Shown one piece after another: positions 1-64,000 of a stretch of DNA of 64,000 nucleotides. Each line of letters begins with the position of its first letter. Position 1 is the stretch's first letter. The DNA comes from Ferruginibacter sp. Its GTDB lineage: Bacteria > Bacteroidota > Bacteroidia > Chitinophagales > Chitinophagaceae. The stretch spans positions 248,001-312,000 of the forward strand of contig JAEUVU010000007.1 in NCBI GenBank assembly GCA_016786725.1, read 5' to 3'. The position numbers were made by a program, and so were the translations under genes. A model generated the notes under the pieces. The model made no database searches. It saw only the letters and a list, made by a program, of their open reading frames with translations, and was not told the origin of the DNA.

Positions 1-1
1 C

Positions 2-217
2 GCCCTAAATTCTCTTATTGGCTTTACCGGCGACCTTAGTCATATTGATATAGACTGGAAATTCCTGGCCATCATTTCCCTGATATCTGTTGCCGGTATA
101 TTTATTGGCGGAGCACTGTCAAAAAAGATAGAAGGCCATAAACTGAGAAAAGCATTTGGCTGGTTTGTACTGGTGATGGGGGTTTATATTATCATCAAAG
201 AACTATTTTTTACTTAA
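2..217 (+). CDS. TauE/SafE family permease, C-terminal fragment
   Basis: An open frame enters from the left edge and ends at TAA 215-217, giving the last 71 residues. They form two hydrophobic segments (around WKFLAIISLISVAGIFIGG and FGWFVLVMGVYIII) joined by a basic loop with GHKLRKAFGW. This matches the end of TauE/SafE (sulfite/organosulfonate exporter) permeases, which export small sulfur anions. The stop lies 11 bp before the next gene, so the two are probably co-transcribed. A sulfur-anion exporter fits the sulfur cluster that follows, but the substrate cannot be read from this fragment. The start is outside the window. Confidence 0.7.
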   Translation, partial: ALNSLIGFTGDLSHIDIDWKFLAIISLISVAGIFIGGALSKKIEGHKLRKAFGWFVLVMGVYIIIKELFFT

Positions 218-228
218 AAACAAAAAGT

Positions 229-843
229 GTGAATAAAAGTAATGAAGAAGAAAATATAAAGCTGGATGCTGAATACTGGAGCAACCGCTACGATGATGGT
301 ACAGCAAGCTGGGATCTGGGCCAAGTATCCCCGCCTGTAAAAAATTATATTGATCAGCTTACAGATAAAAATATAAGGATACTGATACCCGGCTGCGGCA
401 ATACTTATGAAGCTGACTATCTTTTAAAACTTGGGTTTACCAATGTTACAGTAATTGATATTGCCCCTGCTTTGGTAGCACAGTTAAATGAAAAATACCA
501 GGGCAACCAAAATATCAAAATTATCCTCGGCGATTTTTTTGAACACAATGGAGAATATGATTTGATTCTTGAGCAAACATTTTTCTGCGCCCTCGACCCG
601 GCTTTGCGGGAAAGCTATGTTGCCAAAATGCATGAGCTGCTTGCACCAGGCGGTAAACTGGCCGGCGTTTTATTCAACAGGGGTTTTGAAGAACAGGGCC
701 CGCCCTTTGGGGGCGATGAAAACCAGTACAGAACATTGTTTGGCAAATATTTTACTTTTAAAACATTCAACCCCTGTTACAATTCTTTCCCCAAAAGAAA
801 AGATACCGAACTGTTTATCATCCTGGTTAAACAACCAGTTTAA
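229..843 (+). CDS. TPMT-like SAM-dependent methyltransferase
   Basis: The product is 204 residues. It opens with EYWSNRYDDGTASWDLG, the usual N-terminal signature of the thiopurine S-methyltransferase (TPMT) superfamily, followed by the SAM-binding motif I IPGCGNTYEADYL near residue 53 and an acidic motif II (VTVIDIAP). The family methylates sulfur, selenium or related nucleophiles; the substrate here is unknown. The only in-frame start near the N-terminus is GTG 229, 11 bp after the upstream permease, so the pair looks like an operon. A terminator hairpin follows at 853. The neighbouring sulfur-handling genes suggest a thiol or sulfide-related role, which is an inference. Confidence 0.8.
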   Translation: MNKSNEEENIKLDAEYWSNRYDDGTASWDLGQVSPPVKNYIDQLTDKNIRILIPGCGNTYEADYLLKLGFTNVTVIDIAPALVAQLNEKYQGNQNIKIILGDFFEHNGEYDLILEQTFFCALDPALRESYVAKMHELLAPGGKLAGVLFNRGFEEQGPPFGGDENQYRTLFGKYFTFKTFNPCYNSFPKRKDTELFIILVKQPV

Positions 844-852
844 AAATGAACC

Positions 853-877
853 GGCTTGCCGCCAGGCAGCCTTTTTT
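853..877 (+). terminator. Rho-independent terminator after the TPMT-like gene
   Basis: GGC(T)TGCC at 853-860 pairs with GGCAGCC at 865-871 with one bulged T and a GCCA loop. A run of six T follows (872-877). It lies 10 bp after the TPMT-like stop and separates that unit from the promoter of the MBL-rhodanese gene. Confidence 0.7.
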
Positions 878-914
878 GTTTCTGCTTTTTTCATGACGAA
901 TGTCATGTGACTTT

Positions 915-958
915 GTAACAATAGTAGCAGGAAAATATTTTTTCTTATCAGAATTTTG
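915..958 (+). promoter_or_regulatory. Promoter P1 with Crp/Fnr-type site, upstream of the MBL-rhodanese gene
   Basis: GTAAC-AATA-GTAGC at 915-928 (centre 921.5) is followed by a -7-like element GAATTTTG at 951-958, one mismatch from TAnnTTTG. The distance from the site centre to the last G of the -7 element is 36.5 bp, identical to P2, P3 and P4. The right half-site is degenerate (GTAGC instead of GTnAC), so alone it would be weak; the shared geometry supports it. Confidence 0.5.
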
Positions 959-996
959 TAAAACTTTATTTACAATCATCTTAAAAGAAAGGAATT

Positions 997-2412
997 ATGA
1001 AAGTTGAACAGATTTATACAGGCTGTATAGCACACGCAGCCTATTATGTTGAGAATAACGGAGAAGCAGCAATCTTTGATCCGCTGCGTGAAGTGCAGCC
1101 TTATATTGACCGTGCGGCAAAAGACAATGCCGTTATCAAATACGTTTTTCTCACACACTTCCACGCCGATTTTGTGAGCGGCCATTTAGACCTTGCCAAA
1201 AAAACAGGGGCAAAAATTGTGTATGGTCCTACAGCCAAACCGGCCTACGAAGCCATTATTGCCGAAGACAACCAGGTTTTTAAAGTGGGTGGGTATGGTG
1301 TTAAAATCATACACACTCCTGGTCATACCATGGAGAGCACCACTTTTATGTTAATTGACGAACAGGGTAAAGAGCATGGCATTATATCGGGCGATACATT
1401 GTTTATTGGTGATGTGGGAAGGCCCGACCTTGCGCAGCATGTAATTGCCGATCTAACCGAAGAAAAACTGGCGGGGCATCTTTATGATTCTCTCCGAAAC
1501 AAAATAATGCCGCTGAGCGATGACCTGATCGTTTACCCCAATCACGGAGCCGGCAGCGCCTGTGGTAAAAACATGAGTAAGGAAACCACCGACACCCTGG
1601 GCCACCAGAAACAGGTGAATTATGCATTGAACCCTGCATTGAGTAAGGAAGAATTTATAAAAGCCATCTTAACCGGCTTAACACCACCGCCGGGTTATTT
1701 CCCAAAAAATGTGTTGATGAATATTCAGGGATACGAAAGCCTGGATACTGTTTTAGAAAGAGGGCATAAAGCATTAACAGCAACAGATTTTGAAATAATG
1801 GCCAATGAAACAAATGCACTGGTACTTGATACCAGGAATGCAACCGATTTTGCAGCGGGCTTTATTCCCAACAGTGTTAACATCGGGTTAGATGGAAATT
1901 TTGCACAATGGGTGGGCGAAATGATACCGGATATCAAACAGGAAATACTGTTGGTATGCAATCCCGGTTACGAAGACGAAGCCATGATACGGTTATCGAG
2001 GGTTGGTTATGATGGCACCATCGGATACCTGGACGGCGGCTTTGAGAGCTGGGTAAAAGCGGGTAAAGAAATGGATACTGTTAAAAGAATTACTGCAGCA
2101 GCCTTTGAGGAAAAGTATGCAAATGAAAAGCCATTGACAATTGATATCAGGAAGAAAAGCGAATTTGATTCGCAGCACCTTACCGGTGCTGTGAACATAC
2201 CTTTAAATGAGATCAATAATCATCTGGCGGAATTCCCTAAAGACAAACCTTTTATCCTGCATTGTGCCGGCGGCTACCGCAGTATGATTGCAGCTTCTAT
2301 GTTAAAACAAAGAGGCTGGGATAATTTCTCTGATGTGATTGGCGGGTTTACTGAGATAGCAAAAACCAATGTGCCTAAGTCGGAGTATGTTTGCCCTGCT
2401 ACGATGTTGTAG
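997..2412 (+). CDS. MBL-fold hydrolase fused to two rhodanese domains (persulfide dioxygenase-like)
   Basis: The product is 471 residues and cytoplasmic. Residues 1-250 are a metallo-beta-lactamase fold: H54-x-H56-x-D58, H110 in HTPGH, SGDTLFIGD at 131-139 and H183 in PNHGAGS. Phe59 stands where the His of the usual HxHxDH motif would be, which fits the single-iron ETHE1/persulfide dioxygenase branch better than a two-zinc enzyme. Two rhodanese domains follow, both with a catalytic-type Cys: C321 (CNPGYE) and C423 (CAGGYRS). Such fusions oxidise or transfer sulfane sulfur from low-molecular-weight persulfides. The ATG has a GAAAGGA-like ribosome site. The gene has its own promoter (P1) and a terminator, so it is probably monocistronic. 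Confidence 0.9.
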   Translation: MKVEQIYTGCIAHAAYYVENNGEAAIFDPLREVQPYIDRAAKDNAVIKYVFLTHFHADFVSGHLDLAKKTGAKIVYGPTAKPAYEAIIAEDNQVFKVGGYGVKIIHTPGHTMESTTFMLIDEQGKEHGIISGDTLFIGDVGRPDLAQHVIADLTEEKLAGHLYDSLRNKIMPLSDDLIVYPNHGAGSACGKNMSKETTDTLGHQKQVNYALNPALSKEEFIKAILTGLTPPPGYFPKNVLMNIQGYESLDTVLERGHKALTATDFEIMANETNALVLDTRNATDFAAGFIPNSVNIGLDGNFAQWVGEMIPDIKQEILLVCNPGYEDEAMIRLSRVGYDGTIGYLDGGFESWVKAGKEMDTVKRITAAAFEEKYANEKPLTIDIRKKSEFDSQHLTGAVNIPLNEINNHLAEFPKDKPFILHCAGGYRSMIAASMLKQRGWDNFSDVIGGFTEIAKTNVPKSEYVCPATML

Positions 2413-2437
2413 ATGTTTTTTGTTTACAATAAATGCG

Positions 2438-2462
2438 GCCCCGGAAGTTTCCGGGGCTTTTT
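2438..2462 (+). terminator. Rho-independent terminator after the MBL-rhodanese gene
   Basis: GCCCCGGA (2438-2445) pairs perfectly with TCCGGGGC (2450-2457) across an AGTT loop, and five T follow. It lies 25 bp after the stop codon. Confidence 0.9.
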
Positions 2463-2518
2463 GCTGACAACCGGCATGATGATCTATGATATCAATCAGC
2501 ACAAACACAGTATTGAAA

Positions 2519-2562
2519 GTAACATTAGTCACCAAGCAGCTGCATAGCTGTTTCTACTTTTG
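2519..2562 (+). promoter_or_regulatory. Promoter P2 with Crp/Fnr-type site, upstream of the OsmC/SQR/TusE/DsrE operon
   Basis: GTAAC-ATTA-GTCAC at 2519-2532 (centre 2525.5) precedes a perfect -7 element TACTTTTG at 2555-2562. The centre-to-G distance is 36.5 bp. In Crp/Fnr terms the site is AGTAA-N6-TCACC. Transcription would start near 2566, about 50 nt before the first ATG. Confidence 0.65.
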
Positions 2563-2618
2563 TTGTACAGAAAACAAGTTATTAAAGCATTTATTTTAAA
2601 CCTTAAAAACTATTTGTT

Positions 2619-2828
2619 ATGAAAAAGAACATGGGAAATGCAGACCGCCTGGTGCGGATTTTACTGGCAGCGCTTTTTGCTGTATTGTACTTTACAAAAA
2701 CCGTAGAAGGAACTTTTGGAATTGTATTACTGGTTTTGGGCGGGGTGTTTTTGCTCACAAGCCTTATAAGTTTTTGCCCGCTCTACCCTTTAATAGGCAT
2801 CAATACATGCCCTGCAAAGAAAAAGTAA
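2619..2828 (+). CDS. DUF2892 (YgaP-type) small inner-membrane protein
   Basis: The product is 69 residues with two membrane helices (about 12-32 and 33-52), an N-terminal KKNMGNADRLVRI amphipathic start and a C-terminal CPLYPLIGINTCPAKKK tail with two Cys. This is the YgaP membrane domain family, often found next to or fused with rhodaneses and thought to handle sulfur species at the membrane. It is the first gene of a five-gene run (2619-5404) with short gaps, reading from promoter P2. A second member lies at 12819. Confidence 0.85.
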   Translation: MKKNMGNADRLVRILLAALFAVLYFTKTVEGTFGIVLLVLGGVFLLTSLISFCPLYPLIGINTCPAKKK

Positions 2829-2862
2829 GCTTCAGCATATTTTGAACAATAAACTAAGTTTT

Positions 2863-3318
2863 ATGGAAAACATACATCATTACGAAGTAAAAGTAAAATG
2901 GGATGCCGACAGAAAAGGCACCATGACTTCTCCTGTTCTGAACAGCAGTATAGAAGTGGCAACGCCACCTGAGTTTCCCAAAGGCATGGCCGGCATCTGG
3001 TCGCCGGAGCATTTGCTGGTGGCAGCCGTTAACAGTTGCCTGATGACGACCTTCCTGGCCATTGCAGAAAATTTCAAATTTGATTTTATACATTTTGAAA
3101 GCAATGCCAACGGCAAACTGGAAAGGGTGGATGGAAAGTATATGATAACCGAGGTGGAATTGAGCCCGGTATTAACCATTGCGCCGGATGCGGATAAAGA
3201 AAAAGCATTACGCATTTTAGAAAAATCAGAAGCTGCATGCCTGATATCCAATTCGGTGAAAGCGGCAATCGTGTTTAAGCCAATGCTTAAAATTGAGGAA
3301 GCGGTGCTTTTTAACTAA
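2863..3318 (+). CDS. OsmC/Ohr-like peroxidase-fold protein
   Basis: The product is 151 residues. It has the OsmC pattern: N-terminal beta strands, WSPEHLLVAAVNSCLMTTFLAIAE with C59 on the core helix, and EAACLISNSVKAAI with C126. These two cysteines are the redox pair used by OsmC/Ohr proteins to reduce organic hydroperoxides; related members act on persulfides. I chose ATG 2863; a TTG 21 bp upstream is also in frame but adds no conserved sequence. Its place between a YgaP-type protein and an SQR-like flavoprotein makes thiol/persulfide metabolism a likely context. Confidence 0.85.
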   Translation: MENIHHYEVKVKWDADRKGTMTSPVLNSSIEVATPPEFPKGMAGIWSPEHLLVAAVNSCLMTTFLAIAENFKFDFIHFESNANGKLERVDGKYMITEVELSPVLTIAPDADKEKALRILEKSEAACLISNSVKAAIVFKPMLKIEEAVLFN

Positions 3319-3329
3319 ATACAACTGTT

Positions 3330-4565
3330 ATGAAAAATATTGTTATACTGGGTGCAGGCACAGCAGGTACTATGATGGCCAATCACCTGCATCACCAGTT
3401 AAAACACCCCGAATGGCAAATAACCATCATTGATGAACGGGAAGAACATCACTACCAGCCTGGCTACCTCTTTCTTCCTTTTGATATTTACAGTCCGGAA
3501 GATATTGTTAAGACGATTGAAGAGTTTATTCCCAAAGATGTTAAACTCATCAAACAACAGATCAACAGGATCGTTCCCACAGAAAATAAAATACAATTAG
3601 CTGATGGATCTGAATTGCCTTATGATATCCTGATCATAGCCACCGGCGCCAAAATTGCTCCTGAAGAAACCGAAGGCATGAAGGGAAGCGAATGGCAAAA
3701 ATCTGTTTTTGATTTTTACACTTTTGAAGGCTCGCTGGCATTGAGGAATAAACTGAGAGAATGGGATGGCGGTAAACTGGTTGTTCACATTACTGAAATG
3801 CCCATCAAATGCCCAGTAGCACCACTTGAATTTGCTTTCCTTGCTGATTCCTTTTTCAAACATAAGCATATGCGTGATAAAGTGGAGATAACTTACGTAA
3901 CTCCTCTGAGCGGCGCTTTTACAAAACCAAAAGCTACTGAAGCCCTTGAACATTTGCTGCACGAAAAAGGAATTCACATAGAACCTGACTTTGCCATTGA
4001 GCGTGTGGATAATGAGAAAAAGGAAATTGTTGATTATGGCGGTAAGGTAATTCCTTTCGATCTGCTGGTAACTGTGCCAACCAACAAAGGCGATGAATTA
4101 ATGGAAAGATCGGGAATGGGGGATGATCTGAATTATGTGCCTACCCACAAAGCAACATTGCAGTCCATCAACTACCAGAATGTTTTTGTGCTGGGCGATG
4201 CAAGCAATATACCAGCATCCAAAGCGGGCTCGGTTGCACATTTTGAAGCAGAGATATTAACTGAAAATATTCTCCGCTATGTGCATGGTGAACCGTTGAA
4301 AGAAGAATTTGACGGGCATGCCAACTGCTTTATTGAAACCGGAAACGGCAAAGCCTTATTGATAGATTTTAATTATACCCACGAACCGGTTGAAGGAAGT
4401 TTTCCCTTCGCAGGTATTGGTCCGCTGCGGCTTTTAAAAGAAAGCAGGATGAACCACATGGGCAAACTTGCTTTCAGGTGGATATACTGGAATGTTTTGC
4501 TGAAAGGAACCCATATCCCTTTTGTATCGGCAACTATGAGTGAAAAAGGAAAACACTATGCATAA
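3330..4565 (+). CDS. SQR-like FAD-dependent oxidoreductase
   Basis: The product is 411 residues. It has an N-terminal dinucleotide fold GAGTAG (8-13), a second motif DILIIATGAKI (99-109) and the FAD-contacting FVLGDASNIPASKAG (286-300). Cys161 (KCPVAPLE) and Cys333 (ANCFIETG) sit where the two catalytic cysteines of sulfide:quinone oxidoreductases lie, whereas type II NADH dehydrogenases lack them. SQR oxidises sulfide at the membrane and passes electrons to quinone, making polysulfide or persulfide. That product would feed the carriers and the persulfide dioxygenase-like enzyme nearby. The exact SQR type is not settled. It sits 11 bp after the OsmC-like gene in the same operon. Confidence 0.85.
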   Translation: MKNIVILGAGTAGTMMANHLHHQLKHPEWQITIIDEREEHHYQPGYLFLPFDIYSPEDIVKTIEEFIPKDVKLIKQQINRIVPTENKIQLADGSELPYDILIIATGAKIAPEETEGMKGSEWQKSVFDFYTFEGSLALRNKLREWDGGKLVVHITEMPIKCPVAPLEFAFLADSFFKHKHMRDKVEITYVTPLSGAFTKPKATEALEHLLHEKGIHIEPDFAIERVDNEKKEIVDYGGKVIPFDLLVTVPTNKGDELMERSGMGDDLNYVPTHKATLQSINYQNVFVLGDASNIPASKAGSVAHFEAEILTENILRYVHGEPLKEEFDGHANCFIETGNGKALLIDFNYTHEPVEGSFPFAGIGPLRLLKESRMNHMGKLAFRWIYWNVLLKGTHIPFVSATMSEKGKHYA

Positions 4566-4592
4566 AATTTTAAATTTTTAAAATAAGGAATC

Positions 4593-4901
4593 ATGGAAAA
4601 GATAATAGCAGGTAAAAACATTACCGTTAATGAAGAAGGGTACTTAACAGATTTTAATCAATGGGATGAAAAAGTTGGTGAAGCCATTGCTGCAGAAGCG
4701 AATGTCCCGCTGAGCCCCAGGCATTGGGAAATATTGAAGTACCTCCAGGATGAACACAAGAACCAGGTGGCGCTCAGTATCAGGCGCATTGGTAAAAGCG
4801 GTGTTACTGATATAAAGGAATTCTACCAGCTATTTCCGGTAGCGCCTTTGAAAACCGCTACAAAAATTGCAGGCATTCCCAAACCAGCAAGCTGTATTTG
4901 A
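4593..4901 (+). CDS. TusE/DsrC-family sulfur carrier
   Basis: The product is 102 residues and fits the TusE/DsrC/DsvC family: DFNQWDEKVGEAIA, SPRHWEILKYLQ, and the C-terminal arm AGIPKPASCI with the penultimate Cys101 that carries a persulfide. The second, upstream cysteine (CysB) typical of true DsrC of sulfite reduction is absent: the residues around 87-92 are KTATKI. This points to sulfur relay rather than dissimilatory sulfite reduction, and no dsrAB is present. The gene is followed by a DsrE-family gene, a frequent pairing of donor and acceptor. Confidence 0.9.
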   Translation: MEKIIAGKNITVNEEGYLTDFNQWDEKVGEAIAAEANVPLSPRHWEILKYLQDEHKNQVALSIRRIGKSGVTDIKEFYQLFPVAPLKTATKIAGIPKPASCI

Positions 4902-4921
4902 TCAATTAAAAACTGTTAGTC

Positions 4922-5404
4922 ATGAGTGAAAATAACGGAGCTATAAAAAAGATGATGATCATCTTATCAAAAGGCACACTTGAAAATGTGTATGCCGCAT
5001 TTGTACTGGCCAACGGAGCCCGTATGGAAGGTATAGATGCTGAAATATTTTTTACTTTCTTCGGCCTGGAGGCTGTTCATAAAAAGAAACTGGAACACCT
5101 GCACGTGGCCACAGTTGGCAATCCTGCGATGCACGTGCCAACCATGCTGGGAGGCTTACCCGGTGTGGAAGCCCTGGCAAGCAGCATGATGAAAAAGGAA
5201 ATGGAAAAAATAGATATGCCGGATGTGCATGAATTTCTGGATATTATGACAGCATCCGGGGTTAAACTCTGGGCATGTAAACTGGCCATGGATATGTTCC
5301 ATTACAAAAAGGAAGACCTGTATGAAGGAGTAAATGATGTAATTACTGTAGGTGATTTTTATAAACAGAGCCAGGGAAATGGTGTACACATGTTGTTTGT
5401 GTAA
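4922..5404 (+). CDS. DsrE2-like sulfurtransferase subunit
   Basis: The product is 160 residues of the DsrE/DsrF/DsrH-like superfamily. It starts with MMIILSKGTLENVYAAFVLANGA, then FFTFFGL, a central region rich in Met, and GVKLWACKLAMDMF, where Cys119, the only cysteine I see, is the expected persulfide-carrying residue. DsrE2-type proteins move sulfane sulfur between rhodaneses and TusA/TusE-type carriers. It lies 20 bp after the TusE-like gene and closes the operon that starts at 2619; the next gene has its own promoter (P3). Confidence 0.85.
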   Translation: MSENNGAIKKMMIILSKGTLENVYAAFVLANGARMEGIDAEIFFTFFGLEAVHKKKLEHLHVATVGNPAMHVPTMLGGLPGVEALASSMMKKEMEKIDMPDVHEFLDIMTASGVKLWACKLAMDMFHYKKEDLYEGVNDVITVGDFYKQSQGNGVHMLFV

Positions 5405-5445
5405 GCAAACTTTCTTCAGGTAATAATCAAACACCGTTTTTGTAT

Positions 5446-5489
5446 GTAACCTTTGTTACCCAAACGAAGCAGCGGTACATTTACATTTG
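5446..5489 (+). promoter_or_regulatory. Promoter P3 with Crp/Fnr-type site, upstream of the thioredoxin/rhodanese operon
   Basis: GTAAC-CTTT-GTTAC at 5446-5459 is a perfect inverted repeat (centre 5452.5). A perfect -7 element TACATTTG lies at 5482-5489, again 36.5 bp from centre to last G. The predicted start near 5493 leaves a leader of about 12 nt before ATG 5505. Confidence 0.7.
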
Positions 5490-5504
5490 CAATATAAAAT
5501 AAGG

Positions 5505-5744
5505 ATGATGAAGAAAATGATATTCACCAACTGGACATTTATGAGGTTCCTGCGCCTTGGTATGGGAATTGCAATTATAGTTCAGGCCTTTATGGTAAAA
5601 GATATGTTGTTTGGATTTTTGGGTTTACTGTTAACAGCAATGCCGGTTTTTAATATTGGTTGCTGCGGTACACAGGGCTGTTATATGCCTCCTGCAAAAG
5701 AAAAGAAATCTGAAGATGAAATTATTTATGAAGAAGTGGTTTAA
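5505..5744 (+). CDS. Small membrane protein, YgaP-related
   Basis: The product is about 79 residues from ATG 5505, which follows AATAAGG. It has two hydrophobic helices (LRLGMGIAIIVQAFMV and MLFGFLGLLLTAMPVFNI), then GCCGTQGCY with three cysteines and a charged tail. It resembles DUF2892-type proteins with a cysteine-rich end. It is the first gene of a tight operon (5505-6576), and its 3' end overlaps the next coding sequence. Membrane-bound handling of sulfur or metal is plausible; no activity is proven by sequence. Confidence 0.75.
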   Translation: MMKKMIFTNWTFMRFLRLGMGIAIIVQAFMVKDMLFGFLGLLLTAMPVFNIGCCGTQGCYMPPAKEKKSEDEIIYEEVV

Positions 5745-5964
5745 TAATAACAGGTTGTATGTTATTGGTGCAGTTGCAGGGGCAATCGCCGGGTATATTT
5801 ACTGGCAACAAATTGGCTGCTCATCCGGTAGCTGTATGATTACTTCCCGGCCAGTAAACAGTACCCTTTATGGCGCTTTAATGGGAGCATTGCTCTTCGG
5901 AATGTTTAAAAAGCAGAACAGAAAAGAAGTTATAAAACAAGGAGAAAACAAAGATGACATTTAA
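5728..5964 (+). CDS. DUF6132 family small membrane protein
   Basis: The product is 78 residues from ATG 5728 (MKKWFNNNRLYVIGAVAGAIAGY); another in-frame ATG is at 5716. It has a first helix, then YWQQIGCSSGSCMITSRPVNSTLYGALMGALLFG with a CxxxxC pair and a second helix. This matches the Bacteroidota family DUF6132, whose function is unknown. It overlaps the previous gene by 17 bp and the thioredoxin gene by 11 bp, so translation is likely coupled. The paired Cys next to thioredoxin hints at a redox or sulfur-transfer partner, as an inference. Confidence 0.75.
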   Translation: MKKWFNNNRLYVIGAVAGAIAGYIYWQQIGCSSGSCMITSRPVNSTLYGALMGALLFGMFKKQNRKEVIKQGENKDDI

Positions 5965-6250
5965 CGAGATCATAAACTCAGATAAACCGGTACTGGTTGA
6001 TTTTTCTGCAGAATGGTGCGGCCCCTGCAAAATGATGGCGCCCATACTTAAGGATGTAAAAAAGGAATTGGGCGATGCTGTGACCATTATCAAAGTGGAT
6101 GTTGACCAAAGCCCGCAGGCAGCACAGGCCTATCAGGTGCAGGGTGTACCCACGCTGATAATTTTTAAAAATAGAAAACCGCTGTGGCGGCAAAGCGGTG
6201 TAGTATCCAAAGCCGGACTGGTTGATGTTCTTAAAAAATTCACAATCTAA
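5954..6250 (+). CDS. Thioredoxin
   Basis: The product is 98 residues with the classic active site W21-C22-G23-P24-C25-K, the structural cis-proline motif GVPTLI and no signal peptide, so it is a cytosolic dithiol reductase. It starts inside the 3' end of the DUF6132 gene and is followed after 11 bp by a rhodanese. In this setting it would reduce persulfides formed on the rhodanese, DsrE or TusE proteins. It is probably not the housekeeping thioredoxin. Confidence 0.92.
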   Translation: MTFNEIINSDKPVLVDFSAEWCGPCKMMAPILKDVKKELGDAVTIIKVDVDQSPQAAQAYQVQGVPTLIIFKNRKPLWRQSGVVSKAGLVDVLKKFTI

Positions 6251-6261
6251 ATAGCAAAGCA

Positions 6262-6576
6262 ATGAGTTTATTTCAAAAATTATTTGGCGGAGGTACGCCT
6301 GCTGTTGATCTTAAAGCAATTATTGATGAAGGCGCTTTTTTGGTTGATGTTAGAACGCCGGGAGAATTTAATTCGGGCCACGTAAAAGGTTCGGTAAATA
6401 TCCCGGTTGACAGCATTCCCAACCAGCTCAACAAGTTCAAAAACAAAAAGAATATTGTAGTGTTCTGCCGCAGCGGCATGCGCAGCGGCCAGGCAAAAAA
6501 TATTTTGCAGCAAAACGGGTTCACCAATGTTATAAACGGAGGTACCTGGGATAAAGTGCAAAGTTACGTGTCGTAA
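6262..6576 (+). CDS. Single-domain rhodanese sulfurtransferase
   Basis: The product is 104 residues, one rhodanese domain: LVDVRTPGEFNSGHVKGSVNIPV and the active loop C69-R-S-G-M-R-S, the six-residue loop form expected for sulfurtransferases. It lacks a signal peptide. It ends the operon 5505-6576 and is followed by a strong terminator. It likely exchanges sulfane sulfur with the DsrE/TusE carriers encoded upstream and is recycled by the adjacent thioredoxin. Confidence 0.9.
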   Translation: MSLFQKLFGGGTPAVDLKAIIDEGAFLVDVRTPGEFNSGHVKGSVNIPVDSIPNQLNKFKNKKNIVVFCRSGMRSGQAKNILQQNGFTNVINGGTWDKVQSYVS

Positions 6577-6599
6577 AGAAGCTGTTTTCTTTTTCATAG

Positions 6600-6634
6600 C
6601 TGAACATCTTTAAGGAGGTGTTCAGTTTTTTTTT
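6600..6634 (+). terminator. Rho-independent terminator after the rhodanese gene
   Basis: CTGAACA (6600-6606) pairs with TGTTCAG (6619-6625). The stem extends inward by T-G, C-G, T-A and T-G pairs to a four-base loop. Nine T follow. Confidence 0.88.
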
Positions 6635-6668
6635 GCAAAATTTTTTCAGGAAAAATGAAATACCATAA

Positions 6669-6712
6669 GTTACAAATGTTACCGTACCCAAATTTTCCGG
6701 CTTTTAGTTTTG
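6669..6712 (+). promoter_or_regulatory. Promoter P4 with Crp/Fnr-type site, upstream of the first RND efflux operon
   Basis: GTTAC-AAAT-GTTAC at 6669-6682 (centre 6675.5) lies 36.5 bp upstream of the last G of a perfect -7 element TAGTTTTG (6705-6712). The start would be near 6716, about 13 nt before ATG 6729. No -33 TTTG is visible; the site covers that region, as expected of an activator-dependent promoter. Confidence 0.65.
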
Positions 6713-6728
6713 CGTCAAATAAAATTTG

Positions 6729-8072
6729 ATGACAACTAAAAGTATACTTCTGCCCGGAATTTTTATCACGGCAGTTTTGTTTTTATCAACAGCAACTGCA
6801 TCTGCGCAGCAAACCACAAAGCACCTGGGCCTGGATGAAGCCTTAGCCGCAACACTGAAAAATAATAAGGCTGTGGAACTGGCCATGCTGGATGAAAAGA
6901 TAGCAGCAGCCAGTTACAAAGAAACCGAAGCCATCTTTTTTCCGCAGGTTGGCCTTTCTTACTCAGCCCTTGGTACCAACAACCCGTTGAATGCTTTTGG
7001 TTTCAAACTGCAGCAAAAATCAATTGCACAAAACGATTTTGATCCTGCAAAACTTAATGATCCATCAGCAACTTCTGATTTTACAACCAAACTGGAACTG
7101 CAGCAGCCAATCATCAATTTTGATATGCAATACAAAAGAAAAGCGGCTGCAAAGCAGGTTGATTTATACAATTACAAAACGCAGCGAACAAAAGAATACC
7201 TGGAGCTGGAAGTGAATAAAGCTTACCTGCAACTACAGCTTGCCTATGATGCTGCAGATGTGCTGGAAGATGCCAATAAAACAGCAGGGGCGGTTTACAC
7301 ATTTACCAATAACCATTACAAACAGGGTCTTATTCAAAAATCTGATTTGCTGAATGTGCAGTTACGTGTTACCACCATTGAAACAAATATCGCAAAGGCA
7401 AAAAGCAATATTCAAAACGCATCAGATTACCTAAGCCTGCTGATGGGGGTTGATTCTTCGTTAGTTTATACTGTTGACAAAGTACAACCGGAAACTAACG
7501 AGCCTGCTTATTCCGGTAAATTCAATATTCCTCAAAACCGTGCGGACTTTATAGCCATGCAAAGAGCTATTGAAGCTTCAGAGCTGATGATAACGGCAAC
7601 AAAAAAAAGTTACTTACCCAGGCTGAATGCATTTGGCAGCTACCAGTTTAATGATGCCAGTCCGCTGGGATTTGGTGCCAGTGCCTGGATGGCCGGCATA
7701 CAGCTTACCTGGGATATTTTTAAAGGAAACAAAACAAAGAACAGCATCAGCACACAAAAAATACAACGTGATAAACTAATAGAACAACTGGCCCAGCAAA
7801 AAGAACAAAGCCAGCTGGAACTTAACAAAGCATACCATGATCTGTCTGATGCACAGTTTGATGCCCGCCAGCAGAAGGCTGCTATTGAACAGGCCGCTGA
7901 AGCATTACAGATATTGCAAAACCGCTACCAGCAGGGCCTTGTAAACACAACAGATGTGCTGATGGCCGCCACCCAGGTATCGCAACAAAAATTTGCATTG
8001 GCACAGGCTGTATATGCTGCCAATGTTACCAAAGCCTGGATACAATTCTTAACCTCAACAAAAAATAAATAA
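6729..8072 (+). CDS. TolC-family outer-membrane efflux protein (first RND system)
   Basis: The product is 447 residues from ATG 6729 (a TTG one codon earlier is also in frame). It has a signal peptide ending ATASAQQ, then two repeated outer-membrane efflux (OEP) halves rich in long alpha helices, including YKQGLIQKSDLLNVQLRV and the matching YQQGLVNTTDVLMAATQV in the second half. It forms the outer-membrane channel of a tripartite pump, with the adaptor at 8085 and the permease at 9275. It starts the operon driven by promoter P4. Confidence 0.92.
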   Translation: MTTKSILLPGIFITAVLFLSTATASAQQTTKHLGLDEALAATLKNNKAVELAMLDEKIAAASYKETEAIFFPQVGLSYSALGTNNPLNAFGFKLQQKSIAQNDFDPAKLNDPSATSDFTTKLELQQPIINFDMQYKRKAAAKQVDLYNYKTQRTKEYLELEVNKAYLQLQLAYDAADVLEDANKTAGAVYTFTNNHYKQGLIQKSDLLNVQLRVTTIETNIAKAKSNIQNASDYLSLLMGVDSSLVYTVDKVQPETNEPAYSGKFNIPQNRADFIAMQRAIEASELMITATKKSYLPRLNAFGSYQFNDASPLGFGASAWMAGIQLTWDIFKGNKTKNSISTQKIQRDKLIEQLAQQKEQSQLELNKAYHDLSDAQFDARQQKAAIEQAAEALQILQNRYQQGLVNTTDVLMAATQVSQQKFALAQAVYAANVTKAWIQFLTSTKNK

Positions 8073-8084
8073 ACCGCTTACAAT

Positions 8085-9197
8085 ATGCATAAACCTAATT
8101 TTCTTCAACAAACATTTAAGATTACCGCCGGCATCGGGCTGTTGGTTTTATCAGCCTGCTCATCTGGCAATAAAAAAAATGATAAGGCGGCAAACGAAAA
8201 CGCCATTGTTGTAACATTATCGGCACCGGCAGCCAATACAGGCCAGGGCTTAAATATAAGCGGACAGGTAGAAGCATCCCAAACAGCCAACATCAGTACA
8301 CGGGTGATGGGTTATATAACGATGCTTAAAGTTAAAGTGGGAGACCGTGTAAGCAGGGGGCAGCTGCTTGCAACCATCAGCAACCAGGACCTGCTGGCAA
8401 AGCGTGGGCAAACAGATGCCATGATTGCCGAAGCCGAGGCACATGTAAAAAGTGCTAAAAAAGATTTTGACCGCTTTACCGTTTTGTATGGCCAGCAAAG
8501 TGCCACCGCAAAGGAAGTAGATAATGTTACCCTTCAATACAGCGCTGCAAAAGCAAGGCTTGACGGGGCAAGGCAAATGCGCAACGAAATAAATGCACAA
8601 CTGGGTTATACCAGTTTAACAGCGCCTTTCTCAGGCATTGTTACACAAAAGCTGGCTGATGCCGGCAGCATGGCCAACCCCGGAATGCCCATACTTACGA
8701 TTGAGCAAAGCGGCAGTTACCAGGTAAGTGCATCCGTGCCTGAAAATATGATCAGCAGTTTGAAGCAGGGTGCAAATGCAACCATAACCATTGGTGCCAT
8801 TAATAAAACAATACAGGGAACTGTGTCGCAGATCAATGAATCTTCTCAATACACCGGTGGGCAATACATCGTAAAGATCAGCATACCGGATAAAGACAAA
8901 CCCGGTTTATATGCCGGCATGTATGCGAATGTAAATATTCCGGTTGCTGCAGATGCAGTTGTAACAACTGCTGAAAATACAGCCGCAATGGTGCCGCTTC
9001 AAAGCGTGGAAAGACGTGACCAGCTTACAGGCATTTATACGGTAAGCAGTAATAAAACCGCTTTGCTTCGATGGGTGAGGCTGGGTAAGGTTTACGGCAA
9101 CCAGGTAGAAGTGCTTACCGGGCTGGATAAAACCGAGCAGTTTATTGTAAGCGCCGAAGGTAAACTATACAATGGTGCGCCGGTTAAAATAAAGTAA
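8085..9197 (+). CDS. RND efflux periplasmic adaptor lipoprotein (first system)
   Basis: The product is 370 residues. The signal peptide ends in the lipobox LSAC with a lipidated Cys near residue 25. The membrane-fusion-protein order follows: a half-lipoyl motif (VMGYITMLKVKVGDRVSRGQLLATI), a helical hairpin, the second half (LTAPFSGIVTQKLADAGSMANPG), a beta-barrel domain and a membrane-proximal domain. It links the TolC-like channel and the RND permease. It starts 12 bp after the channel gene. The substrate is not determined by sequence. Confidence 0.92.
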   Translation: MHKPNFLQQTFKITAGIGLLVLSACSSGNKKNDKAANENAIVVTLSAPAANTGQGLNISGQVEASQTANISTRVMGYITMLKVKVGDRVSRGQLLATISNQDLLAKRGQTDAMIAEAEAHVKSAKKDFDRFTVLYGQQSATAKEVDNVTLQYSAAKARLDGARQMRNEINAQLGYTSLTAPFSGIVTQKLADAGSMANPGMPILTIEQSGSYQVSASVPENMISSLKQGANATITIGAINKTIQGTVSQINESSQYTGGQYIVKISIPDKDKPGLYAGMYANVNIPVAADAVVTTAENTAAMVPLQSVERRDQLTGIYTVSSNKTALLRWVRLGKVYGNQVEVLTGLDKTEQFIVSAEGKLYNGAPVKIK

Positions 9198-9210
9198 CCC
9201 CATATTTCTG

Positions 9211-9306
9211 ATGATGAATTTATATGGCTGGTATAAAAAGCCACGAATGATTACAAACAAATTAATACAGGCAAATGAAGAACGGACTTTCCGGCAATAT
9301 AGCTAA
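9211..9306 (+). CDS. Possible 31-codon small ORF overlapping the RND permease start
   Basis: ATG ATG at 9211 opens a frame of 31 codons ending at TAA 9304-9306, so it overlaps the first 32 bp of the permease gene in another frame. The encoded peptide is basic and polar (it contains NLYGWYKKPR). It would fill an otherwise unusual 77-bp gap in a tight operon and could couple translation of the permease. No family is recognised and it may be chance. Confidence 0.2.
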   Translation: MMNLYGWYKKPRMITNKLIQANEERTFRQYS

Positions 9307-12300
9307 AGCATTTCTGCAGTCGAAATTAACGATACTGCTGATGATTGCTTTTTTACTGATAGGTGGATACAGCACTTATCTTATACCAAGAGAAGAAGAG
9401 CCACAGATAAAGGTGCCGATGGCCGATATTTTTATCGGCTATCCCGGCGCCGATCCAAAAGATGTTGAAACAAAAGTTGCGGCACCCATTGAAAAGATGA
9501 TCTCGAATGTAAAAGGAGTAGAGTATGTGTATTCTACTTCTATGAAGGGGCAGGCAATGATCATTGTACAATTCTATGTAGGCGAGGATATTGAACGGTC
9601 ACTGGTAAAGTTATACAGCGAAGTGATGAAGAATATGGATAAAATGCCGCAGGGTGTTACGCTTCCATTAATAAAAACCAGGGCCATTGATGATGTGCCG
9701 GTATTGGGTTTAACATTGTGGAGCGACAAATATGATGATTATCGCCTGAAGCAGATCGGACAGGTGCTTACCAACGAAATTAAAAAGATACAAAACGTTT
9801 CAGACATTAATATACTGGGTGGCCGGAGCCGTGAAGTAAAAGTATTACTGGATAAAAACAGGATGGCGCAAAACAATGTTGATTTTTTATCCATCGCAAA
9901 ACAGGTGCAGGGAAGTAATATGCAGATGCAAAGCGGAAACCTGTTGCAAAAAGACACAGCTTTTTCTGTACAAACCGGTAACTTTTTAACCACGGCCGAT
10001 GATGTGGCCAACCTCGTGGTTGGTATCAACCAGCAACAACCTGTTTATTTAAAGCAGGTGGCTACTGTTGAAGATGGGCCCGAAACGCCCAATCAATATG
10101 TTGTATTTGGATATGGCCAATCAGATACAGCCAAAGCAAATACTTACCGCTCAAGTTATCCGGCCGTTACCTTATCTGTGGCAAAAAAAAGAGGTGCAGA
10201 TGCCATGAAGCTTTCCGAACTGATATTAGATAAAGTGGAACATCTTAAAAAAGAATTATTGCCCAATGAAGTGCAGCTTACTGTTTCCCGCAATTACGGA
10301 GAAACAGCATCAGATAAAGTATCCGAATTATTATTTCACCTGTTTATTGCCATTATAGTGGTTACCTTATTTGTAATGCTTGCCATGGGCTGGCGTGGAG
10401 GGCTGGTAGTTTTCCTGTCAGTTCCGGTAACTTTTGCATTAACGCTGTTCAGTTATTATTTTATGGACTACACACTGAACAGGATCACACTTTTTGCATT
10501 GGTATTTATAACCGGTATCGTGGTAGATGATTCCATCATCATTGCAGAAAACATGCACCGGCATTTTAAAATGAAGAAGCTGCCTCCGTTGCAGGCGGCT
10601 ATTTATGCCATCAATGAAGTAGGTAATCCAACCATACTGGCAACTTTAACGGTTGTAGCTGCTGTATTGCCTATGGCATTTGTATCTGGTATGATGGGCC
10701 CATATATGAGCCCGATGCCTATCGGTGCATCTATTGCCATGATGCTGTCGCTGGTGGTGGCATTAACGCTTACGCCTTATCTGGGTTATATCTTTCTTCG
10801 TGAAAAAGAAAAAAGGGGAAGCGCTCATAAAGAAAGTAAAGCGCATGTGCTGGAAGAAAGCCGCATTTATAAAATATACAGAAAATCTATTCATCCTTTG
10901 CTGGAAAGCCGCTGGAAACGCTGGGCATTCATCATGAGTATTGTAGTGATACTGCTTGGATCAATGGTGCTGTTCTATACAAAATCAGTTGCCTTAAAAA
11001 TGCTGCCTTTCGATAATAAAAATGAGTTCCAGGTGGTGATTGATATGCCCGAAGGAACAACACTTGAAAAAACGCAGGCTGTTGCAAAAGATATTGCCGA
11101 TTATGTATCACGCCAGCCAATGGTTGAAAACTACCAGGCCTACATAGGTACATCGGCACCCATTAGTTTCAACGGGTTGGTAAGGCATTACGATTTAAGA
11201 AGGGGAGATAACGTGGCTGATATACAGGTGAACCTGGTTGATAAAAGTAAAAGAAGTATCCAAAGCCATGGCATTGCCAAACAAATGCGCCAGCCCATAC
11301 AGGCCATTGCAAAAAAATACAACGCCAATGTAAAGATTGTGGAAGTGCCGCCGGGCCCGCCGGTATTATCAACCCTGGTGGCAGAAATTTATGGACCTGA
11401 TTACAATGAACAGATAAAAATTGCAGAACAGGTAAAGCAACTCTTCAATAAAACGAACGGCGTTGTTGATACTGACTGGATGGTTGAAGCTGATCAGCCG
11501 GAGATTCACATCGAAGTAGATAAAGAGAAGGCAATGCGCCATGGAGTGGCTACCGCACAGATAACTGCCACCATCAATGCTGCTTTATCCGGGATGGCCG
11601 CTGGCAATATTTACCAGCCTGCTTCTTTCAGCCAGACTGTAATAAAGCTGCAGCTAAGTGATGCGGATAAGGCAGGCATTGATGATGTATTGAATTTGAA
11701 TGTTGTTGGGATGCAGGGAAATGCTGTTCCTGTGAGAGACCTGGTAAAAGTGACGAACCAGGTGAAGCAAAAAAATATCTATCGTAAAAATCAGAAGGAA
11801 GTGGTGTATGTGCTGGCCGATATGTCGGGCGAACTGGAAAGCCCTTCCTATGCCATTGCTGATATATCAGACAATTTAAAAAAATTAAAAGTACCCAAAG
11901 GTTATGCTGTTAAAGAAGAGTACACACAGCAGCCGGAAATGGAAGACAATTTTACTTTGAAGTGGGATGGCGAATGGCAGATAACTTTTGAAGTGTTCAG
12001 AGACCTGGGTATTGCTTTTGGCGTGGTCATCCTGCTTATTTATATTTTGATAGTTGGATGGTTCCAGAACTTTACGGTGCCGCTGGTAATGCTTGCCGCT
12101 ATTCCACTATCACTGGTAGGTATCATTTTAGGGCACTGGGTACTGGGCGCTTATTTTACAGCCACCTCCATGATCGGGTTTATTGCGCTGGCAGGGGTGA
12201 TGGTGCGGAACTCGGTACTGCTCATTGATTTTATTAATATCCGCTTAAAAGACGGGGTGCCATTAAAGCAGGCTATTATTGAAGCCGGCGCTGTAAGAAC

Positions 12301-12487
12301 AACACCAATTTTACTGACAGCCGGTGCAGTTGCATTGGGTGCGGTGATCATCCTTTTCGATCCCATTTTCCAGGGCCTGGCCATTTCGTTGATGGGGGGA
12401 ACGATCACTTCCACCTTCCTCACTTTAATTGTAGTACCCCTGCTGTATTTTAAAATGATGAGAAAAAAATATCCCGTAAAAAAGTAA
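9275..12487 (+). CDS. RND-family efflux permease (first system)
   Basis: The product is 1070 residues, a normal length for AcrB/CusA-type transporters. The first helix lies at about 15-35, a large periplasmic loop follows, and TM4 contains the proton-relay pair D418-D419 (GIVVDDSIIIAEN). A second half has the same layout and ends with the last TM bundle near 1060. There is no CusA-type Met triad that I can recognise, so it is probably a HAE-like multidrug or metabolite pump. It is co-transcribed with the channel and adaptor genes and with 12499 and 12819, under the Crp/Fnr-type promoter P4, which suggests that its substrate is linked to sulfur stress. Confidence 0.92.
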   Translation: MKNGLSGNIAKAFLQSKLTILLMIAFLLIGGYSTYLIPREEEPQIKVPMADIFIGYPGADPKDVETKVAAPIEKMISNVKGVEYVYSTSMKGQAMIIVQFYVGEDIERSLVKLYSEVMKNMDKMPQGVTLPLIKTRAIDDVPVLGLTLWSDKYDDYRLKQIGQVLTNEIKKIQNVSDINILGGRSREVKVLLDKNRMAQNNVDFLSIAKQVQGSNMQMQSGNLLQKDTAFSVQTGNFLTTADDVANLVVGINQQQPVYLKQVATVEDGPETPNQYVVFGYGQSDTAKANTYRSSYPAVTLSVAKKRGADAMKLSELILDKVEHLKKELLPNEVQLTVSRNYGETASDKVSELLFHLFIAIIVVTLFVMLAMGWRGGLVVFLSVPVTFALTLFSYYFMDYTLNRITLFALVFITGIVVDDSIIIAENMHRHFKMKKLPPLQAAIYAINEVGNPTILATLTVVAAVLPMAFVSGMMGPYMSPMPIGASIAMMLSLVVALTLTPYLGYIFLREKEKRGSAHKESKAHVLEESRIYKIYRKSIHPLLESRWKRWAFIMSIVVILLGSMVLFYTKSVALKMLPFDNKNEFQVVIDMPEGTTLEKTQAVAKDIADYVSRQPMVENYQAYIGTSAPISFNGLVRHYDLRRGDNVADIQVNLVDKSKRSIQSHGIAKQMRQPIQAIAKKYNANVKIVEVPPGPPVLSTLVAEIYGPDYNEQIKIAEQVKQLFNKTNGVVDTDWMVEADQPEIHIEVDKEKAMRHGVATAQITATINAALSGMAAGNIYQPASFSQTVIKLQLSDADKAGIDDVLNLNVVGMQGNAVPVRDLVKVTNQVKQKNIYRKNQKEVVYVLADMSGELESPSYAIADISDNLKKLKVPKGYAVKEEYTQQPEMEDNFTLKWDGEWQITFEVFRDLGIAFGVVILLIYILIVGWFQNFTVPLVMLAAIPLSLVGIILGHWVLGAYFTATSMIGFIALAGVMVRNSVLLIDFINIRLKDGVPLKQAIIEAGAVRTTPILLTAGAVALGAVIILFDPIFQGLAISLMGGTITSTFLTLIVVPLLYFKMMRKKYPVKK

Positions 12488-12498
12488 ATTTTTATGCA

Positions 12499-12807
12499 AT
12501 GAAATTATTGATCGTAACATTTCTTAAAGACTACCAGGAGGATGTACAAAAAATATTCAAACAGGCACAGATCACTGCTTTTAGTATTGCAGATGTTACC
12601 GGTTTTAAAGACGGGCAGGCTCCTGACCTGCTGGAGGACTGGTTTGCCAGCGGCGATGAAAAATTTGATTCGCAGGTAATCTTTAGTTTTACCGAAAACC
12701 AAAAAGCTGAACTCGCCCTTGAACTGGCGAACAATTATAATACACAAAACGAAACTAAGTTTCCCGTAAGGGCTTTTATTGTGCCCGTAGAAAAATCTAA
12801 TCTTTAA
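12499..12807 (+). CDS. Small protein of the efflux operon, possibly PII/ferredoxin-like fold
   Basis: The product is 102 residues and soluble. It begins MKLLIVTFLKDYQEDVQKIFKQA and continues with alternating strands and helices (FDSQVIFSFT, then AELALELANNYN, then PVRAFIVPVE), a pattern like the PII/DUF3240 ferredoxin-like proteins that accompany some RND pumps. No motif fixes a function. It starts 11 bp after the permease and is followed 11 bp later by a DUF2892 gene, so it belongs to the same operon. A cytosolic sensor or modulator of the pump is an inference. Confidence 0.6.
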   Translation: MKLLIVTFLKDYQEDVQKIFKQAQITAFSIADVTGFKDGQAPDLLEDWFASGDEKFDSQVIFSFTENQKAELALELANNYNTQNETKFPVRAFIVPVEKSNL

Positions 12808-12818
12808 AAAAAAGTATT

Positions 12819-13004
12819 ATGAAAGAAAGAATTGTTCGTGCAGTGGCAGGTACAATGGTGCTGGCAAGCATAATCCTGGCTTACTTTGTGCATACAAACT
12901 GGTTGCTGCTAGGCGTATTTGTTGGGATTAATTTATTACAATCATCTTTTACCAGATTTTGCCCGCTTGAAAAGATCCTGCAAATTACGGGTATAAAAGA
13001 TTAA
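12819..13004 (+). CDS. DUF2892 (YgaP-type) small membrane protein, second copy
   Basis: The product is 61 residues with two helices (RAVAGTMVLASIILAYFV and WLLLGVFVGINLLQSSF) and the end RFCPLEKILQITGIKD, which keeps the first cysteine of the family tail (CPLE; compare CPLY at 2619) but lacks the second. It ends the efflux operon that begins at 6729. A YgaP-type protein in an efflux operon ties this pump to the sulfur genes upstream. Confidence 0.8.
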   Translation: MKERIVRAVAGTMVLASIILAYFVHTNWLLLGVFVGINLLQSSFTRFCPLEKILQITGIKD

Positions 13005-13090
13005 GAACAGGTTTATCGCTACCCCGAAATGTAGTAATTTTAAAAATTGTTGCACCCGTTATAATTTTTAAAATTTAAGAAACAGCGAAA

Positions 13091-13723
13091 ATGGATTTAG
13101 AAAAACTGGCACAGGTATTTGAACCCGCTTTGATTGAAGAGATACAGCAGTGTGGCACTTTGCAGCATTTTAAAGAAGGCGATCTCATCATGGATTATGG
13201 TAAATACATCCGCATGATGCCGGTGATCCTGAACGGTACCGTAAAAGTTTTTCGCAAGGATGATGATGGCAATGAGATACTGTTGTATTATTTGTCCAGC
13301 AACGAAAGCTGCTCCATGGCATATAGCTGTTGCATTGAAGCAAAAAAAAGCGAGGTAAAAGCTATTGCTGAAGATGATGTGGAACTGATCGGCATACCTC
13401 ACGCCAAGCTGGATGAATGGCTTTGCAAATATCCCAGCTGGAAAAACTACATCATGCGGAGTTTCAACGAACGTTTTATTGAGTTGCTGAAATCAATTGA
13501 AAGTATAGCTTTTCATAAACTTGATGACAGGCTCATTGAGTACCTGAAAGAAAAACAACGTATCACCGGCTCAAGCGTTGTTAAAGCATCACATAGTTTG
13601 ATAGCTGATGAACTGGCTACCTCAAGGGTGGTAATTTCAAGATTGCTGAAGCAACTGGAGAACAGCAAAAAAATAATCCTTTACCGCAATGAAATAAAGC
13701 TGCTTCCGGCTTTAGACCAATAG
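13091..13723 (+). CDS. Crp/Fnr-family transcriptional regulator
   Basis: The product is 210 residues. An N-terminal cyclic-nucleotide-like beta-barrel (about 20-115) is followed by the long dimer helix and a winged helix with recognition helix ATSRVVISRLLKQLEN (about 176-191). It has Cys at 21, 74, 80, 81 and 112. The C74/C80/C81 cluster lies in the loop region that binds cAMP in CRP and could sense redox, metals or persulfide. It is not an FNR-type N-terminal iron-sulfur cluster. It lies 86 bp after the efflux operon and is the best candidate to bind the GTAAC-N4-GTnAC sites at P1-P4. No clear site precedes the gene itself. Confidence 0.9.
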   Translation: MDLEKLAQVFEPALIEEIQQCGTLQHFKEGDLIMDYGKYIRMMPVILNGTVKVFRKDDDGNEILLYYLSSNESCSMAYSCCIEAKKSEVKAIAEDDVELIGIPHAKLDEWLCKYPSWKNYIMRSFNERFIELLKSIESIAFHKLDDRLIEYLKEKQRITGSSVVKASHSLIADELATSRVVISRLLKQLENSKKIILYRNEIKLLPALDQ

Positions 13724-13739
13724 TTCTTTCAAACACCAC

Positions 13740-15176
13740 TTACCTTTTAATGATCATTTTCTGCAACCGGTTTGATTCGTTTTGCACAAGCAATACATAC
13801 GCCCCTGCGGTAATAGTGGGTTTCAGGTAAATTGAATAACTGCCTGCGTTTTTTATATCCAGCGTTCCGGCCTGCACAAGCTGCCCGGCAGTATTTGTAA
13901 CCGTATAATTGTACAGCCCTTTCAATGCATTACCGGCGTAAAGTTCAATACTTGTATTCACCGGGTTGGTGATCACATAAAACTCCCTGCCGGTTGTATT
14001 TGCAGAAACAGTTACTATTTGCGAATAACTTACAGCAGTACCCAGGTCAACTATCTTTAAACGGTAAAACGCAGTTCCGCTCAAATACTTTTTGTCTTCA
14101 TAGCTGTAAAACTCTGTACCGTTTCTGTTGTAAGGCTGATGGGTGTAAACGGTGTAGTAATTTATTCCGTCATCGCTGCGTTGCAGTTCGTACCTGATCA
14201 TATGCTGTTCATTGCCAACTGTCCAGTTCAGTTTTGTGTAATCATTTATCCGCCCGGCGGTAAAGCTTATAATTTTTACCGGCAGTGTATAGGCTAAACT
14301 TCCAAAGGTAAAATTGCGGTTGAAAGCAGAAACACTTAAAGATGTTGCAGTGCCGGTAGTGAGCGCATTTCCTGCAGCGGAACCGCCGATGCTTCTCCAG
14401 AATGTGCCATCATAATTTGCAATTCTTACTTCAGATACCATGAGGTTTGGAAAAGGTATCTTGCTGTTGTCCCAGTTCATAACGATTTGTGCAGCAGCTG
14501 TGCCGCCTACACGGTTGATCGTCCAGTATTCAAAGGAATCAACATAAACCAGCGGGTTGTATAATGAGAGCCGGTTTGGTGTGGGCGCAGGGTTATGTTT
14601 TACATTAAACTCACCGGATGCAGTAAGGTTTGTTAAGGCAATGGGCCTTTCATAAGTTGCTGTGCCAACCGGGAATGTAAAATTAGTATTACCGTTCTTT
14701 TTTACCCAGCCGTTCACATGACGGGCATCACTGCTGCCTGTGTAAGATGAGCCAGCTTCATAAACCATATAATTGGGCGTTGATGAGGTGGTTATCATGC
14801 CTGCTGTAAATGTATGAATTCCGCTTACACTCAGGTTGTTGTTTAAAATAAATCCTGCACTGTTATTGGTAACAAGGTTAAAGGTGTTAAATGTTTGTGA
14901 GCCGCCTACAGTTTGTATCGTGGTGCCATCTAAAATTAATTTGCCTGTACCTGCAGACATGGATGCCTGGTCGTTAACAATATCTTTTTTTACCTGCAAA
15001 ACACCGTTATTGGTAAATGCAGAGCCGGCTGCGTTGGTAAACGCACCTGGTATATAGAGCGAGTCGGTAGCCGAGCTGATATAGACAATGCCGGTATTCT
15101 TCACATCAAGCTGTGCAGATAAACTGTTGCTCAATAGCAAAAGTACAAGAGCGTATGACAGGCGCAATTTTTTCAT
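13740..15176 (-). CDS. Secreted T9SS surface protein
   Basis: The product is 478 residues. It has a signal peptide ending NSLSAQ, a Ser/Thr/Asn-rich beta region (about 20-300) of the kind common in Bacteroidota adhesin-like proteins, a fibronectin-like strand region (VKIISFTAGRINDYTKLNWTVGNEQHMIRYELQRSDDG, shown here only as family pattern around 310-350), and a C-terminal type A sorting domain ending LVQNESNRLQKMIIKR. The sorting domain sends it through the type IX system to the cell surface. It follows the 905-residue repetitive protein by 17 bp and is probably co-transcribed. Substrate or ligand is unknown. Confidence 0.8.
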   Translation of the reverse strand: MKKLRLSYALVLLLLSNSLSAQLDVKNTGIVYISSATDSLYIPGAFTNAAGSAFTNNGVLQVKKDIVNDQASMSAGTGKLILDGTTIQTVGGSQTFNTFNLVTNNSAGFILNNNLSVSGIHTFTAGMITTSSTPNYMVYEAGSSYTGSSDARHVNGWVKKNGNTNFTFPVGTATYERPIALTNLTASGEFNVKHNPAPTPNRLSLYNPLVYVDSFEYWTINRVGGTAAAQIVMNWDNSKIPFPNLMVSEVRIANYDGTFWRSIGGSAAGNALTTGTATSLSVSAFNRNFTFGSLAYTLPVKIISFTAGRINDYTKLNWTVGNEQHMIRYELQRSDDGINYYTVYTHQPYNRNGTEFYSYEDKKYLSGTAFYRLKIVDLGTAVSYSQIVTVSANTTGREFYVITNPVNTSIELYAGNALKGLYNYTVTNTAGQLVQAGTLDIKNAGSYSIYLKPTITAGAYVLLVQNESNRLQKMIIKR

Positions 15177-15193
15177 GCTTATTGAGTTTTGGC

Positions 15194-17911
15194 TTATAAT
15201 AACTTAGATAAGATATACCAGTTGGTTCCGTCACATTGTATCAATGCAGCTTCATACTGCAGGGTTAAAATCCTTGTTGATGCCCCATCGATTGTTTCTG
15301 ACCCATTGGGATCAATTGTAACATTATTAAGTGTTCCCGAAACTTTTTTAATGGCATACACCCTTCCTGCTGCGCCGCTGGCGGCAGGTAAACTAATGGT
15401 AATTCCGCCAGATGTGTTATTGCAGATAATGGTGTAATCGCTTGCAGTAGCTGTATAATTGGCTGTTTTAGTTGTGATTGAATGTGCTGTTGAACCGGTG
15501 ACTGATAAAGTAGAAGTTGGATTGGTATTACCAATACCTACCAGGCCCGATCCATTAATGCGCATTCTCTCATTTGCCGCTGCAGTTCCTCCTGTAAATA
15601 CCATGATGTCTTTGGCAGCAGTTGCATTGCCGATTGCAAAATTGTTGCCGGTGCTGTACAGGTAAGCTGTATTACCGCCACCCAGTATACCTGTTGTGGT
15701 ATTGGTTCCGCTGTTAATACCCATGTCAATAAAGTTGGTGGTTTCATTTCCGTTATCGGATGTAGCCACCACGTCAGAACTTGCAGAGTTTCCGGCTGCT
15801 GAATATGTATTCTGAATATTCAATTGAGCGTAGCTGTTTGTGTTTCCCTTTCCTACAATTACGTTCTGGTAATCAGTAATGGTTGTGGGTGTTCCGGCAT
15901 TTACAATAAGTTGCTCCGGGTTGGTGGCATTAAAGGTTGTGGTGCCTATCGCCACATCACCATTGGTGTTGATACGCATTCTTTCTGTATTGTTGGTGAT
16001 AAAAGGCAAGTCAAATGCATTGGTGGTTCCTATTGTTCTTGTTGCTGGTACGCTGTTTCCATTCAGCAGCCATGCATAACCCGAAGCATCTGCCCATGTT
16101 GGAGAAGCGCCGGCTCCCGCTGATATTAAGAACTGTCCGGCAGTTCCGGCAGAACTTCCGGGCATAAATGCACCGGTCAATTCTATATTTCCAACAACGT
16201 CCAGCTTTTGCGATGGGTTATTGGTACCTATACCCACATTACCGGTTCCATCAATTCGCATTCTTTCATTGGCAGCCTGCGATGTGCCGCCCGTCATAAA
16301 CACAAGTGATTTGGCTGCGGTACCTGTGCCCACCAGTAAATTTTGCCCGATATTATACAGATAAGCATCATTGGCAGCACCCATTACTCCGCTTGTATTG
16401 CTGCCGCCATTAATACCCATGTCAATATAATTGGTTGTTTCGCTTCCATTGTTTGCAGTAGCTACTACATCTGATGAAGCATTGGTGCCTGCCGAATTAT
16501 TCTGAATGTTCAATTGCAGGTAGCTATCTATAGAGCCCTTGCCTACAATGGCATTTACCGAAGTGGTTGTACCGGCATCTACCAATAGTTTTTCAGGATT
16601 GGTGGCATTAAATGTTTGTGTGCCTATACCAAATTTACCTGTGTTGGTGAGTGCAATACCATTATTCCAGGATATGTTTGTGCCCTGTGAATTATTGGTG
16701 CCATATTGCAGAACAAACTTCCCTGCTTCTTTACCCATTACAAAATTTCCGCCGCTGGTGGTGCCGCTTTTCCAGGTACCATCAAAATAGGCATCATAGG
16801 CATTGTAAACATAATCATGTGCCCAGTTCAAACTCTGTAATACCGGATAGTTATCGGAAGAAGTAGTGTATTGTACATGGGGTCCGCTTGTAGATGCATT
16901 GGTTCCGTTTACAGCAAATCTGGCACTGCCAACGGAGGCTTTGGGTATGGTATTGGTGCCAATACCCACATTGCCTGTTCCATCAATACGCATTCTTTCA
17001 TTAGTTGATTGTGTGGTACCGCCGGTCATAAACACCAGCGACTTAGAAGCAGAACCTGTACCAACCAGTAAATTTTGCCCGATATTATATAGATAAGCAT
17101 CATTGGCTGCACCCATTACACCACTGGTGTTGCTGCCTCCATTAATACCCATATCAACATAATTGGTTGTTTCGCTTCCGTTGTTAGCAGTTGCAACCAC
17201 ATCTGATGAAGCATTGGTACCTGATGAATTATTCTGAATGTTAAGTTGAAGATAACTGTCAATTGAGCCCTTGCCTACAATGGCATTTACCGAAGTTGTT
17301 GTGCCGGCATCAACCACTAATTTCTCCGGGTTGGTTGCATTAAAAGAAGAAGTGCCGATACCCAGGTTGCCTGTATTGCTCAGCCGCATCCTTTCAGTAT
17401 TGTTTGTTATAAATGGCAGAGAATAGTTATTAATAGTGCCGATGGATTTTTGAGAGGCAACGGTATTCCCATTTTGGGTCCAGTTTACTCCCGAGCCTCC
17501 CGGAAGGCTCTGTGCAGATACATTCCAGGATGCGCCATTGCTTATAACAGTGATGGTTTCATAGGCCGATGTTAAAGTCCAGGATGCGGCCGCATCAATA
17601 GTTTGTGATGATGTAGTTGCAACGGTAAGTACCGGTGTGGGCCCTGTAGTACTGGCATTTTTTATCATATAAGTACGGCCTTCGCAACCAACCGCCGTAG
17701 GCAGCGTTAAAGTTGCAGCACTGGCGCCTGTAAATACCAGCAGGTTATCTGTTGATGTTGCAGTTGTGTTTGCTGTAAAAGCCCTGTAGCTGGTAGATAT
17801 GGATCCTCTCACATCCAATGTTGAATTGGGGCTGGTGGTTCCGATACCTATTTGTGCATAAGAGAAAAATGTACACATACATACCAGTACTGTAAGGATT
17901 GACTTTTTCAT
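15194..17911 (-). CDS. Large secreted repetitive protein (IGIGT/tail-fibre-like repeats)
   Basis: The product is 905 residues. The signal peptide ends FFSYAQ and is followed by IGIGTTSPNSTLDVRG, a motif found in Bacteroidota surface proteins and some phage tail fibres. The body holds three units of about 130 residues, each running from NATNPE(K/Q)L through GIN(G/S)G to NERMRI(D/N)G; units 1 and 2 differ at only about eight residues, unit 3 is more diverged. There is no T9SS sorting domain that I can recognise and no enzymatic motif. It sits in a minus-strand run with other envelope genes. An extracellular fibre or adhesive role is an inference. Confidence 0.8.
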   Translation of the reverse strand: MKKSILTVLVCMCTFFSYAQIGIGTTSPNSTLDVRGSISTSYRAFTANTTATSTDNLLVFTGASAATLTLPTAVGCEGRTYMIKNASTTGPTPVLTVATTSSQTIDAAASWTLTSAYETITVISNGASWNVSAQSLPGGSGVNWTQNGNTVASQKSIGTINNYSLPFITNNTERMRLSNTGNLGIGTSSFNATNPEKLVVDAGTTTSVNAIVGKGSIDSYLQLNIQNNSSGTNASSDVVATANNGSETTNYVDMGINGGSNTSGVMGAANDAYLYNIGQNLLVGTGSASKSLVFMTGGTTQSTNERMRIDGTGNVGIGTNTIPKASVGSARFAVNGTNASTSGPHVQYTTSSDNYPVLQSLNWAHDYVYNAYDAYFDGTWKSGTTSGGNFVMGKEAGKFVLQYGTNNSQGTNISWNNGIALTNTGKFGIGTQTFNATNPEKLLVDAGTTTSVNAIVGKGSIDSYLQLNIQNNSAGTNASSDVVATANNGSETTNYIDMGINGGSNTSGVMGAANDAYLYNIGQNLLVGTGTAAKSLVFMTGGTSQAANERMRIDGTGNVGIGTNNPSQKLDVVGNIELTGAFMPGSSAGTAGQFLISAGAGASPTWADASGYAWLLNGNSVPATRTIGTTNAFDLPFITNNTERMRINTNGDVAIGTTTFNATNPEQLIVNAGTPTTITDYQNVIVGKGNTNSYAQLNIQNTYSAAGNSASSDVVATSDNGNETTNFIDMGINSGTNTTTGILGGGNTAYLYSTGNNFAIGNATAAKDIMVFTGGTAAANERMRINGSGLVGIGNTNPTSTLSVTGSTAHSITTKTANYTATASDYTIICNNTSGGITISLPAASGAAGRVYAIKKVSGTLNNVTIDPNGSETIDGASTRILTLQYEAALIQCDGTNWYILSKLL
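16228..17343 (-). repeat. Two near-identical protein repeat units with diverged DNA
   Basis: Units at about 16228-16613 and 16955-17343 encode almost the same 130 residues (for example GSNTSGVMGAANDAYLYN in both). The DNA differs at many positions, most of them third codon positions. A third, more diverged unit lies at about 15507-15935. Confidence 0.75.
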
Positions 17912-17953
17912 AAGGTGGATTTCTGAATTTATTGGTTTCCGTTAATTGCTGTT

Positions 17954-18556
17954 TTACCATTCAATATTTATTCCTGCAATAAAATTGCGCTCTTTACTGA
18001 ACGGGCTGAATACATAAACCGGCACGGTTATATTTTTTATGTTGAACCCTGCCAGTACACCAAATTCTGTAATGTTTTTTTCTTTGTAAACTTTCGTTAA
18101 CTGGGTACTTACACCGGCGTAAAACCAGGCAACAGGTTCATAACCTGCCTCGGCCCAGGTATAAAAAAAATTATCTGCTGCACCATCTTTGCTTACCGTG
18201 TATTGTGTTTGTACCGAAACAAAGAATTTTTTATAATCTGCATCTGCATTTAGTGCAAGAGAAGCCCCGTTGTACTTGCCAAAAACCCATCCCAGCATCG
18301 GAGTTATTGAATAACTTAAAACGCTGTCCCTGCTGAAATTTTTGCCTATATATACCGAAGCAGTTTTGCGTTCTTCGTAATTATACCTGAACTCGGTATG
18401 TAAACCTTTTTTACCGGTACGGTGTATAATGGGCATCCATAGGTATGGCTCGCTGTTGCTTTTAAAATTGTAATTCTCAATACCGGTTTTGGTTTGAGCA
18501 TTTACATTAAGCTGCATCAAAATGCTCCATATGATAATTAATAAGGTCTTCTTCAT
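17954..18556 (-). CDS. Secreted protein, probable outer-membrane beta-barrel, unknown
   Basis: The product is 200 residues from ATG 18556. It has a signal peptide (MKKTLLIIIWSILMQLNVNAQ), then alternating amphipathic strands with many Tyr, Phe and Trp, and ends FIAGINIEW with a C-terminal aromatic residue as in outer-membrane barrels. No family is recognised. The start overlaps the 3' end of the upstream gene by 50 bp, an unusually long overlap that keeps both starts plausible and suggests coupled translation. Confidence 0.65.
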   Translation of the reverse strand: MKKTLLIIIWSILMQLNVNAQTKTGIENYNFKSNSEPYLWMPIIHRTGKKGLHTEFRYNYEERKTASVYIGKNFSRDSVLSYSITPMLGWVFGKYNGASLALNADADYKKFFVSVQTQYTVSKDGAADNFFYTWAEAGYEPVAWFYAGVSTQLTKVYKEKNITEFGVLAGFNIKNITVPVYVFSPFSKERNFIAGINIEW

Positions 18557-19097
18557 TTTCAACAATTTTAATTTTTGCAAGCTGTATTTTTTTATACAGC
18601 AGGATATCTTTCAGAAAAGGGTTCCAGTAAAATATCAGGCGCTCAATGGGTTTCCACAATACCACCCAGCTAAAAACATCAATGGCATTGCTGAACATGG
18701 AATGGATGCGGTGGTCCTGCCCGAATAATAGCGGTAAAATGCCCTGGCAAAACATTACCACCAGGAAGCTTACACACAACAGGATATAGTTTTTCTTTTT
18801 GAACTTATAAAACTCGTGCTGTTTTATTTTTTGCAGCACATAGTAATGCCTGCGGATGGTTTTAATAAGCGGATCTACCATAAAACGCATGGTTCCGTTT
18901 TCGCAGCAAAAAACCTTGAAATCAATTTCGGTGTATCTGCCGGCACTGGCAACAGTTGTGTCGAGATAGTCTTTAAATTCCTGGCTAAGCTGCCTCTTGT
19001 CTAACCGGGCGGGATCATGTGGGTTAAAATAATTGTTTATGCTATTAGCGTCGATCCTCAGGTATATACTGATTTTGCGGCTGGATGCTTTTCGCAT
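18507..19097 (-). CDS. Unknown protein with two membrane helices
   Basis: The product is 196 residues from ATG 19097 (MRKASSRKISIYLRIDANSI). The open frame continues upstream to 19265, but that part lacks coding character. The N-terminal third is polar, two hydrophobic helices (NYILLCVSFLVVMFCQGILPLLF and the segment around IDVFSWVVLW) lie in the middle, and a charged tail follows. I do not recognise it. It precedes and overlaps the predicted barrel gene at 17954-18556, so the two may form one module. Confidence 0.6.
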   Translation of the reverse strand: MRKASSRKISIYLRIDANSINNYFNPHDPARLDKRQLSQEFKDYLDTTVASAGRYTEIDFKVFCCENGTMRFMVDPLIKTIRRHYYVLQKIKQHEFYKFKKKNYILLCVSFLVVMFCQGILPLLFGQDHRIHSMFSNAIDVFSWVVLWKPIERLIFYWNPFLKDILLYKKIQLAKIKIVENEEDLINYHMEHFDAA

Positions 19098-19182
19098 GAT
19101 TTTGGTTTTTAAAAGGATATAGATATGTATTGATAGAGCGACCTGATACCAAACGGAAGGGCACTCATAAAAGTGTTGGCAA

Positions 19183-19215
19183 TGCCGTAGAATTATCTTT
19201 AGAAGTGCCGTAGAA
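19183..19215. promoter_or_regulatory. Direct repeat TGCCGTAGAA x2, possible activator site
   Basis: TGCCGTAGAA occurs at 19183-19192 and 19206-19215, a 23-bp period (about two helical turns), upstream of the 19097 gene. Two same-face direct repeats are typical of response-regulator sites, but no regulator is assigned and no clear -7 element is seen beside it. Confidence 0.3.
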
Positions 19216-19337
19216 AAAAAACTATAGTGGGATTTTGCTGTTCTTGAAAAAAACAGGTTCAGCACAGAACTTTAAGTAAAAACCTGTTAGTGCAGATGGG
19301 AGAAATAAACAGGCTTGAGTATAAAGGGCTTTTTCGT

Positions 19338-21125
19338 TTAATTATAAATCCTGTCAAAAGCAGCCTTGTATTTTTCCATAATAACTTTTCGCTTCAGTTT
19401 TAATGTTGGCGTAAGCTCGCCGCTGTCAATGGTCCATTCGTTGGGCAGCAGTTCAAATTTTTTGATCTGCTCCACATGGTTGAAAAACTTGTTGAATGAA
19501 TCTATCAGTTCCCTGTACAGGTCTAAAACTTTTGGATTGTGTATGGCATCTTCAATGGTGGTAAAAGGTATTCCTTTGTGCAGCATCCATTCTTTTAAAT
19601 TAATGATTGATGGAACGATCAATGCACCTACAAATTTCTGTTCGGCGCCCACCACCATCATCTGCTCTACAAAGGGAGATTCCTTCATTTTATTTTCAAT
19701 AGGCTGAGGCGCCACATATTTACCGCCGCTGGTTTTAAACAATTCTTTTTTGCGGTCGGTTATCTTTAAATATCTGCCATCTTCAAAAACACCAATATCG
19801 CCTGTGTGCAGCCAGCCGTCAATAATTGTTTCAGCAGTAAGATCGGGCCTTTTATAATAACCCATCATTACACTGGGGCCTTTAACGCAGATCTCTCCAT
19901 CGGCTTCCAGTTTTACTTCCTGCCCATCAATAACCAGGCCTACGGTGCCGAATTTGGTGCCTCCTTTTTTACGGCAGTTAACACTTATCACCGGGCTGTT
20001 TTCTGTTGGCCCGTATCCTTCGTAAATAGGTATGCCGGCTGCAGTAAATATCCTTATAAGCCTTATCTGGCAGGCTGCGCCACCGGTCACAATCAGTTCT
20101 ATATTGCCACCCAATGCCTCACGCCATTTACTGAAAATTAATTTATTCGCCAATGCCAGTTGTAAATTATACCAAAGGCCTTTTGATTTTACATTGTCAT
20201 ATTCTGTCGCCAACCCTACTGCCCAGTAAAATAATTTCTTCTTGATGCCGGTAAGTTCGGCGCCCTTTGCCATTATTTTTTCATAGGTTTTTTCAAGCAG
20301 CCTTGGCACGGTTGAAAACAGTGTTGGCTTTACTTCTTTTAAATTTTCTGCAATGGTGTCAAGGCTCTCTGCATAGTAAATAGAGGCGCCGCTGCTTATA
20401 TAAATGAATGATACCATTCTCTCAAAAATATGATTGAGGGGCAGAAAACTAAGCGCCCTGCCATTTATATCATCATTAAAAGGAAAACTGTTTTTTGCGT
20501 TGATAACATTGGTAACAATATTGCGGTGGCTGAGCATTACGCCTTTTGGTGTGCCGGTTGTGCCTGATGTATAAATAATGGTGGCACAATGTTCTGCTTT
20601 AATAGCAGCTTTTACAGTTTCAACCCTTGCAAGGTCTTCAGAGGAGATATCTGCTAAAAGATCCCGCCAGAATATGGCTCCGGCCAACTCATCAAAACTA
20701 TATACATTCACTAAGCTGGGCACATTGGGCTTAATGATGTTTACCTTATCCAGAATTTCCTGCCCGCTTACAAATACATGTTTAATGGTTGCATCATTAA
20801 AAATAAACTCAAGCTCATTAACATTGGTGGTTGGATAAATGGGGCAGATGGCAGCGCCGATCTGCTGGCAGGCCAGATCAAGCATTAACCATTCAGGCCG
20901 GTTTTTTGAAATAAGGGCGATCTTATCCTGGTTCTCAATCTTCATGTCGTGCCCGCTTACACCCAGCTTCATCATACCGGCGCTGAGTTTGTTTACGGTG
21001 TCAATTACTTCAGCCGTGCTGAAACTTCTCCACTTTCCGTTTTCTTTCCCGTTGAACATATCGGGTTTGGGAAATTTCTGTAACTGGAAATTTAAGTAAT
21101 CAAATATTCTTGAATGTTCATTCAT
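19338..21125 (-). CDS. Long-chain fatty-acid-CoA ligase (AMP-binding)
   Basis: The product is 595 residues, normal for bacterial FadD/ACSL-type enzymes. The ATP/AMP signature TIIYTSGTTGTPKGVMLSH lies near residue 190, then YGPTENSPVIS, the adenylate motif GWLHTGDIG and DRKKELFKTSGGKYVAP, which positions the acyl group. It activates fatty acids to acyl-CoA for lipid synthesis or beta-oxidation. I chose ATG 21125 over the TTG two codons upstream. It lies 18 bp after the 2TM-domain gene and is probably co-transcribed. Confidence 0.92.
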   Translation of the reverse strand: MNEHSRIFDYLNFQLQKFPKPDMFNGKENGKWRSFSTAEVIDTVNKLSAGMMKLGVSGHDMKIENQDKIALISKNRPEWLMLDLACQQIGAAICPIYPTTNVNELEFIFNDATIKHVFVSGQEILDKVNIIKPNVPSLVNVYSFDELAGAIFWRDLLADISSEDLARVETVKAAIKAEHCATIIYTSGTTGTPKGVMLSHRNIVTNVINAKNSFPFNDDINGRALSFLPLNHIFERMVSFIYISSGASIYYAESLDTIAENLKEVKPTLFSTVPRLLEKTYEKIMAKGAELTGIKKKLFYWAVGLATEYDNVKSKGLWYNLQLALANKLIFSKWREALGGNIELIVTGGAACQIRLIRIFTAAGIPIYEGYGPTENSPVISVNCRKKGGTKFGTVGLVIDGQEVKLEADGEICVKGPSVMMGYYKRPDLTAETIIDGWLHTGDIGVFEDGRYLKITDRKKELFKTSGGKYVAPQPIENKMKESPFVEQMMVVGAEQKFVGALIVPSIINLKEWMLHKGIPFTTIEDAIHNPKVLDLYRELIDSFNKFFNHVEQIKKFELLPNEWTIDSGELTPTLKLKRKVIMEKYKAAFDRIYN

Positions 21126-21143
21126 ATACAATCGTTGTTTACC

Positions 21144-21422
21144 TTATTTATTCTGGTTCTTTAGCTTTTCATATTCACGTTCGGTAAGTGTGTCTTTGTC
21201 TGTTTTATATGCCTTGATAAATTTAAAAACCAGACCAATGCCCAAACCCAGCATTACCCATAAAGGCCAAGGTGTGCCGTGAAAGCCTGTGTGGTGGCCA
21301 TCGGTAAAATACCAGACAGCCCAGCATATAACGGAAATAACCACAAAGCCAACCAGGCTGTCCTGAAAATCGGCCCGGCGTTTGGCGAGCTGCCATAATT
21401 TTTCATCGCGTTGCTCTTCCAT
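21144..21422 (-). CDS. 2TM domain protein
   Basis: The product is 92 residues. It has the layout of the Bacteroidota 2TM domain: a charged start ending KRRADFQDSL, helix VGFVVISVICWAVWYFT, a short His/Gly loop, and helix WVMLGLGIGLVFKFIKAY, then a basic tail. Members of this family are often fused to LytTR regulators or histidine kinases; this one stands alone. Function is unknown. It lies directly upstream of the acyl-CoA ligase. Confidence 0.8.
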   Translation of the reverse strand: MEEQRDEKLWQLAKRRADFQDSLVGFVVISVICWAVWYFTDGHHTGFHGTPWPLWVMLGLGIGLVFKFIKAYKTDKDTLTEREYEKLKNQNK

Positions 21423-21505
21423 AAAAATATAGTTTATGCAACAAGTTAATAAAAAATAGTGATTTGCCGGTTGTATCGAACCAAACCAAGCCTTGGCTGC
21501 GTTTT

Positions 21506-22231
21506 TTAGTTTGTTTGCCTGCCTGTTTTTAGTTTTAATAATTGCCTGATTGAAACTAAATGGCTAAAGAGTACTGCCGGAACAATAAATACAGGCAGCC
21601 AGCTAAACGGGAAATTTAAAACGGCTATGTTTGGCTGGTCAAATGCAAATTTCTGTATGGGTGAGGGAATTGAAAAAACAGCGTTCGCTACAATATTTAT
21701 TAAAAGGCCAAGACAAACAAAATTCCACATTAAAATAAACTGCCGGCTTAATTTTGCTTTTGTAAAACCAAAATAAGCAATTAAGGGCGCTGTAATTCCT
21801 GCAACAATATCAAAATTCCTTCCTTCAAAAGTCATTAGCTGAGGAATGGTTTTATGGAGAAAAAGCCAGTACAAAACTATTTCAACCGGAACTCTTACAA
21901 TATGTAAACAGGTAAGAATTTTAAGTGGTAAACTGTCAATAAAACTTCTTCCGCTTTTGGTGATGAACAAAAGTATTATAGTAATAAGGGCGGGAAAAAT
22001 GCCAAGCAGCATGATTTTTGGCGGAAAGGAATTTGGATCTGAATTGTAAATATTTTTCAGGCTGCAAATTGCCTGCACTATAAGCCACAACGTTAAGGCA
22101 ATAAAAACAGGTATTGATTTTTTCCGGCTTTGTAAAGAAGCAGCGTTCCTGATTATTAAAACCAAAAGCAATAAAGTTGCAACCGTTGTAAGTATAAATG
22201 TAAGCGAAATGTATTGTGGAAGATTGCTCAT
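21506..22231 (-). CDS. Polytopic membrane protein of unknown function
   Basis: The product is 241 residues with about seven hydrophobic helices (from YISLTFILTTVATLLLLVLII to the last helix before LVSIRQLLKLKTGRQTN) and short loops. I recognise no family motif or catalytic residues. It stands between the 2TM gene and the TPR gene, with gaps of about 80 and 50 bp, so co-transcription is uncertain. Confidence 0.7.
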   Translation of the reverse strand: MSNLPQYISLTFILTTVATLLLLVLIIRNAASLQSRKKSIPVFIALTLWLIVQAICSLKNIYNSDPNSFPPKIMLLGIFPALITIILLFITKSGRSFIDSLPLKILTCLHIVRVPVEIVLYWLFLHKTIPQLMTFEGRNFDIVAGITAPLIAYFGFTKAKLSRQFILMWNFVCLGLLINIVANAVFSIPSPIQKFAFDQPNIAVLNFPFSWLPVFIVPAVLFSHLVSIRQLLKLKTGRQTN

Positions 22232-22280
22232 CTTTCTGCTCCTGTATTTACAATGTTACCCGATTATGCTCCCAGACAAA

Positions 22281-23285
22281 TTATTTATGATAGTATTGCC
22301 CGGCCGGCACTTTAAATATCCTGTCCTGCAAAAAGCGGTTTAATGCAGCATACTCTTTAGGATGATCTGTATTCCATTTCTGGTAGGCAGCCATATTTTG
22401 CTCGCTGGCAAAAACCCACTGGTTGTAGGCTTCAAAAATGCCTTCCTGTATGTACTGCTTGTGTATTTGAAATAATTTAAAAGGGAATTTTTTTGCAAAT
22501 TCTGCATCCCATTCTAAAATAAAACGGGTTCTTATGATAGACAAGGTTTGCATATTAATACCGGCAGAAAGTAAAGCAGTTTGCTTATTCATTGTTTTTA
22601 AATAAGCCAGTGCAAAGGGGCTTTTGTCTTTGTTGTTCTTTTCAATATCAACTTCAGTAAACAACTTTTTGTAGCCTTCAAACAGTATGTTCTTTATTTC
22701 AGGGGCGTAAGCACTTTTAGGGTCAATGTTTATAAATATCTCACCGTAAATAAGGCTCCACACTTTATCCAGGGTAAAATAATAATACTTGCTGGCATTG
22801 TAATAATTGCCTGCAAAACCGGGATCGGTCTCAATGCCTTTCTCCCATTCTTTAATGGCGGTAAAATCATTTTTTGTCCAGAGTACTTTACCCAGCTCAT
22901 TATACAGCGGGCCGCTCCTCGGTAATTTCCTGATGCCCCTCCTGTAGGTTTCTTCGGCGCCTTTGGCATCTTCCATTGCCCAGTAAGCATCTCCGGCTAT
23001 TTGAAAAACCTGGTCATCCACATCATACCGGTCGAACAGTTTTTTTAAAACCTCAATGCATTTTTTATAGTCTTTGTAATAATAATAATTCAGCCCAAGG
23101 TCTTTGTTTACCTCCAGGTTATCGGGGCTTTTGGCAAGCGCCCGGTTCAGTATCAGTATTGCATTGGGATAATCTCCCTTATGCATAAATTCTCTTGCAT
23201 TGTCATGCAGTTGTTTTACATCCTGGGCAAAACAGTGAATACATCCGGTTACAACAAACACAAAAAGAAGGGTTGATTTTTTCAT
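22281..23285 (-). CDS. Exported tetratricopeptide-repeat protein
   Basis: The product is 334 residues. The signal peptide ends GCIHCFAQ. At least four TPR-like helix pairs lie at about 25-165 (for example GDYPNAILILNRALAKSPDN and KGAEETYRRGIRKLP), followed by a helical C-terminal domain without a clear family. TPRs make protein contacts, here in the periplasm or at the outer membrane. It is divergent from the restriction-modification gene at 23359, with 73 bp between the starts. Confidence 0.75.
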   Translation of the reverse strand: MKKSTLLFVFVVTGCIHCFAQDVKQLHDNAREFMHKGDYPNAILILNRALAKSPDNLEVNKDLGLNYYYYKDYKKCIEVLKKLFDRYDVDDQVFQIAGDAYWAMEDAKGAEETYRRGIRKLPRSGPLYNELGKVLWTKNDFTAIKEWEKGIETDPGFAGNYYNASKYYYFTLDKVWSLIYGEIFINIDPKSAYAPEIKNILFEGYKKLFTEVDIEKNNKDKSPFALAYLKTMNKQTALLSAGINMQTLSIIRTRFILEWDAEFAKKFPFKLFQIHKQYIQEGIFEAYNQWVFASEQNMAAYQKWNTDHPKEYAALNRFLQDRIFKVPAGQYYHK

Positions 23286-23346
23286 GCCGTAAAAATAGGA
23301 ATATTAAATTAAGCAGTGTTCTGGTATTAATCTGTATTTTTATCTG

Positions 23347-23354
23347 TAACCTTG
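23347..23354 (+). promoter_or_regulatory. Possible -7 element for the restriction-modification gene
   Basis: TAACCTTG matches TAnnTTTG at all but one position and ends 4 bp before ATG 23359, so the message would be leaderless or nearly so. No clear -33 TTTG is seen. Confidence 0.3.
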
Positions 23355-23358
23355 TTAT

Positions 23359-26300
23359 ATGGACTGCTTTGAAACTTATTTCCAGGAACTTAAGCAAACT
23401 TCTCCTGAAAATATTACTGAGTTTTCCCATCGGGGAAAATTAGAAGTATTGCTTAATGCTCTTGCACCCAAAGAAATTAAGGTGCTTATGGAACCCAGGC
23501 GTGAAAAAGGCATTGGGGCTCCTGATTTTCAGATAAGCTCAAAAGGCTTGATTCTCGGCTATCTTGAAAACAAAGCAATTGATGGCGAACCGCTGGATAA
23601 AGTACTTAAAGGCGAACAACTTAAAAAATATCAGCAGCTTTCAGGCAATATTTTACTTACCAATTACATTGACTGGATTCTGGTAAGAGATGGTAAACCG
23701 GTTATGCGGGAACAATTATGTTACCGGTACGACATTGAAAATGCAAAATCCCGGCTTAACAAAGAAAAAGTAAAAGCAGTAGCTTTTTTAATTCAGAAAT
23801 TTTTTGAAGCTAAACCAGAAGTCATCGGTAATGCAAAAAAACTTGCCGAAGCATTGGCTGTAAGGGCGAAACACCTGAAAGGGTATCTGCTGGAGGAACT
23901 GATCCGGCAGGAAAAATATCATCAGGAAGGAAGGTTGTATGAACTGTACAAAAGTTTCAGGGATCATGTTTTTCATGAACTTGAACTGGAACAGTTTGCT
24001 GATGCATTTACACAAAACCTTGTTTACGGGCTGTTTCTTGCCAGGTTAAATGCAGATACTAAAGAAAGAGAAATAAACCTCTACAATGCTATCCGGTATA
24101 TACCTGCATCATTTGAACTGATTAAAGAACTGGTTGATTTTTTAAAGGAACTTGACAAAGAAGAATACCTGGCCGCCCGCTGGATAGTAGAGGAAGTTAT
24201 CAGTATCATTAATAACCTTGACCTTGCTGCAATTAACCGCAGTTTGTTTTACCGCATCAGCAAAAGCAAAAACCTGTTTAATGAAACAGAGATAAGTTAC
24301 AGAGATCCCTTCGTTTATTTTTATGAATACTTTCTTGGTGTATATGATAAAAACCTGCGTAAGAGTAAAGGCGTGTACTATACTCCGCCACCCATTGTGC
24401 ATTTTATTGTAAATGCCGTACAGCATGTATTGAAAAACTCATTTGGGTTTAAAGAAGGGCTGGCTGATGAACGGGTAACGGTGCTGGATTTTGCCACCGG
24501 AACCGGCACTTTTTTACTGGAAATTTTTGAACAGATACTGGAAACCCTGCCAAAAAATGCCGGTAACCGGGATCAATTGATAAGAGACCGTTTGCAGAAA
24601 AGCATGTATGGTTTTGAATACCTGATTGCACCTTATACCGTTGCGCATTTAAAACTAAGCCAGTACCTGAAAGAAAACGGGTATGCCATGCAGCAGAATG
24701 AAAGGCTGCATATTTATTTAACCAACACGCTGGAACCGGCAGACCTGGTTACACAGCAGATTCCTTTTTTGCCCGCCTTGTCTCAGGAGGGCCGCAGCGC
24801 ACAGGTAATAAAGAACAAGCACATATTGGTTATTACCGGCAACCCGCCTTACAGCGGCATCAGTAAAAACAAGGGCAAGTGGATAAGCAACCTGATTGAG
24901 GACTATAAAAAACTGGAAGGCGGCCAGTGGAAGGAGCGCAAACACTGGCTGGGCGATGATTATGTGAAATTTATACGCTTTGCCCAGCATAAAATGGAAT
25001 ATGAAACCGTTTGGGATGAAAAGGTGCAGGCATACAAAGAAATACCAAATGATAAAGACGGCATTGTGGCTATTATTACCAACCACAGCTTTTTAGATAA
25101 CCCCACATTTAACGGAATGAGGCAAAGCCTTATGAAAACCTTTGACTAGTTGTATTTTTTAAACCTGCACGGAAATTTAAATTTTGACGAAAATGCTCCG
25201 GACGGAATAAACGATGAAAATGTTTTTGACCAAATACAACAAGGTATTTCCATCAATATTCTTGTTAAGAAAAGTGGAATAGACAAGAGGGTATTTTATG
25301 CAGACTGGTGGGGAGAAAGAGAAGATAAATATAAGCTTGCCTGGGAAAGCGACTTTAAAGAAGTATTATGGCAGGAGCTAAAACCTAATTTTCCTTTTTA
25401 TTTCTTTGTACCAAAAAATGAGGCTAATCGAGAAACATATGATGAATTCTGGAAAGTAGATGAAATATTTTCTGAATTTACTACCGGGCTTGTTACAGCA
25501 AGAGATAGCCTTAATATTTCTTTTACATCCAATGAATCCTATAGCAAAGTCAAAGAATTTACGGAATTAAAAGAGGAAGAAGCAAGAGGAAAATTTAATT
25601 TAAAAAAAGATTCAAGAGATTGGACGTATAAAACTGCGTTAAAAGATGCTCAAAATAATTTGAACCCAAATAAAGTAGTCAGAATTTCATATCGTCCTTT
25701 TGATAATAGATATACCTTATACACAGGGAACTCTCGGGGATTATATAGCAGCCCTCAAAAAAATATCATGCAGAACCTACTTAATACTCCAAATATTGCT
25801 CTTATTACTGCAAAAAAGAATCGTAGTTCCCAAATGAATCATTTTTTTGTAAACAAATATATTACTGAAGCAAAATGCGGGGAGTCAACAACTCAATCAT
25901 ATACTTTCCCTTTGTTTCTGACGAGAGATAAACAAGCTACAGGAACAGCGACAATAAATTTCACTTCCAAGTTCTTGAAATTTTTAAATGAGAATTGTAA
26001 AGAAAACACGCCAGAACAAATATTCGGATATATTTATGCAATTTTATACAGCCCTACTTACCGAAAAAAATATTCAGAGTTTCTTAAAAGTGATTTCCCC
26101 AAAATTCCATTTACAAAAGATAAGGAGGTATTTCAGCAGTTAAGTAAGCTTGGGGCGCAACTGGTAATATTACATACAGCCGAAAACAAGCAGGATAGCT
26201 GGGAGGCTAATAGTCTGGATGATTTTGAAATTTTTACCACTAAACAAAGCGATAAGCAACAGATAGGTAGCTATATCGGCAGCGGCCCAAACCACACGGT

Positions 26301-26610
26301 TGATGAAGTGCGTTTTGAACTGCTGAAGGAACATGAAATGCCGGAAGAAATTTTACAAAAACTGATGCCGGAAGAAAAGCATTGGGGCAGAATTTATTTT
26401 AGCCAGAACAAATATTTTAATTATGTACCACAATCAGCCTGGCAAATGCAGATCGGTGGCTACTTTATACTTGAGAAATGGCTTAAATACAGGCAAAACA
26501 GAGAGCTTTCTGGAGAAGAAAGTAATTCTTATCCACAAATAATAAAATCGCTTTGCGCTACGCTGCAAATAATGAAACAAATAGATAGTTTTACAGAATC
26601 ATGGATATAA
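23359..26610 (+). pseudogene. Type IIG-like restriction-modification enzyme, interrupted by an in-frame TAG
   Basis: The frame would encode 1083 residues but is split by TAG 25147-25149. The first 596 residues hold a PD-(D/E)xK-like nuclease (P55-D56 ... E70-N71-K72), a helical linker, methyltransferase motif I (VLDFATGTGTF, from residue 375) and motif IV N495-PPY of N6-adenine methylases. After the stop the same frame runs on with YFLNLHGNLN..DENVFDQIQQGISINIL, which in this family follows directly, then the DNA-recognition region to 26610. One base change (for example AAG or GAG to TAG) explains the break; no frameshift is needed. A TTG directly after the stop could restart translation but has no visible ribosome site. 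Confidence 0.85.
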
Positions 26611-27023
26611 ACCTGCTTACTAAGGATCATATTGTTTTTATACCTCACCCGCAAACCCCCGATTATTATTGCATAGAAGCGTTGCCCGATAATGATGTGG
26701 AACATCATTTTTATAATTATATGCCCATGCACAACTGCGGCACCGTTTTTTTACCTGCCTTTGCCCTTTTAAATGATAAAAAAGTGCATGAACAGGATTT
26801 TATAGAATACCTGCAAACAGAAATTGCTACAGGCCATATTAAGATCAATGAAAACCCCGGAGCATATCTTTACCGGGATTTTTATGAGTTTAAAACTTTT
26901 GAAGGGCACGAACACTGGATTGAACAGTACCAGCAACATAAAGAAGCCCAGCGCCGTTCCTGGCTTTTACAGGATGCAGGGGATAATAAACTCAGGGCTG
27001 TGCAAAAAACGATTTTTGATTGA
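26601..27023 (+). CDS. Small unknown protein coupled to the restriction-modification gene
   Basis: The product is 140 residues and soluble, with an aromatic/acidic start (HIVFIPHPQTPDYYCIEALPD, shown as its first conserved-looking block) and a basic tail (QQHKEAQRRSWLLQ). ATG 26601 overlaps the last 10 bp of the restriction-modification frame, so the two were translationally coupled when that gene was intact. I recognise no domain. A role as accessory subunit or regulator of the restriction system is an inference from position alone. Confidence 0.6.
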   Translation: MDINLLTKDHIVFIPHPQTPDYYCIEALPDNDVEHHFYNYMPMHNCGTVFLPAFALLNDKKVHEQDFIEYLQTEIATGHIKINENPGAYLYRDFYEFKTFEGHEHWIEQYQQHKEAQRRSWLLQDAGDNKLRAVQKTIFD

Positions 27024-27027
27024 TGCA

Positions 27028-27124
27028 AGGTGCCTGGCCACTAAGCAGACTCTACTAATAATAAGTTGCTCTTATTTTTTATGAATGGTTCAGTTTGAAA
27101 ACTCTTTGTAGTGGCCTGACACCT
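27028..27124. mobile_element. MITE-like or REP-like element with 16-bp inverted ends
   Basis: AGGTGCCTGGCCACTA (27028-27043) and TAGTGGCCTGACACCT (27109-27124) are inverted copies matching at 14 of 16 positions and enclose 65 bp without a gene. The element fills the space between convergent stop codons and overlaps the last 2 bp of the DUF1015 gene. No target-site duplication is evident. The loop is too long for an ordinary terminator. Confidence 0.5.
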
Positions 27125-28358
27125 ATTCCGCATCTCCTATTAAATGTGTAAGCAACCCATCTCTCAGCTTTGGTTCAAACCAGGTACTTTTCGGCGGCAT
27201 TACATTGCCGCTGTCGGCAATATCAAATAATTGCTGAATGGTAACGGGGTGCAGACTGAATGCCACAGCCATTTCACCGCTGTTTACCCTTCTTTCCAGT
27301 TCCTCTAAGCCACGTATGCCGCCAATAAAATCTATCCGCTTGTCTGTGCGCTGGTCTTTAATGCCAAGCACGGGGTCTAACAAATTATTTTGAAGAATTG
27401 AAACATCCAGCACCCCTATCGGGTCGTTGGTATAGCTGCCTTCATTGGCCGTTAAGCGGTACCACTGGCCATCTAAATACATACCAAACTCATGAAGTTT
27501 TGCAGGAGAAAATGCTTTATCTGCTTTTTCAACCGAAAATTTATTTTTAATGGCCGACAAAAATTCTTCTTTGCTCAGGCCGCCCATATCAGAAACCGCC
27601 CGGTTGTAATCCATGATGTACAGTTGATTGGATGGAAACAATGTAGTCAAAAATATATTAGCTCCTTCGGGGGCATCAGCGCCAAGTGCAGCCCTTACTT
27701 TGGCAGCAGAGGCTGCACGGTGGTGCCCGTCGGCAATATAAGTGCAGGGCACTTTTTCTTTAAAAAGAGAAGATATTTTTTCAATGGTATCATCATCATT
27801 TACGATCCATATTGTATGCTGAATATCATCATCTGCCTTAAAATTATATACCGGGCTTTTCTCTTTCCATTTGCTGATGAGGTCATCTATCTCCGCCACA
27901 TTGCGGTAAGCTAAAAAAACATTGCCGGTTTGTGCGCCGGTTGTTTTAATGTGGTTGATCCTGTCCTGTTCTTTTTCCGGCCGGGTAAACTCATGTTTTT
28001 TTATAAGATCATTTTCATAATCATCAACAGAGCTTCCGCAAACAAGGCCGGTCTGGCTTTTGCCGTTCATCTGCAACTCATATATATAATAACAGGCCTT
28101 ATTTTCCCTGAACAAAATATTACGGCTTATAAAAGCATCCAGGTTTTCCTTTGCTTTATCATAAACTTCCTGCGAATGGATGTCGGTGCTTTCGGGCAGA
28201 TCAATTTCGCTTTTGGTGATGTGCAGGAAACTTATATTGTTTCCCTGCGCTTCTGTTTTTGCTTCTTTGCTGTTCAACACGTCGTAAGGCCTTGATGCAA
28301 CCTGCTTTGCCATATCTGCTTCGGGCCTCAGCGCTTTAAAGGGTGATATAGTTACCAT
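27123..28358 (-). CDS. DUF1015 family protein
   Basis: The product is 411 residues and cytosolic. It carries the DUF1015 pattern: PFKALRP at the start, ASRPYDVLNSKEA, FLHITKSEIDLP, and CTYIADGHHRAASA near residue 212, a His-rich site of unknown chemistry. In many Bacteroidota and Firmicutes this gene lies beside serC and serA; here serC is two genes upstream, which keeps the link to serine biosynthesis, but serA is not in the window. Function is unproven. Confidence 0.88.
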   Translation of the reverse strand: MVTISPFKALRPEADMAKQVASRPYDVLNSKEAKTEAQGNNISFLHITKSEIDLPESTDIHSQEVYDKAKENLDAFISRNILFRENKACYYIYELQMNGKSQTGLVCGSSVDDYENDLIKKHEFTRPEKEQDRINHIKTTGAQTGNVFLAYRNVAEIDDLISKWKEKSPVYNFKADDDIQHTIWIVNDDDTIEKISSLFKEKVPCTYIADGHHRAASAAKVRAALGADAPEGANIFLTTLFPSNQLYIMDYNRAVSDMGGLSKEEFLSAIKNKFSVEKADKAFSPAKLHEFGMYLDGQWYRLTANEGSYTNDPIGVLDVSILQNNLLDPVLGIKDQRTDKRIDFIGGIRGLEELERRVNSGEMAVAFSLHPVTIQQLFDIADSGNVMPPKSTWFEPKLRDGLLTHLIGDAE

Positions 28359-28417
28359 AGAAAATATTTATAGGGCTGTAAAAATAACCCCTTTCACATT
28401 AACGGGGTAAAGAAGAT

Positions 28418-28951
28418 TTACCTGTTCAGTTCCTTGTCAAAAAATGCGTTCCAGGTATCCTGTGATTGCTGGTTGATACTGTGATTGGTTTCTTTATCAT
28501 ATTGACGGCCTAATGATTGGTATTTATTAAGCAGCGAAGAAAAAATGCTGTTGATCTTTTGCTGGAAATCAGCTTTAAAAAAAACGGTATTGTTTAAGGT
28601 GTTGATGATCTCATGCTGGCATATCAATCCTATATCAAAATGCCCCTGTTCATGCTTTAATAACCTCTCTGATTTTTTCTGTGGTTTTATCCAGCATTGA
28701 TCACCCTCTAACGAAAGTGTTACTGTAAACTCCCCGATCTTCATCGTATCTCCCTTTTGCCTGATATTCTTTAAACCGTAGTCTATGTTCCAAAAGGTAA
28801 GGGCATCGTGAGATGAATTCATGTCAGGTTCGCCTTTAAAATCGTTCCAGGTCAATAGCCTGTTTCCCTTCCTGCCATTAATAATAATATCCTGTGCATT
28901 CAACAGGTTAGCGGCAGAGATTAAAAGGATAATGCAAAAATATTTTTTCAT
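28418..28951 (-). CDS. DUF922-like secreted putative metalloprotease
   Basis: The product is 177 residues with a signal peptide ending NLLNAQ. The core has LTWNDFKGEPD and RLLKHEQGHFDIG, where H-E-x-x-H is a zinc-protease-type motif; both match DUF922. A helical tail follows (INSIFSSLLNKYQSLGRQYDKET). It would act in the periplasm, on an unknown substrate. It ends 1 bp before... the serC stop lies on the same strand immediately upstream, so this gene follows serC in the transcript. Confidence 0.75.
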   Translation of the reverse strand: MKKYFCIILLISAANLLNAQDIIINGRKGNRLLTWNDFKGEPDMNSSHDALTFWNIDYGLKNIRQKGDTMKIGEFTVTLSLEGDQCWIKPQKKSERLLKHEQGHFDIGLICQHEIINTLNNTVFFKADFQQKINSIFSSLLNKYQSLGRQYDKETNHSINQQSQDTWNAFFDKELNR

Positions 28952-28952
28952 T

Positions 28953-30026
28953 TTAAGCTACAGACTTTTCAAATTCTTTGATCAGTTTTACCAGCACTTC
29001 CACACTGCTTATAGGTAATGCATTATAAAGCGATGCCCTGAAACCCCCAACCAGCCTGTGCCCTTTAATACCAACAATGCCACGCTCTTTGGTGAATTTT
29101 AAGAAAGGCTCTTCAAGCGAAGCATCGTTCATCACAAAACAAACGTTCATTTTACTCCTGTCTTCTTTGTTTACAGTGCCTGTAAAAAGCGGGCTTTCAT
29201 CAATGGCTTTATACAGCAATGCAGCTTTTTCATTGTTCAGTTTTTCAATGGCTGCAACACCGCCTTGTGCTTTTAACCATCTTAAGGTAAGCATACAAAC
29301 ATACACAGCAAAAACAGGCGGTGTGTTCAGCATAGATCCTTCCTTTATATGGTTGCGGTAATCCATAATAGTTGGGATTGCACGTTTTACTTTTCCTAAA
29401 ACATTTTTATTTACAACTACCAGGTTTACACCAGCAGGGCCCATATTTTTTTGTGCACCTGCATAAATAAGGTCGAAGCTGTTAAAATCCAGCACCCGGC
29501 TAAAAATATCGCTGCTCATATCAGCCACCATGCTGTTGCTTGTTTTTGGAATTTTTTGCCATTGGCTTCCGTAAATGGTATTGTTGGTTGTGAGGTGCAG
29601 GTATTTTGCATCATTTGGTACGGCAAAATCCTTTGGTATATAAGTGTAGTTGCTGTCTTTGCTGCTGCATACAACTTCTGCCTTGCCAAATAATTTTGCT
29701 TCTTTAATGGCTTTGGTACTCCACACACCGGTGTCAGTAAAAGCGGCGGTTTCTTTATCATCTAATAAATTCATGGGCACCTGCATGAACTGGGTTGATG
29801 CGCCGCCATGTAAAAACAACACTTCATGATCATCATCCAGCTGCATCAGCTCTTTCACCAAAGCCCTTGCTTCATCCATTACTTGCTGGAAGATAGAAGT
29901 GCGGTGGCCGATCTCTAAAATTGATAAACCTGTATTATTAAAATTGAGGATTGCTTTGGAAGCTTCTTCAAAAACTGATTTGGGTAGGATGGAAGGGCCG
30001 GCGTTAAAATTATGAATAGCTGACAT
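28953..30026 (-). CDS. serC: Phosphoserine aminotransferase
   Basis: The product is 357 residues from ATG 30026 (MSAIHNFNAGPSILPKSV), the usual SerC start; an upstream in-frame extension to 30077 is not conserved in character. It has LFLHGGASTQFMQVPMN, the PLP-lysine region DLIYAGAQKNMGPAGV, and the C-terminal GIKGHRLVGGFRASLYNA. It transaminates 3-phosphohydroxypyruvate with glutamate to phosphoserine in serine biosynthesis. Its promoter element TAnnTTTG is at 30051-30058 on the minus strand. The DUF922 gene follows 1 bp after its stop. Confidence 0.95.
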   Translation of the reverse strand: MSAIHNFNAGPSILPKSVFEEASKAILNFNNTGLSILEIGHRTSIFQQVMDEARALVKELMQLDDDHEVLFLHGGASTQFMQVPMNLLDDKETAAFTDTGVWSTKAIKEAKLFGKAEVVCSSKDSNYTYIPKDFAVPNDAKYLHLTTNNTIYGSQWQKIPKTSNSMVADMSSDIFSRVLDFNSFDLIYAGAQKNMGPAGVNLVVVNKNVLGKVKRAIPTIMDYRNHIKEGSMLNTPPVFAVYVCMLTLRWLKAQGGVAAIEKLNNEKAALLYKAIDESPLFTGTVNKEDRSKMNVCFVMNDASLEEPFLKFTKERGIVGIKGHRLVGGFRASLYNALPISSVEVLVKLIKEFEKSVA

Positions 30027-30050
30027 GATGAGTAACTGAATTTTGGGAGG

Positions 30051-30058
30051 CAAATGTA
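30051..30058 (-). promoter_or_regulatory. -7 promoter element of serC
   Basis: On the minus strand the sequence reads TACATTTG, a perfect TAnnTTTG. It ends 24 bp before ATG 30026, giving a leader of about 20 nt. Confidence 0.55.
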
Positions 30059-30067
30059 CCGAATCAA

Positions 30068-30157
30068 TTTGAACCACATAGGATTTGAGGAAACATAGGA
30101 TTCACATAGTTAACCTATGTGTTTTTCTATGTTCACTATCTGCCTATGTGGTTCAAA
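30068..30157. repeat. Nested palindromic repeat built on CACATAG/CTATGTG
   Basis: A perfect 15-bp inverted repeat, TTTGAACCACATAGG (30068-30082) and CCTATGTGGTTCAAA (30143-30157), encloses further ACATAG copies, among them CACATAG (30103-30109) with CTATGTG (30115-30121). The nested symmetry suggests a dispersed intergenic repeat that folds into a branched structure. It lies between serC and the phospholipase-like gene. Confidence 0.7.
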
Positions 30158-30173
30158 ATTTTCTAAAGTAAAA

Positions 30174-31154
30174 TTACTGCTCTTCACGGCCTATCATTTT
30201 TCCGGAGCTGCTCCATTGTTTATTAAGTTCTTCAAATTCTTTCAGATCAGCTTCGGAGAATTTTTGTGCAACCAATCCTTTCAGATCAGGCTGGCCTGCA
30301 TTTATCCACGCAGTGTACCAGAAGGATGCAATGGCGTAAATGGATTGCCGCATCCGCCGCTCTATCATACCATCCAGCATTTTATTGTAGGCAATGGTAA
30401 ATGCGGATGAATACTGGCGTATGGTTTTTCCGTTCCTGCTCTCAAAAGCATATTTTTTATCGTCAGCAAATTTTTTACTGAGTTCCCTTTCATAATTCAA
30501 AACAGTATCAGCCGCTGCAGCGCTTTCCAGCACACGTTTCCATATAAAATCTCCGGGGTTTTGTATGTACGCTGCCTGCCCGATAAAAAAATCAAATTCT
30601 TTTTCGGCTAACAGTTCAGGCACACGGCTTTCCCAAAAACCATGAATGCCTTTTTGATTGGTAAGCTGCCCGTTGTGGTTGCTGCTGGCATGCAAGGGTA
30701 CATGTGCATCAGAAATATAATGGCCAATTTCTGCACTGCATTTCATGATCTTGCTGTAATTTTTTTCCTTGAAAGCATCTGTTAACCGGTACAGCATGGT
30801 CTGCACATGCCAGGGTACAATGCCGTGCTGCTTTAAAGAATCTTCGCCGAATTTTGCAACAGCATCGGCCCATTTTCTCGGCAGATCGTTATACGGATAG
30901 GCTCCGTAATGATCAATATCTATATAATGCCTTGGCCCTTCTTCAGGCAGTGCATATCTTCTTTTATCCGGATCAATAGAATGCTCACTTAAAAACACAA
31001 TGTTTGGTTTATACAAAACCATCATCTCCGGAGGCAGTAAAAAAACAGCGTAGTAATTTATTTTTTGATGTGCATAAAATCCCCAGCAGTAAACAGGATT
31101 ACATAATAAGAGTAAAACAGGCAGCAGTAATAAGAACCGGATAGCTTTTTGCAT
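30174..31154 (-). CDS. Zinc-dependent phospholipase C / S1-P1 nuclease-like protein
   Basis: The product is 326 residues. The signal peptide ends at Cys23, leaving Trp24 as the first mature residue (WGFYAHQKI); in this superfamily the mature N-terminal Trp and His residues bind zinc. Other ligands are seen in HYIDIDHYG and GHYISDAHVPLHASSNHNG. It would hydrolyse phospholipids or nucleic acids in the periplasm or outside the cell; sequence alone does not separate these. A GGTAACC/GGTTACC inverted repeat (31155-31173) lies just before the start. Confidence 0.82.
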   Translation of the reverse strand: MQKAIRFLLLLPVLLLLCNPVYCWGFYAHQKINYYAVFLLPPEMMVLYKPNIVFLSEHSIDPDKRRYALPEEGPRHYIDIDHYGAYPYNDLPRKWADAVAKFGEDSLKQHGIVPWHVQTMLYRLTDAFKEKNYSKIMKCSAEIGHYISDAHVPLHASSNHNGQLTNQKGIHGFWESRVPELLAEKEFDFFIGQAAYIQNPGDFIWKRVLESAAAADTVLNYERELSKKFADDKKYAFESRNGKTIRQYSSAFTIAYNKMLDGMIERRMRQSIYAIASFWYTAWINAGQPDLKGLVAQKFSEADLKEFEELNKQWSSSGKMIGREEQ

Positions 31155-31173
31155 GGTAACCGATTTGGTTACC
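31155..31173. promoter_or_regulatory. 7-bp inverted repeat before the phospholipase-like gene
   Basis: GGTAACC (31155-31161) and GGTTACC (31167-31173) are perfect inverted arms around GATTT, directly upstream of the minus-strand ATG at 31154 and 11 bp after the DUF502 stop. It could be an RNA hairpin or an operator; the arm spacing does not match the Crp/Fnr-type sites at P1-P4. Confidence 0.3.
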
Positions 31174-31184
31174 TAATTTACAAA

Positions 31185-31802
31185 TTATTTTTTTGTTTCA
31201 TCCTCGTCAATATCTGTTACGCCGCCACTCACAGCAAACTTCATGGTTTGTGCAGCGCTGATATTATCAATCAGCTTTACACGGTTTTTGGGTATAACAT
31301 ATACATTGCCGGCAATGGAATAAGCCATAGGCACATACACGGTCACAAAATCCTTCAGCCCAAAATCTTCCATATCGTCACGGGTAATAAAGCCAAAGCG
31401 CCACACATCATTGTCATCAACATTGGCAAGCACATGCCTGGTGAACTTTTTATTCTCCCCGGCAAATGCCTCGAAAAAGTCACGGGTAGTGCCATAGATA
31501 TGTTTAATGCCGGGGGTTTTCTCCAGCAGCTTATCAAAAAAACTCACAAAGCGGCTGTTGATGAAAAAGGAGCTGACATAACCGATTAAAATTACAAAGG
31601 CAATGATGATCACAAAGCCGATACCGTAGTTTCTTACATGCATTACACCTTTATCATCAGTATAAGAAAAAATGGGTATCGAACTGTCTATGGAAGAAAC
31701 TGCCCAATACAGTACATAAGCGGTTATCATGATGGGGCCCAGTACCAATAATCCCTGCAGGAAGTACTGGAGCATTTTTTTGTAGTTGAAACTCTTTTTC
31801 AT
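31185..31802 (-). CDS. DUF502 family membrane protein
   Basis: The product is 205 residues. Two helices (LQYFLQGLLVLGPIMITAYVLYWAV and FVIIIAFVILIGYVSSFFI) are followed by the DUF502 region with TPGIKHIYGTTRDFFEAFA and FVTVYVPMAYSIAGNVYVIPK. The family is widespread and its function unknown. The minus-strand promoter element TATCTTTG lies at 31822-31829. It is divergent from the tetR gene at 31966. Confidence 0.85.
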   Translation of the reverse strand: MKKSFNYKKMLQYFLQGLLVLGPIMITAYVLYWAVSSIDSSIPIFSYTDDKGVMHVRNYGIGFVIIIAFVILIGYVSSFFINSRFVSFFDKLLEKTPGIKHIYGTTRDFFEAFAGENKKFTRHVLANVDDNDVWRFGFITRDDMEDFGLKDFVTVYVPMAYSIAGNVYVIPKNRVKLIDNISAAQTMKFAVSGGVTDIDEDETKK

Positions 31803-31821
31803 AACAGTTTATTTAGCTGAT

Positions 31822-31829
31822 CAAAGATA
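31822..31829 (-). promoter_or_regulatory. -7 promoter element of the DUF502 gene
   Basis: On the minus strand the sequence is TATCTTTG, a perfect TAnnTTTG, 19 bp before the start codon at 31802. Confidence 0.5.
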
Positions 31830-31919
31830 CTTGTTTAGAAAAGGATTGCTGTATGCGCCTTTAGTCACTCAAATACACCGTTCATTAAAAAATTGTTACG
31901 GATGGCTAAAAAAAGCAAC

Positions 31920-31956
31920 GGAAACTTTGGTTACGTTAAAAGTTTCCTTAGTTTTG
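31920..31956 (+). promoter_or_regulatory. tetR operator and promoter
   Basis: GGAAACTTT (31920-31928) and AAAGTTTCC (31939-31947) form a perfect 9-bp inverted repeat with a 10-bp centre, 1 bp before a perfect -7 element TAGTTTTG (31949-31956). The operator covers the -33 region, so the repressor would block its own operon. The start of transcription would be near 31960, a few bases before ATG 31966. Confidence 0.65.
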
Positions 31957-31965
31957 TGCCCCATT

Positions 31966-32601
31966 ATGACAGAAACAGATACAAAATCACGCATTCAGAA
32001 AGCAGCACACGACCTGGTGATGCAATACGGCATCAGGAGTGTGAGTATGGATGATATTGCGGCCAACCTGGGCATGAGCAAAAAAACCATTTACCAGTAC
32101 TTTAAAGATAAGGATGAACTGGTGGAAGCCGTGGTGGAAGAGGTTATAGAAACCAACCAATGCGCCTGCAAGGCCGATATTGACCGGTCGGAGAATGCGG
32201 TGCATGAAATTTTCCTGGTGATGGAAATGATGGCTGAAATGTTCAAGACCATGAACCCGTTCATACTTCATGATATGCAGAAATACCATCCGGCTGCCTT
32301 CAGCAAATTCAAAAAACATAAGAACGAATTCCTGTATAATGTGTGTACACAAAACATGCTGCGTGGGGTAAAAGAAGAACTGTACAGGCCCGAGCTGGCA
32401 GTGGATATTTTGTGCAGGTACAGGGTTGAAACCATGTTTATTCCTTTCAATCCCGAATTTCAGCAAAGCCTGAAACACAGCCTGGGCAAAATTGAAGAAG
32501 AGATATTAATGCATTTTCTTTTCGGGCTGGTATCACCAAAAGGATATAAGCTGATAACTAAATACAGGGAACAAATAGCAAAACAGACAATTAAAAACTA
32601 A
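31966..32601 (+). CDS. TetR-family repressor of the second RND operon
   Basis: The product is 211 residues from ATG 31966 (MTETDTKSRIQKAAHDLVMQ). The HTH lies at about 27-50 (SMDDIAANLGMSKKTIYQYF) and a helical ligand domain follows with no recognised family. The open frame extends upstream to 31786 but that region holds the promoter and palindrome. It leads an operon with TolC, adaptor and RND genes, 18 bp before the channel gene. It most likely represses this operon through the 31920-31947 palindrome and releases it on binding a pump substrate. Confidence 0.88.
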   Translation: MTETDTKSRIQKAAHDLVMQYGIRSVSMDDIAANLGMSKKTIYQYFKDKDELVEAVVEEVIETNQCACKADIDRSENAVHEIFLVMEMMAEMFKTMNPFILHDMQKYHPAAFSKFKKHKNEFLYNVCTQNMLRGVKEELYRPELAVDILCRYRVETMFIPFNPEFQQSLKHSLGKIEEEILMHFLFGLVSPKGYKLITKYREQIAKQTIKN

Positions 32602-32619
32602 AGCAATAAAACAGTTGTG

Positions 32620-33954
32620 ATGAAAACATTCAGGAAGTATGGTTTATTGATAATATGCCTGGCGGGATTAAATATAGCAAATGCACAAACGGTAAATTCT
32701 TTTAGTGTGCAACAGGCGGCAGATTATGCCAAAAAGAATGCTGTGCAGGTAAAAAATGCGCTGCTCGATATTTTGATACAGAAACAAACCAACAGGGATA
32801 TAACTTCAATTGCGCTGCCGCAGGTTAGTGGTTCCGCTGGTATAAATAATTACCTGGTAATACCTACAACACTTTTGCCCGGGCAGGTTGTTGGCCAGCC
32901 AGCCGGCACATATGTGCCTGTAAAATTTGGCACCAAATGGAATGCAAGCGCAGGCGTATCGCTCAGCCAGATCGTGTTTGACGGGCAGGTTTTTATTGCA
33001 TTGAAAGCACGCAACGGTACCATTACTTACCAGGAGCAGATCGCAAAACTTACAGAGGAGAATATAGTTGCCAATGTGCACAAAATTTACTACCAGCTGG
33101 TTACCGGTAAAATTCAGATAGAGTTGCTGGATGCCAATATTGTAAGGCTTGAAAAACTGAAACGTGATGTACAGATCATGTACGATAATGGCTTTACCGA
33201 AAAAGTGGATATTGATAAACTGGCGGTACAGCTTGCCAACCTGCAAACAGAGAAGTTGAAGTATAATAACCTGATCGCAAATGGTTACTACGGTTTAAAA
33301 ACACTGATGGGTATGCCTATAAAAGACAGCCTGGTGCTTACCGATACGCTTGATGATAATAAAATAAGAGAAGGCGTGCTGGAAGCCAGCCAGTATAAAT
33401 ATACGGACCGGAAAGATTTTCAGATACTGGAAACAGCCAATAAACTAAATGCCCTCAATGTAAGAAGATACAAACTGAGCGCTATACCATCTTTTGCACT
33501 GGTAGGCAACTATGCTTTACAGGCACAGCGCAGCAAATTTGACTTTTTTGGTAAGGGGGACTGGTTCAGCACTTCTTTTATCGGTTTGCAGATGCAGGTG
33601 CCTATTTTTAACGGTTTTGCATTAAAGGCCCGTACACAAAAAGCAAGGCTGGAACTGCAGAAAACAAAAAACCAGACAGAGACGTTGAAAATAAATATTG
33701 ATTCTGAAGTTGAGGGTGCCAAAAACAATTTTACAACTGCCGTTGCTTCCATGGATTTTCAAAAAAAGAATATGGCGCTTGCAGAAAAAGTGTACGGCCA
33801 AACAAAAAAGAAGTATGAAATAGGTACCGGTTCTGCAACAGAAATTAATACCGCACAGCTTGATCTTAAAACAGCACAAACCAATTACATCACGGCTTTA
33901 TCAGAAGCAATCATTGCCAAAATAGATTTTTTAAAAGCCACCGGAAAATTATAA
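32620..33954 (+). CDS. TolC-family outer-membrane efflux protein (second RND system)
   Basis: The product is 444 residues from ATG 32620 (a GTG one codon upstream is also in frame). The signal peptide ends NIANAQT. Two OEP halves follow, with long helical segments such as YDNGFTEKVDIDKLAVQLANLQTEKLKYNN and, in the second half, KYEIGTGSATEINTAQLDLKTAQTNY (patterns quoted in part only). It forms the outer channel for the pump encoded by 33979 and 35252. It shares the fold, but little clear sequence identity, with the first-system channel at 6729. Confidence 0.9.
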   Translation: MKTFRKYGLLIICLAGLNIANAQTVNSFSVQQAADYAKKNAVQVKNALLDILIQKQTNRDITSIALPQVSGSAGINNYLVIPTTLLPGQVVGQPAGTYVPVKFGTKWNASAGVSLSQIVFDGQVFIALKARNGTITYQEQIAKLTEENIVANVHKIYYQLVTGKIQIELLDANIVRLEKLKRDVQIMYDNGFTEKVDIDKLAVQLANLQTEKLKYNNLIANGYYGLKTLMGMPIKDSLVLTDTLDDNKIREGVLEASQYKYTDRKDFQILETANKLNALNVRRYKLSAIPSFALVGNYALQAQRSKFDFFGKGDWFSTSFIGLQMQVPIFNGFALKARTQKARLELQKTKNQTETLKINIDSEVEGAKNNFTTAVASMDFQKKNMALAEKVYGQTKKKYEIGTGSATEINTAQLDLKTAQTNYITALSEAIIAKIDFLKATGKL

Positions 33955-33978
33955 ATAAAACAGACTAACTATAAAAAG

Positions 33979-35190
33979 ATGAAAAAGATAACACAAATTT
34001 CCATAGCCCTTTTCGCAACGGTTTTATTTGCCTCTTGCGGGGGAAGTAAAAAAGAGGATGCAGCCGGCATCAACGATAAAAAAGCCGAGCTTGAAAAACT
34101 GAAATCTGAAAAAGCAAAGAATGAAGCAGCTATAGCAAAGCTTCAGGGCGAACTTGAAAAGATAGATACTGCTACCGCCAATGCAGCCAAGGTTAAACTG
34201 GTTGCTGTTGCGCCGGTAACCACACAGGATTTTAAACATTATATTGACCTGATGGGGAAGGTAGATGCTGATAATATTTCTTACATATCGCCACGTATGG
34301 GCCCGGCACAGGTAAAGGCAGTTTATGTAACGCAGGGGCAATTTGTAAAAAAGGGCCAGTTGTTGCTAAAGCTTGATGATGCCATTATGCGGCAGAGTGT
34401 AACAGCAGCAACCCAGCAGCTTGAAGGAATAAAAACGCAACTGGGTTATGCCAGAAATATTTACCAGCGCCAGCAAAACCTCTGGAAAGAAGGGATTGGA
34501 ACAGAAGTACAGCTCATCACTGCCAAAACAAATGTTACCAGCCTCGAAAATCAACTGGCGGCAGCTGGCGAAAATGTAAAAACATTACAGGAGCAGTTAA
34601 AAACTGCAAATGTGTACAGCGATGTAACCGGCATTGCAGATGTGGTTGCTATAAGGGTTGGAGAAACTTTTTCGGGCATGGGTAATGCCGGTCCGCAGAT
34701 AAAAATTGTAAATACTTCCTCATTGAAAGTAGTTACCAATGTACCTGAAAATTATCTTACCAGGATGCGAAAAGGATCGCAGGTGCAGATAACGATACCG
34801 GATGCAAATAAGACTGTTAATTCAACCATTTCGCTGATCAGCCAGTCAATTGACCCTAACCAGCGTGGCTTTATTGCCGAAGCAAAAATTCCTTACGACC
34901 CCATTTTAAAACCAAGCCAGAGCGCCGTGGTTAAAATACTAGACTATGCTGCTGCCAATGCCGTTGTAATACCGGTTAATGTAATACAGAGTGATGAAAC
35001 CGGTAAATATGTTTTTGTGCTCATTAAGAGCAGCAATGGCAAAATGGTTGCACACCGGGTGGTGGTAACCCTGGGTGAAGTTTATGGAGAAAGTGTTGAA
35101 ATAAAAGCCGGCCTTAAACCAGGCGACCAGCTGGTTACAGAAGGTTTTCAGAATTTGTACGAAGGGCAGTCAATCACCACAACCATGTGA
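33979..35190 (+). CDS. RND efflux periplasmic adaptor lipoprotein (second system)
   Basis: The product is 403 residues. The signal peptide ends in the lipobox LFASC. A Lys/Glu-rich coiled-coil segment (about 30-60) precedes the adaptor core: the lipoyl half MGPAQVKAVYVTQGQFVKKGQLLLKLDD, a helical hairpin, the second half near GIADVVAIRVGETFSG and a beta-barrel. It bridges channel and permease. It lies 24 bp after the channel gene in the tetR operon. Confidence 0.9.
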   Translation: MKKITQISIALFATVLFASCGGSKKEDAAGINDKKAELEKLKSEKAKNEAAIAKLQGELEKIDTATANAAKVKLVAVAPVTTQDFKHYIDLMGKVDADNISYISPRMGPAQVKAVYVTQGQFVKKGQLLLKLDDAIMRQSVTAATQQLEGIKTQLGYARNIYQRQQNLWKEGIGTEVQLITAKTNVTSLENQLAAAGENVKTLQEQLKTANVYSDVTGIADVVAIRVGETFSGMGNAGPQIKIVNTSSLKVVTNVPENYLTRMRKGSQVQITIPDANKTVNSTISLISQSIDPNQRGFIAEAKIPYDPILKPSQSAVVKILDYAAANAVVIPVNVIQSDETGKYVFVLIKSSNGKMVAHRVVVTLGEVYGESVEIKAGLKPGDQLVTEGFQNLYEGQSITTTM

Positions 35191-35251
35191 TCAAAAAAAA
35201 TAAACAGAACTAACTCATTTTCTTTTTAGAGAAAGCAACTAAATAATTTTT

Positions 35252-38200
35252 ATGAATTTCACAGAAGGGATAAAAGAAAAATTCAAACAGTTCAGGCCTA
35301 CCAGCTGGGCTGTAGATAACCGTACTGCCATATACATCATTGCAGTTTTGATTTCGGCCTATGGGCTTATCAAATTCAACACCATGCCCAAGGAGCAGTT
35401 TCCCGATATTGTGGTGCCTACCATTTCTATCACTACCATTTATGCCGGTAATTCGCCTAAGGATATTGAGAACCTGGTAACAAGGCCTATCGAAAAGCAA
35501 TTAAAAGGCATCAGCGGAGCCAGGGTTAAAAAAATTACCAGTACATCGCAGGCAGATTACAGTTTGATCATAACCGAATTTGATACAGATGTAAAAACCG
35601 AAGTGGCTAAACAAAAAGTAAAAGATGCGATTGATAAGGCCAAAACCGATCTGCCAACCGACCTTACCGATGAACCGAGTGTGGCTGAATTTGCTTTCAG
35701 TGAAATGCCAATAATGTTTGTAAATGTGAGCGGCGATTATGATGGCATAAAACTGAAACAATATGCCGATAAACTGCAGGATAAATTTGAAGCGCTTGCA
35801 GAAATTACCCGTGCCGAAATTGTAGGGGCGCCTGAAAGAGAGATACAGGTAAATGTTGATCCTTACAAAATGAGCCAGGCCCGTATCAGCTTTATGGATA
35901 TTGAAAATGCCATAAGCCGGGAGAACAGGGATATTACCGGCGGTACCATTGAAGTGGGCGACATGCGCAGGACCATCAAAGTAAAAGGGCAATTTGTAAG
36001 TGCATTAAACCTCAACAATATTGTGGTACGCAGCAGTGCACAGGGTGCCACCGTTTATTTACGTGATATAGCCGAACTGAAAGATACCATTAAAGAAAAA
36101 GACAGTTATGCCCGTTTGGATGGAAAGAACGTGGTAACGCTCAACATTGTAAAACGTGCAGGCGAAAACCTCATCAATGCTGCTGATAAAATTAAGGGCA
36201 TTGTTGAAGAGATGAAAGTAAAGGAAGAGCTGCCCAATGATCTGAATGTAGTAATAACCGGCGATCTCAGTAAAGCCACCAAAACATCTTTTAATGAACT
36301 GGTAAATACCATTATCATCGGTTTTGTGCTGGTACTCATCATCCTCATGTTCTTTATGGGTGTTACCAATGCATTCTTTGTTGCCCTGAGTGTGCCGTTG
36401 AGTGTGTTTGTAGCCTTTATGTTTTTACCGCTGGCAGATAGTATAATCGGCACCACCGTTACGCTGAATTTTATTGTACTCTTTGCATTGCTGCTGGGGC
36501 TGGGTATTATTGTGGATGATGCCATTGTGGTAATTGAAAATACGCACCGTATTTATGCCAACGGCAAAGTGCCCATAGTCCGAAGTGCCAAAGAAGCTGC
36601 CGGCGAAGTTTTCATCCCGGTGCTGGCTGGTACTGCAACTACGTTGGCGCCTTTCTTTCCACTGTTGTTATGGAAAGGTTTAATCGGTAAGTTCATGATC
36701 TACCTGCCGGCTGTACTTATACTTACACTGGCGGCTTCATTGATCGTGGCATTTATCTTCAACCCGGTTTTTGCGGTAAGCTTTATGAAGCCCGAGGGTA
36801 AAGAATACCAAAAACCGAAAAAGGCAATATGGACCAATAAATGGTTTATCATTTTTGCCATAGCAGGGGTGTTGCTGCACCTGCCGGGCTATCATGGCAC
36901 TGCCAATTTTATGCTGATGATGGCCCTGTTGATGGTGTTTAATGCGTATGTTTTAAATGATGCCATACATGGTTTTCAGCAAAGGGTTTTACCGGGGCTG
37001 ATGAACCGCTACGAAAAATTATTAAAGTGGATACTGGTTGGCTGGAGGCCTGTGTGGGCTTTTGCATCTTTATTTGGTTTGTTCATCGTGTCAGTTATAT
37101 TGCTGATGTTAAGAGGCAATAAGTCAACCTTCTTCCCCAGCGGCGATCCCAATTTTGTGTATGTATATGTAAAGCTGCCGGTTGGTACCGATGTAAAATA
37201 CACCGACAGTGTTACGCATGTGCTGGAAGGCCGTGTGCAAAAAATACTGGCAAATGAATTGCCCGGAAAACCAAACGCCATTGTAGAAAGTATTATCACC
37301 AATGTGGCGGTAAGCGCCAACAACCCACGTGATAACAACCGGAGTGTGCAGCCAAACCTGGGCCGCATCCAGGTGTCGTTTGTTGAGTACGAAAAAAGGC
37401 ATGGCAAAAAAACATTGCCTTTTAAAGAAGAGATACGCAGGCAGATGACCGGCATACCTGGCGCCAGTATTGAAGTGGCGCAGGAAGATGGTGGCCCTCC
37501 AACAGACCCGCCGGTTAATATTGAGATACAGGGAGATAATTTTGAGAGCATTGCAAAAGTGGCAAGAGACCTTTCAAACTACATGGATACAAACCAGATC
37601 AATGGTATTGAAAACCTGCAGATGGATGTGGACTTGAACAGTCCGGAAATGACCATCAATGTTGACAGGGAAAAAGCGATGATGGAAGGTTTGAGTACGG
37701 GACAGATAGGCATGGAAATACGTACTGCTTTATTTGGTAAAGAAGTAAGTAAACTGAAAGATGGCGAAGATGAATACAAGATTCAGGTGCGTACAATTGA
37801 TATGGTACGCCATAATATAGACGACCTGATGAACATGCGCATTACATTTATGGATATGAATACCATGCGTATAAAAAGTATTCCCATCAGCGCTGTGGCC
37901 ACAAAAGAGCTAACCACTGCAACCGGTGCCATCAAACGTAAGAATGTAAAACGTACGATACAGCTGCAGAGTAATGTGCTTGATCCAACAATGGTGGGCC
38001 CTATTAATGCTGAACTGCAATTGAAGCTGGATGATTTTAAAACAAAGAATAAAGTACCTGCTGATGTTTCGTTAAAATTGAGCGGACAAAGCGAACAGGA
38101 AAAGGAAACGCAATCGTTTTTGGGTACGGCATTGATCATCGCCATGGGTATTATCTTCCTCATACTTGTGTTGCAGTTCAACAGTATCAGCAAACCGTTT

Positions 38201-38824
38201 ATTGTAATAACCGAAATATTCTTCAGTATCATCGGGGTATTACTCGGCTATGCTTTTACTGGTATGACGATAGCCACCATTATGCTGGGCGTAGGTATTA
38301 TTGCACTGGCTGGTATTGTAATTAAGAACGGAATTCTTTTGATAGAATTTACAGATGAATTAAGAGGCAGGGGAATGCGTACAAGACATGCGGCTATTGA
38401 GGCCGGTAAAATCCGTATCATACCGGTATTGCTTACGGCTGTGGCAACCATACTTGGTTTATTACCGCTGGCTGTTGGTTTTAATATTGATTTTGTTTCT
38501 TTCTTCCAGAAACTGAATCCGCATATTTTCTTTGGCGGCGATAGTGTGGTGTTCTGGGGGCCGCTGAGCTGGACGATGATCTTCGGCCTCATCTTCGCTT
38601 TCTTTTTAACCTTGATAATGGTACCAAGTATGTACCTTATTTCAGAAAGGCTGAGGAGGCCGATGGAGAAATTTTACGGCACTAAATTTATAGGCATGCT
38701 GGGTTTTGCCGGCCCTTTCTTCTTCATATTTGTAGGCATCATGTACCTGGTAAGAAGGCTGCAGGGCAAAAAAGTATGGAACGGAAAGTTAAAACAACCG
38801 CCGGTTAAGGCCGAAGAAGCATAA
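35252..38824 (+). CDS. RND-family efflux permease (second system)
   Basis: The product is 1190 residues, longer than the usual 1030-1070 because of an extra hydrophobic stretch around residues 525-575 (WTNKWFIIFAIAGVLLHLPGYHG and onward) between the two halves and an extended region before the C-terminal helices. TM4 carries D422-D423 (GIIVDDAIVVIEN), the proton-relay pair. HAE/AcrB-like substrates are likely. It ends the tetR operon and a strong terminator follows. Confidence 0.9.
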   Translation: MNFTEGIKEKFKQFRPTSWAVDNRTAIYIIAVLISAYGLIKFNTMPKEQFPDIVVPTISITTIYAGNSPKDIENLVTRPIEKQLKGISGARVKKITSTSQADYSLIITEFDTDVKTEVAKQKVKDAIDKAKTDLPTDLTDEPSVAEFAFSEMPIMFVNVSGDYDGIKLKQYADKLQDKFEALAEITRAEIVGAPEREIQVNVDPYKMSQARISFMDIENAISRENRDITGGTIEVGDMRRTIKVKGQFVSALNLNNIVVRSSAQGATVYLRDIAELKDTIKEKDSYARLDGKNVVTLNIVKRAGENLINAADKIKGIVEEMKVKEELPNDLNVVITGDLSKATKTSFNELVNTIIIGFVLVLIILMFFMGVTNAFFVALSVPLSVFVAFMFLPLADSIIGTTVTLNFIVLFALLLGLGIIVDDAIVVIENTHRIYANGKVPIVRSAKEAAGEVFIPVLAGTATTLAPFFPLLLWKGLIGKFMIYLPAVLILTLAASLIVAFIFNPVFAVSFMKPEGKEYQKPKKAIWTNKWFIIFAIAGVLLHLPGYHGTANFMLMMALLMVFNAYVLNDAIHGFQQRVLPGLMNRYEKLLKWILVGWRPVWAFASLFGLFIVSVILLMLRGNKSTFFPSGDPNFVYVYVKLPVGTDVKYTDSVTHVLEGRVQKILANELPGKPNAIVESIITNVAVSANNPRDNNRSVQPNLGRIQVSFVEYEKRHGKKTLPFKEEIRRQMTGIPGASIEVAQEDGGPPTDPPVNIEIQGDNFESIAKVARDLSNYMDTNQINGIENLQMDVDLNSPEMTINVDREKAMMEGLSTGQIGMEIRTALFGKEVSKLKDGEDEYKIQVRTIDMVRHNIDDLMNMRITFMDMNTMRIKSIPISAVATKELTTATGAIKRKNVKRTIQLQSNVLDPTMVGPINAELQLKLDDFKTKNKVPADVSLKLSGQSEQEKETQSFLGTALIIAMGIIFLILVLQFNSISKPFIVITEIFFSIIGVLLGYAFTGMTIATIMLGVGIIALAGIVIKNGILLIEFTDELRGRGMRTRHAAIEAGKIRIIPVLLTAVATILGLLPLAVGFNIDFVSFFQKLNPHIFFGGDSVVFWGPLSWTMIFGLIFAFFLTLIMVPSMYLISERLRRPMEKFYGTKFIGMLGFAGPFFFIFVGIMYLVRRLQGKKVWNGKLKQPPVKAEEA

Positions 38825-38851
38825 CTTATTACCGCATGGGAAATCTGAGAA

Positions 38852-38886
38852 ATGCTGCTCGTGTAAGTGAGCAGCATCTTCTTTTT
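38852..38886 (+). terminator. Rho-independent terminator of the second RND operon
   Basis: ATGCTGCTC (38852-38860) pairs perfectly with GAGCAGCAT (38869-38877) across GTGTAAGT. CTTCTTTTT follows. Confidence 0.85.
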
Positions 38887-38950
38887 GGTTTTCAAAATTT
38901 TATCATTTCTTTTTTCCAATTGATATTAACTTCACAAAAAAAATATAGCA

Positions 38951-39742
38951 ATGAGAACAAACCATGAAATTGATTACAAAATTTACGGGGAAGAACTGCA
39001 GTTTGTAGAAATTGAACTCGACCCCAACGAAACGGCCATTGCAGAAAGCGGCGCTTTTATGATGATGGACAGCGGTATTGAAATGCAAACCATTTTCGGC
39101 GACGGAAGCCAGCAGCAGAGCGGCGGATTTTTTGGCAAGCTCGTAAGTGCCGGTAAAAGGCTGATCACCGGCGAAAGCCTTTTTATGACAGCTTTTACCA
39201 ACACCGGTCAGGGTAAAAAAAGAGTAAGTTTTGCTTCTCCCTACACGGGTAAAATTATTGTGCTCGACCTGGCAAAGCTGGGCGGAAAGATCATTGCACA
39301 AAAAGACGCATTCCTTTGCGCTGCAAAAGGAGTGAGCATCGGTATCGAATTTCAGCGCAGGCTGGGTACCGGCATTTTTGGCGGCGAAGGTTTTATTATG
39401 CAGAAGATTGAAGGTGATGGACTGGCCTTTGCACATGCAGGAGGTTTTATTGTTGAAAAGCAATTGCAGCCCGGCGAAGTATTAAAAGTTGATACGGGTT
39501 GCGTAGTTGCCTACACACCCAACGTAGATTTTGATATTGAAATGGTAAAAGGTATCAAGAACTTTATGTTTGGCGGCGAAGGATTATTCTTTGCAAAACT
39601 CACCGGCCCCGGCCATGTATGGTTGCAAAGTTTACCCATCAGCCGTTTGGCCGGACGCATTATGCAATACGGTACTTACAATAGAAAAGAAGAAGGTGGT
39701 ATTTTAGGCGGACTTGGTAATTTGCTTGACGGAAGAGAATAA
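38951..39742 (+). CDS. AIM24/TIGR00266 family protein
   Basis: The product is 263 residues and cytosolic. It matches the AIM24-type beta-helix family: LQFVEIELDPNETAIAESGAFMMMDSGIEM, a Gly-rich GFFGKLVSAGKRLITGESLF and later GGEGLFFAKLTGPGHVWLQSLP (motifs quoted in part). The family is common in bacteria and linked to membrane or mitochondrial organisation in yeast; the bacterial role is unknown. It stands alone, with a terminator after it. Confidence 0.85.
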   Translation: MRTNHEIDYKIYGEELQFVEIELDPNETAIAESGAFMMMDSGIEMQTIFGDGSQQQSGGFFGKLVSAGKRLITGESLFMTAFTNTGQGKKRVSFASPYTGKIIVLDLAKLGGKIIAQKDAFLCAAKGVSIGIEFQRRLGTGIFGGEGFIMQKIEGDGLAFAHAGGFIVEKQLQPGEVLKVDTGCVVAYTPNVDFDIEMVKGIKNFMFGGEGLFFAKLTGPGHVWLQSLPISRLAGRIMQYGTYNRKEEGGILGGLGNLLDGRE

Positions 39743-39765
39743 ATAAATTCGATCGTAATAAAAAT

Positions 39766-39797
39766 GGGAGAGGCTTAACCTTCTCCCGTTTCTTTAT
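39766..39797. terminator. Terminator between convergent AIM24-like and esterase genes
   Basis: GGGAGA (39766-39771) pairs with TCTCCC (39782-39787), extended by GG/CC with one bulge, then GTTTCTTTA. It lies 24 bp after the AIM24-like stop. Confidence 0.65.
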
Positions 39798-39813
39798 AAT
39801 CCGTATGAAGAAA

Positions 39814-40791
39814 TTATGGCATCGAGTATTGCTTAAACCATTTCCATTGAGTCCTGGCTGCCTCCATCCAATGATTATCTCCATTGGGATATATGTGAGC
39901 CAGGTTTTTTACAAATGATATCCTGAAATCACCGCTTCCGCTTAGTGAGTTGTAAGTAGCCACCACTACAGCATTGGTATCGCCAGCTATAGTAAAATTT
40001 GGATTAAGTCCCAGGTATTTTATATGATAGCCTGCCATGCGGTTAAGTCTTCCGCCCAGGTATGGCAGTCCTGGTGTACGAAGGATTGTATCTAAACCAC
40101 TTAGCGGCACTGCCGGCCCGATAGTGCCATGGCCATAATCTTCATTACCTATCTGGAGCAAAACCGGCAGTTTGCGTTTTGGTGTGTACATGGTATCTAT
40201 ATAAAATGACCCGGCATTTTCTGCAATTGCGGCGAGCTTGTCACTCAGATCAATAACGCACTTGGCTGCCATCTGTCCGCCGTTTGAAAAACCGGCCAGG
40301 TAAATACGTTTGCTGTTAACTTTATATTTTGAAGAAACTTCTGTAATGACGGTGTTCAGGAATTTGATATCATTCCTGGGTTTTTGGCCGGGGCAAAAGA
40401 TGAATTCCGCATCTGGCGGGGTATTCCATTTGGTTATGTTACTTACTCCGTCGTTGTCAATAATGCAGTAGCGCCAGGAAGAGGGAAATACGGTGATGAA
40501 ACCCTCATCTTCGCCCATTTCCTTCCAGCCTGAAATGTTGTAAAATTTTTCACCATCACCGCCGGTACCATGCAGCATGAACACTACAGGCACGGAAACA
40601 TCACCTGTATAACTTTTGGGTACGTGAACATAGTATTCCCGTTCATCACCGTCAACCATTGTTGTAAAACGGTTTTTGCCGGTTACGGGAGTAGATGAAA
40701 TGGGTGTAAGCATTTCTTCATCATTTTTACTGCATGAGAAAAAGCCGGCAGAAAGAATAGTCAATAATAAAAATGCAGAGATCTTTTTCAT
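39814..40791 (-). CDS. PHB-depolymerase/feruloyl-esterase-like lipoprotein
   Basis: The product is 325 residues. The lipobox AGFFSC puts a lipidated Cys at residue 20. The alpha/beta-hydrolase core has the oxyanion HGTGGDGEKFY region and the nucleophile elbow GFSNGGQMA; a His near NHWMEAARTQWKWFKQY completes the likely triad. This is the LpqC/feruloyl esterase-like group, which cleaves polyester or cell-wall esters. It would be anchored in the outer membrane or periplasm. No neighbour shows its substrate. Confidence 0.82.
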   Translation of the reverse strand: MKKISAFLLLTILSAGFFSCSKNDEEMLTPISSTPVTGKNRFTTMVDGDEREYYVHVPKSYTGDVSVPVVFMLHGTGGDGEKFYNISGWKEMGEDEGFITVFPSSWRYCIIDNDGVSNITKWNTPPDAEFIFCPGQKPRNDIKFLNTVITEVSSKYKVNSKRIYLAGFSNGGQMAAKCVIDLSDKLAAIAENAGSFYIDTMYTPKRKLPVLLQIGNEDYGHGTIGPAVPLSGLDTILRTPGLPYLGGRLNRMAGYHIKYLGLNPNFTIAGDTNAVVVATYNSLSGSGDFRISFVKNLAHIYPNGDNHWMEAARTQWKWFKQYSMP

Positions 40792-40872
40792 AATTACAAT
40801 GTTTTAAGATTATACTGTAAAAATGAAAAGAATAAAAAAGTATCAGGTAGAACTTAAGGGTGAAATTTATAA

Positions 40873-41496
40873 TTACTGAAGCATACAGCTTCTTATTTTG
40901 GCAACAGCAGTGGTGCGGCTGTTTACATCTAATTTAAAATAAGCGTTGTTGATGTGCTTCTTCAAAGTGTTCATGGCAATATAAAGTTCAGCAGCTATCT
41001 GCTGGTTTGTTTTGCCATCGTACATCAGCTTAATCACATCAAATTCACGTTCTGTAAGCGGTGTTACCAGGCGTTTATTTATTTTTTCGGAAGACAGGAC
41101 AGGCACATGCTTATTGGCCTGCTGTGCATGGTTGGATAAGGCGATCTCAATAGTTGCGTACAAAGTTTTTTCGTTGAAAGGTTTTACAATAAAACCGGCC
41201 GGGTTTGTTTTTTTAGCCCTGTCAATAGTGTCTTTATCAGAGTAAGAGGTAAGATAAACAAAAGGAATAAAATTATGCTGGTTGATGTATTCAGCAATTT
41301 CAATCCCATCCTTTTCACTTTCCAGGTTAATATCAAGTATGGCAAAATCGGGCGGTTGTTTTTTTAGCTGGTGCATGGCTTCGTCCGAATCGTAGGCAAT
41401 GGCTGATACTTCAAAATCATTATTGTTGAGATACATGCCGATGTTTTTTGCAATCAGCGGTTCGTCTTCTACAATTAATACTCTTATACCAGACAT
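40873..41496 (-). CDS. LuxR-type response regulator
   Basis: The product is 207 residues from ATG 41496 (MSGIRVLIVEDEPLIAKNIG). The receiver domain has the acidic pair ED, the phospho-Asp in FAILDINLESEKDG and the Lys in GFIVKPFNEK. The LuxR HTH is LTEREFDVIKLMYDGKTNQQIAAELYIAMNTLKKHI (quoted in part, about 147-185). It begins 1 bp after the stop of the histidine kinase, so the two are translated together. Confidence 0.92.
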   Translation of the reverse strand: MSGIRVLIVEDEPLIAKNIGMYLNNNDFEVSAIAYDSDEAMHQLKKQPPDFAILDINLESEKDGIEIAEYINQHNFIPFVYLTSYSDKDTIDRAKKTNPAGFIVKPFNEKTLYATIEIALSNHAQQANKHVPVLSSEKINKRLVTPLTEREFDVIKLMYDGKTNQQIAAELYIAMNTLKKHINNAYFKLDVNSRTTAVAKIRSCMLQ

Positions 41497-41497
41497 G

Positions 41498-43576
41498 TTA
41501 ACCTGTTGTTTTAAATTTTGAAATAATGATCTGCACATCCGTGCCGTTGCTGCCGTCAATATTCATGCGTGCTTTTAGCTTTTGCGAAAACGCCTTGATG
41601 ATCTCGTAGCCAAAAGAAGAAGAATGCTCCGGGTTAAAGTTCTCAGGCAAGCCAATACCATTGTCTTTTACCTGAAGCAGCAATTCGTTGTCATTCTTCT
41701 TCATCGTAACCCATATATCGCCGTTATTTCTTTTGCTGAAAGCATACTTGAGCGAATTGCTGATCAGTTCGTTCAGTATCATGCCGAGCGGAATGGCTGT
41801 ATCGGTATGCAGTTTAAGGTCTTCTATCTGTGTGTGGAATTTAATTTTGTCGGTGCGTATATTATAGGTTTGAAACAAATGGTTGCTGAGCATTTTGATG
41901 TACTCATTCATATTCACGCTGTTTACGGCATTGCCCTGGTAAAGGTTTTGATGAATAAAAGCCATGGACTGCACACGCTGTATTCCTTCTTTAATGATGG
42001 CCGTAGCTTTATCATCCTGCAAAGATTGCGACTGAAGATCGAGCATACTGCTGATCACCTGCAGGTTGTTTTTTACCCGGTGATGTATTTCTTTATTCAA
42101 TACTTCCAGCTCACCAGTTTGTTTATGGATGATGGCGTTTTTATTGCGTTGCTTTCTGTATTGCCAGAAAATGATGCCGCCTGCAAATGCAAGCACAGCA
42201 ATGCCCGCCCACAGCATCCATTTATTCCTTCTTTCGTCAGTCAGTAATTTTTGTTTCAGTTCGTTTTCACGGGCCAGCGATAAGGAGAGTTCTTTTTCTT
42301 TATTCAATTGTGCATTCCGCAAAGCAGATTCGCTTTCCATGGCAGCCATCAACAGTTGCTGGTTGGAGATGGATGAATCCTTCAGAATATTTTCACGCAG
42401 CAATGCCATTCTCTTTAATTCTTCTTTGCTCAGTTGTTCTTCTTTAAGCTTGTTTACCAGGTTCAGGTATTCAATTTCTTTTTCCTTTAATCCTGTTTCG
42501 GCTGCATTTTTTATTTCGGCACTAATTGTTTCCATGTGCTCATTGCGGAAAATGTCTTTATACCTGTCTAATGATACCATGGCATTATAGGCCGCTTTAT
42601 AATCGCCATTATTGCGGTTTATCTCTGCCATTTCACTAAATACCGGTATCACAATTTCAGGGTTTTGCCTGCCGGTCATCATCGCTCTGCCTGAGTCAAA
42701 ATATTTCCTGGAATTTTCTTTGTCGTTCAGCATTAAGTAATAATTGGAAATAGCGCCCATCAGCCTTATTTTATTTGAAAGAATATCCTGTGAGTTTACA
42801 AGCGCTTCGGCCCTGCGCCTTGTCTTTTCTGCTTCCTCCGTATTCTTTAAAAAAGTAAGTATGATAAATTCCTGTATGGTTGCATCCGCAAGGGCGGCAC
42901 TGTTATCTTTTGCATGTTGAACAGCGGATTTGTTATAGTACAGAGCACTGTCGTACATTTTTTCATTAAAAAAAATACCGGCAATTTTTCTGCTGCAATC
43001 AACAATTCCCTGTATATCACCCAGGTTTTCCCTGGCAGCAAGCGATCTCCTGTAAAAACCAATGGCAGTTTTTGGTACACCAAAGTTTAAAACAATATTG
43101 CCGGAAGCTTCCATGCTTTTAACATAAAGATCGAGCTGGTTTGTTTTACGCAGCAGGTTATTAGCTTCCTTGTAATTGTCAAATGCCTGGCGGCTAAATG
43201 TCTGTACTGAATAAATGTCTCCAAGAGATTTATATAAACGCCCCAAAGCAGCTTCATCATTGATGGATAGAAACAGGGGTTTTGCTTTTTCAAAATGTAT
43301 AAGCGCTTCCTTATATTGCTTATCAGAGAGGTAAAAATTACCCAGTTCATTTTCACCATTGGCAATGCCGGATACATAATTTAATTTTTGTGATAATGCA
43401 ATGGCCTTGTTTATAAGCCCCTGGGCTGTAACTGGATTTTTTTTGGCTGCCTGTTTTGCCTGTGCCAGGTATTGCATCACCAGCAGGCTGTCTTCATTAT
43501 GCACTGCTGTACCCTGCAATTGGCCCAATGCGGTGCAGCAGTACATCAGTGCAATATGAAGTAATAAAAATCTCAT
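41498..43576 (-). CDS. TPR-sensor histidine kinase (HisKA_2 type)
   Basis: The product is 692 residues. It has a signal peptide or N-terminal helix (MRFLLLHIALMYCCTALGQ), a TPR sensor region (about 30-380) in the periplasm, a coiled stretch, one membrane helix (WMLWAGIAVLAFAGGIIFWQY, about 457-477), a HisKA_2 dimer domain with EIHHRVKNNLQVISSMLDLQ and a HATPase domain (NELISNSLKYAF, DNGIGLPEN). It would phosphorylate the response regulator encoded 1 bp downstream. The signal sensed is unknown. Confidence 0.9.
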   Translation of the reverse strand: MRFLLLHIALMYCCTALGQLQGTAVHNEDSLLVMQYLAQAKQAAKKNPVTAQGLINKAIALSQKLNYVSGIANGENELGNFYLSDKQYKEALIHFEKAKPLFLSINDEAALGRLYKSLGDIYSVQTFSRQAFDNYKEANNLLRKTNQLDLYVKSMEASGNIVLNFGVPKTAIGFYRRSLAARENLGDIQGIVDCSRKIAGIFFNEKMYDSALYYNKSAVQHAKDNSAALADATIQEFIILTFLKNTEEAEKTRRRAEALVNSQDILSNKIRLMGAISNYYLMLNDKENSRKYFDSGRAMMTGRQNPEIVIPVFSEMAEINRNNGDYKAAYNAMVSLDRYKDIFRNEHMETISAEIKNAAETGLKEKEIEYLNLVNKLKEEQLSKEELKRMALLRENILKDSSISNQQLLMAAMESESALRNAQLNKEKELSLSLARENELKQKLLTDERRNKWMLWAGIAVLAFAGGIIFWQYRKQRNKNAIIHKQTGELEVLNKEIHHRVKNNLQVISSMLDLQSQSLQDDKATAIIKEGIQRVQSMAFIHQNLYQGNAVNSVNMNEYIKMLSNHLFQTYNIRTDKIKFHTQIEDLKLHTDTAIPLGMILNELISNSLKYAFSKRNNGDIWVTMKKNDNELLLQVKDNGIGLPENFNPEHSSSFGYEIIKAFSQKLKARMNIDGSNGTDVQIIISKFKTTG

Positions 43577-43598
43577 GCTTAAATGTAATATAATCCCC

Positions 43599-43669
43599 GT
43601 ATTTATAAAATACCCGGCAATTGCAAAGCTGGTTCAGAAAAGCTGTTTTGATATAACCCAAAGGGGTTA
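43599..43669. promoter_or_regulatory. Two palindromes upstream of the histidine kinase gene
   Basis: GTATTT-ATA-AAATAC (43599-43613) and TAACCC-AAAG-GGGTTA (43654-43669) are perfect inverted repeats in the divergent region between the kinase gene (starts 43576, minus) and arsR (43755, plus). The first lies just upstream of the kinase start. Either could be a regulator site; no -7 element is obvious for the kinase. Confidence 0.35.
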
Positions 43670-43704
43670 ATTAAAGCTCAAAACTAGTTACCGGCGAAAA
43701 TAAA

Positions 43705-43750
43705 TTTGGCCGCATGAACTCCCTAATCGTATATTTGCGATATAAGATTA
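43705..43750 (+). promoter_or_regulatory. ars promoter with 27-bp ArsR operator
   Basis: A -33 TTTG (43705-43708) and a perfect -7 element TATATTTG (43730-43737) are spaced 21 bp. The operator is 43724-43750: arms TAATC and TATAT on the left mirror ATATA and GATTA on the right around TTGCG, with one mismatched pair. It covers the -7 element and start site and ends 4 bp before ATG 43755, so bound ArsR would block initiation. Confidence 0.75.
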
Positions 43751-43754
43751 AAAT

Positions 43755-44090
43755 ATGGCCATTCACAAAAAAGAAGAATTCTCACAAAAAGAACAGGACC
43801 TGGCGGCTTTTGCCAAAGCATTGGCACATCCTGCCCGTATCGCCATTTTAAAATTGCTGGCGCAACGTAATGAATGTATCTGCGGCGAGATCGTGGAAGT
43901 GCTGCCGCTTTCACAATCCACTGTATCGCAACATTTAAAAGAATTAAAGACAGCAGGGCTGATTAATGGAAACATAGACGGCCCCCGGAGTTGCTATTGT
44001 ATCAACTGGAAGGCTTTTGAAAAATTCATGGGTGAGTTCAGTTTTTTGTTTAACAAACTAAAAGTGCAGAATGAAAAAGCCTGTTGCTAA
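43755..44090 (+). CDS. arsR: ArsR-family metalloregulator
   Basis: The product is 111 residues. The winged helix has [16 protein letters not shown] and the recognition helix [26 protein letters not shown] places a CxC pair (C41, C43) on the helix where ArsR of the ELCVCDL type binds As(III), and CYC and a C-terminal ACC add more thiols. It would repress the operon through the palindrome directly upstream and release on arsenite binding. It begins the run arsR-arsM-microprotein-arsN-arsC. Confidence 0.9.
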
Positions 44091-44100
44091 GTCCCCCCTG

Positions 44101-44212
44101 TCCTTCCCGGAGGGGAAGGAAATGGAGAAGGTTAAAGCGAAGGTTTGCGTATAATAAAAGAAATATCAATTTAATAACTGCCAACTTCCAGTTCCCTCTC
44201 CTTTGGAGAGGG
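44101..44212. repeat. Intergenic repeat pair of G/C-rich hairpins
   Basis: TCCTTCCC/GGGAAGGA (44101-44120) and CCCTCTCC/GGAGAGGG (44194-44201 and 44205-44212) are two perfect hairpins in the 152-bp gap between arsR and arsM; the second is followed by GGTTGGGGTGAGG. The style matches dispersed intergenic repeats of Bacteroidota. They could also modulate arsM expression. Confidence 0.5.
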
Positions 44213-44242
44213 GTTGGGGTGAGGCTTCAAAAAACTAAAGCC

Positions 44243-45100
44243 ATGAACAACGAAACACAAATTAAAGAGCTTGTAAAAGAAAAGTATGCAGCTATTGCAG
44301 AGCAAAGCCATACGCAAAATGCAACCTCCTGTTGCGGAGCCACATCAAGCTGCTGTGGTGATGAAGTGTATAACATCATGAGTGATGATTATACAAAAAT
44401 GGAAGGGTATAATGCAGATGCGGACCTTGGATTAGGCTGTGGTTTACCCACCGAGTATGCTAAAATCAAAGCAGGCGATACCGTGATAGACCTGGGCAGC
44501 GGTGCCGGCAACGATGCTTTTATTGCCCGTAAAATCGTGGGTGAAAGCGGCAAAGTAATCGGTATTGATTTTACAGAAGCCATGATCAAAAAAGCCAGGG
44601 CAAATGCCGAAAAACTGAACTTTAATAATGTTGAGTTCAGGCTGGGGGATATTGATGACATGCCGGTAACCAGTAATTATGCTGATGTGATTGTGAGCAA
44701 TTGTGTGTTGAACCTGGTACCAAACAAGCATAAAGTGATCAGCGAAATTTTCAGGGTATTAAAACCGGGCGCTCACTTTTCAATATCTGATATTGTGCTG
44801 GAAGGGAACCTGCCTGCCAAATGGAAAGAAGTTGCGGAATTATATGCAGGCTGCGTTAGCGGCGCTATTCAAAAACAGGGTTACCTCGAAATCATCAATG
44901 AGGCAGGATTTAAGAATATTACCTTACAAAAAGAAAAGGAAATTATTATCCCTGATGATATTCTGAAAAATTATTTATCAGAAACAGAAATTGCTGACTA
45001 TAAAAAAGGCAATACTAAAATAACGAGCATTACCGTGTATGCAGAAAAGCCTGGCAAAGACGACAGGAACTGCTGTGAACCGGGAAGTGTTTGCTGTTAA
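44243..45100 (+). CDS. arsM: Arsenite S-adenosylmethionine methyltransferase
   Basis: The product is 285 residues from ATG 44243. It carries the SAM motif VIDLGSGAGNDAFIA and the three conserved arsenic-binding cysteines of ArsM, in GLGCGLPTEYA, VSNCVLNLVP and LYAGCVSGAI. Extra cysteine pairs flank the core: TSCCGATSSCCGD near the N-terminus and NCCEPGSVCC at the end. It methylates As(III) stepwise to volatile or less toxic forms. The upstream frame to 44084 is repeat DNA and not coding. It is followed by a Cys-rich microprotein. Confidence 0.93.
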   Translation: MNNETQIKELVKEKYAAIAEQSHTQNATSCCGATSSCCGDEVYNIMSDDYTKMEGYNADADLGLGCGLPTEYAKIKAGDTVIDLGSGAGNDAFIARKIVGESGKVIGIDFTEAMIKKARANAEKLNFNNVEFRLGDIDDMPVTSNYADVIVSNCVLNLVPNKHKVISEIFRVLKPGAHFSISDIVLEGNLPAKWKEVAELYAGCVSGAIQKQGYLEIINEAGFKNITLQKEKEIIIPDDILKNYLSETEIADYKKGNTKITSITVYAEKPGKDDRNCCEPGSVCC

Positions 45101-45129
45101 AAGTTTTTTCACAATTTAAAAGTATAGCC

Positions 45130-45189
45130 ATGAGCACAAACACAAAAAGTCCGGACTGTTGCACTGCAAACAGCGGATGCTGCACATAA
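45130..45189 (+). CDS. 19-residue Cys-rich microprotein in the ars operon
   Basis: ATG 45130 to TAA 45187-45189 encodes MSTNTKSPDCCTANSGCCT, with two CC pairs six residues apart (positions 10-11 and 17-18). The pattern echoes the CC pairs at both ends of ArsM (SCCG...SCCG and NCC...VCC). It lies 29 bp after arsM and 74 bp before the arsN-like gene, in a conserved-looking operon position. A thiol-rich arsenite ligand or chaperone is an inference; a leader peptide is the alternative. A short random ORF with this composition is unlikely but possible. Confidence 0.5.
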   Translation: MSTNTKSPDCCTANSGCCT

Positions 45190-45214
45190 CCGATATGGGT
45201 TGCTGCTAACACAC

Positions 45215-45246
45215 AAAGGTGACAACTCTTGCCAGTTGTCACCTTT
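45215..45246 (+). terminator. Perfect 13-bp hairpin between the microprotein and the arsN-like gene
   Basis: AAAGGTGACAACT (45215-45227) pairs with AGTTGTCACCTTT (45234-45246) around CTTGCC. The 3' side ends in TTT and ATTAAAT, so it could act as a partial terminator, a processing site or an RNA-stability element that sets the ratio of arsM to arsN/arsC. No long T-run follows, so full termination is uncertain. Confidence 0.55.
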
Positions 45247-45263
45247 ATTAAATCATAAAAACC

Positions 45264-45716
45264 ATGACAACACAAACCTCAACATTGCCTGTTCTGAAAA
45301 TTGCACTAAGCGAAAATGAAAGATCCAGGGCTATCGAAATACTGCAACAGCAAAACCTGCCAATATCAGATATTGATGAAGACAAACTGCTGTACTTATT
45401 AATAAATGACAAGAAAGTGATCGGCACAGCCGGACTTGAGATATTTGAAGACTGCGCTTTGCTTCGCAGCGTAAGTGTGATACAGGAAGAGCAGGGCAGG
45501 GGTTATGGAAAGATCATCAATACTGAAATTGAAAACTATGCAAAAGACAGCGGGATAAACTGCCTGTATTTATTAACTACTACCGCAAAGGATTTCTTTG
45601 ATAAGCAAGGCTATTGCGTTATTAATAGAGAAGATACCCCTGCGGCTGTACAACAAACGTCCGAGTTTACCTCACTATGCCCTTCAACAGCAGTTGTAAT
45701 GAAAAAAAGGATCTGA
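45264..45716 (+). CDS. ArsN2-like GNAT acetyltransferase
   Basis: The product is 150 residues of the GNAT fold: an N-terminal LSENERSRAIEILQQ, VIGTAGLEIFEDCALLRSVSV, and the acetyl-CoA loop EEQGRGYGKIINTEI, then YLLTTTAKDFFDKQGY. The domain and its place between arsM and arsC fit the ArsN2 group, linked to resistance to arsinothricin-like organoarsenicals. The exact substrate is not shown. Its stop TGA overlaps the arsC start (TGATG). Confidence 0.8.
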   Translation: MTTQTSTLPVLKIALSENERSRAIEILQQQNLPISDIDEDKLLYLLINDKKVIGTAGLEIFEDCALLRSVSVIQEEQGRGYGKIINTEIENYAKDSGINCLYLLTTTAKDFFDKQGYCVINREDTPAAVQQTSEFTSLCPSTAVVMKKRI

Positions 45717-46111
45717 TGAAAAAGAAAATATTATTTGTTTGTATTGAAAACAGCAACCGCTCACAAATGAGCCAGGCATTTGCCACCATGCTTGGCGGCG
45801 TTGAAGTAGAGGCGTATAGCGCAGGCAGCAAGCCCAGCGGCATTGTAAACCCCAAAGCCATTGCAGCTATGAAGGAACTTGACTACGACTTAAGTAAACA
45901 CAATAGCAAAAGCCTGGAAGATGTAAAAATGGTTGCACCGTTTGATGCTGTGGTAACTATGGGCTGCGGCGATGCCTGTCCCTGGATGCCCGCTAAAAAA
46001 TTCATTGACTGGCAGATACCTGACCCTAAAAATATGGAGCCAAAAGAGTTTAATGAAGTAAGGGATCTGATAGCCGGAAAGGTAAAAGAACTGATTGAGG
46101 AGTTGGAATAA
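45716..46111 (+). CDS. arsC: Thioredoxin-type arsenate reductase
   Basis: The product is 131 residues from ATG 45716, which overlaps the previous stop by one base. The N-terminal CIENSNR is the C-x5-R phosphatase loop (C9), and GCGDACPW supplies the C-terminal redox cysteines (C82 in family numbering and its partner C89). This is the LMW-PTP-like ArsC of Gram-positives and Bacteroidota, which uses thioredoxin. It reduces As(V) to As(III), which ArsM then methylates. It closes the operon and a terminator follows. Confidence 0.93.
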   Translation: MKKKILFVCIENSNRSQMSQAFATMLGGVEVEAYSAGSKPSGIVNPKAIAAMKELDYDLSKHNSKSLEDVKMVAPFDAVVTMGCGDACPWMPAKKFIDWQIPDPKNMEPKEFNEVRDLIAGKVKELIEELE

Positions 46112-46117
46112 AAAAAG

Positions 46118-46149
46118 CCGTCCAACCTCAGGCCGGACGGTTTTTTTTT
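46118..46149. terminator. Bidirectional terminator between arsC and the BI-1 gene
   Basis: CCGTCC (46118-46123) pairs with GGACGG (46135-46140) with A-rich and T-rich flanks (AAAAAA before, nine T after). It serves convergent genes. Confidence 0.85.
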
Positions 46150-46164
46150 ATTTTGATAAATATT

Positions 46165-46926
46165 TTATCTCTTACTGATCTTGGATAACAACCTCAGGAT
46201 TTCGAGGTACAACCAAACTATTGTTACCAGTAAACCAAAAGCGCCATACCATTCCATATATTTTGGAGCGCCCATGGCTGCACCGTTTTCAATCATGTCA
46301 AAATCCAGAATTAAATTCAGGGCAGCTAAAGCCACAACAAATATTGAGAAACCAATTCCCATCACGCTGCCTTCATGCAAAAAGGGTATTTGAATACCAA
46401 AGAAACCAAGCGCAAAAGCTATCAGGTAAAAAATAGCAATACCGGCAGTTGCTGTCATAATGATGGCTTTGAACTTTTGTGTTGCCCTGATTATTCTGAA
46501 ACTATAAAGCAGGTACATGGCAATGGCAGTGCCGAATGTTAGACCCACCGCATTAATTACAATACCCGGAGCCTGTTCGGCAAAAGCAAAATTGTAATAT
46601 GCAGATATGGCACCAACAAATAACCCTTCCAGCAATGCATAGGCAGGCGCTAAAAACGGCGACCATTCTTTTTTAAACATCAATACAATGGCAACGACCA
46701 AACCGCCAATTGCACCAATCAATATCAAGGGCATTACATTTCCTCCATCAGCAAACTCTTTCCAGGAGTAAAATGAAGTTGCCATTACCATTAAAAATAA
46801 AAAACCAAACTTTTGTAAAGTGCCTTTAACGGTCATTGCATTCTCGTGGGTAACCACTTCTTCCAGCACCGTATCCTTAAACCTTTTTTCAGATAAAGTA
46901 GGATTGCCTGATTTAAATAAATCCAT
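46165..46926 (-). CDS. Bax inhibitor-1/YccA family membrane protein
   Basis: The product is 253 residues. A polar N-terminus (about 1-45) is followed by seven hydrophobic helices with the family's FAEQAPGIVINAVGLTFGTAIAMYLLYSFRIIRATQKFK region and an acidic DFDMIENGAAMGAPKYMEWYGAFGL near the end (motifs quoted in part). Bacterial members are proton-sensitive calcium-leak channels. It follows the TIR/coiled-coil pair by 41 bp on the same strand; whether it belongs to that unit is unclear. Confidence 0.88.
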   Translation of the reverse strand: MDLFKSGNPTLSEKRFKDTVLEEVVTHENAMTVKGTLQKFGFLFLMVMATSFYSWKEFADGGNVMPLILIGAIGGLVVAIVLMFKKEWSPFLAPAYALLEGLFVGAISAYYNFAFAEQAPGIVINAVGLTFGTAIAMYLLYSFRIIRATQKFKAIIMTATAGIAIFYLIAFALGFFGIQIPFLHEGSVMGIGFSIFVVALAALNLILDFDMIENGAAMGAPKYMEWYGAFGLLVTIVWLYLEILRLLSKISKR

Positions 46927-46967
46927 AGTAGTAAAATTTAGACAGTAAAAATAACCCTTTTTGGTAT

Positions 46968-47633
46968 TTAGTTAACGGGTTTAATTATTTTTTTAACAGG
47001 CCATTTTGTAGTTGTTACTACAGGTGTTACAGGCTTTACCGGGGCATCTTTTACCTGCATTTTTAATATTTTCAGAGATTCTGCAGGGCCTTTCCAGCTG
47101 TACTTTTCTATAATTTCCTGTTTGATCTCTTTTTGGGTAGCAGGATCTTTAAAATCTTTCTGTTTCTTTTTTAATAATTCAGATATTTCAAAACACATAT
47201 GAAAACCGGAGGAGGTTTGTTCTGCCAGAGATATCTTTTGCAGCGCCAGCTGAAAGTCATTTTTTTCCAATGCTTCAAATCCTTCTTTTTCGAGAACATA
47301 AGCTTTTTGATAAGCCGATTGGTTATTTACCTTGGTATATTTTTCATTGATGTTTTTTAATTCTTTTATCAGGGTTGTTTTTTGTGTATTCCATTTGGGG
47401 TCTGTCTGTTGTCCGCTGTTGTCGGTGCTTATCAATAGTTTTGTCAATTGTTTTGTAACGCTGTCGGACTCCTGTTTCAGTTTTTTATTAATATTTTCTT
47501 TTTCTTCCAGCTGTGCTACCAGGTCCTGGTTTGTCTTTTTTTGTTTTTGTAATTGATTGTAAGAGCGGACAGAAATTATTGCAGCTGCCAGCATCAACCC
47601 TAAAAAAACAAGTATGCTGATATTTTTATTCAT
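46968..47633 (-). CDS. Membrane-anchored coiled-coil protein, partner of the TIR gene
   Basis: The product is 221 residues. One helix (ISILVFLGLMLAAAIISV, about 5-22) anchors a coiled coil (about 25-70, Lys/Glu/Gln heptads), then a helical region with FQLALQKISLAEQTSSG (TPR-like) and a Pro/Val/Lys-rich C-terminus. I recognise no family. It starts 9 bp after the TIR gene stop, so both are translated together. The pair could sense a signal in the envelope and hand it to the TIR domain; this is an inference. Confidence 0.6.
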   Translation of the reverse strand: MNKNISILVFLGLMLAAAIISVRSYNQLQKQKKTNQDLVAQLEEKENINKKLKQESDSVTKQLTKLLISTDNSGQQTDPKWNTQKTTLIKELKNINEKYTKVNNQSAYQKAYVLEKEGFEALEKNDFQLALQKISLAEQTSSGFHMCFEISELLKKKQKDFKDPATQKEIKQEIIEKYSWKGPAESLKILKMQVKDAPVKPVTPVVTTTKWPVKKIIKPVN

Positions 47634-47642
47634 CTGAAAAAA

Positions 47643-48440
47643 TTAACGGTGTTGAAGTTTTTTATTAAAAGCAAATGATGCCAGGCTTCCAAAAAACAGG
47701 GTGCAACCTATAGTAGTGTTGAATTTTTTTGAATCAAAGTCCTCCTCTTTGTTTAAAACAAGCGAGTAAAAAATAAATATCAGCGATAAAAAAATAACCC
47801 CAACAATAACGCCTTCAACAATTTTATCTGAAAGTTTTTTTTCATTTTTTTTTCCGGGCCTTAATGCAGCGCCCAAAGTTTCGGGTTCCGGTTCAGGCAC
47901 TGTAACCTGAATGTTATAACGGGTGGAAAGGCTTTTTTCAACTGCATTAACAAAGTGGCTGCAATACAGGTCGATATTTGAATTGGATATGAGCGCCCCG
48001 TTGGTTTTATTAAAATTTACAAGGTCGCAGAAAGCAAAGTCTTCCTGGTTTTCCTCATCATATGCTTTTCCTGATGGTTTAAAAAACTGCTTGATGGCAA
48101 GGCTTTCATTACCTGAAAAATTGCAGTGATTAAAATAAACCGGCACGATCAGCGAATCAGGATATTTGTTAACCAAAGCGGCATATTCATCCGCCATTAT
48201 GTATTTTGAATTAAGGAAATTTGATGATACACATAGAATAGCCAGCTGGCTGTTGCTGAGGTTGTCTTGTATTTCTTCATGCCAGTTGCTTCCCACCGGA
48301 ATGGCAGAATCCTCCCAGGTATTAAAATTAAAAAGCCCGGAATTTTTTAAGTGACTTTTTACCTCTTTTTTAAAAACTTCAAAAAAAGGGCCGTCTGCAT
48401 GGGCATACGATATAAATACATTAATGACGGGCCTCGGCAT
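47643..48440 (-). CDS. TIR-domain protein with C-terminal membrane helices
   Basis: The product is 265 residues. The TIR domain (about 5-180) begins VFISYAHADG (residue 8 on), continues with TWEDSAIPVGSNWHEEI (41-57) and LCVSSNFLNSKYIMADEYAAL (box-like, in part), where E85 corresponds to the catalytic Glu of NAD-cleaving bacterial TIRs. Two hydrophobic helices follow at about 211-231 and 244-259. TIR domains cleave NAD+ or make cyclic ADP-ribose signals in defence systems such as Thoeris. A membrane-anchored TIR beside a coiled-coil partner is compatible with an abortive-infection sensor but not proven. Confidence 0.8.
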   Translation of the reverse strand: MPRPVINVFISYAHADGPFFEVFKKEVKSHLKNSGLFNFNTWEDSAIPVGSNWHEEIQDNLSNSQLAILCVSSNFLNSKYIMADEYAALVNKYPDSLIVPVYFNHCNFSGNESLAIKQFFKPSGKAYDEENQEDFAFCDLVNFNKTNGALISNSNIDLYCSHFVNAVEKSLSTRYNIQVTVPEPEPETLGAALRPGKKNEKKLSDKIVEGVIVGVIFLSLIFIFYSLVLNKEEDFDSKKFNTTIGCTLFFGSLASFAFNKKLQHR

Positions 48441-48549
48441 TCTTAAAAATTTACAGCAACATAAATTAAAGCTAAAGTGAATGTAATACTTTTTTAAGAA
48501 TTTTCATAATACTTGTATGAGCCTTATAGAGGCATCAACCTGCATTCCT

Positions 48550-48557
48550 TATCTTTG
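48550..48557 (+). promoter_or_regulatory. -7 promoter element of pheS
   Basis: TATCTTTG is a perfect TAnnTTTG ending 4 bp before ATG 48562, so the pheS message would be nearly leaderless. Confidence 0.55.
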
Positions 48558-48561
48558 CCCA

Positions 48562-49584
48562 ATGGAAGAATTGTTACAAAAGATAGCTGGTTTGAAAGCT
48601 GAAATAAACACTTTTAACGGCGGGGATGCTGAAAGTTACCGTATTAAATACCTTGGCAGTAAAGGACTGGTGAAAGCCATTATGGGCGAAATGAAAAATG
48701 TGGCCGCAGAAAACAAGAAAGAAGCAGGCCAGTTGCTGAACGAATTCAAACTTTTTGCTGAGTCAAAGTATGAAACATTAAAAGCTTCATCGGAAAACGG
48801 ACAACAAACAACGAGCAATGATATTGACCTTTCTTTACCAGCCGATCCGCTTCCGCCTGGCAGCCGCCATCCCATCAGCATTGTAAAAAATAAGATCATT
48901 TCTATTTTTCAAAGGCTGGGTTTTGCTGTTGCTGAAGGACCGGAAATTGAAGACGACTTCCACAATTTTACCGCACTTAATTTGCCGGAGAATCATCCAG
49001 CACGTGATATGCAGGATACGTTTTATATCTCCCAAAATCCTGATTGGCTTTTACGTACGCACACATCAAGTGTGCAGGTTCGTGAAATGCAAAAAGGCAA
49101 ATTACCGATCCGTATCATTTGTCCGGGCCGGGTTTACAGAAATGAAACCATCAGTGCCAGGGCGCATTGTTTTTTTCACCAGGTGGAAGGATTATACATT
49201 GCTGAAAATGTTTCTTTTGCCGATCTGAAACAAACGCTTTACTTTTTTGTGCAGGAAATGTTTGGTAAGGATGTAAAAGTTCGTTTTCGCCCCAGTTATT
49301 TTCCTTTTACAGAGCCAAGTGCAGAGATGGACATCAGTTGTTTGATCTGCGGTGGTGAAGGTTGCAGCGTTTGTAAAAAAACAGGGTGGGTTGAAATTCT
49401 GGGTTGCGGAATGGTGCATCCAAATGTACTTGACAACTGCGGCATAGACAGTAACAAATACACCGGCTTTGCGTTTGGCATGGGTATAGAAAGAATTACC
49501 ATGCTTAAATACCAGATAAAAGACCTGCGCCTCTTCAGCGAAAATGATATAAGGTTTTTGAAACAGTTTACCAGTGCTGTATAA
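48562..49584 (+). CDS. pheS: Phenylalanine-tRNA ligase alpha subunit
   Basis: The product is 340 residues from ATG 48562 (MEELLQKIAGLKAEI); the frame extends upstream but this start has the promoter just before it. It has the N-terminal coiled coil, then RTHTSSVQVREM (motif 2 region), FRPSYFPFTEPSAEMDI and GFAFGMGIERITMLKY (motif 3), the class II synthetase core that binds Phe and ATP. The beta subunit (pheT) is not adjacent, a common arrangement in Bacteroidota. Confidence 0.95.
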   Translation: MEELLQKIAGLKAEINTFNGGDAESYRIKYLGSKGLVKAIMGEMKNVAAENKKEAGQLLNEFKLFAESKYETLKASSENGQQTTSNDIDLSLPADPLPPGSRHPISIVKNKIISIFQRLGFAVAEGPEIEDDFHNFTALNLPENHPARDMQDTFYISQNPDWLLRTHTSSVQVREMQKGKLPIRIICPGRVYRNETISARAHCFFHQVEGLYIAENVSFADLKQTLYFFVQEMFGKDVKVRFRPSYFPFTEPSAEMDISCLICGGEGCSVCKKTGWVEILGCGMVHPNVLDNCGIDSNKYTGFAFGMGIERITMLKYQIKDLRLFSENDIRFLKQFTSAV

Positions 49585-49593
49585 ATTCTCAAG

Positions 49594-50451
49594 ATGACAC
49601 AGTCAATAAACACCATCTGCGTTATAGGCGCCGGTACCATGGGCAGCGGCATTGCCCAAACGGCAGCTCAGAATGGCTTCTACACTTTACTTTTTGATAT
49701 TAATGCCGGGGTTCTGGATAAAGCAAAAACCTCCATTGAAAAAAGCCTGCAGTTTTTAGTTGATAAAGAAAAGATTACTGCTGAAGAAAAAGAAACCATT
49801 TTTCAAAGAATAAATTTTGTTTCTGATACCAACGATTGCCTGGCTGATATAATTATTGAAGCAATCGTAGAAAAAGTAGATGCCAAGGTTTCCATCTTTA
49901 ATCAACTGGCAGAAGTGAATCACTCGGAAGTGATCTTTGCAACCAATACATCTTCCTTATCCGTTTCAGAGATACAGGCTAAAGTACAGCAGCCTCAAAG
50001 AGTGGTGGGCATGCATTTTTTTAACCCTGCACAGGTGATGAAATTAGTTGAAGTGGTTAAAGGAGAACAAACCCTCGATTCAGTTGCAGAAACTGTTTAC
50101 GACCTCTGTTTGCAACTTAAAAAAACACCCGTGATGTGCAAAGATGCTCCCGGTTTTATTGTGAACAGGGTTGCAAGGCATTATTACCTGGAGGCGATGA
50201 GATTAGTTGAGAAGGGGATTGCAACCATCGAGAAGGTTGACGAAATAATGGAAACATCAGGTTTTAAAATGGGGCCATTTAAATTAATGGATCTTATCGG
50301 TAACGATGTTAACCTGGCAGTATCGCAATCTTTATATGATGCCTGCAACCAGGTAGAAAGATTTAAACCATCAGCTTTACAAATGGATAAAGTTGCAAAA
50401 GGAGAACTTGGAAAAAAGACTGGCAAAGGATTTTATGAATACAAAGGATAA
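49594..50451 (+). CDS. 3-hydroxyacyl-CoA dehydrogenase
   Basis: The product is 285 residues, the normal length of 3-hydroxybutyryl-CoA dehydrogenases. The NAD fold is CVIGAGTMGSGIAQTAA, the catalytic His lies in VVGMHFFNPAQVMKLVEVV, and DAPGFIVNRVARHYYLEA is the dimer motif. It oxidises 3-hydroxyacyl-CoA with NAD+ in fatty-acid or aromatic degradation, or acts in reverse in butanoate synthesis. It starts 9 bp after pheS and may be co-transcribed with it. Confidence 0.9.
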   Translation: MTQSINTICVIGAGTMGSGIAQTAAQNGFYTLLFDINAGVLDKAKTSIEKSLQFLVDKEKITAEEKETIFQRINFVSDTNDCLADIIIEAIVEKVDAKVSIFNQLAEVNHSEVIFATNTSSLSVSEIQAKVQQPQRVVGMHFFNPAQVMKLVEVVKGEQTLDSVAETVYDLCLQLKKTPVMCKDAPGFIVNRVARHYYLEAMRLVEKGIATIEKVDEIMETSGFKMGPFKLMDLIGNDVNLAVSQSLYDACNQVERFKPSALQMDKVAKGELGKKTGKGFYEYKG

Positions 50452-50556
50452 TGATATAATGGATAATTTCTTGAAACAAATTCACTTTCAATTATCAAAA
50501 CAATATCATAATCTAAAGCATTATCAGTTATCCGTTTAAAAATTATCCACTAAAAT

Positions 50557-51534
50557 ATGATCTTAGTAACTGGCGGCGCAGGTTTAGTAGGCAAAGAGCT
50601 GATCTCTCAATTATTGAAGGCTGGCTGGCAAGTAAGAGCAATTTATAATAAGACAAAACTTCCCGATTTTGAGAATGAGAACCTGCAGCAAATGCAGTGT
50701 GATATCCTTGATGTGATAGGCCTGGAAGAGGCAATGAAGGGGGTTGACCAGGTGTATCATTGTGCAGCTATTGTTACTTTTAATCCCAGGCGCAGGCAGG
50801 AGATGTTCAAAATAAATATTGAAGGCACAGCCAATGTGGTGAATGCAGCTTTGGAAGCAGGCGTAAAAAAAATGGTGTATGTAAGTTCTGTGGCTGCTTT
50901 AGGAAGAATAAGAGAAAACGAACCCATTGATGAAACCATGAGCTGGACCGAAGAAACCAGCAACAGTGCATATGGCCAAAGTAAATACCTTGCCGAAATG
51001 CAGGTGTGGCGTGGTATTGGCGAAGGATTGAATGCAGTAATGGTTAATCCCGTTCTTATACTGGGTGCCGGTGATTGGAATGGTGGCTCATCGCAGGTAT
51101 TTAAAACTGCCTACGAAGAATTTCCCTGGTACACAGAAGGCAGCAGCGGTTTTGTGGATGTACGTGATGTAGTAATTGCTATGATCAAACTAATGGACAG
51201 CGATATTACTGCCGAGCGTTTTATTGTAAGTGCAGAGAACCGGACTTTTGTTGATGTATTTAGTTTGATAGCAAAAGCATTCGGCAAAAAAGCTGCCCGT
51301 AAAAAAGTCACTCCGTTCCTGGCTCAGATTGTTTGGAGGATGGAAGCGATAAAAAGTTTCTTCACCGGTAAAGATCCCCTATTAACCAAAGAAACTGCAG
51401 CTACAGCTATGACAAAAGCAAGTTTTGATAACAGGAAGCTCAAAAAATTTTTACCAGGCTTTGAGTACCGCAAAATTGAAGATACGATCATTGAAACCTG
51501 CAAGGCATTTCAACAAAAGATTAACAACGGTTAA
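50557..51534 (+). CDS. NAD-dependent epimerase/dehydratase family protein
   Basis: The product is 325 residues of the extended short-chain dehydrogenase fold: MILVTGGAGLVGKELI at the N-terminus, and the catalytic pair in NSAYGQSKYLAE (Y-x3-K). The sequence resembles dihydroflavonol-4-reductase-like/nucleoside-sugar epimerases; the substrate cannot be fixed. It lies 105 bp after the dehydrogenase and 46 bp before the next gene. Confidence 0.85.
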   Translation: MILVTGGAGLVGKELISQLLKAGWQVRAIYNKTKLPDFENENLQQMQCDILDVIGLEEAMKGVDQVYHCAAIVTFNPRRRQEMFKINIEGTANVVNAALEAGVKKMVYVSSVAALGRIRENEPIDETMSWTEETSNSAYGQSKYLAEMQVWRGIGEGLNAVMVNPVLILGAGDWNGGSSQVFKTAYEEFPWYTEGSSGFVDVRDVVIAMIKLMDSDITAERFIVSAENRTFVDVFSLIAKAFGKKAARKKVTPFLAQIVWRMEAIKSFFTGKDPLLTKETAATAMTKASFDNRKLKKFLPGFEYRKIEDTIIETCKAFQQKINNG

Positions 51535-51580
51535 TTTATTTTTGCCTGGCGCAGCAAGACTGCTAAAACAATTTGATATA

Positions 51581-53116
51581 ATGAAAAACTTATTTTTTGC
51601 ATTACTGGCATTTATTGCTTTGCCGGCGTTCTCTCAAACCGGCTATACCATCAGCGGAAAAATTATTGATGAAGCTACCAGGCAGCCTTTGCAGGGCGCT
51701 TCGGTTTTTGCAGAAAATACAACCATTGGCACTGCAACCAACGAAAATGGTTTTTTTACTTTAAGGTTACCAGGTGGTGGTTACAGCATAGCCATAACTT
51801 TCACAGGTTATCAAACAGAAACAAAAAGGGTCACGGCAGGTGATGCAGGCAATAATGAAATGGTAATAGAAATAAAGAAAAAAGAAAAGGCGCTGGAAGA
51901 GTTTGTAGTCAGGTCTTCTTCTGAGGTTACAGATGGTCTGCAAAAGTATGGCGATTTCTTTATGGAGAACTTTATTGGCAAAACTGCCAACAGTTCTCAA
52001 TCCTATATCAAAAATAAAGAAGCCCTGAAGTTCTTTTATTATAAACGTACAAAGCGGTTGAAAGTACTGGCCAACGAGCCGCTTGAAATTGTGAACAATG
52101 CTTTGGGGTATACCATTAAATATCAACTGGATTCATTTGTGCATGAGTATAATACGCAGGTAAGTGTATATACAGGTAATCCTTTGTTTCAGGAAATGCA
52201 GTCGAACGATCCGGCGCAAATTGAAAAATGGAATGCTGCCCGTAAAATGGCATACAATGGTTCTATACTGCATTTTATGCGTAGCCTATACCATAAAAAA
52301 TTAAAAGAAGAAGGTTTTGAAATTCAGTTCATCGTAAAAAATGATGACAGGGAAAATGCTATTCCTTTAAAAGATTTTTATGGCGCTGTGAATTACAGCA
52401 TTGATGCAACAACCAAACTGGTTGATGTTTTGCCCCGGCAAAAAGAAGTTGCTGTGATCTATAAAAATGAGATACCTGCAAACGCTTACCTTGCTGCAAA
52501 TCCGGAAGCCCCTTCAAAATTTCAGCTTTCTGTTGTTTCATTTTTACCAGACGAATCTTTAAATATTGAGCAGAACGGATTTTATTTTGAGCAGAATGAT
52601 ATTACTATAACCGGTTACTGGGCCTGGGAAAAAACAGGCGATATGCTGCCGTACAATTATAATTTTAAGGAAACGCCGGTTGAAGTCATTAAAGAAGATA
52701 TGGTAACGCCTGTAGTTATAGAGCCGGTAAAACCGGTAACAGAAACCCCGAATGCAAATGAAAGTTCTTTAACTGCTGTTACATGGAAGGTTGAAGAAAG
52801 CAAAGTGATTGACGGTAATAACATGCTTTCTTATAAAAGAGGAGCACTGGACAACACCATCAACTATGATAATGATTTTTATAAATTCAACGGCGACAAT
52901 ACCGGTACGTATTCTTACAATGGGCAGGATTATAAATTCAACTGGAAATACCAGGATGCAGAAAAAACCAAGATAGAAATGACGCTCTTATATCCAACAC
53001 CGCTTATTGTAAGCCTGGAAAATGTAACAATTACAGCAACTTCTTTAAAATACACCAGGCTTCAAAAAGTTAACGGGTTAAACTTTGTTGCAATCGAATC
53101 AAGAACTATAAAGTAA
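51581..53116 (+). CDS. Exported carboxypeptidase-regulatory-domain protein
   Basis: The product is 511 residues from ATG 51581. The signal peptide ends ALPAFSQ and is followed by a CarboxypepD_reg-like domain (GKIIDEATRQPLQGASVFAENTTIGTATNENGFFTLRLPGG, in part), the plug-type domain of Bacteroidota surface and TonB proteins. A middle part contains a predicted structured region without a family I know, and the last 130 residues form a beta-rich domain (YKFNGDNTGTYSYNGQDYKFNW, in part) like a lipocalin-type fold. It is probably an outer-membrane-associated protein. Confidence 0.78.
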   Translation: MKNLFFALLAFIALPAFSQTGYTISGKIIDEATRQPLQGASVFAENTTIGTATNENGFFTLRLPGGGYSIAITFTGYQTETKRVTAGDAGNNEMVIEIKKKEKALEEFVVRSSSEVTDGLQKYGDFFMENFIGKTANSSQSYIKNKEALKFFYYKRTKRLKVLANEPLEIVNNALGYTIKYQLDSFVHEYNTQVSVYTGNPLFQEMQSNDPAQIEKWNAARKMAYNGSILHFMRSLYHKKLKEEGFEIQFIVKNDDRENAIPLKDFYGAVNYSIDATTKLVDVLPRQKEVAVIYKNEIPANAYLAANPEAPSKFQLSVVSFLPDESLNIEQNGFYFEQNDITITGYWAWEKTGDMLPYNYNFKETPVEVIKEDMVTPVVIEPVKPVTETPNANESSLTAVTWKVEESKVIDGNNMLSYKRGALDNTINYDNDFYKFNGDNTGTYSYNGQDYKFNWKYQDAEKTKIEMTLLYPTPLIVSLENVTITATSLKYTRLQKVNGLNFVAIESRTIK

Positions 53117-53125
53117 GGCAATAGA

Positions 53126-54070
53126 TTATTTGCCCATTACTTTTTCCCAAAGTTCCGGTATGCGTTTTACCCATACCAGCTCACGTGATTTTTCTTTTGC
53201 TTCAAGTATTGGTGAACCAAGATAGGCTTTGCCTCCTTCGGTGTCTGTGCCAACACCGCTTTGGCCGTAGATAACAGCGTTCTCTCCAATGGTGAGTGTT
53301 TTACTTACACCAACCTGCCCCCATAAAGTAACGCCATCCTTTAAAGTAACCACACCGGCAATACCAACCTGGGCAGCAATCAGGCAGTTCTTACCTAAAA
53401 CAGTATCATGTCCAATATGTATCATGTTATCAAGCTTACATCCTCTGCCAATGATAGTATCATGGCTCACACCACGATCAATGGTACAGCCTGCGCCAAT
53501 TTCTGCAAAATCCTCAATAATAACACGGCCGCAATCAGGCATTTTTTTGTACCATAGTTCACGGTCTTTCTTTGTGTTATAATAGAAAGCGTTGCCGCCA
53601 ATAACGGTGCCCGCCTGAATGACTACGTTGTCGCCAATAATGCAATGATCCATGATGGTTACATTTGGATATATGATGGTGTTTTTTCCAATGCTTACAT
53701 GGTTGCCGATAAATACATTTGGATACACAAAACTTCCTTCACCAATCACAGCAGAATCGCTGATCATTTTTGTTACTGGTTCAAAAGGACGGAAATGATT
53801 CACGATTTTACAGTAAGCATCAAATGGGTTTTCAACTATCAGTAACGCTTTCCCTTCCGGCACATCTGTTTCTTTGTTGATGATGATAAAGCTGGCAGCG
53901 CTGTTTAAACACTTGCTGTAATATTTGGGGTGATCAACAAAAACAAGATCGCCTTTTTCAACCTTGTGTATTTCATTGATACCGGTTGCAGTTCCGGCAG
54001 TGTTACCCACTAATTTTGCGTTAATAAATTCTGCTATCCATTGCAGCGAAACAGGAGAAGGGAATTGCAT
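53126..54070 (-). CDS. lpxD: LpxD-like UDP-3-O-acyl-glucosamine N-acyltransferase
   Basis: The product is 314 residues from ATG 54070; a TTG two codons upstream is also in frame. The N-terminal LpxD uridine-binding domain is followed by left-handed parallel beta-helix hexapeptides (VSIGKNTIIYPNVTIMDHCIIGDNVVI and others) and the region IHIGHDTVLGKNCLIAAQVGIAG with the catalytic-type His. It differs from canonical LpxD in having GNAFYYNTKKDRELWYKK where a GFG-type motif is usual, so it may be a paralogue acting on another acyl donor or sugar. It lies alone, not with lpxC or fabZ. The symbol is given with that reservation. Confidence 0.8.
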   Translation of the reverse strand: MQFPSPVSLQWIAEFINAKLVGNTAGTATGINEIHKVEKGDLVFVDHPKYYSKCLNSAASFIIINKETDVPEGKALLIVENPFDAYCKIVNHFRPFEPVTKMISDSAVIGEGSFVYPNVFIGNHVSIGKNTIIYPNVTIMDHCIIGDNVVIQAGTVIGGNAFYYNTKKDRELWYKKMPDCGRVIIEDFAEIGAGCTIDRGVSHDTIIGRGCKLDNMIHIGHDTVLGKNCLIAAQVGIAGVVTLKDGVTLWGQVGVSKTLTIGENAVIYGQSGVGTDTEGGKAYLGSPILEAKEKSRELVWVKRIPELWEKVMGK

Positions 54071-54086
54071 AATCAATAAATTTCAG

Positions 54087-54094
54087 CAAAGGTA
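54087..54094 (-). promoter_or_regulatory. -7 promoter element of the lpxD-like gene
   Basis: On the minus strand the sequence is TACCTTTG, a perfect TAnnTTTG, ending 16 bp before ATG 54070. Confidence 0.55.
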
Positions 54095-54480
54095 CATTGC
54101 TTTGCATTCAATTGAATTTTGTACGAAAAACTAAAAAAATGTCTTTCAGCACAAAAAAATTAAAACTTTTTTCCTTTTGATGAAGCTGAGGAGCCTGAAT
54201 GAAAAAGCGAAATGAAGAACCGGAAAATTTTACCGGCCGTTAAATTATTTTCTAAAACAAAATAAAAATCAAACAGCACCGTTCTTTTGTAATGCCTGTT
54301 TTTACAGTAGTTTCAGGCGGTTTATTTTTCAGCAGAGAAAAAATATAAAACTGCAACTGTTATTGTCTTGTTTTTTTAGCTGTGCAGTTATGGTAAAAAG
54401 CAGGCTCCCTTATCCACAAGCGATTTTAAAATGTGAATAAAATAGTTCAAAAATATTTTTTCGTTAGCAAAAATTATTTT
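54095..54480. other. Gene-free stretch before the candidate small RNA
   Basis: No reading frame with coding character, RNA gene or repeat is visible here. The stretch is AT-rich and contains one near-palindrome, CCGG-A-AAATTTT-A-CCGG, near 54220-54236. It probably holds only the promoter region of the lpxD-like gene and upstream sequence for the small RNA. Confidence 0.4.
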
Positions 54481-54489
54481 TAATATTGT

Positions 54490-54568
54490 GCAGGGAATTT
54501 GGTTCCCGGTACTTACTAACCCATCAATATAACAAAGCCTGACTTAAAAAGTCGGGCTTTATTTTTTT
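54490..54568 (+). ncRNA. Candidate small RNA with two hairpins and a terminator
   Basis: A -7-like TAATATTG (54481-54488; one mismatch to TAnnTTTG) would start transcription near 54492. The transcript would contain GGGAA..TTCCC as a first hairpin, a 30-nt unpaired stretch (GGTACTTACTAACCCATC, in part), and a strong terminator with AAAGCCTGACTT (54534-54545) paired to AAGTCGGGCTTT (54549-54560) and seven T. The terminator points in the plus direction, while the only neighbouring gene to the left is on the minus strand, so it needs an RNA of its own. It is about 77 nt. No known family is recognised. Confidence 0.4.
54534..54568 (+). terminator. Strong plus-strand terminator without an upstream protein gene
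   Basis: Stem AAAGCCTGACTT / AAGTCGGGCTTT (one G-T pair) with a 3-base loop, then ATTTTTTT. It ends the candidate small RNA and lies 34 bp before the GNAT gene. Confidence 0.8.
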
Positions 54569-54601
54569 ATCATTTTCATTCACACACAAAAATTCAGGTA
54601 A

Positions 54602-55069
54602 ATGAGAATTTACGAAGCATCGCAAAATGAATTCAGCATCAGCACCGATAAAAGCAAACTGGATGTTGATATAATTCATAATTATTTATGTAATGAAAGT
54701 TACTGGGCAAAAAATATTCCAATTGGGATTGTAAATAAAAGTATTGAGGGTTCATGTTGTTTTGGTTTATACACAAATAAAAATTCAGCTTTGGCACAGA
54801 TCGGATTTGCAAGAGTAGTTTCTGATTGTGCAACATTTGGTTACCTGGCAGATGTTTTTATACTGGATGCATATCGTGGAAAAGGGCTTTCAAAATGGAT
54901 GATAGGATTTATTATGAGTTGTCCCGATCTGCAGGGTTTGAGAAGATGGTTGCTTGCAACAAAAGATGCACATGAATTGTATAAAAAATTTGGCTTTTCG
55001 GCCTTAGATAAACCGGAACGTATAATGGGTTTAAAACCTTTTGATGAATACCCTGCAATCAACTCGTGA
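54602..55069 (+). CDS. GNAT-family acetyltransferase
   Basis: The product is 155 residues with the GNAT pattern: a beta strand pair ending in SALAQIGFARVVSDCATFGYLADVFILDAYRGKGLSKWMIGFIMSC, with the acetyl-CoA loop RGKGLS (residues quoted in part). It resembles YhbS-like acetyltransferases. The substrate is unknown. It lies 33 bp before yicC. Confidence 0.85.
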   Translation: MRIYEASQNEFSISTDKSKLDVDIIHNYLCNESYWAKNIPIGIVNKSIEGSCCFGLYTNKNSALAQIGFARVVSDCATFGYLADVFILDAYRGKGLSKWMIGFIMSCPDLQGLRRWLLATKDAHELYKKFGFSALDKPERIMGLKPFDEYPAINS

Positions 55070-55102
55070 TTATATCCTTAACTTGCAGCCAAATTATAAT
55101 CC

Positions 55103-55978
55103 ATGCTAAAATCAATGACCGGTTTCGGAAGAGCAGAACAGACTACAAGTGAAAAAACTTTTTTGGTTGAAATAAAAGCGCTCAACGGCAAGCAATTTGA
55201 ACTGCAGCTTAAATTGCCCCCCCTGTTAAGGCCTTACGAATTTGAGATCCGGAATACATTACAGGAGCACCTTGTAAGAGGTACCATTGATTGCATGGTC
55301 ATCATCAAACAAAACGGAACATCAAAGCCGGTTAACATCAATACCGATCTCATAAAAGCTTATTACACCCAGATTGAAACACTTGCGGCAGAATTGAGAA
55401 TTGATACGAACTCGGTATTAAGCGCTTTATTGCGTTTGCCTGAGGTGGTAACGCCCACAAATGATATTTTAAGCGAAAGCGATTACGTTGAATTTAGTAA
55501 AGTGCTTTCGGAAGCTTTGAACAACTTAAATCAACACCGTACAGAAGAAGGAGCCGTTTTAGAGAAAGACCTCTTGCTCCGTATCAGCCATATTAAAGAA
55601 CAGGAAGAAGCTATTCTTACTTTAGAACCAAACCGTAAAAAAAGAATTAAAGACGAGATAAACCAGCTTTTGGAAAAACATGTGGGCAAAGAAAATATTG
55701 ATAACAACCGAATGGAACAGGAACTGATCTATTATATGGAGAAGATAGATATTCATGAAGAGCAGATAAGATTGCGCCAGCATTGCGAATATTTTGAATC
55801 AATCATTAATGAACCAGAAGAAGGAAAAGGCAAAAAGCTTTCTTTTATTTTGCAGGAAATTGGCCGTGAAATAAATACAACCGGCAGCAAAGCTTACGAT
55901 GCCGACATTCAGAAGTGTGTGGTAAAGATGAAAAATGAACTGGAGAAGGCAAAGGAGCAGGTGCTGAATATTTTATAA
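55103..55978 (+). CDS. YicC-family endoribonuclease
   Basis: The product is 291 residues beginning MLKSMTGFGRAE, the YicC signature, with GKQFELQLKLPPLLRPYEFEIRNTLQEHLVRGTIDCMV (in part) and the C-terminal DUF1732 motif GREINTTGSKAYDADIQK. YicC-type proteins are hexameric RNases involved in small-RNA turnover in E. coli. It stands before gldH and may be co-transcribed with it (32 bp gap). Confidence 0.92.
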   Translation: MLKSMTGFGRAEQTTSEKTFLVEIKALNGKQFELQLKLPPLLRPYEFEIRNTLQEHLVRGTIDCMVIIKQNGTSKPVNINTDLIKAYYTQIETLAAELRIDTNSVLSALLRLPEVVTPTNDILSESDYVEFSKVLSEALNNLNQHRTEEGAVLEKDLLLRISHIKEQEEAILTLEPNRKKRIKDEINQLLEKHVGKENIDNNRMEQELIYYMEKIDIHEEQIRLRQHCEYFESIINEPEEGKGKKLSFILQEIGREINTTGSKAYDADIQKCVVKMKNELEKAKEQVLNIL

Positions 55979-56010
55979 GCAGCATATTTTAAAAGACATT
56001 GTTTTCAGCA

Positions 56011-56502
56011 ATGAAAAGATTCAACATAGTAAAACTCCGGCTTGCATTATTTGTTATTGCAGGGGCAGCCGTTTTTCAATCCTGTACAAACATCGATATC
56101 TTTGAAAAAAACCTGGTAATTCCAAAATACGAATGGAAGCAGGGAGTTGTTGCCAAAGGCGATTTTATCATTTCAGATACAAATACTGCCTATAATATCT
56201 ATCTGGTATTGCGTCATACAGATGCCTATAAGTATAATAATATCTGGTTAAATATTGGCCTGCAGCCACCCGGCGACAGCATGAGCACTCAAAAAGTAAA
56301 TCTTGTATTGGGTGATGATGCAAATGGATGGGAAGGTACAGGTATGAATGATATATGGGAAGTAAGGAAGCTGTTAAACGGGGCGCCACGCCGGTTTAAA
56401 CAGGGCGGAAAATACAGCTTCACCATTTCACAGATCATGCGTGATAATCCCTTGCAACATGTAATGAGTGCTGGCTTGCGCATTGAAAAGCAAAAACATT
56501 AA
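56011..56502 (+). CDS. gldH: Gliding motility lipoprotein GldH
   Basis: The product is 163 residues from ATG 56011. The lipobox VFQSC gives a lipidated Cys25. FEKNLVIPKYEWKQGVV and VLRHTDAYKYNNIWLNIGL are conserved GldH signatures. GldH belongs to the gliding and type IX secretion machinery; non-gliding Bacteroidota also keep it. Its presence supports the T9SS assignments of the two surface proteins in the window. Confidence 0.9.
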   Translation: MKRFNIVKLRLALFVIAGAAVFQSCTNIDIFEKNLVIPKYEWKQGVVAKGDFIISDTNTAYNIYLVLRHTDAYKYNNIWLNIGLQPPGDSMSTQKVNLVLGDDANGWEGTGMNDIWEVRKLLNGAPRRFKQGGKYSFTISQIMRDNPLQHVMSAGLRIEKQKH

Positions 56503-56650
56503 CAAAGTCTTTACCACAAAACCATATGCAAGGCGTTTTTTCCAAAACAATTCTTTATTTTGCATATTATGAAATGAGCCATAATTAATTGTACCAACAA
56601 AAATGTTTACAAGAGGATTCCATGTGGCTAAAATCAATAATCAGAAACAC

Positions 56651-57508
56651 ATGAAAGTGAAAATAGCTGCAATCGTACTCCTTATATCATTTGCCGGAAA
56701 TGTAAATGCACAAAACCGGCGTCAGGATCTGGAATATGTTCAGAAAGGAGAGTTTGGAATTACAGCTGGACTGGCGCATTATTTTGGCGACCTGAATACA
56801 AGGGCATCTATCAGCAGACCCAAACCGGCAATAGGCGCTTTTTTTCGTAAGCAATTTGGCAATTATGTAGGATTAAGATTAAGTGCACACTATGCACAGG
56901 TTGGTTTCAGCGATATTTACAGCAAAAACGATTACCAGAAAACCAGGAACCTGAGTTTTAATTCAAATATCTGGGAAGTGGCGCTGCAGGGCGATTTTAA
57001 CTTCTTCAAATTTGTACCCACCAATCCCGATTATATTTTTACGCCATACATCACTTTAGGAGTGGGGGTGTTCACTTACGATCCTTATGCTTACACAAAC
57101 GGGAAAAAAGAGTTTTTACGTCCCCTCGGAACCGAAGGTCAGCTGGTTGGATATAATGGCCGAAAACCTTACAGTACACTTGCCATGTGCATACCCCTGG
57201 GTGTAGGTTTTAAATATAATCTCAGCGAAAAAATAAACTTCTCGTTTGAACTGGCTCATCGCTTTACCACTACCGATTACCTGGATGATGTGAGTACTAC
57301 CTATGCACCGTTGAGCAGCTTTTTACCCTTGTCAACAGCCGCTTTGTTACAAGACAGGTCTGTTGAAGTAGATCCCGATAACCCGATCAACGTAGCCCCG
57401 GGCGGAACCAGGCAGCGTGGCTGGAGCAAACAAAGAGACCAATATATTATTGCCGAAATCGGACTCACGTATAATATAAGCACATACAGGTGTCCCACTG
57501 CCAAATAA
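56651..57508 (+). CDS. DUF6089 outer-membrane beta-barrel protein
   Basis: The product is 285 residues from ATG 56651. The signal peptide ends NVNAQ. It is a barrel with strands such as KGEFGITAGLAHYFGDLN, QFGNYVGLRLSAHYAQVGF, IWEVALQGDFNFFKF and PYITLGVGVFTYDPYAY, which match DUF6089. In many Bacteroidota this gene lies just before uppS and bamA, a linked envelope locus; here a 1048-residue T9SS protein gene is inserted between them. Confidence 0.88.
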   Translation: MKVKIAAIVLLISFAGNVNAQNRRQDLEYVQKGEFGITAGLAHYFGDLNTRASISRPKPAIGAFFRKQFGNYVGLRLSAHYAQVGFSDIYSKNDYQKTRNLSFNSNIWEVALQGDFNFFKFVPTNPDYIFTPYITLGVGVFTYDPYAYTNGKKEFLRPLGTEGQLVGYNGRKPYSTLAMCIPLGVGFKYNLSEKINFSFELAHRFTTTDYLDDVSTTYAPLSSFLPLSTAALLQDRSVEVDPDNPINVAPGGTRQRGWSKQRDQYIIAEIGLTYNISTYRCPTAK

Positions 57509-57731
57509 CACCTTACCGTTGTATCAATCAGAAATGAGGCACCGGTTTTTGGCTGCTAAAAAAAACAGGCAGGCTATTGTTTTTCTGATTTTTTGTATAT
57601 CTTAGCACTTCCCCAATTAAATAAATGATGACTTACCCCATCATTTTAGTTTCTTCCAGAGAATAACAAAAAGCCGAATCCATTTTTTCTGTGATTGAAC
57701 CGTAGTTTATCTCATAACCAACAAGACAACT

Positions 57732-60700
57732 ATGGCGTTCATTCGCAAATGCATTGTTATTACAATGGCATTGTTTGGTGCATTATATATTAATGCACAA
57801 ACAGTAAGGTACCCTGTACAATCTTCCAGAACACTGAAAGAAACAGCCGGGGATATTGCTATGCTGATGCAGAAAGCTGTCAGCGGCAGTAGTTTTACCA
57901 CTGGCTCTTATACTACACTTCCGCAATCAGGCTTCATATTTATTTACGATTCTACCATAAACTCAGGCCAGGCCTGCCGTGTTGAGTGCGATGGGTCTAG
58001 CTTTATTAAATTTTCAGCAGCAGAGGATAATGGATTGTGCTTTGGCATTTATCAATATTTACAGCAAATAGGCTTTAGATTTTACCTGCCGGGCACTATC
58101 TGGGAAACAATACCAGCGCTTGCAACCCCCTATAAAAAAATTGACAGCATTTACACTTTCAATTTTAAATACAATGGCTGGTATTTAAGTGGCGGTCACA
58201 ACCGCTGGGTTATGGATAATGATAATAACTACGGATGGGAATCTTATTTTGGACTGAATGGACATAACTGGTCGTTATACCAGCGCCGCAATGGTATGAC
58301 TGGCGAGTACAGGTTTGCAGGGCACAGGAGCGATATCATCAGCGGAAGCAATCTCTCTACATGGCAAAATAATCCTTGCTATATCGCTTCTTTCAATAAC
58401 TCCCGTGCAGTTAACTCACAATCGGTGCCCGATGTAAATAATACAAACGCCAAGGATCTTTGGGCATCAATTATTGAACAGAAATATACAGCATATCGAA
58501 ACGGTGTTTTTAATAATTCTACCGCAAGCATTGATCAGTTGAGAAATTACAAATACAGCAATTACAATATTGGTATTGAAGTTACGGATGGCGCACACTG
58601 GGGCAATACAAAAGATAATTCAGGCTGTATCAATAGTGGTTACGCAAAAGAAAGCGACCAGAGCATTACACTGGCAAATCATACAGCGCAAAAGATCGGC
58701 AGCAAATATCCAAACGCACATTTTCAGGTGTATGCCTATTCAACTCATGCTGATGTTCCATCGGCCAATATCAGCCTTAACGAAAAATTAGACATTCAGT
58801 TGATACCTAAAGTGTATCAGAATTTAACCAGCACAAATGGTTTACGCAACCGCTGGTACAACAGAACTAAAAATATTTCGGAGTATAATTATTTAAATCT
58901 TTCAGGCTGGAGTGGTGAAACACCATCGCTTGACCTGGATGCTTTAAAAGCAACCCTGCAAATTGCAAAAGATAAAAAAAGCCAGGGTTTGATGTGGGAA
59001 GCATCGCCGGCAAAATTTGCAAGTCTGCCTTTTTTGCTGGCTGCAAATCAAAATTTGAAAAACGATATACCGGTAGATAGTACATTGGTTGGTTTTTGTA
59101 ACAGTATGTTTGCAGGAGCAGGTAAAACTATTTACAGCCTTTTGCAGTTATGGGCAGATGAGAACAGGCTTGCAGGAGGTGTTTCAAACATGTATAAGCT
59201 GCCATTGTATTTTCAATTGATCAATGAGGCAGACCAGCTGATTGCACAGGAGCCTGCAATTGTTAAAGAGAGGTTGCGTGAATTAAAAGCTTACCTGCAT
59301 TACACAGCATTGTATTACGATTGGGCAGGCGACCAGGGAACAGGCGCTAAAACAAGCAAGGCGGCAACTTTGTGTCTTTATCTTGCTAAAATAAATAAGC
59401 TTCAATTAGTTAACAGCTATTACCTGATTTCCACTGTTACACGGGGTTATGCAAATACAAGCAGTTTTTACCAGCAATACAATGTGGCCAATGGTACCGC
59501 CTATCAAAATGGGCACCTGCCATTAATAACTGCTGCTGAAATTGAAAATGATTTCAGCAATGACCTGTTAAAATTTACAGGTATCATCAATAAATATAAA
59601 TTTGAAACAACTGATGCAATTGCCGGCAGTATAGATGCAGCAGGATTAAGAATTCCTGCTAAAGTGAATGTACAACTGGGTTATACAAACGGTATGGATT
59701 ATTATAACCGCTGCGAATTCAGCATTAAAGCGCCCTCTGCCGGAACTTTCACCATTGATTACAAACCTGTTTTTGAAATGGCCGAAATGGGGTATATCAA
59801 TTTTACAGTTGAATCAACCGAAAGAACTTTGGAGATTATTCAAGATTTTTCACTCGACAGAAATGCAAAAGATGGCAGCCTAACGATTAATCTTCCTGCA
59901 GCGGGTAATTATAAATTAACTGTATGCTCTAAATACAAATCATCCGTTAGTTTAAGCATCACTACAAACAAAAATATTTTTTATAAAAGCGGAACTTTTT
60001 TTGGCAGAGCAACAGAATCTTACACAAAGGATACAGATAAACCAGGATACATTTATATCCCTGCAGGAATTGATAAACTGTATTTTAGTTTGGGCAACAG
60101 CAATGCAGGCGGCGCCGGTTTTAAAAACGAAGCCCATATCAATACTTCATTTGGCATTTATGATATTAACGGAAAAATTTTAAAAGCAAAACTTGTAACA
60201 CCCAACGATTCTGCTTTGTTCTATATTGATATACCCCATGAATCGGTTGGTAAATTCATCCGTATCATCAGGAAATATTATCAATACAGCCTGGTATTTT
60301 CTAACGTAAATAATTATTTGTGGTATGCAGAGCCTAAACCGCAGCCTTGTAAAGAGGCTGGTTTTACAATTGATGTGATCAATAGGGATGGGCATTGTGT
60401 TACGCAGTTAAGGGCAACTGCAAAATCAGGCCAGCTTAACTGGACGATAGTAGACAATGGCAATACTTACACCTTAGGTAATGAACCTGTGATAGAATTG
60501 CCTGATTATATTTCGCAAAATGCAGAAGTTACTTTAACAAAGGGCGAGGATTGCTCTTTTACAAAAAAGTTAGCCGATGATGAAACTTTTGTAAAGAACA
60601 GGCAGGCCTGCTCCCTTATTAAAGACGAAACTATAATGCCTGCAATAACAGTGGTTCCGGTTGTTTACCCTAATCCATCAACGGGCAGTTTCAGGTTTAT

Positions 60701-60878
60701 GCAAAACGGCAGCAATTTTACTGCAAACCAGGTATTTATAATGAATACACAGGGCAATACAGTAGCCCTATTCAATAACACAAAGCAGGTTAATATCGGT
60801 TACCTGCCGGCAGGCATATATTGGTATAAAATAGTGATAAACAAGAAAGAGTTTACCGGAAAACTGGTAAAGCTCTAA
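57732..60878 (+). CDS. Large T9SS secreted protein, DUF4838/glucuronidase-like
   Basis: The product is 1048 residues. The signal peptide ends YINAQ. A large N-terminal region (about 25-600) has the pattern of DUF4838/alpha-glucuronidase-like proteins: ETAGDIAMLMQKA, CFGIYQYLQQIGFRFYLPGTIWETIP and WYLSGGHNRWVMDNDNNYGW. Beta-sandwich-like regions follow and the C-terminus is a type A sorting domain (VVYPNPSTGSF ... GIYWYKIVINKKEFTGKLVKL, in part). It is exported to the surface, probably to act on a polysaccharide. It interrupts the usual DUF6089-uppS order. Confidence 0.78.
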   Translation: MAFIRKCIVITMALFGALYINAQTVRYPVQSSRTLKETAGDIAMLMQKAVSGSSFTTGSYTTLPQSGFIFIYDSTINSGQACRVECDGSSFIKFSAAEDNGLCFGIYQYLQQIGFRFYLPGTIWETIPALATPYKKIDSIYTFNFKYNGWYLSGGHNRWVMDNDNNYGWESYFGLNGHNWSLYQRRNGMTGEYRFAGHRSDIISGSNLSTWQNNPCYIASFNNSRAVNSQSVPDVNNTNAKDLWASIIEQKYTAYRNGVFNNSTASIDQLRNYKYSNYNIGIEVTDGAHWGNTKDNSGCINSGYAKESDQSITLANHTAQKIGSKYPNAHFQVYAYSTHADVPSANISLNEKLDIQLIPKVYQNLTSTNGLRNRWYNRTKNISEYNYLNLSGWSGETPSLDLDALKATLQIAKDKKSQGLMWEASPAKFASLPFLLAANQNLKNDIPVDSTLVGFCNSMFAGAGKTIYSLLQLWADENRLAGGVSNMYKLPLYFQLINEADQLIAQEPAIVKERLRELKAYLHYTALYYDWAGDQGTGAKTSKAATLCLYLAKINKLQLVNSYYLISTVTRGYANTSSFYQQYNVANGTAYQNGHLPLITAAEIENDFSNDLLKFTGIINKYKFETTDAIAGSIDAAGLRIPAKVNVQLGYTNGMDYYNRCEFSIKAPSAGTFTIDYKPVFEMAEMGYINFTVESTERTLEIIQDFSLDRNAKDGSLTINLPAAGNYKLTVCSKYKSSVSLSITTNKNIFYKSGTFFGRATESYTKDTDKPGYIYIPAGIDKLYFSLGNSNAGGAGFKNEAHINTSFGIYDINGKILKAKLVTPNDSALFYIDIPHESVGKFIRIIRKYYQYSLVFSNVNNYLWYAEPKPQPCKEAGFTIDVINRDGHCVTQLRATAKSGQLNWTIVDNGNTYTLGNEPVIELPDYISQNAEVTLTKGEDCSFTKKLADDETFVKNRQACSLIKDETIMPAITVVPVVYPNPSTGSFRFMQNGSNFTANQVFIMNTQGNTVALFNNTKQVNIGYLPAGIYWYKIVINKKEFTGKLVKL

Positions 60879-60916
60879 GATTTGGCCTGCAAAAGCTTAT
60901 TCCAACTAAAATTTAT

Positions 60917-60924
60917 TACTTTTG
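60917..60924 (+). promoter_or_regulatory. -7 promoter element of uppS
   Basis: TACTTTTG is a perfect TAnnTTTG. A start near 60928 leaves a leader of about 42 nt, which contains the palindrome at 60933. Confidence 0.6.
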
Positions 60925-60932
60925 CACCCCAA

Positions 60933-60952
60933 AGTCAGGCCCCGGCCTGACT
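60933..60952 (+). promoter_or_regulatory. Perfect hairpin in the uppS leader
   Basis: AGTCAGGCC (60933-60941) and GGCCTGACT (60944-60952) form a perfect 9-bp inverted repeat with a 2-base centre, inside the predicted leader and 17 bp before ATG 60970. It is followed by ACTCTTTT. It could be an attenuator, a site for a protein, or the terminator of the upstream gene. Confidence 0.55.
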
Positions 60953-60969
60953 ACTCTTTTATACTATTT

Positions 60970-61728
60970 ATGAGCCTGAAGGATAATATAGATATGCAGC
61001 GTTTGCCAAGCCACATTGCCATCATCATGGATGGTAATGGAAGGTGGGCAAAGGAAAAGGGGGAAGACCGTCTTTATGGCCATTTGCATGGTGTAGAAAG
61101 TGTACGAAATATTGTAGAAGGTTCGGCAGAACTTGGTATCAAATATCTTACCCTTTATGCCTTTAGCACAGAGAACTGGGACAGGCCGGAGTATGAAGTA
61201 TCTGGGCTGATGGAATTGTTGGTTGATACCATCCGCAATGAAGTGCCAACCCTCAATAAAAACAATATCAAGCTGCATGTTATTGGCGATGTTGATATGC
61301 TGCCTGAAGCAGCAAAAAATGAGTTAAGGGATGCTTTGAATGAAACTGCTTCAAATACAGGCCTGAACTTAATTATGGCCTTAAGCTACAGCAGCCGTTG
61401 GGAAATTGTAAGGGCTACAAAAAATATTGCAGCAGATGTAATGGCAGGTAAACTGCATCCTGAAAACATAACCCAGGATACAATAAAGCAATATCTCACA
61501 ACAAAAGACTTTCCTGACCCTGAGCTGATGATAAGAACAAGCGGAGAATACAGGATCAGCAATTTTTTATTGTACCAGTTGGCGTATGCAGAACTGCATT
61601 TTACACCAACCCTCTGGCCCGATTTCAGGAAAGAAAACCTGTACAATGCAATACTTGATTTTCAAAACAGGGAACGCCGCTTTGGAAAGACTGGAGAGCA
61701 GATAAAAGACAGTGAAACCACAGCATAA
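60970..61728 (+). CDS. uppS: Isoprenyl transferase (undecaprenyl diphosphate synthase)
   Basis: The product is 252 residues from ATG 60970. The catalytic Asp21 lies in IIMDGNGRWAK. GHLHGVESVRNIV, YLTLYAFSTENWDRP and the C-terminal DPELMIRTSGEYRISNFLLYQLAYAELHF match UppS. It makes the C55 lipid carrier for peptidoglycan and other envelope glycans by cis-condensation. It stands before bamA (126 bp gap). Confidence 0.95.
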   Translation: MSLKDNIDMQRLPSHIAIIMDGNGRWAKEKGEDRLYGHLHGVESVRNIVEGSAELGIKYLTLYAFSTENWDRPEYEVSGLMELLVDTIRNEVPTLNKNNIKLHVIGDVDMLPEAAKNELRDALNETASNTGLNLIMALSYSSRWEIVRATKNIAADVMAGKLHPENITQDTIKQYLTTKDFPDPELMIRTSGEYRISNFLLYQLAYAELHFTPTLWPDFRKENLYNAILDFQNRERRFGKTGEQIKDSETTA

Positions 61729-61854
61729 AAGCTTGTGATACAAGGCAGTAAGTGATTTTGCCCGTTTTTGTTCATGGAAGCCGATGATTTAGGATGAGGT
61801 TAACAAATAGTTTTAATTATTGGGCTTAATTTGCCGCTCGTTAAAAACAAACTG

Positions 61855-64000
61855 ATGGAGAGTATTTACAAGAGAATTTTTATTGTTGCAACCCTGATTT
61901 TCTGCAGCCAGTTTGTTTGGGCACAAGAACCGGTTTCTGTAAACCCGGAACTCGAAGCGATATTTACTCAAAAGACCCCCAAAGAATATACGATTGCGGG
62001 CATTACCGTAATTGGTTCAAAAGCATTTGACCCCAATCTGATTATTTCCATTTCAGGGCTGGCAGTGGGCGATAAAGTCATCATTCCAGGTACCGATGTT
62101 TTTGGAAAAGCTATTGCCAAATTATGGCGCCAGAACCTTATCTCAAATGTAGAAATTTCTTTTACCCGGTTAGAAGGAACAAACCTGTATGTTCAGTTTG
62201 AAGTAACAGAAAGGCCCAGGCTGGCCAATTTTAAATTTGAAGGAATAAAAAAAGGTGAAAGAGATGATCTTGAACCTAAAGTGGCACTTGTTAAAGACAG
62301 GGTGGTAACAGAGAATATGCGGTTGAGTGCGGTGGAAGCCATCCGTAAATTTTACTTTGATAAAGGGTACCGTAATGTAGCGATACAGTTAAGGGAAGAG
62401 CCTGCGGCAAATTTGAACAATGCGGTAAATATCACATTTATAATTAAGAAAGGCCAAAAGGTAAAAGTGAACTCTATTAATTTCAGCGGTAATGATAATA
62501 TTGCCGGGCAGAAATTGAAAAAAACGATGAAGGGCACTAAAGAGATGAATCGCATTACTTTATTTCCGGTAGTGGTTAAAAACCCTTTTGGCGATACAGC
62601 AGCTAAACGACAAACTTTTAATGAATACATCAATGATGTTGGTTTCATGTCTGTTACAAAAACCCGGGATTATGTTGATCCGTATTTCCGAATCAGGGGT
62701 TTCAGCGGGGCAAAATTCAATGAAGTAAAATATATAGAGGATAAAGAGAGTATCTTGAATTATTACAACTCAAGAGGCTACAGAAATGCAGTTATTTTGA
62801 AAGACACTGCTGTACTGGATGAGAGAAATAACATCAACCTTTTTGTAAAAGTAAGTGAAGGCAGCCAGTTCTATTTTGGTAATATGGTTTGGCGGGGCAA
62901 TACAAAATACAGCGATTCTATATTGAATGTATTGCTTGGTATCAAAAAAGGGGATGTTTACAATCTTGAAATCCTGAATAAGCGGCTGGGCAAACAATTA
63001 TCTGCCGAAGGTGCCGATATCGGGAGCTTATATATGGACGATGGTTACCTTTTCTTTCAGGTAGATCCTGTTGAAACAGCGGTGTATAATGATACCATTG
63101 ATTTTGAATTACGGGTAAGAGAAGGGCCGCAGGCTGTTTATGGAAACATTACCATCTCCGGCAATAAAAAAACCAAAGATTATGTGATACGCAGGGAACT
63201 GCGAACAATACCTGGCGAAAAATTCAGCCGTTCAGATATTATACGTACGCAACGGGAACTGGGCCAGTTGGGTTTTATTGATGCAGAAAAAATAAACCCG
63301 CAGGTGGTACCTAATGCCGAAAACGGAACCGTGGATATTAACTGGGGTATCGAAGAAAAATCAGGAGATCAGCTTGAACTTTCTGCAGGCTTTGGCGGTG
63401 GTATTGGTTTAACCGGTACACTGGGTGTTTCTTTCAATAATTTTTCTATCAAAAATATTACCAAGCGCTCAACCTGGGATCCGCTTCCATCCGGCGACGG
63501 GCAAAAATTCAGTGTAAGGGTACAATCAAACGGTAAAGCATTCCGGTCTTACAACGCATCATTTACCGAACCCTGGCTGGGAGGTAAAAAACGCAATTCA
63601 TTTACCATCGGTTATTCAAACACAAAATATGCAAATGCTTATGATCAGTTTGGCACCTACTGTAGAAAATGCGGAGATACTTCTTACGTAAAAACGGCTA
63701 ATTTCAGTGTGTCTTTAGGTAAGCAGTTAAAATGGCCAGATGATTTCTTTAACCTGATTTACTCTCTGAACTTTCAGCGGTATAAACTGAAAAACTATAA
63801 TCTATTTGGTAATACGGATGAGCTTAGAAATGTAACTTCTACCAATATAAGCCTCAAAATTGCATTGGTGCGTAATTCGGCAGGCCCTAATCCTATATTT
63901 CCTACAAGCGGATCTAACTTCATGTTAAGCGGCCAGTTTACACTGCCTTATTCTTTGCTTGGCTTAAGTTCCGGTACTACCAACAGCTATCAACTTCCCG
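61855..64000 (+). CDS. bamA: BamA outer-membrane assembly factor, N-terminal two thirds
   Basis: ATG 61855 opens a frame that runs off the right edge (about 715 codons present). The signal peptide is MESIYKRIFIVATLIFCSQFVWAQ. Several POTRA domains follow (for example ITVIGSKAFDPNLIISISGLAVG and ITISGNKKTKDYVIRRELRTIPGEKFSRSDI, in part), then the start of the barrel (SGDQLELSAGFGGGIGLTGTLGV). It inserts beta-barrel proteins into the outer membrane. Its gene lies after uppS, the usual order in this phylum. Confidence 0.95.
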   Translation, partial: MESIYKRIFIVATLIFCSQFVWAQEPVSVNPELEAIFTQKTPKEYTIAGITVIGSKAFDPNLIISISGLAVGDKVIIPGTDVFGKAIAKLWRQNLISNVEISFTRLEGTNLYVQFEVTERPRLANFKFEGIKKGERDDLEPKVALVKDRVVTENMRLSAVEAIRKFYFDKGYRNVAIQLREEPAANLNNAVNITFIIKKGQKVKVNSINFSGNDNIAGQKLKKTMKGTKEMNRITLFPVVVKNPFGDTAAKRQTFNEYINDVGFMSVTKTRDYVDPYFRIRGFSGAKFNEVKYIEDKESILNYYNSRGYRNAVILKDTAVLDERNNINLFVKVSEGSQFYFGNMVWRGNTKYSDSILNVLLGIKKGDVYNLEILNKRLGKQLSAEGADIGSLYMDDGYLFFQVDPVETAVYNDTIDFELRVREGPQAVYGNITISGNKKTKDYVIRRELRTIPGEKFSRSDIIRTQRELGQLGFIDAEKINPQVVPNAENGTVDINWGIEEKSGDQLELSAGFGGGIGLTGTLGVSFNNFSIKNITKRSTWDPLPSGDGQKFSVRVQSNGKAFRSYNASFTEPWLGGKKRNSFTIGYSNTKYANAYDQFGTYCRKCGDTSYVKTANFSVSLGKQLKWPDDFFNLIYSLNFQRYKLKNYNLFGNTDELRNVTSTNISLKIALVRNSAGPNPIFPTSGSNFMLSGQFTLPYSLLGLSSGTTNSYQLP

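Follow-up and report, generated by a model that had tools for sequence, protein, structure and literature searches.

A putative Crp/Fnr-type regulon of sulfur and efflux genes with sites at a fixed distance from the -7 box

Four promoters (P1 to P4) in the window, which is the whole 64-kb stretch of DNA that was analyzed and comes from a bacterium probably related to Ferruginibacter, carry a Crp/Fnr-type site at one and the same distance from a -7 box. Our preferred reading, to which we give a probability of roughly 70%, is that these are class II sites centred at about -41.5, that they are bound by the predicted Crp/Fnr-family regulator encoded at 13091..13723 (+ strand), and that they govern a regulon for reactive-sulfur detoxification and efflux which is switched on when cysteines of the regulator sense persulfide or polysulfide.

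Promoters and genes of the putative regulon

Based on direct reading and a rescan of the sequence, the site and the -7 box were located at 915..928 (GTAACAATAGTAGC) and 951..958 (GAATTTTG) for P1, 2519..2532 (GTAACATTAGTCAC) and 2555..2562 (TACTTTTG) for P2, 5446..5459 (GTAACCTTTGTTAC) and 5482..5489 (TACATTTG) for P3, and 6669..6682 (GTTACAAATGTTAC) and 6705..6712 (TAGTTTTG) for P4, all on the + strand. As claimed in the first-pass annotation, the sites are of the GTnAC-N4-GTnAC type, and each of the four is paired with a TAnnTTTG-type box whose last G is 36.5 bp away from the site centre. The mismatches given there stood for P2 to P4, which are perfect, and for the box of P1, which has 5/6 letters, but the right half of the imperfect P1 site (GTAGC) is also one off. 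Since P1 departs twice, in right half-site and box, it scores 12/14. In Flavobacterium psychrophilum TAnnTTTG spans -12 to -5 (PMC9723704, in the passage on this box), so the site centre would fall at -41.5, the position for class II activation, at which a site overlaps the -35 region. A TTG of the -33 kind, 17-23 bp upstream of the box, was present in 2/67 site promoters and in 195/1,189 other TAnnTTTG sequences; this test was left unused because the site itself fills much of that stretch.

All window genes named below are on the + strand. P1 precedes a gene (997..2412) for an MBL-fold protein with two rhodanese stretches (Pfam Lactamase_B, Rhodanese), which is persulfide-dioxygenase-like, a putative activity. 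The P2 operon had been described as OsmC/SQR/TusE/DsrE; these genes are there, but a gene for a YgaP-like membrane protein (2619..2828, PF11127) stands first. It is followed by those for an OsmC-like protein (2863..3318, PF02566), a sulfide:quinone oxidoreductase (SQR) resembling type III (3330..4565; NF049943, 650 bits, cut-off 525), a TusE/DsrC-like sulfur relay protein (4593..4901; TIGR03342, 82.5 bits, cut-off 53.5) and a DsrE2-like sulfur carrier (4922..5404, PF13686). The P3 operon encodes a small membrane protein (5508..5744, here called P3-type), YgaP-like by resemblance only and with no Pfam match, a DUF6132 protein (5728..5964), thioredoxin (5954..6250, PF00085) and a single-domain rhodanese (6262..6576), the last scoring under every curated cut-off listed. 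Behind P4 lie genes for a TolC-family outer membrane protein (6729..8072, under the cut-off), an RND periplasmic adaptor (8085..9197; TIGR01730, 188 bits, cut-off 94.9) and an RND permease (9275..12487; NF033617, 465 bits, under the cut-off of 1250), and then one for a 102-aa protein of unassigned family (12499..12807), with no match in Pfam or NCBIfam and 26 homologues in the loci of 80 relatives. A fifth promoter, that of a DsbD operon elsewhere in the genome, came from a blind match and has the same site type at the same box distance.

In the mechanism that we propose, the regulator would bind the fixed-distance sites at P1 to P4 and at the DsbD promoter and, once bound, would activate through contact with RNA polymerase, in the manner of Crp and Fnr at promoters of this kind. 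SQR would oxidise sulfide, TusE, DsrE and rhodanese would hand sulfur on, and the MBL-rhodanese protein would oxidise persulfide. Thioredoxin, DsbD and OsmC may repair thiols, and the RND pump may export a product.

The regulator and its candidate signal

The regulator (recognition helix TSRVVISR) belongs to the Crp/Fnr superfamily, having a beta-roll of the cNMP-binding type and a Crp-type HTH; a fold comparison confirmed the Crp fold and nothing further. The cAMP pocket of Crp contains Glu72 and Arg82, whereas Ala77 and Ser87 face these residues here in a pairwise alignment which is gapped at that place. FNR has an N-terminal cysteine cluster for [4Fe-4S]; in this protein only Cys21 comes before residue 74, and 65/81 orthologues have Phe there. 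Cys74, Cys80, Cys81 and Cys112 are invariant (81/81 orthologues) and fall in or close to the region of the lost cAMP pocket. Two cultured relatives, Ferruginibacter paludis and Sediminibacterium salmoneum, also have orthologues of the regulator. Far homologues retain Cys74 only, having lost Cys80, Cys81 and Cys112 though their targets are similar, a pattern that argues against a sulfur bridge between two cysteines as a universal mechanism. The closest solved relative, a Crp/Fnr protein of Eubacterium rectale (PDB 3dv8, E 3.7e-22), has cysteines aligned with Cys74 and Cys80, but Ile in place of Cys81 and Glu at position 181.

The likeliest signal is reactive sulfur, with haem and Fe-S as the main rivals. 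As sulfane sulfur it would act on Cys74, joined in this clade by Cys80, Cys81 and Cys112, in or close to the region that corresponds to the cAMP pocket of Crp; persulfide in particular is suggested by two things, the gene set and the conserved cysteines. The same regulon and regulator could instead work with a haem or an Fe-S cluster on Cys74 and its neighbours which reports oxygen, NO or CO, the sulfur genes tracking redox state. CooA (1ft9) is among the profile matches of the regulator (E 1.2e-4), and CooA and PgRsp of P. gingivalis, both Crp/Fnr proteins, have a cysteine at about the same sensor-domain residue number: CooA binds haem through Cys75, His77 and Pro2, and the haem-binding PgRsp has Cys76 and Met78 (PMC6955866, in the part dealing with these proteins). 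A cluster could be held by the four conserved cysteines, and CcoG- and DUF2249-like genes stand behind sites in single loci. We nevertheless regard such a sensor as unlikely. Most of the targets are genes with sulfur or thiol functions, unlike those of the haem proteins PgRsp and CooA, which sense redox or CO, and the haem spectra of PgRsp were unchanged on replacement of Cys76, Met78 or His85 (PMC6955866, same part); three of the four cysteines, moreover, are those missing from the far homologues.

Reactive sulfur as the signal has parallels outside the family. CstR, SqrR/BigR, PigS and FisR are persulfide-responsive and control genes of sulfide oxidation and persulfide detoxification, SQR, persulfide dioxygenase and TauE among them, as is proposed here, several of these regulators through cysteine chemistry; they belong to the CsoR-like, ArsR and sigma-54 activator families, and no regulator of reactive sulfur species named in the passages concerned is of the Crp/Fnr family (PMC9774590, PMC7315123).

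Covariation of regulator and site

NtcA of cyanobacteria comes second among the relatives of solved structure and shares Arg-Val at two specificity positions. Its site is GTA-N8-TAC and its targets are nitrogen genes, not sulfur genes; the regulator reaches 41.1 bits with TIGR03697, for which the cut-off is 244.95. A nearer parallel in DNA recognition is HcpR2 (Bacteroides, Clostridia, Thermotogales), a Crp/Fnr regulator whose predicted motif, GTAACnnnnGTTAC, is the same as the sites in the window (Rodionov 2005, PMC1274295, in the section on this regulator). HcpR2 differs in having Pro181 and in controlling hcp under nitrosative stress (PMC1274295, same section), as against Val181, putative sulfur and efflux targets and ligand-pocket cysteines here; no hcp was recognised by eye among the genes downstream of sites in relatives.

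A specificity rule at positions 180/181 is given in PMC1274295. The residue at Crp position 181 (residue 180 of the window protein), which is Val here and Val or Glu in relatives, covaries with base three of each half-site. G was found at that base in 10/12 half-sites with Glu and 16/250 with Val (P 8.8e-10), counts in which, as in the offset and gene tests below, duplicate or near-identical loci are included. Counted by locus the figures are 5/5 for Glu and 4/81 for Val; three of the five Glu loci have sites preceding the same OsmC-like gene, so the loci are not fully independent. At least three changes between Val and Glu are required on the tree, of which two fall in groups that have sites. 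The covariation is weaker among 20 more distant regulators (G in 9/16 with Glu and 1/6 with Val; by locus 4/6 and 1/2), and addition of the most distant set gives 19/28 for Glu versus 17/256 for Val. Two genomes of the distant set (G014, G022) encode a near Val regulator as well; when the three loci from these genomes are dropped, a choice made post hoc, Glu goes with G in 7 of 8. A site was present in the stretch taken for 25 of 45 regulators examined, and six regulators with Ser-Arg-Glu-Ala (L308-L311, L316, L317) had no site with box in their 20 kb. This covariation is the best link between the regulator and its predicted sites.

The exact 14-mer of P3 occurs in 7/12 genomes with a regulator orthologue of at least 75% and in 12/286 others (P 8.6e-7), while single-genome contrasts in co-occurrence are small. 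In 20 same-genus genomes without a close regulator orthologue, a site of at least 12/14 was sought before the MBL-rhodanese gene, and was found in 3/7 with a distant homologue versus 1/13 without (P 0.1). The three (G032, G021, G006) have homologues of 31-41% identity; the other (G034) is a 65% complete genome whose best homologue is no better than E 1.2e-6. Regulator homologues are present in G002, G026, G031 and G033, with no such site before the MBL-rhodanese gene. Co-occurrence and the covariation of the recognition helix with the site thus uphold the protein at 13091 as the candidate named at the outset, its binding being a prediction.

That the sites are bound by another regulator of the genome, with this one merely nearby, is improbable. 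Three more HTH_Crp_2 proteins are encoded in the genome, one of which has Arg-Gln at the two positions that set specificity, and the regulator gene is without a site of its own (0/81 upstream regions). Those three, however, differ at the specificity positions, Arg-Val being found only in the protein at 13091 among the four (aligned by eye), and it is this protein's homologues with which the third base covaries and its orthologues which the P3 14-mer tracks.

Occurrence of the paired elements and biological meaning

With at least 7/8 site letters, 38 strand-places were identified in the window. At least 5/6 box letters at the 36.5-bp offset were present only at P1 to P4, the remaining places having three or fewer, and P1 to P4 are the sole window matches scoring at least 12/14.

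The genome-wide scans were confined to exact GTWAC-N4-GTWAC and GTWAC-N4-GTSAC sites. A perfect box stood at the offset in 3/72 GTWAC-N4-GTWAC strand-places (P3, P4 and the DsbD operon), whereas the 80 other offsets that were tried gave a single one in 5,760 tests. When 5/6 box letters were accepted, the figures were 4/72 and 42/5,760 (P 0.002). The many random matches that would have spoken against the first-pass annotation were not seen. In a second genome (G193), genes downstream of blind matches were OsmC-, TauE-, MBL-rhodanese- and SQR-like, and sulfur or thiol genes follow most blind matches in the two genomes, in favour of the sulfur-plus-efflux regulon first suggested. The five offset matches of G193 include none with a perfect box, and the difference between it and G297, a genome without the regulator, is weak (5/64 versus 0/60, P 0.06, about 0.5 being expected by chance in G297).

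In the loci of 80 relatives, 69/246 GTNAC-N4-GTNAC strand-places had a perfect box at the 36.5-bp offset, as against three or fewer at each of 129 other offsets, and five control patterns gave none at the offset. The mean identity of the site-to-box spacers is 32%, with the offset kept, which supports the class II geometry near -41 proposed earlier. In these loci a site lies upstream of 40/49 homologues of the P3-type gene, 24/27 of the TolC gene, 7/16 of the P2-type YgaP-like gene and 12/638 other long ORFs. For the MBL-rhodanese gene a strict scan gave 5/23, less than 350 bp upstream being available in 7 of those 23. Some matches in relatives precede DUF983, CcoG and DUF2249 genes, which have other tasks. 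That the likeness comes from promoter duplication or chance, with no regulation, is very improbable: the four promoters do lie inside 6 kb and P1 is weak, but 60 Markov-1 resamplings of the window, in agreement with the first claim on chance, gave no perfect pair (14/14) and means of 0.47 matches at 12/14 or more and 0.017 at 13 or more, the offset is constant across the diverged spacers, and the sites vary along with the regulator.

Tentatively, the finding may extend to a Crp/Fnr lineage of Chitinophagaceae, Sphingobacteriaceae and kin in which the cAMP pocket has become a cysteine sensor of sulfane sulfur. Its members would be master activators for detoxifying sulfide and persulfide, for thiol repair and for a dedicated RND efflux pump, and would have switched between GTAAC and GTGAC codes more than once through Val or Glu at position 181, with the promoters following. 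The open-licence PMC literature that was searched named no Crp/Fnr regulator of persulfide detoxification, nor any Bacteroidota regulator of that task. If the reading is true, a regulator predicted to sense reactive sulfur by cysteines would be a new kind of sulfur-stress control, and with regulator, site and five-promoter regulon defined the question is directly testable. The natural Val/Glu swaps offer a ready example of how a regulator and its sites change in step. The presence of the RND pump among the regulon genes suggests that its cargo could include sulfur products and not drugs alone.

Site and box geometry in the source genome

Direct reading and a rescan placed the sites and boxes of promoters P1 to P4 (sites at 915, 2519, 5446 and 6669) where they had been claimed, with base-for-base identical spacing, the centre of the GTnAC-N4-GTnAC-type site lying 36.5 bp from the last G of the TAnnTTTG box. 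The match quality given in the first-pass annotation was borne out for P2, P3 and P4, which show no departure from the 14 fixed letters (eight of site, six of box), but not for P1, which was credited with a single mismatch and departs twice. Among the 38 window strand-places with at least 7/8 site letters, those other than P1 to P4 have at most 3/6 box letters at this offset. Based on 60 first-order Markov chain resamplings of the window, matches of at least 12/14 are expected 0.47 times per window versus four observed, while perfect 14/14 matches never arose versus three observed. The finding as a whole holds, and is stronger than at first claimed.

The 3.87-Mb genome was scanned with exact GTWAC-N4-GTWAC and GTWAC-N4-GTSAC; imperfect sites like that of P1 were scanned within the window. 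The former occurs at 36 places (72 strand-places), and three of these strand-places show a perfect box at this distance: P3, P4 and a further one on contig 26. At 80 other offsets there was one perfect box in 5,760 tests. The latter occurs at eight places, with the box at the offset for P2 alone. The fifth same-geometry promoter (L068:2006-4481, minus strand, contig 26) lies ahead of two genes named from sequence reading, one DsbD-alpha-like and the other encoding a 648-aa DsbD-like protein whose C-terminal part is thioredoxin-like; these would be thiol-redox functions once more. In addition, GTTACATAAGTTAC with box TAATTTTA (5/6) at the identical offset was identified at L007:1501-1514, ahead of a DUF2202 protein (PF09968, 162.8 bits; L007:827-1450, minus strand).

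Conservation in relatives

Eighty loci, mostly named Chitinophagaceae, Sphingobacteriaceae or unplaced Bacteroidetes, were gathered via orthologues (75-87% identity) of the 13091 protein, the Crp/Fnr-family regulator proposed to bind the sites (window 13091-13723, plus strand). Perfect boxes were found at the offset in 69 of 246 GTNAC-N4-GTNAC strand-places, at most three at each of 129 other offsets, and none at the offset for five control patterns. The site-to-box spacers of 67 distinct promoters average 32% identity; therefore both elements and their distance were kept while the remainder drifted. Allowing one mismatch in 14, 112 matches were spread over 61 of the 80 loci. Sites lie upstream of the P3-type small membrane gene in 40/49 cases, TolC in 24/27, the P2-type YgaP-like gene in 7/16 and MBL-rhodanese in 5/23 (7 of the 23 having less than 350 bp upstream), of other ORFs of 200 aa or more in 12/638, and of the regulator gene itself in 0/81.

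Sites in relatives also precede genes for CoA-disulfide-reductase-like proteins (five loci; the one tested scored 477 bits, below the cut-off of 578.8), TauE/SafE-like exporters (five loci) and DUF983-like proteins (seven loci), the latter two groups each being checked on one 60-residue fragment that fell below cut-off. TPMT-like methyltransferases and HMA-like proteins (two loci each) and single cases of CcoG-, SQR- and DUF2249-like proteins were named by reading or likeness to window genes. A TPMT-like methyltransferase gene (PF05724, window 229-843) lies directly upstream of P1, and at L101 and L115 a comparable gene is preceded by a site of its own (box 5/6), hinting that thiol or sulfide methylation may belong to the same regulon. 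The window SQR (3330-4565) scores above cut-off on NF049943, the NCBIfam exception model for the selenoprotein subtype of type III SQR; its gene has no internal stop.

Across the order (298 genomes), the exact P3 14-mer occurs in 7/12 genomes with an orthologue of at least 75% identity versus 12/286 others (P 8.6e-7). At nine of its 20 places a perfect box stands at the offset, 6/8 in genomes with the orthologue versus 3/12 elsewhere; one genome with the orthologue misses by a single base. In the single-contig genome G193 (85% orthologue), 5/64 strand-places have a box of at least 5/6 at the offset, none perfect. Going by sequence reading, four precede OsmC-, TauE-, MBL-rhodanese- and SQR-like genes; the fifth has no recognisable gene behind it. 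The single-contig genome G297, of the same genus and with no regulator match at E 1e-30, gave 0/60 (chance expectation about 0.5), a contrast that is weak taken alone (P 0.06). In 20 same-genus genomes without a close orthologue, sites of at least 12/14 precede MBL-rhodanese genes in 3/7 with a distant homologue versus 1/13 without (P 0.1).

Regulator recognition helix and half-site

A comparative study linked the half-site to residues 180 and 181 in Crp numbering, and in HcpR2 a change of Glu181 to Pro accompanies GTAAC instead of half-sites ending GAC (PMC1274295). The 13091 protein has Arg-Val there (residues 179 and 180; helix TSRVVISR), as does NtcA at both specificity positions, while the other three HTH_Crp_2 proteins identified in this genome differ there when aligned by eye. 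L119, with the one Glu regulator among the 80 loci, carries GTGACCTTTGTCAC in place of GTAACCTTTGTTAC in its P3-type promoter. For 45 regulators of 40-68% identity, G was found in 7/8 half-sites of Glu loci versus 2/50 of Val loci; pooled with the near set this becomes 10/12 versus 16/250 (P 8.8e-10), or 5/5 versus 4/81 by locus. Twenty more distant regulators (29-42% identity) gave 9/16 versus 1/6, and all sets together 19/28 versus 17/256. The Val/Glu label changes at least three times on the tree, two of them within groups having sites. Regulators whose recognition helix contains Ser-Arg-Glu-Ala (L308-L311, L316 and L317) have no GTnAC-N4-GTnAC site with box within about 20 kb. At the level of sequence, this covariation is a firmer link between the sites and the regulator family than their being neighbours.

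Between the RND permease and the regulator lies a gene for a 102-aa protein (window 12499-12807) that has no Pfam or NCBIfam match; the 80 loci contain 26 homologues of it. A related regulator at L066, adjoining P3-type, thioredoxin and DUF6132 genes, has a single cysteine (Cys74) across its aligned length and is helpful for probing sensor chemistry.

Promoter class

At class II promoters, Crp and Fnr sites are centred at -41.5. The TAnnTTTG box of Flavobacterium psychrophilum spans -12 to -5 (PMC9723704); on that scale the box G would fall at -5 and the centre of the site at -41.5. From this placement we infer that the sites probably serve transcription activation. P1 to P4 would then form a class II Crp/Fnr-type regulon of known architecture, in which the gene set and the candidate signal appear to be new and a switch in DNA code is visible.
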